DNA of 64,000 nucleotides from Astrocystis sublimbata (lineage: Eukaryota; Ascomycota; Sordariomycetes; Xylariales; Xylariaceae): assembly GCA_022453515.1 (NCBI GenBank), contig JAJNNY010000068.1, forward strand, positions 1 through 64,000. The letters run 5' to 3'. Shown piece by piece: positions 1-64,000 of the stretch. The translations under genes and the position numbers were made by a program. Numbering within the stretch: position 1 is the first letter of the stretch; the number at the start of each line of letters is the position of its first letter. The notes under the pieces are model-generated. The model had not been told where the DNA came from. It searched no databases and saw nothing but the letters and a program-made list of their open reading frames with translations.

Positions 1-766
1 ACTGGTCTCGGCAACTCGAGGAGTTATTCCCAGGGTCTCGCGAGACATTGCTTAAAGACAACAACTAACTGCCCCGAATCACCCGAGGACTCGGTAAGCT
101 TGCCAAAGCAAGATGCTTGTCTCACACTAGACAACGGTTTCACCAACCAGATTTCATCGGGTGAAAATTCCCGTTGCGACTCTGCAAAGGGTCCTCCTGT
201 AAGCCAAAAGCCATCGGCGTATGCACTCAGACAACCAACCCCGATTGTCTCACTCAGCATGCCTCGACTTGACATTCTATCTAATACGAAGAAAAAAAAA
301 ACAATAAAACATCACAATTTTAATCAATACAGGTATTCTCTGTGTTTGCCACGAACTGGGCTCGATGAACAAGTTGTTCAATGGATCGCAACAAGCCACC
401 TTGTTAGCTTGATATTGGGGGAAATACTATCAGTGCCTGGGGGCTCCGGAAAGCTTACGCGACATGTACAACCTACGGGCCGGTATGCCCCTACCAGCTC
501 GCCCGCCGTATTATAGTCACTGTACATCAACATATCCACGAAATTCCCCACCCCCACAAAGGCCTACCTAAACTAACGGCTGTCCTAGACCGCACCCCAT
601 GTGTAACGATGGGAAACCCCCGCATTGTCTGACATGTACGATTCTACCTAAACGGGGCAACTATCGATTTTACAGTACATGTTCCTTAGTCGGAATGCGA
701 CTAAATCCATATTTGCTTTTGGATCGTCAGAATGCGGAGGTTATTAGACTTGCAGAGGCTAAAACT

Positions 767-792
767 GGCGTGGGGCGTGGGGCGTGGGGCAA
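767..792. repeat. Short tandem GGGCGTG repeat
   Basis: About three head-to-tail copies of a 7-base unit GGGCGTG are seen. No gene overlaps it. Confidence 0.8.
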
Positions 793-3083
793 CGAATGCG
801 GGTGTTGTATTTACGTGTTTATGAAAGGCACTGGTTCAGGTGAGGCATTCATATGTACCTAGAGAGTGACTCGCTACTAGCAATCTACAGGATTCAGTCT
901 CGATCCTTAGTATGCACTTCCTTGCTGCCTTTGGATGGGTAGGTAGCACAAGCAACACTCAAAAAGCTCTGCATATGCAAGATGAACGCAGGCTTGATAA
1001 CCGACCTTGTTGGTTCAGCCTCTCAGCACATCATTACTGCGATTTCCATGCCGTGCTCCCGATAGGCAGCGCCGACAGGAAAACGTCATGCGAATGCACC
1101 GATACGCAAGAAAGACGATCTTGGAACGTTTGGGGACATCCAGGTGCCAAGACAATAATTAGATCGATCGAAGCTATCTAGCTCTAGTGAACCCCAACAA
1201 AACACCCCCCCGTTCGAGCCAGTCAGACAACCAGCCCCTCGCCAGCCGAGGGCCAGCTACCCTTTAACCTGCACTAGAGACGTCAACAAAGGAATAATAC
1301 GGGCAGGAACAGGTTACATCATCATATCGAGCTCGACATGCGGGTTGAAGAGCTGGACTTTGTAAGTGGGTAGATATGTAGCTACACTGGCTTTCAGGCG
1401 AACCCCTAATGCATCTAGATGACCGTTATCTATGCGTAACCCGAGACCTATTTTAGCGACAAGTGCATATCTGGCATGACTGAATGTATCATACTAATGC
1501 ATCCGAAGTGAAAGCTTAAACTCCCGTTGATAATGGTGCCATAGGAGGCAGGCTGCTGCGAACGAATCAAGTTGACCACGGGCTGGGCTCATGTCGCTAC
1601 GAGTTTGATCCTAATAATTCGTATGTATACAATCATCTTTCAAATGCCTCAGTTGATACGGATCTCAGTTGCTATGTCCTGAGATTCCCCGGTCTTTCGA
1701 ACAGCTTTTCAAATAAAATCTAAGGCATGTATTCCCGAACTTACAATCCAATTACCCGTGCTTGTGTAACCTGCCAATTTACGCTTGTCATGAGACTGCA
1801 TGCAACAATCAACAGTTGCCATTCTACCATCCGTGATGTGCTTATCCGATGGATTCCGTGATTCGACTAAAACAAAATAATAAAGCCCATAACAGCTCGG
1901 GACTGCTCGATCTTACCCTTGCGATGAGTTTGCCTTATTAGCGATTAGATTACATGCATCACTCCCTTGCAGTGCATTGGCATTGGCATGCAAATGCAAG
2001 CCTCTATGTATAAGTACCTAGGTAAGTACTTACTCGTCGCCGCATTTACAGTATCAGTGCCTTGACTGACCTGACCGTTGCGACTCGTAACGCGCGCTTA
2101 CTCATAGGTTGGTTAACTGAGCACTGGAGATTAGTTGGCGTGAGAAACTATTTGTTACCCAAAGCACCCCATTATACCAGAATTCTGCCGCTCGTCAACA
2201 CGTGCATTTGTCTGTTTCCCCAGCAAGTACAAAATGCAACATGACATAGTATTACGCGTAACTCACCTAGTAACATCCCTAGTACGTTAGTATTCAGTAT
2301 TTCAAGTTAGACTGAACGAAATTTGGCTTTTTGGGCCGAAGCTAGAATAACTGGTCCAGGCACGTCAGGACCACTTATGCGCGGAACCTAGCGGCGAGTC
2401 TATGTGGGAAGGGGGAAGGGGAAGAGAGCTTCGGAGAGGAGCGCTTGGTCGCTCACTCGGTCGTTCGTGTACTGTCATCATTTTTTCAAAGGTTCTAGAG
2501 CGTCGATCTTTGGCGGTTTTGGGTTTTTATTTTGGAGTCGACCTTAAGATAGATGCTCAGATAGATCTCTTGGTCCCGAAGCCAAAACAACGGGGCTCAC
2601 CGGACGCGCCGACAGGTCTGCCCCTGCTACTTACCTATCAGACGATAATACTACTCGTTATCATATACTTTCATATGATGATATCCTACGCTCAAAGTGG
2701 CCTGAGATTCTTCCTTGTCATGGGGAGGAGACGAATGAATGAGTGATTAAGTGAGAGAGGTGAGGCAGATTCCGTATCATAAAAAAAGTCAGGATATTCT
2801 CCAACTATCTCATGTCAGGCTTCCGTCACCTGCATGAGGTTTAGATAGAGAGTCATATGTAAGTAGGCCCGCTGCCACTTACCATTCGCTTTCATCATAC
2901 AGACCGGCACCGACCGGTAACTGGGCCAAGACCCAATCGCGCGTCTATTCAGAGATACCGGTTTCGCTATCAGCCAAATCTCGAGCTATGCAGCATTATC
3001 TAAAGGATGGAGACATTTATCAAAAGCTACCTAACCTGAAGCATACGACCTAGGTGAGGTAAGGTAGGTGGGAACTGGGGAGA

Positions 3084-3107
3084 AGGAGGAGGAGGAGGAG
3101 GAGGAGG
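3084..3107. repeat. GGA microsatellite
   Basis: About eight copies of the trinucleotide GGA lie in non-coding DNA, just after a cluster of AGGTAGG motifs. Confidence 0.9.
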
Positions 3108-4847
3108 GGAGGCTGATAGTCTAAAGATATCAGGATTGGCCTGTCCTATTCCGTATCTGTTATCCATCCTATACCTATCCTTACAAGTTCCCCCTGGGGC
3201 CTGCAATGCAATACCAAGTCGATGGATGGGTTGCATTATGCTAGGCCAACCTTGCAGCGTCACCTCATGAGTCTCGCTTAGTTTCTGCCAAACTGCTGCT
3301 CTATTTACCTACCTGTGGTGTGGCATCCAGGATGCCAGGGCCAGCCAGTTGCTGCCGCATTTTACTGTACCTGCCGTTATCTCGACGTGACATGCGCGCG
3401 CATCTGGAAGAGGCCGGGGGGTGGCGAAGGAACACCACCCATACCTCCCAACCCCTACGACGTATCGCGGCATACCGAAGAAGGAAACCCATTCCACTTT
3501 GTAGGACCTACCTAGGTAGTATATGTTATCAATTGTGTATGCCAATTGCGCATCTAATGCACAAAAACCACGACAACAAACTGCGGCACTGCAACAAAGG
3601 GTTCGGAGCAATGGGCGGATGAGGAGGGGTGCATAAACGTGTTCGCCAAGAGAAGAAAGAAAGAAAAGAAAAAAAAAAAGACGTTGACCCTTATACACAC
3701 ACACATAAATTACACCTGGCATACTTACATAACAACGTTGCAGGCCTATACGATCCCTACTGCAAGGAACAGGTGACGAACACAGACGATCAACTGATTC
3801 TCGACGCGACTGTTGCCTGTTATCGCTAGGAATCTCAATTGAACTACTTGCGCATAGAGCAGACACCAGCACACAGACGCATAGCGCGATTCTTCCCACG
3901 TGAAATATAGACCCCAATGCATGCCTCACTGACTACTTACCTACTGGAGGTAAGTTCTTTTCATATGTAGTTAGTAGATCGCATACTACCTAGTAGTATA
4001 CTGCTGCCAAGCGGAGTTATATTCATGCACATATGATTCGCATAACGCCTCTATCGACGTTGCTGAGATGGCCTCTGCACCTCGCTCAAAACAACGCTGT
4101 CGTGTATCCATTCCCTTCTTTGCGATCACACCCTACTACATAAAAGACAGCTAAGCTAGCTAGCTTTGTGCTGCAGCGCACATCATACATAGCATGTACG
4201 TGTGGACGACGAGGCCAAACCGTTACCCAACGGCACTTGCACGACCACTCAACACCAAGACACGGTAGGTATGGAGACTCGAACCCTCCGGTTTCATCTC
4301 GTCGTTCGATTTGCGAGCCGTATGATTGGGATAAGCTCGGCAATGGGTAGACAGAACAGCTCCCTATCAGGCGCCAGCATCTCCATCCGAACCCGTCGAG
4401 AACCTGCATATGATTGCCGTTGTCTCGCGGGCCAACGGACGCATCTTATATAGTCATCGCCTGATGAATTGATATACTCTATGGAGTAGCACATATCCAC
4501 CTTTTATCTTGCTTTTGTTTCTTCCTTTAACCGCGAACGCCACTTGTATTGCATCGCGGGAGGCGCAATCAACTTGTCGCCTTTGTGACCGGCCCACTGT
4601 CCGTCCTACTGAGGCAAGCTCATGCGCACTAGCAAAAGAACATGCATGCCGCAACGATGTTCGCAGGCGCCCCGTTTTCACATGCTCTCATCTCGTCTCA
4701 TTTAGTGGCTGAGGATCTCATGTGCAGAATGCATACGCATAAGCGTGTCTGTCGCTCTCGTCGCTAGCGCTTCTCCCTCGACGTTTTGATGAACTGTTCG
4801 TGTTCGTGGTGGCGTTTTCCCTATTATTTGCCTAGAACTTTCCGGCT

Positions 4848-6520
4848 TTATTTGCCGCCTGCCTGCTCCTCCCTGGAAGCGAATGCGACCTCGGGAGGTA
4901 CACGAAAAGAGGCACAGAACATTCGCTTATTCGGTGCTACGGCCCTGACCTCTAACACGGCCGCTTCCCCGGGAACCTCCGGGTCGCCGAGTCTGATGGG
5001 CGCGCCAAGCTCGGCCGTGACCCGCTCGCAGACGTCCCGCATAGGGGCGTCGCCTTCAGCTTTGGCAGCGAAGCAGTGGACGTGGACCATGGGGAGCTTC
5101 GTACTAGTGTGCGGCTCGAACAGCTTCTCATGCCCGGCGTATAGCCCACGGTAGTAAGGCAGGAACTCGATAGCTGATGCAGGAAGGTTCATCACGAAGT
5201 GTGATATTGTTGGGGGTACCGGGATGTGGTCATCTGGTTTCTCCCTCGCCTTCTCGCCATCGGCCTGCTGTTTGTGCCGGCTACTGCGCTTCTTCTTCAC
5301 GACGGCGTGTTCGCCGCTGGTGGAGGCAGCATAGACCAGGTCAGCGGCCTTCCTGATGAATGTCCGGCCGTCCTCGTTGAAGGCTCGAACGTATTGGGCG
5401 ACCTGAGGCGAGAAGTGAGCATTGTGCCCCGAGCATGAAAGCAAGGGCATCGGCATACCTTATTGCGTTTGACATTCGAGTCGAGAGAGAGATAGCTGTC
5501 AGGATTGTAGTCGTTTGCCCATACGAAAACACCTTTCCTGCCGGCGGGAATCGCAAAAGGACCAATGCCTGCCATAACATCGCACACTACTTCGCCCGGC
5601 TTGAACAGATGAACGAGCCGGCTATGTTCGCCTTCTAACTTGCTATTCCAGTAGACCTTGGCGTAGTTGAAGTTGAAGGTGCAGTCGTTCTCCCGCGCCT
5701 CGACGTTGAGGTCGTCGTCTCCGGCCAGTAGCTCGTAGGCGAAGGTGCGGAACTCGGACTCGGTGCCGACGTTAGAGAGCTTGTTGATGACGGTCCGCAC
5801 ATTGGGGTTCTTGTCAAGCAAGACCTCGGCGATGAGCTTCTTGTAGGGTAAGAACTGCTCCCTGAGATTGAGGTGCGCCACGTGGCCAGCCTGGTTGAAG
5901 CCGGTGGGGAAGCCGTCGTTCTCATCGCGGGGCTCGGCCGGCAGCACACAGCGCATTACATCTTCGTAGGACCAGTATGTGTAGTCGAGCGACAGATGGT
6001 AGGGAACGATACCCAGCTCTTTCTTCTCGATACCGTCACGGATGAGGGGGGTCCAGGTGCTAGAAGCTATGCGCATTGACTGTGGTTAGAAAAGAAACCC
6101 TCATCTTCATATCTATATATTTTCTCACTTACTTTCAGGCTGCACCTTGGGGTGGAGGAGCAGACATCGCGTGCCCTGCGACGCCAGCGTGGGGTCAGGA
6201 TGTAGGGCGACAACAGATATCCTGTCAGCTGTGAGGAGGGAATTCTCCTTTTGCAGGCTCTGGCGCCATTGCGCGATCTTCCTCTTGTCGGCGACAGCAA
6301 CGGCTGCTAGGTTGACCGTCTTCGCGAAAAGTGTGCGGTCAAGGACGCCGATAGTGTGGCGCACGGCTGGCGGGCGCAGGATATTGCTCATGTCCTCAGT
6401 TGCGGGATCCTGGGGGTCGGCGACAGATAGACAATGTTAGCGCATTCTGTCGCAGATCAAAAAGATGATGGTAGATTCCAACGGGTCGCATGCGCATGGG
6501 AAGGAACTACGTACCGCCAT
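4848..6520 (-). CDS. trm5: tRNA (guanine(37)-N1)-methyltransferase Trm5
   Basis: Trm5 methylates G37 next to the anticodon using S-adenosylmethionine, which prevents +1 frameshifts; in fungi it serves cytosol, nucleus and mitochondria. Exons on the minus strand: 6520-6515, 6409-6133, 6066-5459 and 5402-4848, giving about 481 residues, close to the yeast length. The SAM-binding motif I reads DVMAGIGPFA at about residues 257-266. It follows the family segment FNYAKVYWNSKLEGEH and precedes VWANDYNPDS; after the last intron comes YVRAFNEDGRTFIR. The first exon holds only ATG GCG (Met-Ala) before a GTACGT donor. That start is inferred because the frame stays open upstream of the internal ATG at 6391 back to a CAG acceptor. 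The second intron uses an ATAG acceptor at 6070-6067, chosen because the nearer CAG breaks the frame. The gene is divergent from the ALKBH2-like gene. Confidence 0.93.
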
Positions 6521-6930
6521 AGTTGGGAAATTGACAAGTCCGTGATGGCGGGGACGGGTTGCGAATGCGAATCTGATATAGGCAATCTGAACTAAATTCC
6601 AGGGACTTGGGGACCCCTGTCGTTCTTTCCCGAAGCCCTGCCCGCGGGGCGCGCGGTACCGGCATTTAGGTACCTTTTTAGGTGCCCAAAATTGGGATGC
6701 AAGGCTGATTGATGATCGACGCAGTGATGTGCGTCATGGGTAGGTATCACTTACACGATGAGGCTGAAGTGCAGCAGCTGAATGTCCATTATCATCATCC
6801 ATGACGGCATTAGAATGCAAGCTTCCATTCTTAATTACCTACCTAGGTAGTTTTCCATCAACTTTGTCTATGCGCCATTACCTGAGAAAATTTCTGTATA
6901 TCTACACAAGACACTCATAATCTCATAACC
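6521..6930. promoter_or_regulatory. Shared intergenic region between trm5 and the ALKBH2-like gene
   Basis: These 410 bases separate two divergent genes and must hold both promoters and 5' leaders. A palindromic ACCTACCTAGGTAG block lies at about 6836-6850, some 80 bases before the plus-strand start. No clear TATA box is visible. The bidirectional role is inferred from layout only. Confidence 0.5.
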
Positions 6931-8272
6931 ATGTCCAAGAAACGAACAATTGATGCTTTCTTCGGCATACCTCAAGCTAAGAAGCCTCGCGATGCTGGAA
7001 CTGTGACTTTGAGCAGTCTACCTACCTCACCAGTGAGTGTTCCATCTCAATGACACATGATCTGGAAACGCGACTGAGCGAGACGTGAAGAATGGCGATT
7101 GGAACACAATGCAATCAACATAAGACTAACACGATGTTGAGGCCCTGAAATCCGAGACGGACAACCAAAGCAGCAGCAAGATCACCGATTTCTCATCCAC
7201 CAATGAGGAGAAATTGAAATACACGAAACATGCCTCATATCCGTTCCCCATACCACATCTGCCAGATGGCCTTGAAGCTGAAGTATCTTGCGAGCCAGAA
7301 CGGCCCGGGCGTGTGATGAACGACCAGCCGGATCTGGATCTTTTATATTTCGACCCGTACATCCCGCGACACGCCGGGAAACAGCTCTTCGCGTTTCTGC
7401 GGGCCGAGCTGCCATTCTACCGCGTCGAGTATGACATAGCGCGAGGCCCGACCAAGACGCACATCCGCACGCCCAGAGTAAGACCGACTTCTTTCTCAAC
7501 CTCGAGACCCAATCCCCGTCTTCAGCTAACACCAGAACGCCGGTAGTGGACGACTGTATTCGGCCTAGACGACACAGCTCGTTTCGAGCCCAGTTGTTCA
7601 TCAGAGACTACACCACCATCTGATGGGTCCCATATGCCAACAGAGAAAGTAGTCGACGCGCAAACAGGGAAGCCCATCCCCGTCAGTCAAGCAGAAAGCC
7701 CAGGGCCCAAGAAGCAGCCGGGCTACAAGGCCACCCCGCGCCCCATCCCCCACTGCCTCGACGTCTTACGCAAATCCACCGAGGCGGCGACGGGCTGCCA
7801 GTTCAACGTTTGCCTCGTGAACTACTACGCGTCCGGCGCCGACAGCATCTCGTACCACAGCGACGACGAGCGGTTCCTGGGCGCGCTGCCGACCATCGCG
7901 TCCTTCTCGCTGGGAGCGGCCCGTGACTTCGTCATGAAGCACAAACCACCCAAGACGGAACTAGGAGAGACCGCCACTACCAACAACAACAACAATGCGA
8001 ATGAAAAACCAAAACCGCCGCTTAAGCTGCCGCTTCTGACGGGCGACATGGTGCTCATGCGCGGCACGACACAGGCGAATTGGCTGCATTCGATCCCGAA
8101 GCGCAGTGGCAGGAATGAGTGCGACGGTGGACGCATCAACATCACCTTCCGACGTGCGTTGGTGAAAGGGGGCACGGAGAACTATTATCAGTACAATGTA
8201 GGCAGCGGCCCCGTTTATAAATGGGACGCAGCAGCTCGAGAGATGAGGCCGTGGATACAAGCCCCTGCATGA
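6931..8272 (+). CDS. ALKBH2-like Fe(II)/2-oxoglutarate DNA repair dioxygenase
   Basis: AlkB-family enzymes oxidatively remove alkyl groups from bases such as 1-methyladenine and 3-methylcytosine. Exons: 6931-7032, 7142-7477 and 7547-8272, joined in phase 0 to give 387 residues. The iron ligands are His250 and Asp252 in SYHSDDERF and His327 in WLHSIPKR; Arg342 and Arg348 in RINITFRR match the 2-oxoglutarate pocket. The order and the FSLGAARDFVMKH segment resemble human ALKBH2. The N-terminus, MSKKRTIDAFFG, matches the spacing of a PCNA-interacting (PIP) box with Lys in place of the first Gln. An asparagine-rich, probably disordered insert (NNNNNANEKPKPP) splits the catalytic core between the substrate segment and the second histidine. 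It is convergent with nus1, with only about 145 bases between. DNA rather than RNA as substrate is inferred from the ALKBH2 likeness and the PIP-like box. Confidence 0.92.
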
Positions 8273-8417
8273 ACACAATTAGGTATATATTTCAGTATTG
8301 GGTATCTCTTTCTATCTTGACCCCTTGCCCACATCTGAGATGGGAAACACAGAGGCGCACATGCGACACCTTCATATCCTCTCTATCGCTAGCTAGCTTT
8401 CACCGGGTCGAGGGTGC

Positions 8418-9504
8418 TCACTTCCCCAGCTTGAAAGTTGCTTGCGCGAACTTGCGCAAAGCCTGTAAAAATAGCTGATATCCTACCCCTTGATTGTCTG
8501 GAGCGCAGTAGATCTCGGTCAGACGGATGACCCAGGGTGGGTAGCCTTGTAAGTCGACGTAGGGCTCGAATGAGATGAGGAGATCCGGTTCGCGCATGAC
8601 GGCCTCGGATAGCTCGTTGTCAATGACATCGGCAGTAATGTCATCAGCGGCAATCTTCTCCTTCTGGACCATCTCGGTCAGGACCCTGGTGAGGTCAACC
8701 ATGGCCTCCCGGCCATCGTCTTCGGAAACTAGTATGAGATCCAAGCCCTGGCGATGGTGGGAACGAATGGCAGGGGCGCCGCGCGCGAAGAGCGCGAGAG
8801 ACGGCACCTGGTGTTTGCCGAACCAAACCTTAAGTCGTTGGCATACGCTGCGGTGCGTTTGGGACATGTATCGCTTGAGAACACCTGTGTGACGGATCAG
8901 CAATTGCAGATAGACCCCGCTTGTGGATGAATAGTACCTGTCTTCTCGTAGACGGATAGAGTGGGAATGCCAGCAGCGGCACACCAGGCAGCCACCTCGG
9001 ACACTTCATTCACCAGCTTCTCCAGGGCATCCCCCTTCCCGCCATTCTCGAGAGTCAGGATTATGCTGAGGTGGTTCGGCAGCCTCGGCAGGGTGGCGAC
9101 ATCGCGAGCTATGTACTCGGGCGAGTTGTAGTGGTGCCTCAGGATGGACACGACACGGCTCGAGACGGCGCGGTAGCCGCTGCGGATGCGGATGTAGAGC
9201 GAGAAGATGGCGTGGACGAAGAGGTAGAGCAGGGTGTATATCTGGGCCTTGACGAGTCTCCTGACGCCGAAATGCGACTGTGTCTTGGCGCGACTGCTGC
9301 TTCGCTCGCGCGACGGCGGCTCGGGAAGATAGTTCTGGTAGATAGATAGACGTTAGCTTCTGGTTCTGAAAGGGGAAGCTCGAACACCGTATCCCCAGGC
9401 CGACGTACCTTAGCTAATGCTTCGCGCTGCTCGGGTCTGAGCCTCCTATGGCCAGACTTCTCATCCTCGCGATATAGCTTGGTATCTTTCGTTGTAAACG
9501 ACAT
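8418..9504 (-). CDS. nus1: Dehydrodolichyl diphosphate synthase complex subunit Nus1
   Basis: Nus1 (NgBR in animals) is the non-catalytic partner of the cis-prenyltransferase Rer2/DHDDS; the complex makes the polyprenyl chain for dolichol in the ER membrane and so feeds N-glycosylation. Exons on minus: 9504-9409, 9334-8938 and 8884-8418, 319 residues. A membrane segment lies at about residues 63-82 (IYTLLYLFVHAIFSLYI). It is followed by the cis-prenyltransferase-like region, with LPNHLSIIL near the start and VYEKTGVLKRYM in the middle. The protein ends TFKLGK. Family members normally end in an RxG motif whose arginine reaches into the partner's active site, so here lysine replaces it. Splice phases (0 and 1) and joins agree with the family. 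Confidence 0.9.
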
Positions 9505-10401
9505 GGTGTATGGTGTTCTATAGCAGAAGCGAGCAGAGGAAAGGCTGAATCATCAATTGACAGTGTCGCAGGCCGCGACTGATCCTCTTGATTTCTCGCG
9601 ACTCGTCTCGTCTCGTACGCCTGCTTTCCTTGGGTGTGCGGCCTCGAGATGTTCATTCAAGACCCGGGGGTCGGGACAGGGTAATGAAGGGACACCAATC
9701 AGATTAGGCGGAATGGGACCAGGAATTTGAATTGTGAGCAGGGTTGGTTTCGTGCAGACAAGTTGTCTAATGATGAACAATGGGTGGAGGCGGAATGATG
9801 GAAAGCAAAGATGTCAAGCTGTCAAGATGTCTACCTAACCACACGATATGGACACCCAGTGCGGACAGACCAGCCAAGTGACGGAATGCAGAATGCGACC
9901 TCAATTAAGCAACCCCAGCCACAAGTTGCGTCGTAGGCCCTTGAGGTGCCCACCTAGGTAGGTGCCTTGCTGAGCCATGCTGCTCAGGTTTTAGCCTGAG
10001 CCTGACCCACCCCAGAAAGCATAGAGCTTTGCATACACATAACTTCTTGTTTGACTTGTATTAAAACAATAGTAATTATTCAAGTAATTTCTTATTATCC
10101 CGCAAGGGCTATTGATACAAGTGAGACGTAGAAAACTATGTATAATACCTAATCAAGTATCAAGTTGTTTTGCACTAAAGGGAATATATTTAGTCATTAG
10201 TAGTCACGTATTAAGGAAGAAGTGTAAAGCGTCACTGCTTCTAATGTGTATAATTGCCATTCCTACAGTATATTGGCCACTATTTAGGGTAGCCCCTGGC
10301 TAGCCGCGAGGCTCCTCGGCTCCCGCTGCCTTGGCACCTGACATGAAGCCAGAAGATAGTCCTTACGAGTATATGACTCTGAGCTTGCCTGTCTTGCATA
10401 C
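9505..10401. other. Intergenic, with an AT-rich patch
   Basis: This holds the nus1 promoter side and the tail of the next minus-strand gene. A palindromic CACCTAGGTAGGTG block lies at about 9951-9965. From about 10040 to 10280 the DNA becomes distinctly AT-rich with many TA steps, like a short decayed repeat, but no protein resemblance could be read from either strand. Confidence 0.5.
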
Positions 10402-11256
10402 CTAGTAGCCTTCCAACATTTCAAGAAATGCTATAAATTGTGCGCCGGGGCACAACGGTTCATAGACAAGCTCCCAGTCCCGCATCGGAAGGTCCTTTCT
10501 AGTGGTAGTCTTCGTGTTTGTAAATGCCCCGACATGCAAATCATATGGCATTTGGCTGAGTGCATCATAACTTTTGATGGTTACTTTTTCCCTTCCTTGA
10601 GATCTTTCTTTTTCCCTTCTTTGAGATGTATCAATGAAAGCCTTCCAACCTAATTTCAAAAAACTGAATTGTACTGTGGGGGAGATCATGCTCGCCAGGA
10701 CCTGGACGTATTGGGTGTCAAGATATTGTGGCCACGATAGGCATGGGGTTACCGAATTGATGTCAATTCCCAGCGTGCGTAGGCTAGTGCATTTTCGAAG
10801 AGTGATCTCGAAGGGTTTCTTCGGGTAGTCCGGGCTCCACGTTGGAGTGAAACTGCTATAATCCCGCTGACGATAGTGTATGGTGCCGACGATACGGAGG
10901 TGCCGAAGGAGACTGCAGTTATCGGCGCGAAGATTTCTGCCAACGCAGCTGATAAAATCATCTGCAGAAAAGAAGCAAAACGTGTTTTGTGACCAGAAGA
11001 TCGGATTTGCCTCCACATACAGAGCTTTATTGACGCGCAACATTTCGAGACCGTCCCGGTAATGACCTCGGCATTGCGAACGCATATGCAAAGGCCTCAG
11101 GCAGTACTCGGAGTGATGCCGGCAGCGTGTATCAAAATGTGGTCGCTCCCACTTTGGCGGATCGATCAAAACAAACTCGTAGATCATGCACCGGAGTTCC
11201 GGTGGAAGGATCGAGAGACACCCAAGGGATAGTAGTTGATTGTTATGGTGCGACAT
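10402..11256 (-). CDS. 2EXR-domain-like fungal protein
   Basis: A single-exon gene of 284 residues. Residues of about 11-30 (LGCLSILPPELRCMIYEFVL) and the later MLRVNKALYVEANPIFWSQNTFCF have the pattern of the 2EXR domain common in filamentous ascomycetes: an F-box-like ILPPELR..IY start, then a 'hNKxhyxEAxPhhhxxNTFxF' block. Function of this family is unknown. The rest is basic, with Arg/Lys-rich RREKERSQGREK near residue 215. No signal peptide or membrane segment is seen. These genes often belong to expanded, strain-variable families. The start was chosen as the first Met of the open frame; the N-terminus fits family members that begin just before the domain. Confidence 0.72.
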   Translation of the reverse strand: MSHHNNQLLSLGCLSILPPELRCMIYEFVLIDPPKWERPHFDTRCRHHSEYCLRPLHMRSQCRGHYRDGLEMLRVNKALYVEANPIFWSQNTFCFFSADDFISCVGRNLRADNCSLLRHLRIVGTIHYRQRDYSSFTPTWSPDYPKKPFEITLRKCTSLRTLGIDINSVTPCLSWPQYLDTQYVQVLASMISPTVQFSFLKLGWKAFIDTSQRREKERSQGREKVTIKSYDALSQMPYDLHVGAFTNTKTTTRKDLPMRDWELVYEPLCPGAQFIAFLEMLEGY

Positions 11257-13376
11257 ATTTTCGCTCTGATGTTTGCTACGTTGAGATGTTCGATTATGAG
11301 AGTCGGGCTTCTCTAACCTTTGGGCAAAGGAGGCGAAGGAGGAGCATTGCTACTTACCTACCTAAGGTAGGTAGATATGTAGGTATATATATTATTTCTC
11401 CGCTCCGATGGAGATCGGGCAACAGATGGCCCGGGAACGTTGTCTTGATGCAGGTGTAAAGTATCATTCAATGCGGCCGGTCATACACTGTACTATGAAA
11501 GTCAACTTTCCGACCACCGCCCGCCCACCCGAGGCGGTTATCTCCAATCATGGGGTCTTCCAATTTGTCTCATGATGTTATTTATGTGTGGGGGTATGCT
11601 GGTTGGGGACTCGCCATAGATGGATGCGGCAATCGTGAGTTTCTCTACAGTCAGTTGCACACCAGAGACCTTGTAGTACGGCAGAGTCTAAGAACTAACA
11701 AAGCAGGGGCGAGGGTATCATGGGTTATGTAAGGGGAGTCAAGGACACAGAGAAGGAAGTAGAGAGCAGGTGGGTGCTCATTGGACCTCCAAAGGTGTTT
11801 TGAGTTGGTTGGGTTGTCTGGGGTTTTATTGAGAAAGAGCACAGGAAGAGGAAGGAAGCATGGGAACATTGAAGGTAGGTGGGAGAAAGGTAAGGTTGTA
11901 AGTGGTGTGAAGATCTATAGGTAATAAACAAGTTATCGCAAAGTGCCGTGGTGCAAGTTGTCGAGGCAGCCGCAACCACGGATTGGCCATCTCAAGTGCA
12001 GCAAAACAGTTCCAGATAGGGGGAGAACAGGCAAACATTAAATAAGACCATTGAATCTAACTATAAAGAGAATAAAAAGTAAACTCACTTAACCTCTAAT
12101 AGTCGCTACCCATCGCTACCCATCGCTACCCATTTCGACCCGTTCCATACATTTTGGAACATGGGCTCATCGAGCTCGACTTCGAGTGCGATATTGCGTA
12201 CCGGCCAGCAGGGAAAGCAACACATCTTGGTCTTATACTTAACACCCGAAGTGTTCGTGGCAGTAGGGCAACCGGAGGTCGAGAGTCAGGCGAGGATCGG
12301 TCAATAAAAAGGTAATTACCTAGGTAGGTATGCTGGCCGGTATCAAAGCAAGCCTCCAGCTGATAAAGACCGACGATGTTGGGAAGTCGATAGCAATGAT
12401 TGCAGCTTGGCAGGCGTTCTCAAAACCCGATGTATAGGTAGAGTGTGTAGATGGGTAGGTCTGTCTTATAACGAACAACAGTGTTGGGTGATGTATATAG
12501 GAGGAAGGAAGGGAGGATACCAATACGAGTACATATAAGTGGTTCCTACTGTGCAGGCTCAACCTCTGCCTCACAAAGTAACTTCCAAGTTGGATGCTGC
12601 ACGCAAACATGGTTACATGACGCATTGATTGTCCGTCCACTTACGTCTTGAGAGTTAACCCCATCATTCGATCGCTTCTGTTTCTCTACTCTCTTCGCTA
12701 TACTCACTGTTACACAGGCTTCGCATTCACAGCCCTCACAAATGGTACCCCCACCCGAAGAAGCGCGGATCTAAGGCTTGCCCCCGCCAGTCCTACGGCA
12801 CCATTAGAGAATAGCATTTCGAAGCCTCTTTTGAACAAGGGTTCCGCCGTGATCCGATTCTCGCGGTCGGGAAAGCTCTGTTGTGTGCTCCTCAGCCTTG
12901 CGTATGGCCGTACGCAACCCAAACCAGCCACCGCCTACAACATCCCTAGCCATACGGAGCCAGAAGACACCCGTACAGTCCCCGAGTGTGTTGAATTGAT
13001 TCCACCTTGTTGAGAAGAACCCAGTTGTTAATTACTTACAGCCCTACAACCCATCGTACAGACCCTTCGACCCAGCCCTTCCGAATCCCTTCGAGTCTTC
13101 GACCCAGGTCACGCGAAGCCAGGCTGTACTTTTCTTTTCTTCTTTTCTTTTCATGGACAGGGCCACGCCAGATTCCACACACATTAAACCCTCGGCCTAC
13201 GTTTAGATCCGCCTATGTGCCATGATGAAGCGAAATATCTTTCAACAATTACGGCATAACACCAATGCAGCTCTATCATTTGATAATGTCAATACACGCA
13301 TATTGTAGTCCGCACAGCCCTACCATCAACAAGTTATTACCCGTATTCATCTTGATCTGATTTTTCGTTGGAAAAG
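11257..13376. other. Intergenic without a supportable gene
   Basis: Contains a run of palindromic TACCTACCTAAGGTAGGTA-type sequence at about 11352-11388, another ACCTAGGTAGGT at about 12315-12330, and a 10-base tandem repeat at 12101-12134. The open frame at 12648-13013 on plus has no recognisable domain and is biased like non-coding DNA, so it is not called. Confidence 0.55.
12101..12134. repeat. Tandem 10-base repeat
   Basis: Three consecutive copies of CATCGCTACC (the first slightly changed) followed by a partial copy are seen in non-coding DNA. Confidence 0.85.
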
Positions 13377-14151
13377 ATGGTGTCACCAAAGGTAAGTGCT
13401 CATTTTACCAACCTCATGTCCTCTTGTAGGCGATACTGATCATTTCACAGCGAAGGCGAGAGTGAGTGCCCTGAATATCCTGTTGATAAGCGACCTTCAG
13501 TGCTGAGTTGTCTTATAAGTGCCCGCACTGTGGCCAAACAAGCCACCAGGCGGCCAAATGCTGGCCACCAGTCGCCGAGTTAAGCTTATAGGTACACTGT
13601 GTGAACTGCAGATGAGTTTACTAAGCTTCTATTCTATATAGGACTCCCCAGTTGTAAGTATCACCTTGGTTATCAGCAATCACTGTTATACTGACAATAT
13701 TTTAGTTTTGGCGAAATAAGAGAGATGTTTGTTACAACGTTACAAGCCTTGAGAAATGGAGAAACTAACACATTTTAGAACTTCCTGGCAGCAGCAACTG
13801 TACGCTTATATGCCCTCTCATGAACCCCACTGACTCTAACATCCCTTTAGATAAAGGAGCAAGAGATCAATGTAAGTGATACATGTACAATCATTAGTAG
13901 CTATCAAATGAAGGAGCTAATGGAACTACAGTCTCTTCGAGCCGAGCATGCAGTTAGTTAACATATATACATAGCTCGATAGGCACGCGAGAAAGAGGGG
14001 ATGGTAATACTCTTAATGGTTCGTTATACGAGGTGCTGGTATGTTACTTAAGTCCAATCACTTATTATTCTACTATAAAAGTCTAACTGTTATACAATAG
14101 CTCGCTGTAGATAGAGCCGAAGACGAAGGAGGAGCCGGAGCCGAAGCTTAA
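13377..14151 (+). CDS. Candidate micro-exon gene: CCHC zinc knuckle plus heptad-per-exon tail
   Basis: Not a family I recognise. Ten very short exons join into one open frame of 87 residues ending in TAA at 14149-14151: 13377-13391, 13451-13461, 13501-13570, 13642-13653, five exons of exactly 21 bases (13706-13726, 13779-13799, 13851-13871, 13932-13952, 13983-14003) and 14101-14151. Exon 3 encodes YKCPHCGQTSHQAAKCW, a C-x2-C-x4-H-x4-C zinc knuckle. Each 21-base exon is phase 0 and encodes seven residues: FWRNKRD, NFLAAAT, IKEQEIN, SLRAEHA, AREKEGM. The last exon begins LAVDRAEDEGG. Most donors are good (GTAAGT, GTGAGT, GTTAGT) and branch sites such as TACTGAC, AACTAAC and AGCTAAT are visible. 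Weak points are a GTCGCC donor after exon 3 and introns of 39 and 30 bases. The gene could be live or a recent relic. An alternative acceptor at 13429 would add exactly 21 bases to exon 2. Confidence 0.55.
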
Positions 14152-15012
14152 GTCGGAGCATGAGGTGTTGTTTTTCAACATTGGACGAGTATTGTCACAA
14201 CGGTGCGATTCGCGGGGCCGAACAGTATTCCTATGGAACACATACTACCTAATATCAGGTTAAAGAAGGAAGGGGAGTTTGAAGGCTAGAATCCTACTAG
14301 GTATTGTCAGGTGCCAAAGTAGCATAAGCCTTACTATGACCCAGGGGCTCCCTTATAGAGCTGTTTAGGCTACGAGATCTATCTATATAATTCCTTTAAT
14401 CGTGAAATAACTATTGTATAACTAATAAACTACATTTGAATAACTACAATATAACTAGGTAATAATAAACCAATAAACATTATGTATTACTTTCTGAGGG
14501 GGTATAAACTACTAAGAACCTGGAAGTGTCTCATCTATTTTGTGTGGATACGCCCTGGCTAGGGGCTATTGGAGGGGCACCCTTCGAGGTACCTATCCTG
14601 ATGGACTACAGTACTGTAGGTACCGCTAAACGGCATCACCCTAGCGGGGGCGGTACAGGCGAAGAACAGGCATGACAGGCGAGCAGGTACCCATGCGCCG
14701 CTACAAGCTTCATGCAATAGCCGGGCGTACTCGTATGCGACAACAGCTGTGGCAGCGTTTCAACCGTCCCGTCTACTTACAGTACTACTTGTAAATGGCA
14801 CATCGACACTCGAACAACCTACATCTCTAATCAAGCCAGAACGATACAACGGCATACGCATAATTAATACCGACGGACGGTCCGACTCGGCATCGTCGAT
14901 AACGAATAGATACTTCGAGTCAAATACGCCTGGCGGTACGAATCTACCCTTGCTCCATGGTGTCGGCGCCCGTCCCGACCACGACCACGACCACGCCGCC
15001 GTCACCAATCTG
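14152..15012. other. Intergenic, AT-rich in its middle, upstream of sec10
   Basis: About 14380-14510 is AT-rich with many TAATAA and TATAAC steps and no readable protein. The rest is the sec10 upstream region. A longer in-frame N-terminal extension of sec10 back to 14749 is open but has no family support. Confidence 0.5.
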
Positions 15013-17651
15013 ATGGAGCGGGCGTCTGGGTCGCGAGCCCTGTTCCCCAAGGGCCCCAGCTTCAGTCTCGAGGACTTCTCCAACAAGGACTTCATTGTCC
15101 GTGACTTCGTCGACAGTCTCGCCGAGAATGCCGTCGCCCAGAACCGACGCTCCGGCGTCGCTCAGCAGGCTTTCGACCCGAAGCCGCTGATCAGAACATT
15201 CGAGAGTACGGTTTCTGCCATGCGCCTCTTCTGCTTTGCGCCTCTTCTTCTGCGTTGAAAAGCTGTGTTGCTGACGCTGCCCCTTCCCTAGATGCGCTCG
15301 AGGGTCTCGGCAGCCTCTCCGAAGAGCTGCAGGAGAACGAGTCGGAGCTCCTAACCCAGGTTCGCCGGGCTGAGGTACAACACGATCAGACACTCGATAC
15401 CCTCGGTAGCAAGCTCGACCAGTCCATCAACCAGTTCGAAGCGCTCGATATCACCCTCAACCACCCGAACGGCAATGACAGGGGCAGCCGTGGAGAGGCC
15501 GGCGGCAACATCGCCGTACAGATCGGAGAGAAGCTCGAGGAGCTCGACCGGAAGCGGAGACGGGCCCTGGATGCGAATTTCCTCATCAACTGTTGGCTCC
15601 AGGTCAGCGAAACGGGCGATCTGACCTCTCTCCAAGACATCCAGCGCCAGGGCGGCTCAGACAACAAGGTCCGATGCGCCGTTATCGCGCACCAGCTCAT
15701 GCGCATCAGCCAGAGACTAGACCCGGCATCGTGGAATCAGGCCAACGGGCACCTTCGGAACGGCAATACAAATGGCGTGAACGGCAGATCGAGGTCGCAT
15801 AACACGCGCGAGATCCTCGAGAAGTTCTGTGAGACGTTGGAGCAGGACCTGCTGAAGCAGTTCAACAACAGTTACCGGAAACAGAACTTCGACGACATGA
15901 TGGAATGCGCCAAAGTACTGCACGATTTCAACGGCGGCGCTAGCGTGGTGGCCGTCTTTGTCAACCAGCACCAGTTCTTCATCGACCGGGACCAGCTCAT
16001 CACCGACGAGGTCACCGTCGACGGGGACACCTGGGACCAGCTCGCCGACCCCGATGCCGAGCCGCCGAGCGTTGAGCCCAGTCTACAGTCGCTCATTGAC
16101 GAAGTCCGAATTATCATGCAGGAAGAGTCATTCATCATCAAGAGGGCCTTCCCCTATTACGAAGCGGTTTTGATCAAGTTTATTCAACGCATATTTCAGC
16201 AGTCGATCCAACAGAGACTAGAGATGGTGCTAGAGAAAGCGAGCGAGATATCGTCTCTTGCCTTCCTGCGTTCGCTGCACTCCTCACGAACATACATCGG
16301 TGCCTTGATAGAAGACCTGAAAACGCACGGCTTGACGGAGCATCCGGAACCCTGCTCGGCGCAGATTGCCCAGACCCTAGACCAGCAGATGGAAGAGTTG
16401 TTTGTTCCATACATCATGGGCAACTCGTACATTGACCGTGAGAAGAAGAACCTGGAGGAGCTCTTCAACTCTCTACAATTCCGCTTCAACATATATCATT
16501 CCAGGAGGAAAAAGGCGCCCAGTGGCTTTATGGCCTCATTAGCACAACGGACGAATCAGCTCATGGAATCTGCTAAAGACGCATATCTAGAGAGACTTGA
16601 ATCGTCCGATCTGACACCTACTCAGAAGGCTATGATGTTGAGAGTCGCTCGGGTGCAAGAGGGCGACAACATGAAGAATGAGATCGAGGTGTCGGACGAA
16701 GAGGGGCAGCTGTCCACCGCGAATGCTAAGCGAATGATGACCTGGCTCGCAGAAAGCGTGCGGCGGACACTCGAGCTAGGGAGTCAGAGCGATACGCCCA
16801 AGGATGTGGCCATTCTCTTAAACCTCCTCATGATGCACATGGGTCAGGTATACGTCGAGACTGCCCTACAGGCGGCCCATGAACGGGCAACGTCCCAGGA
16901 GACTGTGAAGACCGAGCCAGATCTAACGTATCTACCATTGATCCGGCCGGCGGTGACCATCACGAGCATAATGACTCGCTTCATCAACACCGTCCTCATC
17001 CGCCTAGCCGAGTCCAACACCACCGTACGCCGAGGCATGGAGGCGCAGGCCAAGACGGGCATCGACGCCATCGAGAAGAAGACCAACACGGTGATGAAGA
17101 GCACGATGGACGTCATCCTCAACTGGGTGGCCAAGTCGCTCGCGACGCAGAAGAAGCTCGACTTCCTGCCCAAGGACGAGCTCGACCTCGTCGAGTCGCT
17201 GCAGACGAGCACCTGCACGATGACGTGCCTCTTCCTGGCGCGCGCCACCAAGGTCCTGCGCGAGACCGTCGACGGGCAGAACCTCGAGACGCTGACGAGC
17301 GAGCTGGCGCTCGCCATCCAGCGGCTGCTGTTCGAGCACTTCAAGAAGTTCAAGGTCAACGCCACGGGCGGGCTCATGGTCACCAAGGACATCGCCAAGT
17401 ACGTCGCCACCCTGAAAGAATGGCCGCTCGCCAAGGACCCCGAGGCCGCCGTCGAGTTGCTCACCGAGATCGGCTACCTCTTCATCATCGGCCCCGAGGC
17501 CCTGCGCGAGCGCAGCCGCAACCTCGCCGCTGGGGGCGGCCCCGCCGCCTCGTCCGCCCGCAAGCTCGGCAAGACCGACTTCAAGGGCTTCGTGCAGAGC
17601 AGGGACGACGCCAGGACCGTGGGCGTGCAGAGTGTGCTGACGGGGTTGTAA
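15013..17651 (+). CDS. sec10: Exocyst complex component Sec10
   Basis: Sec10 is one of eight exocyst subunits that tether secretory vesicles to the plasma membrane before fusion, important at hyphal tips. Exons: 15013-15205 and 15292-17651, joined in phase 1, about 850 residues. The N-terminus MERASGSRALFPKGPSFSLEDFSNKDFIVRDFV and the helical core (EELQENESELLTQVRRAE, then NFDDMMECAKVLHDFNG and KVRCAVIAHQLMRIS) fit fungal Sec10. The length is near the yeast protein (871). I chose the ATG at 15013 because family similarity begins there; the frame is open upstream to 14749, which would add 88 residues. The second exon has strong third-position GC bias, especially from about 17000 on. The protein is largely helical rod, with no membrane segment. 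Confidence 0.95.
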
Positions 17652-18716
17652 GTGGGTGAGTGAGCAGTAGCGGTAGGTGAGCGGGATGGATACACAATAC
17701 ATAAGTACGGAAGAATAGAAATGCAGCCGGACGAGAAGGACGGACGGAGCTTGGCTTGGCTTGGCTTGCGGGATAAGATCGGGTTCGGACAAGAAGACAT
17801 GGAATGAATGCCCGAGGAGCATTGATGAGGGGGGAGTGTGTGAATATAAAGATAGTCTTATGTTCAGATGAGATGATACCACGAAGATAAATAATATCTA
17901 TGCAGATATACGTACATATACTTACCTACTTAAGTACCTACTCAGTCAACGGTTCCTGGTGACTCCTATCACCACATGTTTATCCTACGATTCCCCCTAT
18001 ATGTTCCTCCTCAAGCAGATATCCTATCCCTACCCCAAACCACTGCAGCTTTAGTATATTGCGCTACTCGCTCCCTCTTTACAGTGTCTTGTTACCACTT
18101 CCCAACGCAAGTTTCATACCAACGCCAACACGGATCCAGGTGCTTCATGGAACTGACCTTATTCATATCAGCACTAGAAGACTGACATGACAGACAGACC
18201 CACAGCAGATTCAAAGAAAAGCACGAAGATACGTCTAGTCAGGGGTTTACATCAAGGCATTTCATTATTTGATTTTTTACTCAGTCAGTCAGTCAACCAA
18301 GAGTTTATTTACATGCATGATCTGAGTGCGGACACTTCATTGCTGTCTCCATTCCTTCTCCTCTCCTCTACTTTTCTTTGCTTTCCTCCTTTCCCTCTTC
18401 CAACCTTTTCGTTACGACAAAAAAAAGACGTTAAAAGCCCAGCGTAAATAGAGAGAACCGTTTCTTTTTTTCCCAAACCGTTCCGTTTCGTAAAGCCAGT
18501 TAGGTAGGCAGGCCCAAAAAAGGAAAAGAATAAGGGTCCAACACGCTCAGGACTTGGATCCAAAGAGAGGCAGAGTGAGACAGAGACAGAGAGTGCTACT
18601 TCAACAGAGGTTTTGTTACATTTGATAATCCTAGGTACTGGGGTTATGAATATTCCGCTGCAGCAAAGAGCCATGCTCATTCGCTCTGAAGAAAAGCTAA
18701 GGAAAAATCACTTTCC
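17652..18716. other. Convergent 3' intergenic region
   Basis: The tails of sec10 (plus) and the homeobox gene (minus) face each other here. Visible are a TTGGC tandem repeat at about 17752-17767, a TTACCTACTTAAGTACCTA palindrome at about 17922-17940, and CT-rich tracts near 18350-18410. No gene is seen. Confidence 0.6.
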
Positions 18717-20953
18717 TCAGCGCCAATTTCCCTGACTAAGAGAAAGTAGACCGGCGACAACGTCCATATCAGGGCGCTTGCCAGGCGAAGTCTCGCCGTT
18801 GCCGTTGCCGTTTCTGCTGCCCATGAAGCGATCAACGTCTTTTCCCTCTCGCGCGGCAGCCTTAGCGATCTCTCCGTCTTCGAAGATTGCTACCGCCGCA
18901 TCGCCGACCTTGCGCAATCGCTGTCCGAGAGTAGGAGCTGTGCTGGCCCGGTTCATATGGCGGCTCCTCGCATCCTGGAACAGTCGTTTAGTCGGCGCGT
19001 CCTGCTCGCCCAGGACGCGACCAACACGCCGCGGGTTCTTGGGCAGCGCCGCCGCTTGTTTCGTCGGCGACGCGCCAGCATCAGGTAGCGGTAAAGGGCG
19101 TTGGTGGCTGGGGTTTCCATTCTCGCCAGGGCTCCAGTTTTCCTTATCCGAATCACCGGAGGGGCTGAAGATGTCGAACTGGCTGCCATGCTTCCGCCTC
19201 TTCTTCTCAGGCTCGAGGGGATCTTCGTCTGCTTCCAAATCCGCCAGCTTGCCTGACGCCTCTATCGAGATAAAGCGAGTCGCAGGGGGGGAAGTCTTCG
19301 CCCGTGCGAGCCTGGGTTTTCTATCTAAAGAAACCCGTGGTGCACCTAGCGTGTTACGCTTGCTCGTATTGGGCTGTAGAATGCCTGAGTGGGAATGAGG
19401 CTGGGAGTGAGGGTGGTTGTGGATAAGATTGCTCAGGCTTGCAGAGCTGCTGGATGATCGCACCAAGCTGATGGCTGCTATGGCGGACCCCGAAGACTCG
19501 TTTTCGGCTTGTCTTGTCAACTCATCGCGAGTATCAGCTTCGCAGCATGACTCCCAGGCATGAACATCACGGGACCGACCAGGAGCGAACTGGGGCGGGA
19601 AAGGAGCCGATAAGTTCTTCGTAAGCGTTGAGATAGGGGGTAGTGTAATGCCAGAGAGCGCGCTCCGACTTCGCTGCAAGGTACGATTACTAGTGAAGAC
19701 CGGGGGTAATGTTTCCGCATGGATAGGCATCTGCGGAGTAGGGCGCGTTGGTGATTGCTGGGCGGAAATGAGTTCCGCCTTGCCATCCAACGATAGGGAC
19801 AGTCGGACCTTGGAGGACGACGAAGAATGGGGTGGCAGGGTTGGCGCGTATTCGGGGGCTGATGTTGTCGAAGACGAGAAAGAGTTAAGTCTAGAGTTGC
19901 CGACATCAATACCTGAGCCTATACTAGGTCGCGTATCCCCGTACCTGAACGAGTCATTGAAAGACTTTTCCCCTGAACCAGGTGTTGAAAAGGAGTCTCC
20001 ATTAAACCATCGGCTTGTCATGTGCCCAGTCGGTGTCTCTGAAACCCCACCATGAGGTTGCGGCTCCGCCTTCGATTCAACTATTCGTGGCGGCGAAGGC
20101 GGCCTGCTAGTCATCGGATTCCCCACTTCAGAATCCGTCCTCACATCACTGCTAGGCCTCGTTGCCTCGAGATCTTGAGGCGAGGCAGGCCGCGACGTGT
20201 TCCGAGATACTGCGTCTAGAGGGACAGGGAAATGCCCATCAAGCTCAGTCGCCGCTGTCGCGCCCATTGGCGAGCCCTGAGATAACTCGGCGGCATTTGG
20301 CAAAGCAACTGGCACAGAAAGGGGCTCGATGGACGAGGGCAATGGCTCCTGGTTAGACGATAACACCCGCATGCCATTCCCATATCTAAGAGCCTCGATC
20401 TCTTGTGGTGAGAGTGGGCGAGACTTCCTACGGTCGTTCTGCCGTCGATTCTGAAACCATATCTATTTTTTCGACAGGGTCAGTTTCAAGCGTGCAATCG
20501 TACGGTGAAGTAGCTCCAGCGCAGGTCATCCTAAGGCTCGAGTCACGAACCTGCACTTCTTTCTCGTTCAATGAGACGCGCTTAACAATGTCGAGACGCG
20601 CCGCCTTGTCGGGCTTCGGGTTCGAGTTGTAAGCAGCTTCGAGGACCGTCTTATCTTGTGACCTAGAAGAGAAGGGCCAATGGTCAGCCAATTGGGCTCT
20701 ATGAAAAAGCCGAAGGTTCCTAGTCGTATTGGCCGACGCAAGGGGCTGATCATAGTACGCACGTGGTCCTCTTCCGCTTGCCCTTGGGATGCTTCTCGCT
20801 CTCAGCTTTCTGATTGTGGAAAGGAGCTTCTAGTCTGAAAGACGACTCGAAGCACAGGGTTGAATTTTCGGTGTTGCTGGCCTGGGAGCTGGCGAAGGAG
20901 GAGTCGTGTCGATCGCTGGCGGGCGACGGGGTAGACGCGGTGGGAAACGACAT
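18717..20953 (-). CDS. Homeobox transcription factor, Yox1/Yhp1-like
   Basis: A nuclear DNA-binding protein. Exons on minus: 20953-20763, 20662-20551 and 20462-18717, giving 682 residues. The homeodomain spans about residues 58-117 and is split over all three exons. It begins GKRKRTT, has helix 2 in ARLDIVKRVSLNEKEV, and the recognition helix IWFQNRRQNDRRKSRPL, where the family's WF-N-R core is intact. The NPKPDKAARLDIV segment is typical of fungal Yox1-type factors. In yeast these repress early cell-cycle genes; the role here is not shown by the sequence. The remaining 560 residues are Ser/Pro-rich and likely disordered. They include a basic EPEKKRRKHGSQFDIFSPSGDSDKENWSPG segment (possible nuclear signal) and a C-terminal region rich in Ala and Gly ending LLSLSQGNWR. 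Confidence 0.94.
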
Positions 20954-22810
20954 GATGCTGGTTGGACGGGGATGCGGCAACTGAGCTATAAACACATTAT
21001 ACAAGAGAGAAGGACTGTACGAGAAACAGAGACAGAATACACGGATGCCCACGATTGTACACAGAGACACACACACAAATAATTGTACAACAGCCGCGGT
21101 CACAGGGCGAGGGAGTGGTGGCAGAGGGATCGCGACACAAGGGACAGCGTCAAGCGATGGAGGAGAAAGCGGGTGTTATTATGAGCAGGAAACGGGGCTG
21201 GGGCTGGCTTCCCAGGTTGCGGCCGGGGTCTAATTGCCAATTGCTAATTGAGTGGTGGGGCCCGCTGCGAGGCCTTAAGCGTGTCATCCTGGCTCGTTGC
21301 TCCACACCGTTCCTGGTGCGGGTTGCAGCGAACCGCGTCTTGTGCCCCGACGCCCACCAACTGCCGCCAGCCTCTTGAGTCGCTGCTGCTGCCCCCTTGT
21401 TCGCGCCGCCAGCCAATCACCGTCGCGCCATATGTGCCCAGATGTCCCAAAGGGGCAACTTATTGATATTTACCTTCTCCGACCCAAAGCAATGAATGCT
21501 GTTGTTCCCGCGCCCCGTAGTTACCGGCTTACACTAAGATACGACTATACATAGTCGAGTGCGCAGGGGCACACAACTAATCAAAGTGCAATACCGACCG
21601 CATAGTCCATCGCCTACCCATTCTCCAACCTCGGGAATCGGTCAGATTGGAGTATCAGATGAGTCTGAGACTTTCACCTATCGAATGGCATCTTCAATCT
21701 GTCCCGAGCCCCACCTGTTACCAACTTGAAAGCCCGGCCATCATCATCGTCATAACACAATGTTTCATGAGCGTTCCTTCCATGGTCGGGGTGGTCGGGG
21801 TCGACATGACCCTATTACCTAGTAAGTAGTAGGCGCTCCACGGCATCAAAGTACTCAATGTCTAAATCCGGAAAGACAGGTAAGATAAGGTTACAAGATT
21901 ACCTATAGGCAGATAGATAGATAGATAAATATACCCTTACCATATGAGAATGTCCCATGTTATATTACTCGACTAATCATTAACAGCACTGGCATGCGTC
22001 TAAGCGCCATCTAATACCATGCTACCAATCGCGATTTGTGTCGTGAGTAGCAGCACGTCACAACGAACCACAACACCGTGGTATGCTACTTTTCCGTTGC
22101 TGGGTAACGACTGCGATGTTCGCGGTCGAAGTTTTTGTGTATATGTGCTCTGTTTCCCCCGCTGTTTGGTGCTATGGTTACTCAAATCTCCAATCCGTTG
22201 TCAATGCCCCCCATTACCCCCCCTCCCCCAAAAGCTTGGCTAAGAAGAGTTTGTGTCCTCGTACCTTTAAACTGTAGGTATAATGGTCAGAACATCGGCA
22301 AGATAAACCGTCGTGTCAGAGGCAGAGTCACGCATGTTCAAGAATACCCTCGGTCGATGGATGTTGCGTATACCAACTTCACATTCTACTATGTATCATC
22401 CAGGCTACAGAGCAATTCAATACTCAACATCACCAGATAAGCAAAATAAGAACGACCAGAGATTGGTTTGTAGGGATGCCAAAAGGCTCTCTACGACGGA
22501 ATATCATTCATCTTTTCAAAAGATTGACAGGTATAGCTAGATAACGGCTAGCTATTTTTTCCGTCCAAAAAGCAACTCACAGCAGTGCTGGAGCATACAT
22601 CTAGCTCACATGAGCTCTAAGAAACTTCCATTGGGAAGTGACGAATGAAACAGTTCCTCCACCTAGCGGATCATGATGCCGCTATAATGCCCAAACCCTC
22701 TAGGGTTGATGCGCCAAAAAACACCTTTACCAAAAGCAGAACGAGTGCTCCGTGCTTGCTCAAATTTATAGTTCCGTCTAATCCAAAATTGACAGCTCAT
22801 GTCTCATCAT
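20954..22810. other. Intergenic without a supportable gene
   Basis: Upstream of the minus-strand homeobox gene and downstream of the minus-strand NAD kinase. The first 400 bases are probably the homeobox 5' leader and promoter; the ORFs there run on both strands without domains. A GATA microsatellite (AGATAGATAGATAGATA) lies at about 21910-21927. Confidence 0.55.
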
Positions 22811-24740
22811 CTACATGCCTAGCATGCTCATCTGCCGCCGTAACGGGCTGGCGGCCATGCTGCCATCTTCGCTGGCATAACAGGCCGAATCGGTGTCGAT
22901 ATCCCACTCAGGTTCATCATCTTTCTCTGAAGTAGACTGGCTACCCGTAGCGCTGGCATCGAAACCCTTCTGTGTGGCAGCCCTTGTGTTCCACTGCAAC
23001 GTCCTAGATACGCTGTCGAACCATTCGGTGTCAGTCCGCATGACTGTGGGGAAGGGGTATTGCGAAGCCGTGATGGTGACGTAGTCTCCGTACTTCAACT
23101 CCACCCGCCCTTTGCCGTCAAAGGCACAGTAAGCCGTGGCACGAGAGTTGCGCGGAACAGATACACGGAGGAGCATAGTGTCGCTAAGCACCATAGGTCG
23201 GAATGATAAGGTGTGGGGGCATATAGGTGTAAGGAGAATGGCAGGAATGTCAGGGTGAACGAGAGATCCTCCAGCGGAGAGCGAGTAAGCCGTTGAACCT
23301 TTTCATAAATGTTAGTGACGCTTTCAAATTGAGGATCCACATTTCGAACATACCTGTCGGTGTGGAGAAGATGCATCCGTCGGCTTGGACAACAGTCAGA
23401 AGTTCGTTGTCTCCGTATAGCTCCAGGTTGGAGACATAGGGAGACGGGCCACGGTCGATCAAAAGCTCGTTCAGAACTTCGAATTGTTCACCCTCTTCCA
23501 CAGCTTCACCAGACGCGCCATTGCGGTAAACTGTGCAAGTGAATCTCATGCGCAGATTCACGCGCATGCCCTCATCACCCATGATCCGGTTGAGATGCGC
23601 CTTGTATTTCTCGAACTCAAAAGTAGTGAGGAAGCCGAGGCTGCCAAGGCTGAAAGAGATGACTGGCGGAACGACTCTCTGGAATAACCATGAAGTGAAG
23701 AGAACTGTGCCGTCACCTCCCAGGGTGCAGACGAGGTCAAACTTCTCGGGTTGGCTCCAGCAAAGGTCAGGGGACCAATACTTGAGCATGGATGGAAAGC
23801 GGGGGTTCTCGTCGATGATGCTATCGGCACCAAAGCGTTTCGAGTGTCGTAGCTTAGCATCAACGTAGACATTTACTCCAACGTCCGAGCCGTAGCGAGG
23901 GGTTCTCAACAACCACATCGCTAGCTCTCTCGTCAAGTAGACAAGTTCATTATCTCGCGCTTTCGTGACAATCATGACATTCTTCACGGCCCGGCGAATC
24001 GGTCTGCGCTGCAGCTGCTTTGAGACTTCCCGGACTCCAGTGGCGGTTTGAACGAGACGGGAGTGCGACATGAACTCGTCGTTCTTGATCTCCTCGAGTA
24101 CTCTGTCGATATCGACTGCTTCCTCGAAGCGATTGTGGTAGAAACAAGGCGACTGCAGCGATGGGAAAGCGGTATGTGGGGTCGCTGTCTGGAGAGCAAG
24201 TTCGTTGAGGGCCTCAGTCAGCTTCTGGGAAGAAGCTGACGTCGACGGCCGCTTGCCGTGGCCGGGGCGTGCGGACAACATGCCGTTCAGGGAAAGGGCC
24301 TCTGGTTTATTGCCTCGACCGCGAGCGGCGGAAGCCAAGGCCTTGATGATGGTCTGGCGAGGAACTGGCTCTGCAGGAAGACTGGGTGATCTCTGGTTGT
24401 TGTAGTCGGACACGATGGAATCAGCGCTGGTCAGGCCCTCGGCTATATAGGCAGGCCGAAACTGGGCCTGGCCACCATCGTGAGATGGGGCGGAAATGGT
24501 TAAGTCCGAAGCGGATTCCACGGTTGCAGTAGCATCTGGGTTCGCGGTTGGGGTGGTGGGCGATGGGTTGGAATCGGATAGGATGGAAGACGGAGACAAC
24601 AGATTGTCACTGCTGGGGGCAGCAGCGGATCCATCTGTCGGGGTAGCTGTACTTGTGGACGAGGAGTGCGCCACGCCGGATCTGGTAGCAGATGTAGGAC
24701 TCGGCGCCATGGCGAGCTGACTGCTCTGGTCGGAGAGCAT
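22811..24740 (-). CDS. NAD(+) kinase (ATP-NAD kinase)
   Basis: Phosphorylates NAD+ to NADP+ using ATP, the only route to NADP. Exons on minus: 24740-23354 and 23298-22811, phase 1 join, 624 residues. The GGDGT nucleotide-binding motif is at about residues 341-345 (LVCTLGGDGTVLFTSWLF), followed by PPVISFSLGSLGFLT. The intron falls inside the second signature; after splicing it reads TPTGSTAYSLSAGGSLVHP, and this restoration confirms the join. The first 200 residues are Ser/Thr/Pro-rich and low in complexity. The C-terminal tail after about residue 540 is also divergent (EKDDEPEWDIDTDSACYASEDG). This resembles the cytosolic Utr1-type enzymes of filamentous fungi more than mitochondrial Pos5, as there is no clear transit peptide. 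A second in-frame Met at 24710 is an alternative start. Confidence 0.95.
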
Positions 24741-27074
24741 TGCGGGATAACGGGTGGGTCCGAGGTAGTTGAATGCGCTAGCCCTTTAGGGGATAGAGCG
24801 GTGTCTCTCAAGGGTTCTCGGGCTTTACCAGAGCAGGAGTGACCAGTGCCTGACCAGTCGGTGGTTGTGGCGGGTTACTGGCGTCCCGTTGTTAGCGTCT
24901 CTGAGAATTTCCAAATTTATCATGCGCAACACTGTATAGAATACATGTGCATTGCGCAGACACTAGCGGGGCGCTGAGCGAAGTACCTTACCTTAGGGGA
25001 GGGGATGACGGCTGCTGTATCAGATGCCAACTTCATACACCAACCAAAGTCCGGTTTTATTCTCCGCAGCTCAGCTGATTATGCAATTCAGCCGGACGAG
25101 TGTTTTCAATGCAACCCGGCGGCCTGGTTTGTCGATGCGCAGCTCAGCTGGTTTGCGGCTCTGAGGAATCGTTAGCATTGGAGCACCACCGGTCGCTGCA
25201 CTTATGTCTTGCAGCCCATTCTCAACCATGCCAAAAGGAGGAAATATGACACGTTGGAGAACAAGCCAGTCATCAAAGCTGCCGGCCTCGATAATCAATC
25301 AAAAGACTTACAAATTATCGAAGTGCAACAGCTGTATTGATTGCTAGTCCAAAGTCGGTAAAAGATCCGCTGATATTGTGCAGATGGTGTCTGATTGTTC
25401 GGGTGAATTAGATGATTAAGTGTTAAGTGAAAGAGATCGAATAATGACTTTTCTCAGGTAATGCGATAATGGCTTTGTAGTGGCTAGCACTTCTTGGCAA
25501 AGGTAAATATCAATCAAGCGAGAGTAAGAATTTGTTCAAAAGTAGAAAAAAGAATAAAGATTGAGCATCTCATGAATGCCGGGTAGTATTGTGTGGGTTA
25601 CCCCGAGAGAGTGGCAAGAACTACCTGAGTCCGCGATGAGAAGGCTTGAGAGCTTGAGGAAGAAAAGTTCCCGTGCAGTACTTTGCTCGAGGCCATATCA
25701 GCTTTTAAATTCGAAAGCAAGATCCCACGGTATCTGGACTAAGCGACCCGCGTTGGGATGCAAAGTCACAGAATGGTGGAGCGCCATCGTGAAATGGCCC
25801 CCATGGCGACACGGTACCTGACTTTGGCCGGACTCGGGCTCGGGATCTGCCTCGAGTACCCGCAAATAGATAGTTGAGGATGATAACGCCGAGGGGTCAT
25901 GGATAACAGGCCCTACGGCCAGTTTGACCCACCCAAGCTCCAAGTTGACTTCTCCATATTTTCTGTTTTCAGGTTGGCCGTTTCTTCACGTTCCAAGTCT
26001 CATCCCTCGCCCTTGGACAGGGATTCAATAGGGATCAATAGGGAGAAGCACCGAGCAAGGGGAGCCTGCTTGATCGTGTCTCAGCAGTCGCTTTTGGAAA
26101 TTCAGGATCCTGTCAGTGTTTAGAGCTTGCGACAAATTACTCTGTAGGTCATCACATCTCCTACATGGCCTGCATGTGTTCTACCGTAACGAGAGCGCCA
26201 ACGGACAATCAAGGTACAACTTTGTGATGAGCAACATGGAGCGCTTGTATTGTTTTCAGCTTCATACTACAGCACTGTAGGTGTCAGTGAAACGGAGCTG
26301 GAGGATGATCCAACCTGACGCTACTACCCATTTCGAACCAATGACACGCCAGCAATCCCGCCGAAAACAAACGAATTTGGTGGTGATCATACTTGATGTG
26401 TAGTTATAGTGTACATCAGATCTTTCGTCTGAAGAATATCACTTGGGATTAGCCACCGACCTGTCGAGCCTGTGATCGTTTGCGTGCCGAGCCTGCATTG
26501 ATCGCTATACAGTTCGAGAGTCGCGTAAACTTCGCTCTCGGCAATGCGACGGATACTGCCATAGGCGGTTCTGGATGCCCGTCTGGTAATTGGCGCGAGG
26601 AGCGTCATCGCATAATTGCGGATTTAGCGATGACAGCTTGGGCCCCCACTCCAGTGGACAGCTGTGTGCATTGTGAGGGTTGGGTGAAACACCGCCTGTT
26701 GACAACGGCAAACCGGCACACACTCATTCTTAGCCGAAGCTGCTTTCTGGATCCACCGAAGGAGCAGGGGAAACCCCTATCGATTAACAGCGGATTCGAC
26801 GTCTGGACTCCAGATAATAGCCTGGCTCCCGAGTCCAGTTGTTATCGATCATGTAGGCCTTCATCGTCGAATTCCACCCTCAAGCTCATACACGGAGTGC
26901 TTGGCCAGAATAATCGATTTTCATGTCGTTGGACTCTCGCGGACGCTATCGGATAGAACTAAAGCATTGGGCGTGGAACAGGCGGTCCCGCATTGATAAG
27001 TAGATTGCATGAGGGATTCTAGAACCATTTCAAACGGCGCGTTATCGCGTTGTGTCTGGCAACGAATACCCTGT
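24741..27074. other. Intergenic, with a possible decayed zinc-cluster relic
   Basis: No intact gene is seen. The open frame 26480-26956 on plus overlaps a sequence whose spacing mimics a Zn(II)2Cys6 cluster with most cysteines replaced (reported as a finding). The first 300 bases are the NAD kinase promoter side. Confidence 0.5.
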
Positions 27075-27961
27075 TCATTTCCAGTACAGATCTGAGTCGG
27101 TTTTCTGTTCAACGGTAGAACGAACAAAACGCTTCAAGTCGGCGCCGGCCGGCAGCCCTTCATCCATAAGGGTGTCTGTATCGTCAGTAGGCACTGATGT
27201 GCAGCACTGTCTATGAGCCGCGCTGTAGACGTCGTCCCATTCCGCTATCGAGAAACAGCCCTCGCTCTCCGCAAGTATCAACTCATTCTGGGATGTGAAA
27301 GCTAGGACGTGGAATGACCGTGACTGCTCGATTTGTCGGGCTGTCGGGTTGGTGACGAGATGCTGGCGGCCGTCTTCTGTAACACTGGCAAGGGAGGTTG
27401 AGGTGAGAGTAGCCGTCATAGGAAGCGAGGCGGAGATCAAGGATAGGACCGCTGTCTGTAGGAGAGCGGGCAAAACAGAGAGGTTCTGCAGTCGTTGTCA
27501 GTTACACTGGCTGCGGCAGACGGACTATGGTGGCATCTGCATACCACATTGGCCTGACCAAGCCTCCCGTTGATGTACTCATTCTCCGGGGTGCCGGTGA
27601 TCTGCAGTGTGATATGGATGAGAGCTCGTGGGAAATTGTTGACGAGCACGATCTGGCGCAAGGTCGACTGTAATATGGATTCGAGATGGCGCTCTCGAGT
27701 GCCTGGGCAAGGGAGCAGGCGGGGGTCAGCCCATCATCGAACCACGGAGTAACGTATTGGGTTTGGCATACCTCCCACACCAGCAGCAGGTCGTACGACC
27801 ACGTCTACGATGGCTTCTTCGGGGAGCTCATCGCGCTTTTGAGCTTCGATAGGGCCGTTCACTGCACCAATGACGGTAAATCCAGCGTAAGAATAGGTCG
27901 CGGAGCCGTCTGTCTTGTGTAGATGCGACAGTAATGCCTCTGGTTCCAGGGTGACCGTCAT
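27075..27961 (-). CDS. rrp46: Exosome complex subunit Rrp46 (RNase PH-like)
   Basis: Rrp46 is one of six RNase PH-like subunits in the ring of the RNA exosome, which guides RNA to the catalytic subunits for 3' processing and decay. Exons on minus: 27961-27772, 27702-27545 and 27485-27075, 252 residues. The N-terminal RNase PH fold reads YSYAGFTVIGAVNGPIEAQ, then ELPEEAIVDVVVRPAAGVGG; after intron 1 comes ERHLESILQSTLRQIVLVN, and IHITLQI closes the first half. The C-terminal half has LPALLQTAVLSLISASLPM and ends TDSDLYWK. Length fits yeast Rrp46 (223) with a small extension. Splice phases 1 and 0 keep the frame through stops in the other readings. The gene is divergent from the PTPA gene across about 690 bases. 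The choice of Rrp46 over other ring subunits rests on the order of these segments. Confidence 0.88.
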
Positions 27962-28649
27962 GTTTCGCGATTGGGTTTCCTAGTTTACTGGTTTGTGGAA
28001 ACTGGAATTGGGACGTTGTTCGTAGGACTTTGTCGGTGCTGTTCGTAGGTGAAGAGAATTTTGAGGTGTTGCATGCGTTGCTTGAAATGTTTAAAGTAAA
28101 TTTTCGATACGTAGGCCAACCAACCAACACCTCTGTCTGCCGAGTCTGCCATCTAAGGCTGGTTAGTCCAGCTTAGTTAGGTAGCTCAGATAGCTGTTGA
28201 CGATCCAAGGCGAGCACAGTACAGTCCAATGCTCTGTACGCCATCAATACTGTACAGCGTGCACTGTATTTACCTTCGCCTGCCTTGCCTGCCCCTCCAT
28301 CACCTTGCAGTCCCACCCACCTGCCGTGCACTAAAGTTACACTTACATAGCTGATGAGGGGCAAAGCATCACCTACAACCTTCTTAGACGGGAACCTTCT
28401 TGGAAGCTTCATATAAGTCCAAGGTTTATTCGCAGTCTCATAACATTCCAACGACAACACCTGCCATTTACTGCTTCCCGCTATCACTATCGACAGGTAT
28501 CAGCAAATTACTTAATGAACGCAACTACCTCTCAGCAGTTTGTGGGAGTCGTATAGACAAGAAAGTGTCGTCCCGCCAAGTACCTGCTCTTAACGATTCT
28601 TCGGAACGGAGGCTCGTAAGTCCACCACCGTAGTCGCCGACAAGAAACT
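27962..28649. promoter_or_regulatory. Divergent intergenic region of rrp46 and the PTPA gene
   Basis: About 690 bases between two divergent genes. The part from 28240 to 28350 is CT-rich on the plus strand with CCTGCC repeats. No defined promoter element can be named. Confidence 0.45.
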
Positions 28650-29918
28650 ATGGCCGAAACGCAACTGCAAGCTCGGGCGATCCCGAATCTGAGGGACAAG
28701 ATACCGAAGCTGGAGCCTCGGCGAAGGCGTCAAGTGTCAGGAAACACGATGCCTCTACCAGACACACCGTCTTTGCCTCCTCCACCAAATCTGTCTACTT
28801 GGACATACCAGACTCCCACCCGGCGGATCCTAACCCCAGCAGATCATGATATGTTCCTCTCCTCACCATCACACAACCTCATCATCGCCTTCGTATTCGG
28901 CCTCGCAGACTCCGTGGTAGACGCGCCCATCTCAGCCGTCAAGGAAGAGGACTGCAGCCCTCCCGTCAACACCATCATCCAGATCCTCGACGAAGCTGAG
29001 GCCCTGGTGCAGGCTACGCCTCCCGACGATGCAGGCGGCTCACGGTTCGGAAACAAGGTCTTCCGCGACTTCCTGGACAAAGTGAAGGCCGCGAGCCACT
29101 CGTGGCATCAGAAGCTCGGGCTGGACTCGGCCGACGCCATCTCGGAAGTCGAGAGGTACCTCAACGAGTCCTTCGGCAACCGCACCCGCATCGACTACGG
29201 CTCCGGGCACGAGCTCAACTTCGTCATCTGGCTCCTATGTCTGTACCAGCTCGGCATCGTCTCCAAGCCGGACTTCAAGCCCCTGGTCCTGCGCGTCTTC
29301 GTGCGCTACCTGAGCCTCATGCGCGCGATCCAGTCGACGTACTACCTCGAGCCGGCCGGCTCGCACGGCGTCTGGGGCCTGGACGACTACCAGTTCCTGC
29401 CCTTCCTCTTCGGCGCCAGCCAGCTGCTGCACCACCCCTTCATCACGCCGCTCGCCATCCACCAGCAGCTGACCATCGAGGAGTTCGGCCACGACTTCAT
29501 GTACCTCGGCCAGGTCGACTTCGTCAACAGCACCAAGACAGTCAAGGGCCTGCGCTGGCACAGCCCCATGCTCGACGACATCTCCTCGGCCAAGAACTGG
29601 ACCAAGATCGAGGGCGGCATGAAGCGCATGTTCGTCGCCGAGGTCCTGCGCAAGCTGCCCGTCATGCAGCACTTCCTCTTCGGGTCCTTGGTCCCGGCCG
29701 CCGAAGGCATGGGCGTCGAGGGCGAGGCAGGCGACGTACACGATGGCGATGCCGAGGACGGGACCGTTGTGGTCGAGCACGATGGTTTCAAACATGTGCA
29801 CCAGGTGAACAGCTGGGGCGACTGCTGTGGGATCAAGGTGCCTAGTGCAATTGCAGCTGCGCAAGCAGCCAAGAAGTCAAGAGGAGGTGAAGGTTTACGT
29901 AGAATACCTTTCGACTAA
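28650..29918 (+). CDS. Serine/threonine-protein phosphatase 2A activator (PTPA, Rrd family)
   Basis: PTPA proteins are peptidyl-prolyl isomerases that activate PP2A-type phosphatases. Single exon, 422 residues. After a disordered basic/proline-rich N-terminus of about 50 residues, the domain starts at [19 protein letters not shown]. It carries the family blocks [68 protein letters not shown] and [11 protein letters not shown]. The C-terminal [18 protein letters not shown] block is present. These include the peptide-binding and nucleotide-contact segments of the family. Fungi carry two paralogs (Rrd1 and Rrd2); I do not decide between them. An acidic insert ([15 protein letters not shown]) sits just before the C-terminal block. 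GC at third positions is high from about 29000 on. Confidence 0.95.
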
Positions 29919-30697
29919 GATTACATGTGAGGGCATATCTATAAAAAGAAATTCCCTTGTGGGACATGCAGACAAGACGAGAGAAGGAAACGCTCAGATA
30001 CAGCTTTGGAACAACACTTTGTAGTATACCCATGGTTACTCCAATATCCCTAGGTGTCGCTTTTTGAGACGAGATCTTGTAGGCAACTTGGATTCTCTAC
30101 ACCGAGGACAAGGCAGTAAACACAAGAGCGGCTGGAACATGGTAACATAGCCCGTAGTGCGAGAAAAAAAAGATACAAATATGAGCAAAATCGAGCACTA
30201 TCTCGGCATTTCCACGTAGAAAAAACTTAGATAAACTGTTTATGATCAGACTATGTAGGACTTGGTTTAAAGCAACCCATGGTTTACATGTTAGTTATTA
30301 CGAGATTCCATCAAATGTTTTTCAGAGGCTTGTATCAACATTTCATATCTATATTGTTTCACACTGCATGTATGGTAGCTATTGCCTTCATAGACGCTGA
30401 ACTTGACGCATTATGCTGGATTACTAATAAGTCTAGCCCTCCGTTTCGGCTGCTACACGATGTGATGGCGACTGTGAACTAAACTCATCCATGATGCTTG
30501 CCGTCTCATAAAATGCAAATGCAGCAGGGTATCAAAATCAATACTAACGAACGCCTGGATGCTGCCTCCCTTAAAGATTTCCGAAATGTGTTGTTCACTG
30601 TGATCGGAACCGAGATCAGCTGAACTCTTCATGACTCCTCCCACAATCGCAACTGTATTGTCACGATCAAGTGCGAGCTGGGATCGAGCTATGCCTT
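29919..30697. other. Convergent 3' intergenic region
   Basis: Lies between the ends of the PTPA gene (plus) and the disordered-protein gene (minus). The middle, about 30150-30420, is AT-rich. Nothing else is seen. Confidence 0.6.
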
Positions 30698-31702
30698 TCA
30701 ATCTTCCCAGATCGTTTCCAGGTCGAGATCACCACGACGCTCGGCACCACAGACACTCCACCGCTTTCGCTTATCCCTTGATCCGACGCCCAAGGTCCTC
30801 CCACGGCCTGGCGCGTCCAAACTAGTCCGACTCTTCGACTCTCCATTCTCAGCCGCATCTGCGGCAGCCTTGAGTTGTGCTATCCTCTCTGCCTCCAAGG
30901 CCTCTTCCTCAGCATCCGGGGTATCGGGTATCGTCTCGAGACTAGAAATGCTAGGGCTTCTTGATCGCATCGAGCTCGGCGTCGACGGAACCGAGGAGGA
31001 TGGGTAGTAGGAGAAGCCATATCCAGTAGCCGGACTTTCCGATCTGAAGGATGGTGATGCCAGCCCGGAAGCGGGAGGACCAGGGAAGGCGAAGGCGGCG
31101 GGTGGCGACGAGTAGGAGCTGTGGCGAAAGGGAGATGATCCCCGTTTGTACGACGTGATGGTGTTACTCGAAGGAAGACTTGGTGTGGGGGAGCTGCTTC
31201 TCTCGGGGTGTTGTTTATCGCCATCGAGCACAGAGGATCGCACTGGAGAAGCAGGAGGGTACGCCTCATCAGCAGGTTTGCGAGGCGTTCGATATCTGCT
31301 CGGAGACCCAGAAGGGCTAGCCGGACGCAGCTGCGGTGCACAAAGGATCCTTCCTGCGCCATCAACGCCTGGCATCGACCGAGTGCGGCCCATGGAAAGC
31401 GGTGTCAGGCTGGCTGTCGACTTGGAACGGGTATGTAAGCCCGAGAGGGGCGATGCATTCCGCGGCTTATATGGAAGGGAAATCGAAGAAGAGAACGAGG
31501 GGGAGCTGGGCGAAGGTGGTTCGGTCGACCGGCGTATGGTGGGAGGCTTTCGATCAGTATCCGAGTCGTTGGGGACGATACGTAGAGTTGGTAGAGGAGT
31601 GGAACGGAACTCCTCCATCCTCTCAGTCTCTGGAACAGGTTCCATTATGGGGTTTGCAACAACTTCGACACAGCTATCGCTGCTCACACGAATATACAGC
31701 AC
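30698..31702 (-). CDS. Disordered Ser/Pro-rich protein with conserved acidic-aromatic C-terminus
   Basis: Single open frame of 334 residues, function unknown. Most of it is Ser, Pro and Arg with many SP and RSxS motifs (SPSSPSFSSSISLP, TPSSMRSRSPSISSLETIP), so it is probably disordered and heavily phosphorylated. A short helical stretch, AEEEALEAERIAQLKAAADAA, lies at about residues 262-282. The protein ends KRKRWSVCGAERRGDLDLE plus TIWED; I recall this C-terminal block as shared by proline-rich proteins of many filamentous ascomycetes, which suggests it is the functional part. The likely true start may be the ATG at 31643 (MEPVPETERMEEF) rather than 31702, as the first 20 residues look unlike the rest. 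No membrane segment is present. Confidence 0.75.
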   Translation of the reverse strand: MLYIRVSSDSCVEVVANPIMEPVPETERMEEFRSTPLPTLRIVPNDSDTDRKPPTIRRSTEPPSPSSPSFSSSISLPYKPRNASPLSGLHTRSKSTASLTPLSMGRTRSMPGVDGAGRILCAPQLRPASPSGSPSRYRTPRKPADEAYPPASPVRSSVLDGDKQHPERSSSPTPSLPSSNTITSYKRGSSPFRHSSYSSPPAAFAFPGPPASGLASPSFRSESPATGYGFSYYPSSSVPSTPSSMRSRSPSISSLETIPDTPDAEEEALEAERIAQLKAAADAAENGESKSRTSLDAPGRGRTLGVGSRDKRKRWSVCGAERRGDLDLETIWED

Positions 31703-34700
31703 TGTTCTCGGAGGGCGACAAAATGTGACGTAGCGGGTATTGTTGTTGTCGAGAAGACGGGTTGCGGGTTCAGTACAGCGAATGCGGGCAGGCCTTGTTT
31801 TGATGCTGCCACTTCAGGTTGCGTTGGAATGCAGTTTCAGGTGACACACATCAAAGGTGATAAACAGGTAGTGGTATCACGAAGGCCGGAAAAGCAGACA
31901 GTCTAATGGCGCAAGGGAATGCCGACTGCAATGCAACCAGTTCCAGACAATATAAAGGAGCACGGTTCTAATGTGGTCTAGTGGTGAAGCTAGACGTAAA
32001 CTCGTAGGCCCGTCGGGTCGCACGGGTCGCACGAAGGTCCTGAGTGCCTGAGTCGTATGGTCGACCTGTCGCGTAGGGGCCAACTGGAATAGGAGGCCTG
32101 CCTGGCCTACGGCGTAATGGGAAGAGAGAGAGCGGTCTACGGAGCAGCTGAGAACAAATCGGCGGATGCGGATAACGTTCCGGATAACTCCCGGTTACCT
32201 CGTGGGTACTGGGTTTAGTGCTTATCCTGTGGCGGCCGTCGACCAGTCTTGTCGTGACTAACACACGATACAGGGCCCTATAAGGAAATGACGAGGACCG
32301 GGTGCTCTTTTGTCTTCCTGGGGATGCAACAAAAGGCGTGATCATACGCCGGGGCGGATGAAAGAGGTCGGGGGTGGTGTGAGGGTGGGGAGGAGACAAG
32401 TGAGGGCGAGCGAGGAATATTTATGAGTTGAGTTGAGTCTGGGTTCCTGTCTCGGCTGTCTAAGTTGACGGGTGTCTAGGATCAAGGGATCGGGGCCATC
32501 CAGCATCCAGGGTCAAGGCACGTAGCTGGCAGTTCCGTTCCAGTATCGGGAATCCAGCGAGGATCAAAGGGGGTCAGAGAGGGCCAAGAGGGGGGAGGGA
32601 GCGCCGGCCTGGGCTTGATGTGGATGCTGCTCGACCGACCTAGGTGGATTGTAGGATAGTACTGTAGTAGGATAGTAGGACGCTATCGTACAGTAGGATG
32701 GCGAGGATGGTGGTTCTAACTTCAGGGTAGACGGACGCCGTTGCAGGAGCGTTGCCCATCAAGTGGGTTTTGACATTTCGTGGGGGTTTGAGGCTACACA
32801 GGCTAGAGCCTACCTAGCCGAGTAGCACACACCTACCTAACCTTTAGGCCACTTACCTAAGTAAGTACTATTCGTACAGGAAGTTACCTTGGGGAGACAG
32901 GCCCGACCGAACAACCCCCCTCAATTTCGGCCCAGGCAAAACGACCTCGGAGGGACCGTGGATCAGCATTCTATTTAAACTTGCATTAACCAATGTGTAA
33001 CCTCCAGATAGACTCCTTTCAAACAGGTTGTTTTACGTAGATCATCAACAGTACATGCACATTATCACAGAGGATCAAGACCAAGAGTAGTAAGTACTGT
33101 CTAAGGTCGTAGAGTGCATTCTCATCATTCAATTTGCCCGTCGCTTATGATGCCTACAACCTGCTACAGGCAAGACAGACGCCAGAAGTTTAGGTAGGTA
33201 CGCTAAATACATTTCAGGGACTTTGGCAGGGACTCAGGATCGGCCCAGCTCTCCAGCTGCATTTAGCGCGCGCCCTTATAAGCAGAACAGGCTCCAGAAA
33301 TCAGTAGCGCAGTGCGCGAGGCCAAGCGATGATTGGCCACCATCGCTCTCGACTTCCCTGACCCCAGCTCTGGCACAGGGCAGCTGGATAATGTGACCTG
33401 CTACTTCCCCTCCTCTACTGGTCCCTTGGAGGTCCCTTGCAAGTTCAGCCCACTTCGTTTGATTGTGGTATCGTATGAGTTATCAGAGTCGGTGAGCAAA
33501 TAGAAAGGCTAACAGGGACTACACCAGGACACCAATCAAGAAGCCCATTGCTTTTTGTGCAATTCTAGCTGAACGAACAACACATAATCGTAAGGTGTGA
33601 TACTATTAGAATCCGTGGTTATTTATGCTGACTTTCAGGCGAGAGGGTCCCTCATTCCCTCCCTCTTCTACGATATGTGTTCTACCTATGGCATGTGGGG
33701 TTCTTCATTGATGATCTTTGGCTGATTACCTTCTTCGGCACCAATGACGGGTTTCATGTGATGGACCAACAATGAGTGTTTTCAACTAGGCGACTCACAC
33801 TCGGAGCCAATGGTTCTCAGTCGTGGTGTGGGTTGTTCTTTTAGAATTGCTGATCTTGTTTACTTGTAACCATGCAAAAACCACTTGCATTCTGGCGAGA
33901 TGCAATCGAGCACATGAGTTCTGCATGAGTTGGAGAAAGACTTAACAGAGGACTTAAGGTTCGGCCAAGGTTCGGGCCAGGATTCGGTTAAGGGTAACTC
34001 GCTCGCCCCAACTCCCCTCCTAAAACATTAGGTGATGGTGACCCTGACACCCTGATGTCAATCATACATAGCATTAAAGAGTCATCCTACGAGGTTGGGA
34101 TACCGTGACAATGATGCTTTCATCAATCAAGTCATTATGTTTCTATGTCATTAATGGGTGTTTTGATGAGAAAGGCTCTTTCATGCTGTCACAGCAATTC
34201 TGCAGACTTGCATTGCACTGTCTGGCCGGCAATTCGACCCCTTGCAAGCAATATGCTAGTCTGACTGAGGCTTGGGCGTCCGTTGGCACAAAAGCATTGA
34301 GAAATCATGCAGGCCCTCGAGTCTGCCTTGAGGTTCAATGCGCCCATCCCGGCTGCAGATACTACGCGTCCAATGAGGACTTCGATTAAAAAACTTAATT
34401 TGTCCAAGAAAGAGCAAAGACATATTTTGAAGGGTTTTTACATGGTAGGGAGTAGACCAATCCGCGCAAGACAAGGCATGGAATTTCATGTCACCTATCA
34501 CAGTCGAATTGATGTGATGTTCTTTGTTCTTTGTGCCTGACCAGAACCTGACACTAAAACCTTGGTGCCATGTGAGCATGTGAAAAGTCCTGTTGGATTT
34601 GTACCTGATATGACTCCGTGTCTCAGTCTCCAGCCAGCCGCTACCTATTAGGAGGTATGTACTTACTCAGCGTGTTCATACCTACACGTATCCTGTATCA

Positions 34701-35568
34701 CCTCACTCCTCTGGCAGCCTGAACACACACACATACCTAGGTATATATATAGTATATGTCCAGTTCATAACCACATGCAATCCAAATAGCCCGTGTGTGT
34801 TCATGGCAAGTAAGTATAAGCACAATGTGACCATGTTCCAGAGGCAGGTTTAGACAAAACATGCAACAAGACAAAAGCCTCACTGCTTTACTTTAACATG
34901 CAATAAACAAGGATGAACAACCCCCCTATACGCTTGGGGAAAACTGGGGAATTATCTTTTAAGATATTGAGTAGACTAGTATGCTTTTTTATCTTCTTGT
35001 TTCCCCCAAAATTTAGGTAGTTTATTGATTCATTCTGTAGCTACATATGTACCTAATGGGAAGGGAAGTGATACCTACCTACTCGTTCCTGATGACAGTC
35101 TTTGGACTTACCGCTAAACTCCATGTGGTAAGGCGGAATATGGCGCTTGGTGGATACAGGCTAAGAGAACGGCTATGCCCAATCTGATGTGGCCAAGTCT
35201 CGAGAAAGATGCAGCTTCACGATACAGCGATCCCTATATCAGAACACTCCTGCATACCAACTTTACCCATTGAGCTGTGTCACTAACTAGAGTGCACGTT
35301 GTCGCGTTGTTACATTTCAATCACCCGTCCATCGTTGCGAAGCCGGCCCCCAGGCCCGCGAGCCAACCCCGTAACGCGACAAATCCGGAGGTCCGAGTCC
35401 AATCCTCGCACTCGTGGGCTCGTCCGTTCGTTCAACCTCCTTTGCGCATGCCGGCCAGCACTCCCTCTCCTCTCCCTCCTTCTGTCCCCAGGTAGCCCCG
35501 ACCTCCGCCGTTGCTCATGACGCCGAGGGACCCTGCAAATTGAGAGCCCAGGCATACCAATCCGCCAA
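31703..35568. other. 3.9 kb interval without a supportable gene
   Basis: ORFs in this stretch are short and lack domains. Several TACCTAGGTA-type motifs occur (about 32638, 32812-32868, 33192, 34736, 35074). The first few hundred bases are the 5' leader/promoter of the minus-strand disordered-protein gene; the last 300 bases, CT-rich, are the promoter and leader of the mannosyltransferase gene. A tRNA A-box-like sequence near 31975-31990 has no matching B box. Confidence 0.5.
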
Positions 35569-36723
35569 ATGGCGCGCCCTCTGGGGCCCGTCCGTCTACG
35601 GAGGACAAACTATCTGACGCTGAGCATCGGGGCCTTCCTCTGTCTCTTCATCCTGTACTTCTTGTTCAACGATGGCTCCGATCCCACTCCCAGATCGCCC
35701 TACAGGAACGAGGCGCCCGTCCGCAAACCCTCCGCCTCCAAGGCCAAGCTCATCGGCGACCGACCGCCTGTCCGCCGCTTCAACCTGAATCACGTCACGA
35801 TCACACCGGACCCCATCGAGAACCGAGAGGCTGTTTTGATCCTGACCCCGATGGCGCGGTTCTACCAAGGGTACTGGGACAATCTCCTGAACCTCAACTA
35901 CCCCCATGAACTCATCACGCTTGGATTTATCCTCCCGAAGAACAAGGAGGGCAATGCCGCGACAGCAGCCCTCCAGGCACAGGTGTCAAAAACGCAGAAG
36001 GGACCGCTGAAGAACCGGTTCAGGGGTGTGATCATTGAGCGACAGGATTTTGACGCCCCCATTGTTTCGCAAGATGAGGGAGAGCGGCACAAGATAGAAA
36101 ACCAGAAGGTGAGGCGGGCATCCATGTCGCGGGCGCGCAACTCGCTTCTGTTCACCACGCTGGGCGTCGATACGTCGTGGGTGCTCTGGCTAGACGCCGA
36201 CATCATCGAAACACCAAAGTCTCTGATCCAGGACCTCGCGGCGCACGACAAGCCGTTGATCGTGCCGAACTGCTACCAGAGGTACACCGACCCCGAAACC
36301 GGCAAGCCCGCAGAGCGGCCCTACGATTTCAACAGCTGGCAGGACAGCCCGACCGCGCAGGAAATGGCTTCCAAAATGGACCCGGACGACATCATCCTCG
36401 AAGGATACCGCGAGATGGCGACATATAGGTCCTTGATGGCATACATGGCAGACCCGGAGGACGAGAGAGACATAGAGGTGGCCCTCGATGGCGTCGGAGG
36501 AACGGCGTTATTAGTCAAGGCCGATGTTCACCGAGACGGCGCCATGTTTCCGCCTTTCCCGTTCTACCATCTCATTGAGACGGAAGGTTTTGCAAAAATG
36601 GCGAAGAGGCTGGGCTGGGCCGCCACAGGTCTGCCAAACTACAAAGTAAGCGGTTCTTGTTCACTGTCCACACCCCCTTTCACATGCTGACTTTAGTGCT
36701 AGGTGTATCACTATAACGAATAG
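35569..36723 (+). CDS. mnn9: Mnn9-type mannan polymerase subunit (Anp1/Mnn9/Van1 family)
   Basis: A Golgi alpha-1,6-mannosyltransferase subunit that extends the mannan backbone of N-glycans. Exons: 35569-36645 and 36703-36723, phase 0, 365 residues. Type II membrane topology is clear: a basic N-terminus (MARPLGPVRLRRTN), one membrane helix at about residues 15-33, then a lumenal domain. The metal/GDP-mannose DxD motif is Asp209-Ala-Asp211 in SWVLWLDADIIETP. Family blocks include VLILTPMARFYQGYWDNLLNL, FRGVIIERQDF, MSRARNSLLF, VPNCYQRY and ALDGVGGTALLVKADVHRDGA. The second exon is only 21 bases and encodes VYHYNE plus the stop; the same ending is usual in the family, which confirms the intron. 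The length of about 365 favours Mnn9 over the longer Anp1 and Van1. Confidence 0.9.
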
Positions 36724-37484
36724 ACCCCAATTTATGAATGACAACCATGCTATATCCCTTGCAACGTGCCGCAGCAGCGATTGCGTGCAATGCGATACAC
36801 ACGGACTCCTTGTAACATTTTGTAGCAACAATTGCCCCGCCATTCGGGTTATAGCAAGTCGGCTGGAGCCCATAGCTTGCCAACAGACGAAATAGGTAGA
36901 GGGACATGTCATGTCACGAGCAGAATAGTGCGTGGACAGTAGAGTGGTGGCTGGGAGATGGTTCGCTCATGACCATGAACCGTGTCGCACAAATAACATC
37001 AACAATATAAGCAATTAATCAATTCTGATATATATATGGCCGGGTGCAAGAAGTCGTAAAAGAAGAAAAAAAAAGAAACAACGTAAGCTCGTAATACCCG
37101 CCACAATCCCGGGCTATCGTACAATTTGCCCATCCATAGTAAACGCTCCTTCAACAACAGATACTAAACCTGATGATCCAAGATATTGAGAGACTGTATG
37201 TAAATACCTAGGAGATGCGTCTCCACCCCCTCCTCTCAAGAGTTGGGCAATGGATTAAGTTCTTTCCTGCGGACCACCGCGGTCGGAAATGACCAGTGAC
37301 CGCCAGCCACGTCGGATTCCCGATTACAAGGGCCCAGGGATATTCTTCTTCAACATTTCCACCCACACAATAACAATACCCCAAGCCATTCTAACCTATC
37401 CATCCCATCATCTCGTCCCATTCTCCTCCTCCTTACCCACCAGCACTTATAGGTAGAAGTAGGCAGGTAGGCAGATAGGTAGAT
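36724..37484. other. Convergent 3' intergenic region
   Basis: Between the ends of the mannosyltransferase gene and the minus-strand E2 gene. A TACCTAGG motif lies at about 37205 and a CT-rich plus-strand tract at 37390-37440. No gene is seen. Confidence 0.6.
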
Positions 37485-38168
37485 TCACGGACCCTCGTAC
37501 CTCCCGCCCTCGCGCTCGCACCAGTACTCGGTCAGGCGGCGGGCGGCGAGGGTGTCGCCCTGGCGCAGGAGGGCGGCGACGTCGACGTTGAGCGGGGAGT
37601 CGACGCCGGGGCACGACAGCAGCAGGCGCACGGCGCGCACGCACTCGAGCACGCTGTACGCGGGCGTCCACGCGTCCTTGAGCAGGTCGAGGCAGATGGT
37701 GCCGTCCTTGAGGTCCACGTTGGCGTGCACGATGGGCGTCTTGAACGTCATCTTGGGCGGCGCCAGCGGGTACGTCGCCGGGATCTCGACCGAGAGGAGC
37801 CAGCGGCCGCCTGTTTTGCGCAAAAGGTCAGCGACGATGGCGATGGCGATGCATGTTGGAGAGAGAGACGGGATGGGATGGGAGAGGATGGGTAAAGAGA
37901 TAGATAGGTGGATAGGTTTGGATGGGAGCGCAAGAGGGGTGGAGGTGGAGGTGGAGGCGCAAGACAAAGGAACGGTTGCAAATAACGAACCATCATAACC
38001 ACACCCGACGCCCTGTCCGTTGATGACGGCCTCCCACCGCAACAGCTCCTCCTCGTTCGGCGGCCCGAGGCGCTCGATGCCCGTCTCGGCCGGCGCCTCC
38101 TTCTCCCAGACAGCGAGCTCGCGGAGCAGGCGCTTCGCAGCGCTACGGGAGGAGCCCGACGAGGACAT
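37485..38168 (-). CDS. pex4: Ubiquitin-conjugating enzyme E2, Pex4-like
   Basis: Pex4 is the peroxisomal E2 that mono-ubiquitinates the import receptor Pex5 so it can be recycled. Exons on minus: 38168-37991 and 37810-37485, phase 1, 167 residues. The E2 core starts SAAKRLLRELAVWEKE, and continues GRWLLSVEIPATYPLAPPKMTFKTPIVHANVDLKDGT. The catalytic cysteine is in GTICLDLLKDAWTPAYS. The segment DLLKDAWTPAYSV after the catalytic Cys is characteristic of Pex4. The central loop is interrupted by a long 180-base intron. The frame is also open upstream to 38279 (MSTSPRQEA), but that extension is Lys/Arg/Glu-rich low-complexity sequence; the inner ATG at 38168 gives the usual E2 length. Codons in the second exon are extremely GC-rich. 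Confidence 0.86.
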   Translation of the reverse strand: MSSSGSSRSAAKRLLRELAVWEKEAPAETGIERLGPPNEEELLRWEAVINGQGVGCGYDGSLFATVPLSCASTSTSTPLALPSKPIHLSISLPILSHPIPSLSPTCIAIAIVADLLRKTGGRWLLSVEIPATYPLAPPKMTFKTPIVHANVDLKDGTICLDLLKDAWTPAYSVLECVRAVRLLLSCPGVDSPLNVDVAALLRQGDTLAARRLTEYWCEREGGRYEGP

Positions 38169-39565
38169 GGTGGTCGCTGTCTTTGTTGCGCAACCTCTGC
38201 CTCCTTTTTCTTTCTTCCTTTCTTTCTTTCGCTCCGTTTCCTTTGCGCTAACAGCTTCTTGCCTCGGGGATGTGGACAACTCGCTAGGTACCTAGGGGTA
38301 AGCACCTGTTGACTCGCGCGATTAGGTAGTCTGCGTGATCGGGATCGGTAGTGAAGTCTGGTTCGCAATGGGTGTTGTTGTATTGCTGTATCGGCGCGTT
38401 TGTCTGCGGAGCAAGAAGGTCGCTTGGATTGCTCCTCTTCGTAACTAACCACGAGAAGGTAGGTTAGGTGCTAGAGAAGCGACGCCGTCGTGCATCTATG
38501 CGTAGGTGCAGCTCCAGTAGCGTGTGAGTGCGTTTCTTCGCAACTGCGATCCCATTGCTCATTGGACAGTTGATGTAAGTAGCTACTTTACCTGAGATGT
38601 CCATGACGCGGCATTGGTTCGAATTACAACCCCAGATCCGCCCGACAGGGATGCTGGGCATTAAACTAAATATCCACATCCACATGCTCTAGGCCGGGCC
38701 AAGCCGAGGTTCCCAACGCTGAATGCCTTTGATGGTCCAGACCCTTGAACACGTGTAAGCAGAGGCGTTCTCGTGGCGGCTGCTGGTGCTTATTCGTTCT
38801 GCTGTCCATGCTTAGATAGGTCAGTAATAGCGAGGGAGAAAAGGTGGCCCCGATATTCGTGATTATTGGCAATAGAGCAGGGCCATCCCTCTTTGGTCTT
38901 ACATGATGAATGCAGGTGGTGGTCGATACCTAGTAGATTATAATGCCCAATGAAACCACTATGGCACAGACGGGAACGGAGATGGGCATCAAGAGAGGTA
39001 GCGAGGGCATATGTTCATTATGTTTGTACATAGCTAACTAGATGTAACAGCTGGCAATGACAGCACTGATATAGCAGCTAGCCTCATCGGCAATCTTGAA
39101 GATCCTTCTCAAGAATCACAACGCCGTGGCAAAATCACCCATCCCGGCTTCCCCATGCCCCTTGCTTGGGTGGCCCTATGTGCAAGGATATAAATCAACT
39201 TTCTCTCTATCTAAGCCGACAAAAAGCCTTACGATCCCTGTTGATGCAAATGTGCAGCCCCTCTAAGCGTGCGAAGAACTGGTCATAATAGTTAAAGTAC
39301 AGATGCCACCATAACCGTCGTAGTATTAATCATTTATAATTTTTGCCATTAGGCTGTGGAGGCCCAACCTTGATGTAAACCTCGGCTCCACATATGTTGT
39401 GTGACAGTGATAGCAATTGGTTATAGCAATTGGAAGGGAACCTCGTGTTTTTGAAGGTCAACATCAGGTGCCCGAATTAGACTTGTCTAGATTGGATGAG
39501 TGCGGCGGAAGAACGAGCCGATGATTGGAACGCTCTCGTGCAGACACCAAACTGATGGGGAGAAT
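38169..39565. other. Intergenic without a supportable gene
   Basis: Upstream of the minus-strand Pex4-like gene and downstream of the minus-strand serine-rich gene. A palindromic CTAGGTACCTAGG lies at about 38284-38296. Otherwise nothing is seen. Confidence 0.6.
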
Positions 39566-42466
39566 TCAAGAGTTGCTTGACGCCTTAGGTTTCCAGAATT
39601 GCATCAACCTTGTCAAGCGTTTTGACTTGCTTGTCTTGGATTTCTTCTCCGCTTCATTGTCGAATGGCACTTCCATGCTGAGTTTACTACGCTCTCCATG
39701 TGCACTGCTGATGAGGCGGCTTAAGCTGGCGAGGCTGGACCGCCGACGGCCAAATGCACTGGTGGTGAAGGATGCTGGTCTTTGCTCGTGGAACGGCATG
39801 TTTCTTGGCCGAATGCCTGGAAAGAAGCTCTCACGGGTAGTTGTGGAGTTGGTGCTGATGACAGAAGGAGGAACATCGATAGACAGCCGCACAACTTCCG
39901 GACCTGGCTCTCCCATCAAAAGGGAGTGGTATTGGTTCTCATCAGTAATTGAAGATGGCGCCGTGGAGATTCGGTGGGCGTCATAAGACATGGGCGAGCG
40001 CGGAGAAGGAAAGGAGGACGATTGGCCAATCGAGTACGGGCTGATAGGCGTCAGACTGGGCCCAGGAACAACGATGGAAGTTGCATCAGGCGGAGGACAT
40101 TCGGTCTGGTGCTCCCAACGTGGCGATACTAAAACGGGGTCTGGTGTTTCCGACGAACTTGTAGTAGCCATGGCAAAAGTCGGCTCTAGCGAAACAGCAT
40201 CTCCATGCAGGCTACTAGAAGAGGTTGTTGCGTTGCTCATTCTTCCCGATGCTGGCAAACTTGATCTGCTACCCTTCCTTATGCCAAGGCCCTCTACTGG
40301 CACGTCGGCCGATTTGGCCAATATTGCTCCACGCTCCTGCGTCGGGGTTGAGGCGGCATCATCCGTGTCACGTCCTTCATCCTCATCACCGGTAGTTGTG
40401 CTCTGAGATTCGCTCGAATCCTCGGCTGTGGACTCGCCGGAATGGCTGTCATCATCCTCGTCCTCCTCATCCTCCTCGAAGACATCTGCCATAGTCGACG
40501 AACTGCCAAAACGGTGGATACTGAATCGTCCTCCTTCGAATGGTGGCATTTCGGGGGCACTTTCGGCTCTACGATGATAGTGCATTCCAGGACCACTAAA
40601 TCCTCTCATGCCGGCAGCGCTGTGAAGTTGTCGCTTTGGCGGTGCTCCGGCTTTCTGGGCTTCGTCCCATTGAGGGTCACGAGTTGGGGTGTTGAACGGA
40701 CCGAGAGCCGCATCAAGGTCAATCATTGGGTATGATATTTCGTCTTCATGACGACCCTCACGATGCTTTCCCTTTCTAGATTTTGATACAGAGGGATGTG
40801 AAATCGTTCTTGTTTCCGCACCAAAGGATTGATCCTGGAATGATGCAGCTTCAAAGCCGGACAGCTCATCCCCTGCAAACCGGGTTACAGGTGGTGTTTG
40901 CGATCGACGGCGCGTCTTTGTTTTCTGTGAACGTGACTTTGACTTGCGCGTGAGTATTGAGCCGGCCCAGGTTTTCACTCTCTTTTGCCTCTTCTTGCTT
41001 GATTTCTTCTTCTCTTCAATGGGAGGCGCATCTTGTTGAGAGCCCGGATCTTGTGGGGCAACATTCAGGTTGCCAGTTGTCACCGGAAGATTTGACTCCC
41101 CATCCGCTGCTGTGCCAGCATAAATCGTGCTTGCCGGCCTAGGCTTCGTGGGGGATCCTGCAGCCGCACGAGAGTCGAATCCGAAAAACGTCCACCTCTT
41201 GGGGGTTCTCGTAGGAGTGGACACTCCTGATGGAGGTGCGGTTGCTATTCCCTCGGCTAATTCGTTGAGAATGAGCATCGAGTTGCGTCTTCTTGGCGAC
41301 ATACTGCCCTCTGCATCTCCTTGGAGGCTAGCAGTACGCTCTAGAATGGCATTGGCGGTGCTTGGGCGGGAGCTGGCTTTTGTGCGTGACGCCGGTGACC
41401 CCACATTGGCTGTCGAATCACGATCAGGGTTCATCGGGTTCGTAATAGATGCGATCGACGAGATACTTCCAGACACAGAGTGTCCCGGACGGACTGTGCT
41501 AGCTGTATCCGTCGATACGAGGGAAAGCGGGCGGGGTATAAACTCCAACGTGTCGGAGAATCCAACTCTGGCCCGAGTAACGGGCTTTGGGCCCAGTTCC
41601 GGCATTGATTGGCTTGGCTTTTCTGGAATTACGTCCGGGACTCTAACCCCTTCGGCTGAGGTAGCCTCACTGGTACCCTGCACATCACCGTCGACCACTT
41701 TTTGACCATCAACGTTGGGAAATGAGTATTGATCACGAAATCCTGCCGGACTAGTTGGAGCACTGCTACCTCTTGACGAAGTATTTGGTTGCGACTGAAG
41801 GATGAGTGAGAGGTCATGGCTTGAAATGGCTCCAGAACGTCGATGAGAATGGCCCCTCTGGTGTCTGCGAGGATTGGTCGTCGGTGTCAGGGTTGGTGAT
41901 GCAAATCCGCTTTCACTTTTTGTCGGACTCGTACTCATCAGAGTAATTGGCTCCCCCGTCTTGAGTTTGCCGCCCACGAATTCGCTACCTCCGCGCCGGT
42001 GACCCATGTGGTTGGGGCTAGTTCTGGGTGATGGGAGAGGGAAAGAAGGGCTCAGAAGAGTCGGATCCGCCGCAGGAGTTGCGCCTGGGTTGAATGAGAA
42101 ACTCGGTAGTGGCGGAGGTCTCGAGCGACGATTGGTGTTCTCGGGGGCACTGTTGCCAGGATTGAAACTGAAATCAGGTAGTGCACCCCATGGCCGGTTG
42201 GAGTCGGGTGGATCAATTCCCATGCCAATCTTGGGGATGTCTATGGCTGACTGATGACGCCGTCCGGTAGTTCTTGACAGCGACGAGGGAGCCGAGGACG
42301 AAGGGCGGGCTGGAAATGAGAAGGGCGGATTTGGCGGTGGAGGGAGGTTAAGGCGTGGCGATGGCTGAGGGCTCACAGAGCTAGCCATGGCGTCTTGCAG
42401 TATCGTGGGAGCCGCAGGCTGTACTGTTGTAACATTATTCATTTCTCCAAAGGCGGTATCGTCCAT
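39566..42466 (-). CDS. Large serine-rich disordered protein, function unknown
   Basis: Single exon, 966 residues, with no enzymatic domain. The composition is Ser/Pro/Thr-rich through most of its length, with polyproline blocks near the start (LNLPPPPNPPFSFPARP). A Lys/Arg-rich segment at about residues 484-525 (KKSSKKRQKRVKTWAGSILT) could be a nuclear or membrane-binding signal. An acidic stretch (VFEEDEEDEDDDSHSGEST) lies at about residues 667-685, and a basic C-terminal tail ends SKRLTRLMQFWKPKASSNS. Proteins of this shape are conserved in filamentous ascomycetes and usually annotated as hypothetical or cell-wall proline-rich; the sequence shows no signal peptide, so a secreted location is not supported. 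The upstream 500 bases may be a long 5' leader. Confidence 0.8.
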   Translation of the reverse strand: MDDTAFGEMNNVTTVQPAAPTILQDAMASSVSPQPSPRLNLPPPPNPPFSFPARPSSSAPSSLSRTTGRRHQSAIDIPKIGMGIDPPDSNRPWGALPDFSFNPGNSAPENTNRRSRPPPLPSFSFNPGATPAADPTLLSPSFPLPSPRTSPNHMGHRRGGSEFVGGKLKTGEPITLMSTSPTKSESGFASPTLTPTTNPRRHQRGHSHRRSGAISSHDLSLILQSQPNTSSRGSSAPTSPAGFRDQYSFPNVDGQKVVDGDVQGTSEATSAEGVRVPDVIPEKPSQSMPELGPKPVTRARVGFSDTLEFIPRPLSLVSTDTASTVRPGHSVSGSISSIASITNPMNPDRDSTANVGSPASRTKASSRPSTANAILERTASLQGDAEGSMSPRRRNSMLILNELAEGIATAPPSGVSTPTRTPKRWTFFGFDSRAAAGSPTKPRPASTIYAGTAADGESNLPVTTGNLNVAPQDPGSQQDAPPIEEKKKSSKKRQKRVKTWAGSILTRKSKSRSQKTKTRRRSQTPPVTRFAGDELSGFEAASFQDQSFGAETRTISHPSVSKSRKGKHREGRHEDEISYPMIDLDAALGPFNTPTRDPQWDEAQKAGAPPKRQLHSAAGMRGFSGPGMHYHRRAESAPEMPPFEGGRFSIHRFGSSSTMADVFEEDEEDEDDDSHSGESTAEDSSESQSTTTGDEDEGRDTDDAASTPTQERGAILAKSADVPVEGLGIRKGSRSSLPASGRMSNATTSSSSLHGDAVSLEPTFAMATTSSSETPDPVLVSPRWEHQTECPPPDATSIVVPGPSLTPISPYSIGQSSSFPSPRSPMSYDAHRISTAPSSITDENQYHSLLMGEPGPEVVRLSIDVPPSVISTNSTTTRESFFPGIRPRNMPFHEQRPASFTTSAFGRRRSSLASLSRLISSAHGERSKLSMEVPFDNEAEKKSKTSKSKRLTRLMQFWKPKASSNS

Positions 42467-45400
42467 CGAGCTGTTGTCGGTGAAAGCGGTTCAAGTCCTC
42501 CAAGCCGCTCCCGGCACAAACCCAAGAACGACTAGAGGCAATTGGATATCATAGGGCACACTGTTGAGAGAGGCTGGCAGTGCGCAAGGTCAAGTCGTGG
42601 TGCCCATGCGCCTGCTAGATATCGGTGTCTTCGAGAACGGATCCTGTAGATGTGCACTTTCGAGGCCGAGTCAGCATGGGCTCCGCGGTTGTCAACGGGC
42701 AACGGCAACGTGAGCGAGGCATGTGTGCGCAACCACAAGGTGCAGAAGGCGTACCTGGTGATAGAGGGATGTCCGAGAGCTGGTCTCGGGCTGGCCACGT
42801 TGTTGCGATTCAACACCTTGGGCTCGTGTTGACTTGTCCGTTAGCCGATTGCTGCGGATTGATCATGCAAATGAACATGCAAAATCAAAATGCGACAACA
42901 ATGCTGGCTAATGGAATACAATATTAGATATGCAGATGAAAATGAGCGGACGGCCAAAACCAGAGCAAGCCCGAAAGATCGAGAACTGCTGCTGGAGTTG
43001 AGCCAGGTGGTTGTTGAACAAGAGTTGATGTTGTTGACGACAAGGTGAAGGGAAGAGGACTGAGGATCAGACGAAGAGACTGGATGAGTTGGGAGGGTGC
43101 TAGGAAACGGGCTTCTGCACGGGACGGATTGTACGTGTACAGTCCGTGCACAGTGTGTTCTCGGCAGAACAGGGTCCTGGACTGGGGCCTGAACTGTGAA
43201 CTGGGGGAGCCGATGGAGCCAGATACTCTCAGAGGCGAGAGAGGGAGGGGCCTTGTACATGTGGATGGCTTCGATGGGGTGGTATGGGGCCGCAAGCGAC
43301 AAGCGACGCAGTGTGTACTTGGCCCTCAGTGGTCCGCCCGCCCGCACCACAGCCTGTATTCTGCCTGTGCTGGGGGCCTCTGGACACCTGAACGCCTGAA
43401 CGCCTGCAGGTACAACCGCCAGGCTAATCCACTCTGCCTCAGTAGCGCGCACCCGCCCGCGCTAAGGTCCAGAAACACCTGCGGATCTGCTGTCGACCTG
43501 TGGTGCTGGCTGCAGCGCAGTGGGCCATCTGGACCGTGTGAGGAACGCCCCAGAGCACTAGCTTGGTACGCAGGAGCTGGTGCGGCGCCTTTCTAGGCTC
43601 GACGCCCAAAACGCCCTCCCCAAATGGCAATGGACTTTCTCACTGCCTGCCTGGTAGGTATTTACATGCATGACCTGCACATCAGTGCTGCAGTGGGCGC
43701 CTGCAGTAGGGGCGACTCTGGTCTATTGGCAAAACAGGTGAGACCCTGCTTCTGTTAATGAGCGTACCAAAACCACGCATCGAGCCAACGGCTCAAGTTG
43801 TCGTTTGTTGATTCTGTGCTTGTCAATCTCGGACTCCGCCAAGTAATTACATTACACACTCGTCTATCTCAGAATCCTACGAGGCCGTTGGCGCATGCGA
43901 AAATGTTCCGAGATAAATGACCCGTGACACTTCGAAATGAAGGTGTCAAAGCAAACCCGTCCTGATGAGCAGATGAATCCGTCCCCTCCGTGTCACCTCG
44001 TCTTACCTAAGAAACAACCATGAAGCTCCTCTCCTGAAGTGCTGGTTGGCATTCAGCGCCCAACCAACCCCCATGTTCACACTTCACAACATGTACACAA
44101 ATCCGGGCAGCATACTAGGTACTACTACCTACGGGAATGCTCCTATTCCATTGCACTGAATGCTGCGCTGCGCTGTGCGACTCTGCCACCGACCGACTTG
44201 TGGAAAATTGGGAAATTCCCCGACTGCCACCTTGAACCTGGTTTAGCCTGGCATCATCTGACTATCTACCTACCTAGCATGGCAAGTTGGGCAAGGTAAC
44301 GGAGATGCGGTAGATGCATGTATTCTGGAGAGGCAAACGAAGAAATATGATTGGACCAGCAATGTTACTCAAGTTCTGTGTCAACGCCCGCTTGATGGGC
44401 CTTTCTGGAGTCTAGGGGAAATTGGCCTCGGAAAAAAACATTGAGAATCATCATACTTGCATGCATCGCTACCTACTTATTCTACGAACAACACCTCCTC
44501 CCGCGCCTCCGGCAAGCAGTCCATGCTACCTTACGAGATACCTTGACCTGGGTAATCGTGGTTTGCGCCAAGCTCAGGTCCAAGCCCCAAGTCGCAATTA
44601 GACTAGCGACAAACTTATTAGTGCCGTATTACGATGAACATGAAGCGCTCACAAGTGCGCACGCCTGCGCGCCAGAAGCAGATTTCCTAATTCTGTCGCG
44701 GCAAAACATACCGGCACCCCTGGTCAAGAAACCCTGGCAACTGGAAACGGATTCGTGTTCAAGACGCCGATTGTTGTTTTTGGCCTTGATGACAACACTA
44801 CCTGGGTATCTACTAACGTAGGCCCCTGCTTCATACATGGCCCGAGATGGCCTAACACATGGAACACGAGTGTCTCTGCAGAGCACATTGCAGCCTATCA
44901 TACTTTGGACAAGATTGGTTAAGAAGACGCTTCCAATTGGGGGTCTCGGGATGTTACACTGCCTCGACTGCCTCCTGCGTCCCCGAGCTGGCCATAATAA
45001 CAAAAACTAGTAGTTGCTAACATGAAACAAATGCAACCCGCCAGATGCTCTAGCTTTTGGTTCGATATTAAAAACAGCCGTTGCGCAGCTGTGAATAGTT
45101 GATCCTTGTTCGATGCGTTCTGATGCCACCCGTGAAGACCAGATATGTGAGAATATTCTCTGCTATTCGTACGAGTATGCGGGTGCATGTACTGTGTGCC
45201 AAAAACAAAAAACAATGCGAGGCACCACATCTGTCTGTAAGTATATCCTCCGCACACGCAGCTGAGAAGCGAATGCTACCTTGGCGGCAGGAGGAATCAT
45301 CGTGTGTCCACTTAACATGCCTTGACAACCAACTAGCGTTCAGCGCCATATCATCAAATCACCGCTAAGATCAACGGAGTAGCTGCAATCCTTATGCATG

Positions 45401-46733
45401 ATAGCGCGAGATACTGCGAACGTTTCCATTCACGACACAGGCACGACAGGCACGACGCTTGGACAGTGGCTGTTTGCACCCAAGACATGTAATAAAATAC
45501 CCAATTCGGCATTACAGGCTTCAACCCGACATAGTCGAGCCTAGGTTGTCTTCAAAATGCATACACGTCAAATTGGGGTAATTGCCCAGAACCTGGCCCA
45601 ATCAGCCCCAAATAATTAATCATGACGAGTCTTCCGATATGAGCGTTTCTGAGATGAATCAAGTGAGTTGGCCATTTCAGCGCTGGGTCCCTGTTCGATC
45701 TGCATCTATAACGGTCGTACTATGGCCCTTCTCTCCCACCTCATAGGCTGAATGCATACTGCGTCCAGGACTACGGCCAAGCAGGTAAAATTACCAAATA
45801 GGAAATCCATACCCATCAGCTGCCCCTTGCCAGTGTAGAGCACGATGTGCATACACCTACTGGGAAATCTCCACGGCGCTCCATCTGTTCTGAGGCCATC
45901 TAATATGGCATTATCTCGAAAGGTGGTTATTAGTACGCCATATAGCTCAGCTGTTGTCCGAGAAACGGTCATGTTGCCTTGTTTGCACACTCTGCCGGAT
46001 ACTATTGCATATCACCCTGGTTCTCTGGTCAATACGCAGGTAGGTCATACGTGTGAATTAGGCTATCCTCTCATTCACGAAGATCTGTCATGGATGGGCT
46101 CTATATATAAACTTGCGTAGGTCAACCGGTTTATACCCCAAATAGTGCACGACCCCGAGAGGAAGTGCTGTCAATCAAATTCAGTTGTTATGCCTTCAAC
46201 AAATGAATGACTCAAGACAATTGACCGACAAACTTTTATATCCATTGCCATACGAGATGAATACACCGTTTGAAAGCAAATAGGAGATGCATGCAAATGT
46301 ACAACGAGATCCTTCGGGCCAAGAGGACTCCAACATGTAATTAAATACCCGTACCAGATCTCCTGCCGATATGTCGCCCCAGTCGATGTGGGTGAGAGAG
46401 TTCCAAGGTTGGCTGGAGTGGCTCGAGTGGGTAGGTACCTAGGTACATTGCCACTGCTGAATGGCCGTGGGGCAAATGCATGGAGTCGCTCAGGCGCCAG
46501 CCTTATCTTATCTGGGAGCCTGCAAGATTAGCTAAGTGTCTGGGCGTGGGGTCTAGAGCTACAGGTAGCAATTCAATTTTCCATGGCTGCACACTCTATC
46601 AGACGATCCCCGAACTCGGTCAAGAAGTAGCAGCAACGCAAAACCGCATTGCGCCTTGCACCCAAGATCTCGAGTATACTAGCAAGTACGTGCCTCGGGC
46701 GACTCTCGACCATATTACATCACAGGAGCAAAT
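42467..46733. other. 4.3 kb interval without a supportable gene
   Basis: The first kilobase is the upstream region of the minus-strand serine-rich gene. ORFs at 42841-43452 (minus), 43045-43596 (plus) and 44441-44821 (plus) lack domains and splice partners. TACCTAGGTA-type motifs occur near 44116, 44268 and 46431-46446. Nothing else is seen. Confidence 0.5.
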
Positions 46734-47215
46734 ATGTCAGCCGGAACCGAAACCGCCACAGCGGGAGCCAAACCGCAGGAGGCTCCCCAGGGCATGCGCA
46801 AGAATGGTATGAACACATACATCATCTGGGGATTGAACAGACACTTCGGCTCACACCGCGGATCTATAGGCAAACAATGGCATGCGCCGCGAAAAGCTTT
46901 CCGACCAACCGCAGGGTTAACATCGTACGAGCAGCGTGAGAAGCGGCGATTAGCAATGTCTGTAATGAAAGCGAAGGAGAAGGAGATGAAAGAAGAGAAA
47001 GAATCAGAAAGACAGGTACATCCCGTTTTACTCGCTTGCCCATACTCGGACCACGTCGGCTGACCCCATTATAGCAACGGGTACAGAAGATCAAGGACAG
47101 GCGTGCCGCAAAGGAGGAGAAGGAACGATTTGCGAAGATGGCGGAGAAGATGCACAAGAAGCGGATCGAGCGATTAAAGAGGAAAGAGAAGCGAAACAAA
47201 CTCATCAACTCGTGA
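46734..47215 (+). CDS. cgr1: rRNA-processing protein Cgr1
   Basis: Cgr1 is a small nucleolar protein needed for maturation of pre-60S ribosomal subunits. Exons: 46734-47015 and 47075-47215, phase 0, 140 residues. The N-terminal part carries [16 protein letters not shown] variants and the block [21 protein letters not shown], the family's 'G..W..pk..FR' motif. The rest is an almost continuous Lys/Glu/Arg helix ([16 protein letters not shown], then [20 protein letters not shown]) ending in the basic [14 protein letters not shown]. The start at 46734 gives the expected length. The intron has a GTACAT donor and a TTATAG acceptor. The long basic helix fits nucleolar targeting and binding to pre-rRNA. 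Confidence 0.93.
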
Positions 47216-48109
47216 TCGTATACTAGCACCTTTACATCCACTCTTGCTTAGGGGGAAGCGGACCACGAAGCATAACGACAATCCAATCGAAGTTTCCACA
47301 GAGGCTCGTCCATGACACCAGAATCAGAGTCGGAACCCAGAATACTTCCTCATTGGAAATACGCCCAGGAGACGACATACACAGTCCGTATCTACCTGGC
47401 TGCCACCTTTGTCGGATGCTCGAATGCGCTGTGACGCCTCATTCGCGTACACACAGCCAGAACCACAATAATGAACCACCGAGATACCCTGAATCATTCA
47501 TCAGCCTATCCGATTACCTGCTTCTTCGGCCCTCCGGTAGCTATCACGAACATGGGGGCATAGGTAGTAGCAGGCACATAGTCATATCAAATAATCCGAC
47601 ATCTTGAAATCCGTCAAGCTATTGGAATACTATTTTCCACGTCGAGAATCCGTACAGTAATCATGGCTCTTCACGCCGACCCACCATTATTCTGCAATTT
47701 TGTGATATTATCTAGTTCGATTTTAATGTCCTGATAATCCCTCCGAAGGTCCTCATGCGTGTACTGTACAGCAACGGAACAGCGAGCAGGGGAAGCCTTC
47801 AAGTCTCACATGTGAAAATGTAAAGCAGCGCAAGTGGAGTCCAAGCGTAGTGGGGCTGCCTCGTAGTGGGCAGCTAGTCCTATTGGGTACGAGCTGTAGG
47901 TAGCTAGCCTAGCGTCTGCCACCACTGTGTACCTGCGAATTATAGGGGCTTGCATCATAGCTACCAGGTACCTCCTTGCAGACTTCATAAACGGGCACCC
48001 ACCTCTATCTAGCATCTACCTCAGATCTTCGTATATCTACCACCAACCTGCGATGTACCTATAACAGAAAGCTGACAGCCGACAGCTGAGCAACTTACTC
48101 GAACACACC
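47216..48109. other. Intergenic
   Basis: Follows cgr1. Nothing recognisable apart from scattered GTAGGTAGC sequence near 47896. It includes the upstream region of the next transcription unit. Confidence 0.55.
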
Positions 48110-48514
48110 ATGACGGCGCCGGGAATGGCTGCTTATCTCGCAACAATGTCAGCAAAGCACCATGACCCCTTGGTGACGCAACGCGCGATAATATCGCCCA
48201 ACCGACCATACCACCAATTAAGCCGGTCCGTCACCGAGCAATCGCCCCCATTCAAACAATCCCGTGTCCACCAATATCTCCATCGAAAAGACCGAGAACG
48301 TAACGCGGCCCAAGCAGCGCGCGGCTCACTAGAGCTCTCGCGAGCCACTCCTCTCACGACCGGCGGGATCCCCGAACCGGCTATGGTGTTCTGGACCGGG
48401 GATGTTGGCCCCAATGCCGAGGAAGCAGGGACAAGTCCGCAAATCTCCCATGAGCAAAAAGAGAGAGACGAAGCAATAGCAGCAGCGTGCGTCACCTATG
48501 GCATCCCTGGATAA
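48110..48514 (+). CDS. Possible small protein overlapping the next gene
   Basis: An open frame of 134 residues whose stop (48512-48514) lies 17 bases inside the next gene's start. It has no domain I recognise. The composition looks protein-like rather than random: basic in the middle (VHQYLHRKDRERNAAQAARG) with a glutamate-rich end (HEQKERDEAIAAA). It may be an upstream exon or frameshifted N-terminus of the following gene, a separate upstream ORF on the same transcript, or chance. A splice from the poor GTTGGC donor near 48404 to the acceptor ending at 48480 would fuse the two in frame, but the signals are weak. Confidence 0.4.
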   Translation: MTAPGMAAYLATMSAKHHDPLVTQRAIISPNRPYHQLSRSVTEQSPPFKQSRVHQYLHRKDRERNAAQAARGSLELSRATPLTTGGIPEPAMVFWTGDVGPNAEEAGTSPQISHEQKERDEAIAAACVTYGIPG

Positions 48515-49214
48515 CGACACTCAGCTTGTGGACCTTGCTAACCAGTATGCTGCTTCAAGAAGCCTGAGGAAATCACTGGTCGAATTAAACGCTTTTTCGA
48601 ATGCGACCATCTCACGTCTGAACGAAAGCTACTCGTCGGTAGTAGAGAGGCTCGGCTCGCTACAAAACACCATCGAGGCTATGAAGGAGCTCGCAGCTAT
48701 GTCGCAGGGCATAAACGACCGGTTTGCGAGCGAGTCGCGCACGTTAGTGGACGAGATCGAGTCGCAACTCAGCGTCTACGACCAGTCGACGGATCAGAAG
48801 AAGCGTGTGCAGGAACTACAGGCACGGATCCATGCGGGGCGCGACAAGGTCAACTCTCTTAGCATGCGAGTCGATGCGGTGAGCGCACGTATCGAGGGCT
48901 GGGAAAGGGCCGACAAAGAATGGCAAGAGAAGACCAGGCGGAGGCTCAAGGCGATCTGGATCGTCATCTCTGTCGCCGTACTTGTGCTGATGTTCCTCCT
49001 ATTTGGAGCTCAGTACGGTCCATCATCTACGGCCGTCGGCAAGCCAACATCGGAAATGCACAAGGGGACCCCGCCAATGGCGAGCTTCGTGGGCAACAAA
49101 AGCCGAAATGCTGCTGCCATGGCCGAGGAGATTAGGGAGGAGCTGACGCGGAGGAGAGATCATGGCTCTACCGGGCAAGGGCAAGCTGCGCTCCGAGCCT
49201 TGGATGAATTATAG
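48498..49214 (+). CDS. Coiled-coil protein with one membrane segment
   Basis: 238 residues, family not recognised. The first 150 residues are helical and coiled-coil in character (LNAFSNATISRLNESYSSV, GSLQNTIEAMKELAAMSQGI, QKKRVQELQARIHAGRDKV). A single membrane helix follows at about residues 153-172 (WIVISVAVLVLMFLLFGAQY), flanked by a basic cluster (TRRRLKA) on the N-terminal side, so the N-terminal part is probably cytosolic. About 65 mostly polar residues come after, ending in EEIREELTRRRDHG. The start ATG at 48498 is the first in frame; an in-frame stop lies a few codons upstream. The coiled coil has a loose likeness to KxDL-type lysosome/endosome adaptor proteins, which I treat as unproven. 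It overlaps the upstream frame by 17 bases. Confidence 0.72.
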   Translation: MASLDNDTQLVDLANQYAASRSLRKSLVELNAFSNATISRLNESYSSVVERLGSLQNTIEAMKELAAMSQGINDRFASESRTLVDEIESQLSVYDQSTDQKKRVQELQARIHAGRDKVNSLSMRVDAVSARIEGWERADKEWQEKTRRRLKAIWIVISVAVLVLMFLLFGAQYGPSSTAVGKPTSEMHKGTPPMASFVGNKSRNAAAMAEEIREELTRRRDHGSTGQGQAALRALDEL

Positions 49215-50112
49215 CGGTGACTCAGAAGCTAGTTGTGAGTGAGAGCTGGCTCTACACCACCGTGACCTTCTTTGATTCCTAATTCCCAGGATACGTACGC
49301 CAAGGCTCAAGTTGGATTTGATTATGATACCCCCCCACCGCAAGATTCTTGAATCGATAGATTAGATACCCCCTTAGAAATCTCAATTTGTATATGCCTA
49401 GATTTTGTATTGTGAGGCAACACGCAACCCGTTCGTGCCCTGTGATACTAGCTTATTCGAAGACAAATGGGGCAACAAGACCTAGTGCGTTATCAGCAGA
49501 CGCGGAGGGTGTCTAAGCAGATTTCGGTATTTCACCTGGGGTATCGTATATTTAGCCTGGCTAGAGATGTGACTCACTAAGTAGAGTATCGCAAGGCAAG
49601 CGGCCTTCGGTTGTTGTTCTCGCCTGGTCAATCGGTATATGAACTGTGCAATTATCAATGAATGCCATTGGGCGAGATGACCCCCCTATTCCAAAACTTT
49701 GGTATGAATTTGGATTAAACGGTGAGGTAAGGACTAGACTATTTGCATGAGAAACAGCCATCACCATATAGAAAGTTCTTCCTTCACGTGTCGGTCTCTG
49801 CCTGTAGCGCTCGCCTGTCTCGTGCCTACGAGACCTACGAGACCTGTGAGCACTCTGCTCATCTCGCTCGTCCGCCTTGGCACTGCGAGTCCTCTGAGCA
49901 TACAGTCGAGGACTTTCGCCCGTTAAGATATGCTACCAACGCCTTGAAGACCCGGTCTGGGGCGTCGAAAAGTCGGACCACCTTGGTTCTTGTCCTGCTT
50001 AACCTGAATGATGCTCATATGGGTCCGTCCACATAGTGTAGAGGCACGGGATTGGAACCATGGCCTGCAGCAGTGGCTAGAGTCCAAATTATAAACAATG
50101 GTGAAATAACCA
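49215..50112. other. Intergenic
   Basis: Between a plus-strand gene and the end of a minus-strand gene. A run of GACCTACGAGACCTACGAGACC is visible at about 49826-49848, a short imperfect tandem repeat. Nothing else is seen. Confidence 0.55.
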
Positions 50113-50814
50113 TCATGGCGTAACAACCAGCCGGGTAACAGTAGAGCCGCGTCCCGTCTCCTCGGCCAACTCAGCTGGAAGTGACTCGAGTTCTGCATGC
50201 GCTAGTTTCTCGTCATAGTCTTACGCATGCTCCAAGTCCACCAGACGAACAACACGTCCACGACAACATTCTTCAACAATGAAGTTATACCGGTTTACGT
50301 CTCCGTGCACAAGTCCTAGGTCTCCGAGTCCGTGCAACCTTTTCAACAAAGCCGCGCATTGCGTCAGGTCATCTGAGCACGCAGATCTGCCTTCTAACTT
50401 CTCCATAAGAAAGCCCATCGCCCGGCCGTTCTCCGTCAAGTGGCCCAGAAACTCAGGCGCAGTGAGAGGGCCGTCACTGGGTTGGGTTTCAGTCACGACG
50501 CAATATGCCCATGTCTCGCGGGTGAGGCTCGGAATCTGCCACTCGAAGCAGGCGATTTTGGCGACAGCGGCGCGGCCTTCGTAGAGCGTTTCAAAGACGC
50601 CGGATCTGAGGCGTTCTATTCGCGGTAGGGACAGCACATCAATCAGCTTCTCGTGCCAGACGAATGTGATCTCTTGCAAAGGATCGTGGTTGGCAGTTGT
50701 GGTAGGAGAGCCATCCTCGTTACGGGTGAAATTTGATCTCTCTCGATGGCATGTCCGAGCATGATGCCAACGAGACATGTTAATCATGCCGTACAAGTAT
50801 AAAATACCAGCCAA
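50113..50814 (-). pseudogene. Protein-kinase-like gene interrupted by an in-frame stop
   Basis: The frame from 50814 encodes 197 residues and stops at TAA (50223-50221). It resembles the small fungal kinase-like family. LVHGDVNRYNFIVEE provides the catalytic HGDxNxxN loop and LVDLEHA stands where the metal-binding DFG-type motif lies. The earlier part (FETLYEGRAAVAKIACFEW) carries the expected lysine of the nucleotide pocket. The reading frame continues past the stop for 35 codons without any other stop (DYDEKLAHAELESLPAELAE, then a Thr/Val-rich end) to TGA at 50115-50113. That tail has the acidic-helical look of the family's usual C-terminus. I infer a nonsense change that removed the last 35 residues, perhaps Glu to stop. 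The true start is uncertain; the N-terminal 40 residues look unlike a kinase. It could still make a truncated protein. Confidence 0.7.
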
Positions 50815-51235
50815 TGTTTCGTTAACTCATCTGTTGTATAGTCTACTTCAACCACCATCCTCACGAGCACCTATCTAACAGGAAGAACACGAGGATACTG
50901 TTAGAAAGCGCTGTGTTCTCTATTGACAGGTCAGTAAAACTCAACCGATCGAAATCTTGAAAACTGCCACTACTCATCTAACACTAACAGCAAACTCCAG
51001 AACTACGTTATATCTCGAGCCCCTACACGAGGAATCTACCGCAACTCGACATGTGCACTCAGATGTGGCACGTTTATCAATGCGGATGCAGAAAGAGGGG
51101 TGAGTTCAAAACAGTGTGATCGATTGTACAATAGCCAGTCCAACCTGCAATGAGATAGGACGAACGCGGAGGACCAGACTTCGCGCAACTGCTGTCCAGC
51201 GTACATGCCGACGGAAAGAGGACGATGATGCCCCC
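50815..51235. other. Intergenic
   Basis: About 420 bases between two minus-strand genes; contains the likely promoter of the kinase-like gene. No element can be named. Confidence 0.6.
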
Positions 51236-52315
51236 TCAATCTTCTTGCACCCCTCGAGCAGCAAGCAACTGTTGTGCACCATAGCAATGTCGAATATGAG
51301 CGGAAAGCCCTATCCTCGAGCGAGCCCGCCTGACCATACCAAATAGTACACGATCAGGATCGCAATCCGTTGGGACCATGTTGGTGATGACGTTAGTCGA
51401 TAAGCGGCCATGTTTATATTGCTTGTACGTCCATTCGCAACCTTTGCACCAAAGACCGTGTTCGACGCTGTCGAGAGTAGTAAGTGAGGGAAATGGGATG
51501 GATGCCATGCCAAAATAGCGGTCAACTCGAGTATTCCCTTGATCAGGTATCATTAAGGAATCTGAGCATGTAGATTCCGAAAATATAGCTTGTAGGGTGT
51601 CTTCAGCCTGGTAAGAGCGTTGCCTGCGTATAATAATATCTTCTATAGCATTTCCTGCGGACCTATATACTGACATCACAAGCACTTTGGCATCGTTTAT
51701 ACTAACGAGTCTGTATGATTTCTGTGTAGACTTCAAGCGTGCGACCCCGACCCCGTAAGTGCTAGGAATACTAAACATGACGGGCAATTGCTGGGTCGTC
51801 TTGGGCGATAGTGCGAAAGTCTTGGCGGCAGCTGCCGGGGTGACGACCCGTCGCGTTGGGTTGGATCGCAGACATTGCCAGCAACACCTTTCGCAGGTCG
51901 GGAGGAATAGGTAAACGCCATACTCGGGACACGTTGCACAGCGCTCGCTTCGAAGAGCGCTGTGAAGTTCAGATGCCGAATGAAGATGAAGCAGCTTCGT
52001 CTGACCAAGGGCTGCTAACGCGTGTGGTGCATGTTTTATTACATCTCGATAAGCGGGAAGGGAATACAGGATGTTGTTCCCTTGAATAGAAACGCGAGAA
52101 AACCGAACGATTGACTGCAAATCGAGGCTCCTGAGCACCTCGTGTAGCAGTTCGACTGGCAGCCTGTCAAGAATACCAAGGGACGAGGCGCGGTTTTGGA
52201 AGTTTGCTTCCATGGACTTCGGCGGATTAGGGACGGTGATCATTGAACGAAGCAAGTTTCTTGGCCGATGGGAGAGATGAGAAAGAACATCCGTAGAGAT
52301 ATTTTGGTGAGGCAT
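51236..52315 (-). CDS. F-box protein with cysteine-rich segment
   Basis: Single exon, 359 residues. The F-box lies at about residues 46-88: LGILDRLPVELLHEVLRSLD, then LQSIVRFSRVS, matching the LxxLPxELxxxIxxxLD pattern that binds Skp1 in SCF ubiquitin ligases. A cysteine-rich stretch follows at about residues 126-150 (RCATCPEYGVYLFLPTCERC, then CWQCL); four CxxC-type pairs suggest zinc binding, common in fungal F-box proteins of this type. No leucine-rich repeats or WD repeats are visible, so the substrate-binding part cannot be named. Another Cys pair (LWCKGCEW) lies near residue 297. Such genes are numerous and variable in Sordariomycetes, and this one borders a decayed transposon. Confidence 0.85.
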   Translation of the reverse strand: MPHQNISTDVLSHLSHRPRNLLRSMITVPNPPKSMEANFQNRASSLGILDRLPVELLHEVLRSLDLQSIVRFSRVSIQGNNILYSLPAYRDVIKHAPHALAALGQTKLLHLHSASELHSALRSERCATCPEYGVYLFLPTCERCCWQCLRSNPTRRVVTPAAAAKTFALSPKTTQQLPVMFSIPSTYGVGVARLKSTQKSYRLVSINDAKVLVMSVYRSAGNAIEDIIIRRQRSYQAEDTLQAIFSESTCSDSLMIPDQGNTRVDRYFGMASIPFPSLTTLDSVEHGLWCKGCEWTYKQYKHGRLSTNVITNMVPTDCDPDRVLFGMVRRARSRIGLSAHIRHCYGAQQLLAARGVQED

Positions 52316-52640
52316 GCTTTGGGCATTTGGAAATTAGATGGCGTTCGGGGTGATTAGCGGCGTGTTTATTTTGAAAGATCTGAAGAAGACGGTATTAACC
52401 TTCGTTAAGCATCTGTGCTGTCTTGAATAGGATGACAGAGTAGAGCTTCGCGGTAACAGTAACAAGACTGATGGGAGAAATGTTTCTAGTAACAACTTTC
52501 ACTAACAGTTTAGTTGCTATAAGAGCTAGCTTGTGTAGCTGCTCGCCCCTTTAGCATTAAAGGCATATAAAGGATCAAATACATATAAAATCAATATATA
52601 AATCTAATTAAGTTAACTATTTCTTGTATAAACGAATAGT
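52316..52640. other. Intergenic leading into AT-rich DNA
   Basis: Upstream of the F-box gene. The base composition shifts to AT-rich from about 52560, slightly before the transposon's inverted repeat. No gene. Confidence 0.6.
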
Positions 52641-52695
52641 GTTTAACGTCATCCACAAGCCATCTTTGTACCCAAGCCATCTTTGCACTTTTTAA
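52641..52695 (+). repeat. Left terminal inverted repeat of the pogo-type element
   Basis: Contains TTAACGTCATCCACAAGCC followed by ATCTTTG and a partial second copy (CCAAGCCATCTTTGCAC). It is repeated in inverted form at 54458-54495. The left side has an extra internal CCAAGCCATCTTTG unit. Confidence 0.9.
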
Positions 52696-54457
52696 CATCT
52701 ATTTCACGCTATTATTAAAAACACAACAACAATATAGTTAAAATAGTTCAAATCAATTAGAATCGTTTTTTTAGAGGTTTTTACTTCTATTTGATATGTT
52801 TGCGTATTATGCCCAGTGTTGCTACATATGCCACAATGTTATGGACCGCTATAAGCCCTTTTTACAAAATAACTACTTTTATTTTAAACTACTAATTTAA
52901 TATCTTTATCGCTTTTTAATTCCTATAAAACTTAAGAATCTTTTATAATAAGAGGTCCTTTATGTACTAGTCGCTTATTTTTTGTTTTATAACATTTATT
53001 AAATACATGGTTAGTTTTGCAAAGTTCTTTGTTCTTTTAGTATAAAAGGGCAACCTTATATATTATAGCTTATATAGCTTTCGTAATTAAATTATTTAAC
53101 TCTAAAATTAGTATTAGTAAGCTTTTTTAATACCTTTGGATACTGTTTTTAAATAAGAGTTAACTGTTCTAAGGCTTTAAAGGAAGTAGTAGGTGTTTTA
53201 GAAGTCCAAGCTGGGGGGGGTAGTTCAGGCTTAATAAAAGGAGTTTTTTCGTTTTTTTTTATATTTAATAAAAAAATCACCCTTTTTATATCTAAAAAGA
53301 TAAGTCTAATAGCTTTAAATCCTAATTGAATGTTTTTTTTTATAAAAGTAGTTATAAACGTTTTAAAAAACCCGGCTAAAAAATCCTCCTTTATAATATA
53401 GGTTTAGTACTGCTGTATTAGATCCTTAATATATAACAAATAAAAGCGTTTTAGTATATTAAAAAGTACTAGATTAAGAGGCTGGAGTCTGTGTAACAAA
53501 TAGGCAGGCATACAAAAGGTAATAATATTATTATTTTTATAAAATTCTTTAAAATCTATCAAATAATAGCTTTTGTAACTATTAAAGATTAAAAGGCGTT
53601 TTATACCCTTTGTATAGCTCTAAGTATACAAATTAAAATGCTATAGCTATTTTACGCCTATTTCGTTTATAGTCCAACCGTTATTTAAAAGATTAATAAC
53701 CTAGTTAGGTAGTAAAGTAGTATTACGATACTAAGACGTAAGGTAATACGCGCCCGCGAAGATGATATATAGCGGTACCGCCCAGCCTTAAGAATTAATA
53801 GCTTGAACTACTATAACCTATTCTCTGCCTCCTTACTGGGCCTACCTAGGTTTTCTATATCTTTCTGAGCTTGTTATAACTATTCCGGTTATGATTATAC
53901 TTATTAGAAACCCCGATTTGTTAAAATTATAGATATTTTTAATTATAATACTATGTTTCGCGATTATATTAGCTATAAGCGTAAACTATACGTAATAATT
54001 TATGGGATTTTTATTAAAAGCTCGCTAATAATTAATTTAACGATTTAAACGCGTCTGGAGGTTAGGTTATTGTTATACGAAGTTTGAGGCTTAGTTTTTG
54101 CTTATAGGTATCGTGTATTAGATGCGTTGGAGGATATTAGCCATTTCTTTAATGTATTGAAGCCGGGGTAGAAACGTTTGCGAATTTGGCTCGAGTATAC
54201 GTCTAATAATTGTGTCCTTTTTAGATATATCGAGTTTTCGCGATCTTTAGTTTGTAATATAGTATAGTTAAGAACTATTAATACGTTATACTAACATATA
54301 GTTATAAACGTTATAAATTTTAGCAATTTTGCGTAAAAAAAATAAGGGTTGTGTTTTTTCGTTTGAATTATAAGCTATAGATTAGCTTCTGTAGATTTGT
54401 ATGTTATGTTATGATTAGTAAGATATTTGTAGGTAAATGTTGAAGGTTGGAAGTTGT

Positions 54458-54495
54458 TCAAAAGTGCGAAGATGGCTTGTGGATGACGTTAAGTT
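54458..54495 (-). repeat. Right terminal inverted repeat of the pogo-type element
   Basis: Read on plus, AAAAGTGCGAAGATGGCTTG and TGGATGACGTTAA are the inverted complement of the left repeat. One C/T difference and the missing second AAGCCATCTTTG unit distinguish the two ends. The exact element end and target duplication (perhaps TA) could not be fixed. Confidence 0.88.
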
Positions 54496-55952
54496 AAATA
54501 ATTGAACATTTAATTGTATATACTTAATACTATAATGATGGTTAATCTTGTCGGGCTTGTGAGCGGGTCTAGTCTTGGTAAGGTCTGGGCTGATGTAGTC
54601 ATCGGAAATGCGGCAAGATCCAACGTCGCATCTTCTAGTTCTTAATCATGTGGGACCAGCGCATTTACTATACTATTTAATTCAGGTACCAAACACACAT
54701 TTTGAATACTCGTAAGCAAAGCAGTTTCGCACCCTACACAGCACCCTGACGTCCAAGGCCAGTCATATTAACCTTGCAACTGGCTGAGTGGCAAGGCATG
54801 TCAAAGTTAAAGTCAAGGGCAAACGTGGAGAGTTGACGACAAGGAGATTACCGTGGTGAGAATTAAGTGCAGTCAGTTGGGGCACGGCGGTAACGATGAC
54901 GGGGTACGTCATGAGCTGAGCCACCTGGGCCACGCGCTCAGAGACGCTTGGCATCATTATATTATATGCGTTAGTAGATTTGTCACTCAAGCACTTCTTG
55001 TCTGTACATGGCGGGCCACGCGACTGGGTACCTACTCGGTTTCAAAGCTGGTTCCCGTGTACGACGGAGTACTGCCGACGGTTGTTTCTTCCCTGTTTGG
55101 TATAATGATTGGCGACACAAAGGACCTGATGGAAGGCGGCGCGCGGCTGTAAGTGTCGAGGGTGTCGTTCAGGGGTCGCAAGGTCGGATCACATGCATTA
55201 GTTAGTTGTCTTGTTTAAGGCCGGGGGTGTCTTTGACCTGCATGTGAGGACTTAGAAGGTGATGGTGATCTTGCCGCTACCCGGCATGTATCTCCATCTC
55301 CCAGATTTGGTTGGGGGTTGGTATCTATGTACTTAGAGCCCTATAATTGCCATCAAGCAACGAGAGCCGACGATGACTTATTTAATCCATCCGTGCATGG
55401 GAAATACTTGGGGAAAAAGCATCCAGGTAAATCCGGTAGGTACCTAACCTACTAGTACATGCCCTGTAAGAGAGTACCTAGAGGCCAGGTAGGTAGGTAC
55501 CTTACCTCTTCCTTAAAGTGGTGCCTTGACGACATTGGCTCCATCTCCAGGGCTGATTACAGGACCTATTTCTTGGCCTCGGAGCCAATCACCTACGTAG
55601 GTACGTGGGAGCCCCCCCTGTTACCAGCTCGCCCAGGTGCGATTCACCCCGCGCATGCCCGCCCTGTGCCCCAACCCTGCGGCGCTGCTTCCCGTGTGTG
55701 CTGCCTGCCGACTGCGCCCGTAAGCCACTGGCTCGACTAGCACTGGCTCGACTGGCGCTCTCTTTCTCGTATAATTTGATACGTCAACTTAGAAACTTAA
55801 AGCTTCGCCCATGCCCCATCTCGTCCTAACACGTTCCTGATAATCTAATCCATAACATTCGTGTCCTTGTTTTCTAAGTAAAATTAAAAGATCCTCCTAC
55901 TCTACTACCTACGGCGCACAGATTCGACATCAACAAGGCTGGCACTCGAGAG
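54496..55952. other. Intergenic without a supportable gene
   Basis: Flanks the decayed transposon and leads to the PX-domain gene. A dense cluster of GGTAGGTACC/ACCTAGGT motifs lies at about 55435-55510. The last 300 bases are pyrimidine-rich on plus and are the probable promoter and leader of the next gene. ORFs in the region have no domains. Confidence 0.55.
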
Positions 55953-58900
55953 ATGTCTGCCGCGACCCCCGCGCAGCATGGGCCGTTCGGCGACGTCACC
56001 GGCGACGCCAAGGGTGCTGTAGCCGCCACATCGCGGCCTGGTCAGACCCTGACGGGAAAACAAGAGCACTGTTCGTTGACGTCTGCAGTCGCTGTCCATC
56101 GAGTGCTGAGCCGAGCTAATGCCACTTTCATCCAGACTTGAAGCGGGAGCTTGTCGCAGAGCAGGTCAACTATGAGATCTCCGAGCTCAATTCCCCGACC
56201 GCACTCCGTAGATTCGGCGCGCCCTTCAAGTCCGATCTAGGCGAGATATCACCTCTCGACTCCGAGTTGCCTATCCTGCGATACATATTCGTTCATCATG
56301 TCCGCGAATTCCCCTTCCTCGACAAAGCGAAAGAGAAGGAGTTCTGGCAGGACAAACTGCAAGTGGTACGCCTGCCGTCCACCTCTGAACAAAGAGATCC
56401 CCATTGGGCGATGGCTAATGATGGCTTCTTCGTATTAGTTTCTCGAGTCTTTCGCCAGCAAGAACATTTCCTCGTCGGAAGATCGACTCGAAGAGACGAA
56501 GCGCAAGAAACTGGCTTTGAAATGTCGGAAACTAGTAGAGCTCATGATGGTGTCGGGCATTCCCACGGCTTCCGGCTTCGAGGAGCGAATAAGATTTGCC
56601 GAGATGGAGATCGTCGACCGAAATGCCATCGACACCGGCATGCTGAATACCATGCCCGAGGGCAACTTCGTCAATGGGTGGGATGTCAACGTTGCCGGCG
56701 TGCGTACGACAATGGTGAAGAGAAAGATACGGCATCACAAACATGCGGTAAGAAGCTTGCGACATTGTAGAAAGTGGTCGCAACGGCTAACGTCGGCAAC
56801 AGGAGTTTTTGTTGCGAGTAAAACGGAAAGGCGAGGCCGAACACTTCGTTGGGAGGCGTTATGGTGATTTTGCGACCCTACACAAAAACCTGAAAATCGA
56901 ATTACCCGGAAAGGTCCTTCCGCCGCTTCCTAAGAAAAACAAGTCCACCACGCCGACTTCAGCCATCTTTTCGCGTTCAACAGACGGGGCCGACGAGTCT
57001 GACGCTTCGTCCATCTCATCGGGGTCTACTGTGCCCCCTACCCCCCTGGGTAACGGGTTTACCGATTCGATGAAGAACCTAAAGATTCGTGACCATCGTC
57101 AGAACAAGCCGTCGTCTCCTCGGGCATCCGTCGAGGGCCGCCTGAGTACATCATCTTTAGGCCCCAGATACGAGGTAAACAGAAGCTTCGTATACTTGTC
57201 ACTAGGATGCGCTAACCTTCGTCAGAATGCTGCCCTATGGCGTGAAGACCAACGGATTTCGCTCAGGTCATTCTTGAGATATCTGTTGCAGAATCCGCAA
57301 ATCGCACAGACTAATGCAATCCAAGATTTTTTCACTAAGAATCCAGCGACACTTACAGCAGAAGATCTCGAGGATATTAATCAACGTAAAGCTGTAGATG
57401 CTAAACGGATGGAAGAGCAGAAGGAGTTCTTCGAAATAGCCCGCAAGAGAGCCGCCGACCTGGATGTTTACATGGAACAATTCCGTCAAGATATTGTGGA
57501 GCGAAATGGGTTAACCAAACTACTTCAAGAAGTCAAGGACAAGCCAACGGTTCAGGACCTTAGCCTCCAATATCAGAAGTTTGCAGAGTGGTTGCGCATC
57601 GAGGTTGCTGCGACGATATACCACTTGTTCCTCGCCGAGGACAACTCGCCAGAACTATTCGCCCAGCTCAAGCGGATACACTCCCTGATACCCTACACCA
57701 TACTGAAAAATGTCATCCGGATAGCGAATCCAGCCGCTGTCATGTCCGGCGTGCTTGACTTATTCTTGGCCCAACCCTTCGGTTCCCGTTCTCTTTTGCA
57801 ACGCATCTTTTCTCTCACGCTCAACGATGGGATCAAGAGTTATCAGAAGTCCATCGACGCAGTGGGGGGCAAAATCGGAGACAGCGTTTTCGTGGAAAAA
57901 CTGGCCAAATTTAGCCAAGCTGAAGATCACATCAAACTTGCTATTCGCGAGGAGGCCGACGCCGAGGACATAGATATCATTGTGACGATTTTACGATCTG
58001 ACCTGATATCCCCACCCCTCAAATCTGAGCAGATTCAAAGGCTTTACAACGCCTACGTTGCTTTCAATAACGCTGTAGAGAACGAGGACGAGGAGTTGAA
58101 GCAAGGATCGCAGCTTTTCTCGTACTTGAAACAGCTCATGAAGTTACAAATGAGGCAGCGTGATAAGGCCATGATGCTGAATCTCATCGAGGAACCGGTA
58201 ACACTTCAATTGTTCCGAGATCTCTTTACCATTTTCTACGAGCCTCTCGTCCGGGTCTATAAGTCGGCCAACGTTTACAACAGCATCACTGATTTCGCGG
58301 TCTTCCTTGACGATATGATCCAGGTCAGTCAACTTCCACTACCCATAAATGCCCATGCGATGCTAACCATGTACATAGGTCGTGGAGAAATGTCGAGAGC
58401 AGGATGCATCGGCAGATCCGAACCAGACAGTGCAGGCGTTTATTGACCTCTGCCAGAGGCACGAACACAACTTCTACAAATTCATCCACGAGGTGCATAC
58501 TCATGACAATGGACTCTTTACCCAGCTTATGGGGTGGATTGAGGGCATTCTCGAGTTCCTCAGGAAAGGGCCGACGGGCGGTGCGTTGGACATCAACGCC
58601 CTATTCGAGGGGGCGGCGACGAATGGTCAACTGGATAAGGAGAAGGCCATTGCGGAGATCGACCAACTCATCGCATGGCAAGAAGCGCGGAAGAAGTGGC
58701 ACCACGACAAAACACGGCAAAAGATGGCGGCGGAAGGCGGCGCAGCTGATGCCGGACTGCCGGGTGTGGGCAAGTTCAGCGCAAGCGACTTCGGTCTGGA
58801 TACGATGGACCTCGAGGACCTCAACTACGACTTCGACTCGGAGGAGGAGGCCGAGGCCGAGGCGGAAGACGAGCTGGACCCGATCGAAGCGGAGAGGCTT

Positions 58901-59026
58901 CGACGCTCGAAGAAACAGGACCGGCTGAGACGGAGTGCTGGTGAGCCTGTTAAGCCGCCGGTGAGCGAGGTACACCGTTTGAGGGACAACTTCCTCGTAA
59001 TGTTGCGGCAGGTGCTTGATTCGTGA
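55953..59026 (+). CDS. PX-domain protein with PXB region (Lec1/YPR097W type)
   Basis: Six exons: 55953-56070, 56136-56365, 56439-56747, 56803-57174, 57226-58323 and 58379-59026, all joins in frame, 924 residues. After an N-terminal helical block (KQEHYLKRELVAEQVNYEIS, which the first join restores) comes the PX domain. It spans about residues 195-270 and includes EFLLRVKRKG, the phosphoinositide-binding signature HFVGRRYGDFATLH and ELPGKVLPPLPKKNK. A Ser-rich linker follows. From about residue 344 to 720 lies the PX-associated region (DUF3818, PXB) with LRSFLRYLLQNPQIAQ, a FFTKNPATLTAEDLEDINQR motif and LFLAQPFGSRSLLQRIFSLTL. The acidic C-terminus (DSEEEAEAEAEDELDPIEAE) precedes a final conserved helix. 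Orthologs bind phosphoinositides and act in lipid homeostasis at organelle membranes. The first-intron donor GTTCGT at 56071 was chosen among several because it restores the family's QEHYLKREL. Confidence 0.93.
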
Positions 59027-60045
59027 GCTATGGCGTGGTCTCCTTTTGAAACCGAGATGGGATAAAATGGGGTTCTCGTTACGACGCCGAGGGCACTCAT
59101 CGCATAGCATGTATCACAATCATCCAGGATATTATTCCCTACGTTTTGTCGGCATGGCAAAACCGTGTTAATAGAAGGAAGGGTCTAGTCGGGATTAGAC
59201 TTTTGACTTGTTGACTTGGCTCACTTGTCTACTTTAGCTTTGGGCTGGGGAATTATTATCGCATAGTGGCGTTTCAACATCCACATGAGACCTGACTGCA
59301 AGCAATAAGATTGCATATCAATTAGGCGCATATGCCTTCGAAACTCTTGTCACCTCTTGTTATTGAGAAGACTAACAACCCACCCAAGCACCCAAGTTCA
59401 TATCACACGACAAGGTAGGAATTGCAGTACATGTACCTTATTAAGGCATCCAAGACATTCACCAGTTCAGTGTTCAATATATACCTAATGGTCATCTAAG
59501 TACTTGCATAGAAACACGATTGGTTATGCCTAGGTTCATTCACAGTCTGGCGGGGGTCAGCACGCTCGGCACGCACGTGAAGGTTTCTACATAGTCTGGG
59601 GATGGACCCTCTCATGCTCTCTAGGCGGCTTAGCCGGGTAGGTCGGGCTCGGAAAGAGGTGGGCTTGCTAGCGGATTGCGGGCGTTGCAGGCTCGGCAGG
59701 CGTGCGTTGAATTTATCCCCCCAGCGACATTTTGTCCCTCGGTAATCAGACGGGGCGCTATTGGCCAGGATGGCCAATAGCCCCAGTTGTTCGGCCAAGG
59801 AAGGCTAGGGCAGCTCGGGCGAAACCTCGAGACCATCATTAATCATTATTACCATCTTGTCCTTCGCTCTGCTTTTGCCTCAGCTCTGCTCTGCCATTGC
59901 GACACTGCGACACTGCGACACTGCCATCGCCTCTGGAACTTGCAGGACAAGACCCTCCTACGACCCCCCATAAGACAGACTCTCGTCGTGTCGCTTCGCT
60001 GCAACCGTGCTTGCTGTGCAGCTTCCTCCTCCCCACTCTCTCAGT
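59027..60045. other. Intergenic upstream of sdh1
   Basis: Between two plus-strand genes. A tandem GCGACACT repeat lies at 59898-59924. The last 120 bases before sdh1 are CT-rich, usual for highly expressed fungal promoters. No gene is seen. Confidence 0.6.
59898..59924. repeat. Tandem 8-base repeat upstream of sdh1
   Basis: Three consecutive copies of GCGACACT occur about 120 bases before the sdh1 start, in the likely promoter or leader. Confidence 0.85.
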
Positions 60046-62474
60046 ATGGCGTCCTCCATGGCGATGAGGAGACTAACAACTGGCAACGCCGTAAGTCTTG
60101 GCTGCCCTCGCCGCACATCCATCGTGATGCCATACCTTGCAAGGGGTCCCACCACCGCCGACAAGCTATACATACATGCAGAACAGTGATGAGGAGCTAA
60201 CGTGGCTTTTGCGCTCAGTTCTCGAGGGTTGCGAGGCCGTCAACGAGGGCATTCTCCTCGACACGTCCTGTGTGTATGTGAAACCATGAAACCACCATTC
60301 CTGTCGCCGTAGCCACATCACCGCCACCGCCGCCCCCTCGCTCGGTCCGCTCGCTCGCTTGCTCGCACCCCAGGCTAATCAATCATACGCATCTGCAGCT
60401 CGCATTTTCGCAAACAACCATTTGAGGGCCAAAGAGGCACCGATACACGTTGGCAGCAAATACCCCGTCGTTGTACGTCATATATACGTCCTCCTATGAC
60501 GTCCCGCAGCTTGACACCAGCTGCTAGGCTGGTCACAGCGACTGCAACAAAATAAACTAACTCTCACCAGGACCACGAGTACGATGCACTCGTTGTCGGC
60601 GCAGGTGGTGCCGGTCTGCGAGCAGCCTTCGGTCTCGCCGAAGCTGGTTTCAAGACGGCCTGCATATCGAAGCTTTTCCCCACACGAAGTCACACCGTCG
60701 CCGCTCAGGGTGGCATCAACGCCGCGTTAGGGAACATGCACGAGGATGACTGGAGATGGCACATGTACGATACCGTCAAAGGGTCCGACTGGCTTGGTGA
60801 CCAAGACGCCATTCACTACATGACGCGAGAGGCTCCCCAGTCTATTATCGAGTTAGAGAACTACGGCTGCCCTTTCTCCCGAACAGAGGACGGAAAGATG
60901 TAAGTCGCCAGAATCCATTTTCAGCGTCGGTCCCGAGATCGAGAGTGCACTCTACTTACCACGGTACTGTAGCTACCAGCGCGCTTTCGGTGGTCAGTCA
61001 CAGAAGTATGGAAAGGGTGGCCAGGCATACCGATGCTGCGCCGTCGCCGATCGAACCGGACACGCCCTTCTCCACACACTCTACGGCCAATCGCTCCGAC
61101 ACGACACAAACTACTTCATTGAATTCTTCGCCCTCGATCTGATAATGCAGGATGGCGAATGTGTTGGTGTTCTCGCCTACAACCAAGAAGATGGTACGCT
61201 GCACCGCTTTTTCGCCAAGAACACCGTGCTGGCTACAGGTGGATATGGTCGGGCCTACTTCAGCTGCACGTCGGCACACACATGTACCGGTGATGGTATG
61301 GCCATGGTTGCCCGTGCCGGTCTCCCTAACCAGGATCTCGAGTTCGTCCAGTTCCACCCCACGGGTATCTATGGTGCTGGATGCTTGATCACCGAAGGCT
61401 CGCGTGGTGAGGGTGGTTACTTGTTGAACTCCGAGGGTGAGCGGTTCATGGAACGTTACGCTCCCACCGCCAAGGATCTGGCCAGTCGAGACGTTGTCTC
61501 GCGGTCCATGACTTTGGAGATCCGTGAGGGCCGGGGTGTTGGTCCTGAGAAGGACCACATCTACCTGCAGCTGAGCCATCTTCCCGCCGAGATTCTTGCT
61601 GAGCGTCTTCCTGGTATCTCCGAGACGGCTGGAATTTTCGCTGGTGTTGATGTGCGGAAGCAACCTATCCCCGTGCTCCCCACTGTTCATTACAACATGG
61701 GTGGCATTCCCACGCGCTACACTGGAGAGGTCGTCACCGTTGACGAGAAAGGCAACGACAAGGTTGTCCCTGGTCTGTTTGCTTGTGGTGAGGCTGCTTG
61801 TGTCTCTGTCCACGGTGCCAACCGCCTGGGCGCCAACTCTCTTCTGGACTTGGTTGTCTTCGGTCGTGCCGTATCGCACACTATCCGGGATAACTTCTCG
61901 CCTGGTGCCAAGCACACCCCTGCCAGTGCCGATGCTGCTTCGGAGTCCATCGGCGTTCTTGACCAAGTTCGCAACTCGAGCGGACCCAAGAGCACTGCCG
62001 AAGTCAGATTAGCGATGCAAAAGGCCATGCAGACGGATGTCAGCGTCTTCCGTACCCAAGAAAGCTTGGACGAGGGTGTCAAGAAGGTCAACGAAATCGA
62101 CGGCATGTTCTCCCAGGTCGGCATCAAGGACCGCGGCATGATCTGGAACTCGGATCTCGTTGAGACTCTGGAGTTGAGGAATCTGCTGACTTGCGCGTAA
62201 GTATTGCGTCATCCTATAAGTAACGAGATATGGCAACTAACAATAGCTTTCCAGCACCCAAACCGCTACTGCTGCTGCAAACCGAAAGGAATCTCGTGGC
62301 GCACACGCCCGCGAGGATTACCCCGACCGAGATGACGAGAAGTGGATGAAGCACACACTCACATACCAGAAGACCCCCCACGGCAAGGTTGACTTGACGT
62401 ACCGCAAGGTCATCGGCACAACGCTGGATGAGAGCGAGTGCAAGGCTGTGCCACCATTCAAGCGAACATACTAA
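60046..62474 (+). CDS. sdh1: Succinate dehydrogenase flavoprotein subunit, mitochondrial (Sdh1)
   Basis: Complex II subunit that oxidises succinate to fumarate using covalently bound FAD, linking the TCA cycle and the respiratory chain at the inner mitochondrial membrane. Six exons: 60046-60090, 60219-60273, 60399-60472, 60571-60899, 60973-62196 and 62255-62474, 648 residues (yeast Sdh1 is 640). The first 50 residues are Arg/Ser-rich and lack acids ([19 protein letters not shown]), a transit peptide split over three small exons. The dinucleotide-binding motif [20 protein letters not shown] begins near residue 64; the FAD-attachment histidine is His99 in [18 protein letters not shown]. Active-site blocks include [40 protein letters not shown] and [21 protein letters not shown]. 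The C-terminus [10 protein letters not shown] is complete. A cluster of short introns at the 5' end and one near the 3' end frame a long core exon. Confidence 0.98.
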
Positions 62475-63376
62475 GCAAAAAAAGGTGCGTAATGGGTAAT
62501 GAGAGCCGCTTGACTTATATATTAGTACGTGCCAAGCTGGCGACATTACGGTGGAGTTGAAGCATCAGCATGTTTACGAAAACAGCACAGGCGGAGTACT
62601 TTGGTTGCTGTTTTTACCGGAGTGTGGAAATGTAACTTACGTAGACTTGATGAGTCGGTAACCTGTACAAAGATTATGATTTGTTCGACCTTTTGGCCCA
62701 CATTCAAGGAAAGATGCAGTTTATATAAGCAGCAATTGAGTTGAATGACAACCGACTACTGACACCGTGGATATGGGCGGCATGTTATAAGGTTGTTTCT
62801 ATTCATCTATGATTCTTGTGAGCTGCGATGATGGAGCATCTACGATGAGAGTTTGATGCTCTGCTTGGACTGAATGAGCAATCAAGATACGTATTCGTAC
62901 AACACTACCGATACCACAAACCGCCCACAACGAGTTACTAGGTAGCAACTCACAAAACGTAGTACAATAATATAGTAGCAGTATCACTGTCAACTAGGTA
63001 CCAGACAAGGTTTGGTTTGGCTTGAAAGCCAGGCCACCACTGTCACACCCAGGGGCAGCCGATCGCCAGCTTCCCCTCAAAAATGCAACCTGCCCCCCCT
63101 CACCCCCCTTCACACTCTGGGGTACGGCAATCTTTCCCGAAGCCTGTTTAGCTTATCCAGAACCAGAACGCGTGTCCTTGTGTGTTGCATCTCTCAGATT
63201 AGCAATCGCATTTTAAGGCAATGTCCACACAATTCGAAGCGCCTACTTCATACAGTATTCTACGTCTGCGAAACAGATCATAACGTCAACCGAAACATGA
63301 CAACATAGTGAACTAACTAGTGCCAAAGCTGGAAATAAGACCCCAGGCTCGGTTGGTGAACTTCTGCTTTCCCAAA
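62475..63376. other. Intergenic
   Basis: About 900 bases after sdh1. A CTAGGTACC motif lies at about 62993-63001 and a C-rich tract (CCCCCCTCACCCCCC) at 63092-63106. The last 250 bases are the probable promoter of the dehydrogenase gene. No gene. Confidence 0.6.
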
Positions 63377-63913
63377 ATGGCATCACCCACCACCTCCGCA
63401 TCCGCATCAGTGGCCGCGGCCCCAGTCGCGCTCATCACGGCGGGGAGCGCCGGCCTCGGCGCCGCCGCCGCCCGCCTGTTCGCGCAGCACGGCTACCGCG
63501 TCGCCGTGAATTTCAGCAACAACGCAGAGCGTGCGAACAAGCTGCTCGGCGAATTACCTTCGTTGTCGCCTCTACCAAAAGATGAAAGCGAAGGCAGTAT
63601 CGCCAAGCCTTCCTTCGTTCTGATCGAGGCCGATCTGGGCTCCCGCGAGGACGTGCGGCGCTTAGTCCAGGAGACGGTCGATAGGTTCGGCCGGCTGGAC
63701 GTGCTGTTCTCCAACGGCGGCTGGACGCGCGTCAGGGGCCTCGAGAGCCTCGAGGATAATTGCTTCGAGGACGAGTGGGACCAAGCCTTCAATATGAACG
63801 TCAAGTCGCATCTGTGGCTGATGCAGGCGGCGAGGAAATACCTTGATGAGGCGCAGGGCGCGTTCGTCTCGACGGCGTCGTTGGCGGGGGTTTGTCATAG
63901 TGGGAGCTCGTTG
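63377..63913 (+). CDS. Short-chain dehydrogenase/reductase, first exon (cut by window end)
   Basis: The first 179 residues of a short-chain dehydrogenase. A short Ala/Ser-rich lead (MASPTTSASASVAAAP) precedes the Rossmann fold with the nucleotide-binding motif VALITAGSAGLGAAAARLFA (TxxxGxG type). Then come RVAVNFSNNAERAN, VLIEADLGSREDVRRLVQE (the Asp of the 'D-L' adenine contact), the LDVLFSNGG variant of the NNAG motif and FVSTASLAG, which contains the catalytic serine strand. An intron starts with GTATGT at 63914 and is not finished inside the window, so the YxxxK motif lies beyond. Substrate and cofactor preference cannot be stated; the Asn/Ser-rich end of strand 2 (NFSNNAERAN) fits NADPH. 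Confidence 0.85.
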
Positions 63914-64000
63914 GTATGTTTGTGTGTGTTTTGTGCAATCGAGGACTGATACTGATGTGGGAGTCGAAATTCCTACTCTGGTGCTGATGTGCTTTGGGGC
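63914..64000 (+). other. Partial intron of the dehydrogenase gene at the window edge
   Basis: A GTATGTTTGTG donor follows codon 179. No acceptor that restores the frame lies before 64000. Confidence 0.6.

Follow-up and report, generated by a model that had tools for sequence, protein, structure and literature searches.

Runs of micro-exons are best known from animals and plants. The micro-exon genes (MEGs) of Schistosoma contain runs of short exons of 6–81 bp, mostly of 15 bp and mostly multiples of three; they are hard for automatic annotation, and their products are secreted (PMC10526429). The characterisation of fungal micro-exons has been described as limited, and gene finders can miss them (PMC11121469); in truffles, NLR genes possess 3-bp micro-exons that are alternatively spliced (PMC4986451, PMC10197012). 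For Ascomycota, intron definition has been described (PMC12403724). In the literature surveyed, which consisted of titles, abstract openings and passages and included few subscription papers, no array of equal 21-nt exons was found in fungi. An initial annotation of the locus presented here had stated that no named fungal family was known to have its layout, which holds for arrays of 21-base exons but not for fungal micro-exon arrays as such, as these are known (PMC4986451, PMC10197012).

The locus is a candidate small gene on the forward strand, located between a DUF7730-like gene and sec10 of Astrocystis sublimbata (Xylariaceae). We consider it likely to be an orphan micro-exon gene, which either yields alternative products or has recently been broken.

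Genomic setting and exon map

The downstream neighbour, encoded on the same strand, is sec10 (Pfam Sec10_HB and Sec10_N), with a protein identity of 83–89% to named Xylaria species among the matches listed. The upstream neighbour, on the opposite strand, codes for a DUF7730-like protein which scores 26.2 bits against a Pfam cut-off of 27. A DNA search of the 42.6-Mb A. sublimbata genome for further copies matched the locus itself only, and a protein search of the same genome for paralogues likewise returned nothing else. No Rfam match at gathering score was obtained anywhere in the window, by which we mean the whole 64-kb stretch of DNA that was analysed. Two other regions of the window may be mentioned: an AT-rich island at 52500–54500 (G+C 0.26–0.31, with both flanks at about 0.5), which could be a RIP-mutated element, and an open frame of 974 residues (39569–42490, reverse strand) without a Pfam match at E ≤ 1e-5.

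A promoter-like pyrimidine tract precedes the candidate gene by about 225 bases, and pyrimidine tracts are marks of fungal promoters. Behind the gene there are three AATAAA hexamers, of a total of 16 on the forward strand of the window.

Introns were scored against GURWGY / RYURAY / YAG, the consensus that PMC12403724 cites for A. nidulans. It was adopted because a codon-score search for introns in the host's own genome returned 9, 23 and 27 candidates, which were mixed and too few for training. Donor scores count the matches among the four variable positions (RWGY) of GURWGY. The features, all on the forward strand, are:

13129–13152, forward strand: uninterrupted 24-base pyrimidine tract, promoter-like, 5′ of the ATG
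13377–13391, forward strand: exon 1, encoding MVSPK, with ATG context AAAAGATGG and donor GTAAGT (4/4)
13451–13461, forward strand: exon 2, 11 nt, with donor GTGAGT (4/4), followed by a 39-nt intron
13501–13591, forward strand: exon 3 up to donor 13592, with a CX2CX4HX4C motif and an in-frame TAG at 13589–13591
13520–13561, forward strand: the CX2CX4HX4C motif in exon 3, CPHCGQTSHQAAKC
13642–13653, forward strand: 12-nt exon, encoding DSPV, with donor GTAAGT (4/4)
13706–13726, forward strand: 21-nt exon a, encoding FWRNKRD, with well supported splice signals
13779–13799, forward strand: 21-nt exon b, encoding NFLAAAT, well supported
13851–13871, forward strand: 21-nt exon c, encoding IKEQEIN, well supported
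13932–13952, forward strand: 21-nt exon d, encoding SLRAEHA, with a good acceptor and donor GTTAGT (3/4)
13983–14003, forward strand: proposed fifth 21-nt exon, encoding AREKEGM, doubtful (30-nt intron upstream, donor 2/4)
14101–14151, forward strand: last exon of 51 bases, encoding LAVDRAEDEGGAGAEA, then TAA
14424–14477, forward strand: three AATAAA hexamers, possible 3′ end signals

The five 21-base blocks proposed initially were found to be exact, each with AG before and GT after it, and phase 0 is open across all of them and on into the 51-base last exon. If a micro-exon run is defined structurally as consecutive exons of at most 36 nt with lengths that are multiples of three, the 12-nt exon and the four (five) 21-nt exons form a predicted run of this kind, with canonical signals at exons a–d. 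By simple arithmetic, removal of any single 21-nt exon is frame-neutral, and so is joint removal of exons 2 and 3, which (up to 13591) comprise 102 nt. When this pair is retained, the frame ends at its last codon, the TAG. A neutral exon pair ending in a stop would fit a switch between two products and, equally, a gene which has acquired one fresh stop.

Splice signals, chance and ranked splice paths

Upstream of exons a, b, c and d lie introns of 52, 52, 51 and 60 nt; their donors agree with the consensus at 4, 3, 3 and 4 of the 4 positions, and each carries an exact RYURAY branch hexamer 10–17 nt from the intron end together with a YAG acceptor. A full match to the consensus is also seen in introns 1 and 2, the latter despite a length of only 39 nt. 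Splicing after exon d would involve an intron of either 30 nt or 148 nt. In the former, which precedes exon 5, donor GTTAGT and branch hexamer GTTAAC overlap; acceptor 14100 has no exact branch hexamer nearby. The exon 5 donor (14004, GTAATA) agrees at 2 of 4 positions, while GTATGT at 14039 ties with the exon 1 donor for the top donor score of the region. The claim of five 21-base exons could thus be retained for exons a–d, which have good donors, branch sites and acceptors, while the fifth is doubted because of the 30-nt intron with overlapping signals, the weak donor, and the better one at 14039. Exon d may instead be terminal, with a stop TAA at 13959–13961. A strong ordinary intron candidate at 14039–14100 (GTATGT, 62 nt, TCTAAC, TAG) is absent from the gene model proposed initially.

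Exon 3 is the other weak point. Between the knuckle and the TAG there are three candidate donors (13571, 13579 and 13592), and two more (13599 and 13601) lie past the TAG. Donor 13571 (GTCGCC) keeps the frame and agrees at 1 of 4 positions, as does 13579 (GTTAAG), which shifts the frame into a stop; donor 13592 (GTACAC, 2/4), with AG in front, leaves the frame intact with an intron of 50 nt, and the codon preceding this donor is TAG. None of the choices for an intron from exon 3 to the 12-nt exon offers a good donor, and none has an exact branch hexamer. The initial annotation had joined all exons into one uninterrupted frame: the chain through 13571 is indeed open, with 87 residues, but it depends on the poor donor GTCGCC.

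Base composition differs between exons and introns (G+C 0.53 vs 0.37, for the exons as initially annotated, with 13571–13591 in neither set). The five 21-nt exons have a G+C of 0.48 (P 0.03 vs random blocks nearby).

To be counted, a chain had to have donors of at least 3/4, exact branch hexamers, introns of 40–100 nt and an open frame, criteria that were applied after the locus was already known. The real sample consisted of 150,449 bases of the A. sublimbata genome on both strands (301 kb of strand sequence), representing 21 of 38 sources; 16 of these 21 are loci picked for zinc knuckles, and overlaps of about 1.9 kb enter the count twice. This sample contained no other chain of at least three micro-exons, whether of equal length (9–48 nt) or of any length (6–30 nt). 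Third-order random sequence was generated in three sets of 10 Mb, trained on the window, the target and an intergenic stretch. These 30 Mb contained no equal-length chain of three or more, while any-length chains of three occurred 23, 71 and 47 times; any-length chains of at least four occurred twice, both of length four and both in the target-trained set. A cruder test gave no chain of at least three in 30 Mb of random sequence with introns of 45–90 nt, and three chains of three, but none longer, with introns of 28–110 nt; in the real sample it found the array locus alone. As the array is unique in 150 kb and no equal-length chain occurs in 30 Mb of random sequence, a chance origin is unlikely; the sequence statistics back the notion of a micro-exon gene whose array consists of 21-base exons.

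Enumeration of splice paths from the ATG at 13377 gave 3,706 complete models, 2,794 of them with at least 38 residues. The splice-score weights are our own, with a cost of ln 40 for each intron, and the donor cut-off excluded 13571, so that the named models were scored apart. The 38-residue CCHC peptide, which ends at the TAG, ranks first among the 2,794 models and fifth among all 3,706, the four top paths overall being ORFs of 9, 20, 12 and 6 residues. The 39-residue path (exon 1, 12-nt exon, a, b, c, d) is exceeded by 30 of the 2,794, the 53-residue tail model by 465, the model via donor 13592 into the array by 734, and the 87-residue model of the initial annotation by 2,713. The corresponding scores with intron cost are −0.2 (38-residue), −3.9 (39-residue), −8.2 (53-residue), −9.4 (via 13592) and −19.3 (87-residue). 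Without this cost, the splice sum favours models with many introns, and the model via 13592 tops the named models with 20.1 over eight introns, against 13.9 over nine for that of the initial annotation. Three or more 21-nt exons are contained in 11 of the best 100 models of at least 38 residues; once introns carry a cost, long array models fail to stand out, and the array does not dominate the list.

Coding potential, putative zinc knuckle and repeat structure

The codon score is highest in phase 0 for exons 1–3, for the 12-nt exon together with the four 21-nt exons, and for exon 5 joined to the last exon. Against shuffles, in which stops weigh heavily, the corresponding P values are 0.157, 0.006 and 0.022, the first of which is not significant.

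The motif of exon 3 had been described as a CCHC zinc knuckle. Its CX2CX4HX4C spacing, that of zf-CCHC (PF00098), is present in CPHCGQTSHQAAKC, turned up once among 3,000,006 random codons, and is found in the window at this position only. The profile did not confirm the assignment: Pfam at E ≤ 1 gave four weak matches, zf-CCHC not being among them, the best of which was zf-Mss51 (E 0.011, below the family cut-off), and the motif is absent from the 43 zf-CCHC profile matches obtained in the host genome, where 50 candidates were scored. Also, Ser replaces Gly before the His, while Gly is found in 30 of 31 other CCHC rows compared, 8 of which are repeats from overlapping loci (leaving 23 distinct), all from loci chosen for their knuckles. 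A zinc-binding peptide is plausible from the sequence. Several CCHC motifs each were observed in three other loci, L005, L006 and L004 (C113, C1 and C142), with GH in all those listed except for one NH in L006. PDB matches of the 38-mer to designed C2H2 fingers (E 6e-10 when summed over repeats, single stretches being weak) were attributed to composition, not kinship, and marginal matches to zinc ribbons and nucleocapsids were read likewise.

Neither the spliced product nor a composite of alternative frames had a homologue at E ≤ 10 when searched against about 5.8 billion proteins; five-residue words were required, only lengths of 48–152 and 85–271 residues were admitted, and 8 and 33 candidates shared words. 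The collection includes Sec10 of close relatives (88–89% identity), and no A. sublimbata protein in it matched the predicted product. We regard absence from this collection as weak evidence, because micro-exons can escape annotation (PMC11121469) and because of the word requirement and the restricted candidate lengths.

According to the initial annotation, each 21-nt exon could contribute one heptad to a modular coiled coil. This had to be abandoned, as neither the a/d contrast nor the helical moment was better than for shuffled residues. For 35, 51 and 28 spliced residues, the a/d hydrophobic contrast gave p values of 0.81, 0.80 and 0.81, so that a coiled coil was rejected for lack of heptad periodicity (p about 0.8); for the helical moment, the same three lengths gave p 0.60–0.97. 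None of the seven columns of the 21-nt exon peptides is hydrophobic throughout. The ten pairwise comparisons of exon-intron units gave z values from −0.82 to 1.82, none of them convincing as tandem duplication, and likeness among the 21-nt units was not significant either (exon identity p 0.26, heptad similarity p 0.31). Most simply, the equal size would go back to a single exon-intron unit that was duplicated long ago, even if the copies are not significantly alike.

Competing explanations and relation to known micro-exon systems

Of several possible explanations, we tentatively favour, at somewhat less than even confidence, a real, single-copy, lineage-restricted small gene that produces knuckle and tail peptides by inclusion or skipping of exons 2 and 3. 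The splice signals and the frame are observed, and we infer that these signals are used. The pre-mRNA would be spliced by intron definition into micro-exons of 15, 11, 91 and 12 nt and four of exactly 21 nt. Inclusion of exons 2 and 3 would yield a basic CCHC peptide of 38 residues, ending at the TAG with which exon 3 closes; behind this TAG, the frame continues unchanged through the 12- and 21-nt exons. Omission of the pair would join exon 1 in frame to the array, giving 53 or 39 residues without a knuckle. To judge by the motif, the knuckle product may bind nucleic acid, whereas the 21-nt exons would add a charged tail that tolerates the loss of single units through alternative use. The product is probably a small peptide located in the nucleus or the cytosol. 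Against this reading, skipping of exons 2 and 3 requires a 250-nt intron, which is at odds with intron definition; it is nevertheless placed first because good splice sites persist at exon 1 and in the array. Its more ambitious form, in which the isometric phase-0 array would be a tail of tunable length and the 102-nt stop-bearing cassette a switch between CCHC peptide and tail, is quite unlikely.

The strongest competitor, though rather unlikely in our view, is a decaying gene that once had a single frame (knuckle plus 21-nt tail) and is now cut by the TAG at 13589–13591, with a poor exon 3 donor and doubtful splicing past d. Decay would account for the same phase being open on either side of the TAG via donor 13592, for the poor splice sites at exon 3 and past d (30- or 148-nt intron, donor 14004 at 2/4, no branch hexamer near 14100), and for the failure to find a homologue in about 5.8 billion proteins. 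On the other hand, good splice signals are retained at exons 1–2 and a–d, and the frame has one stop only, with no second copy or relative for comparison.

That the exons are real but belong to a spliced non-coding RNA or an alternative sec10 leader, the frame being incidental, is unlikely. No protein homologue was found, long frames connect through weak sites only, and sec10 lies downstream on the same strand; however, each of the three pieces scores best in phase 0, the lengths of the 12-nt exon and of every 21-nt exon are divisible by three, and the CCHC motif is rare by chance, while the three AATAAA hexamers ahead of sec10 could end a separate unit. It is very unlikely that AG-21-GT blocks have arisen by chance within AT-rich intergenic DNA, as the counts in random and in real sequence argue against this, even if the criteria were applied after the locus was seen. 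Most improbable is the model of the initial annotation, a single protein of knuckle and coiled coil with one heptad per exon and its length set by exon number, for its 87-residue chain is open but needs a 1/4 donor, a 30-nt intron and a 2/4 donor at 14004, has the lower splice sum, ranks below nearly all models and lacks heptad periodicity.

If the favoured gene is spliced as the signals suggest, its four equal 21-nt exons would show how small an exon can be where splice sites pair across introns, and they would offer a natural and simple fungal system for testing whether exons can be skipped without loss of frame. Annotated fungal gene sets may then omit genes of the micro-exon kind.

Like the Schistosoma MEGs (PMC10526429), the A. 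sublimbata locus would have a run of short, mostly frame-neutral exons. MEG introns, however, range from 100 to almost 5000 bp, compared with 39–60 nt around the supported exons here, and a signal peptide is found at the N-terminus of MEG proteins (PMC10526429), which on inspection is lacking in the MVSPKRRR start, MVSPKRRRDAEL being basic and devoid of a hydrophobic stretch. The SP7 effectors of mycorrhizal fungi were dropped as a splicing precedent, as the text consulted on them mentions no micro-exon.

The nank (NACHT-ankyrin) genes of Tuber melanosporum are ascomycete genes with several frame-neutral micro-exons, but these are 3-bp exons of NLR genes (PMC4986451, PMC10197012). The exons described here are of 21 nt and belong to a small candidate gene that lacks NACHT and ANK; for its 87-residue and its 38-residue product alike, the Pfam matches at E ≤ 1 include neither domain. 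Xlr2 of Trichoderma virens, also from a filamentous ascomycete, has a switch micro-exon of 20 nt that was missed by annotation, but this is a single exon whose length is not divisible by three, and it belongs to a transcription factor that is conserved in Trichoderma and backed by RNA evidence (PMC11121469). In Fusarium CYP621A, a very small (1-nt) exon is spliced in a Sordariomycete; this again is one exon, and the enzyme gene to which it belongs has orthologues and is supported by RNA (PMC12940212). The stwintrons of Hypoxylaceae and Xylariaceae share with the locus the fungal family, tightly packed introns and intron definition, but they are nested, one intron lying within the splice site of the other, whereas here the introns are separated by exons (PMC12403724).
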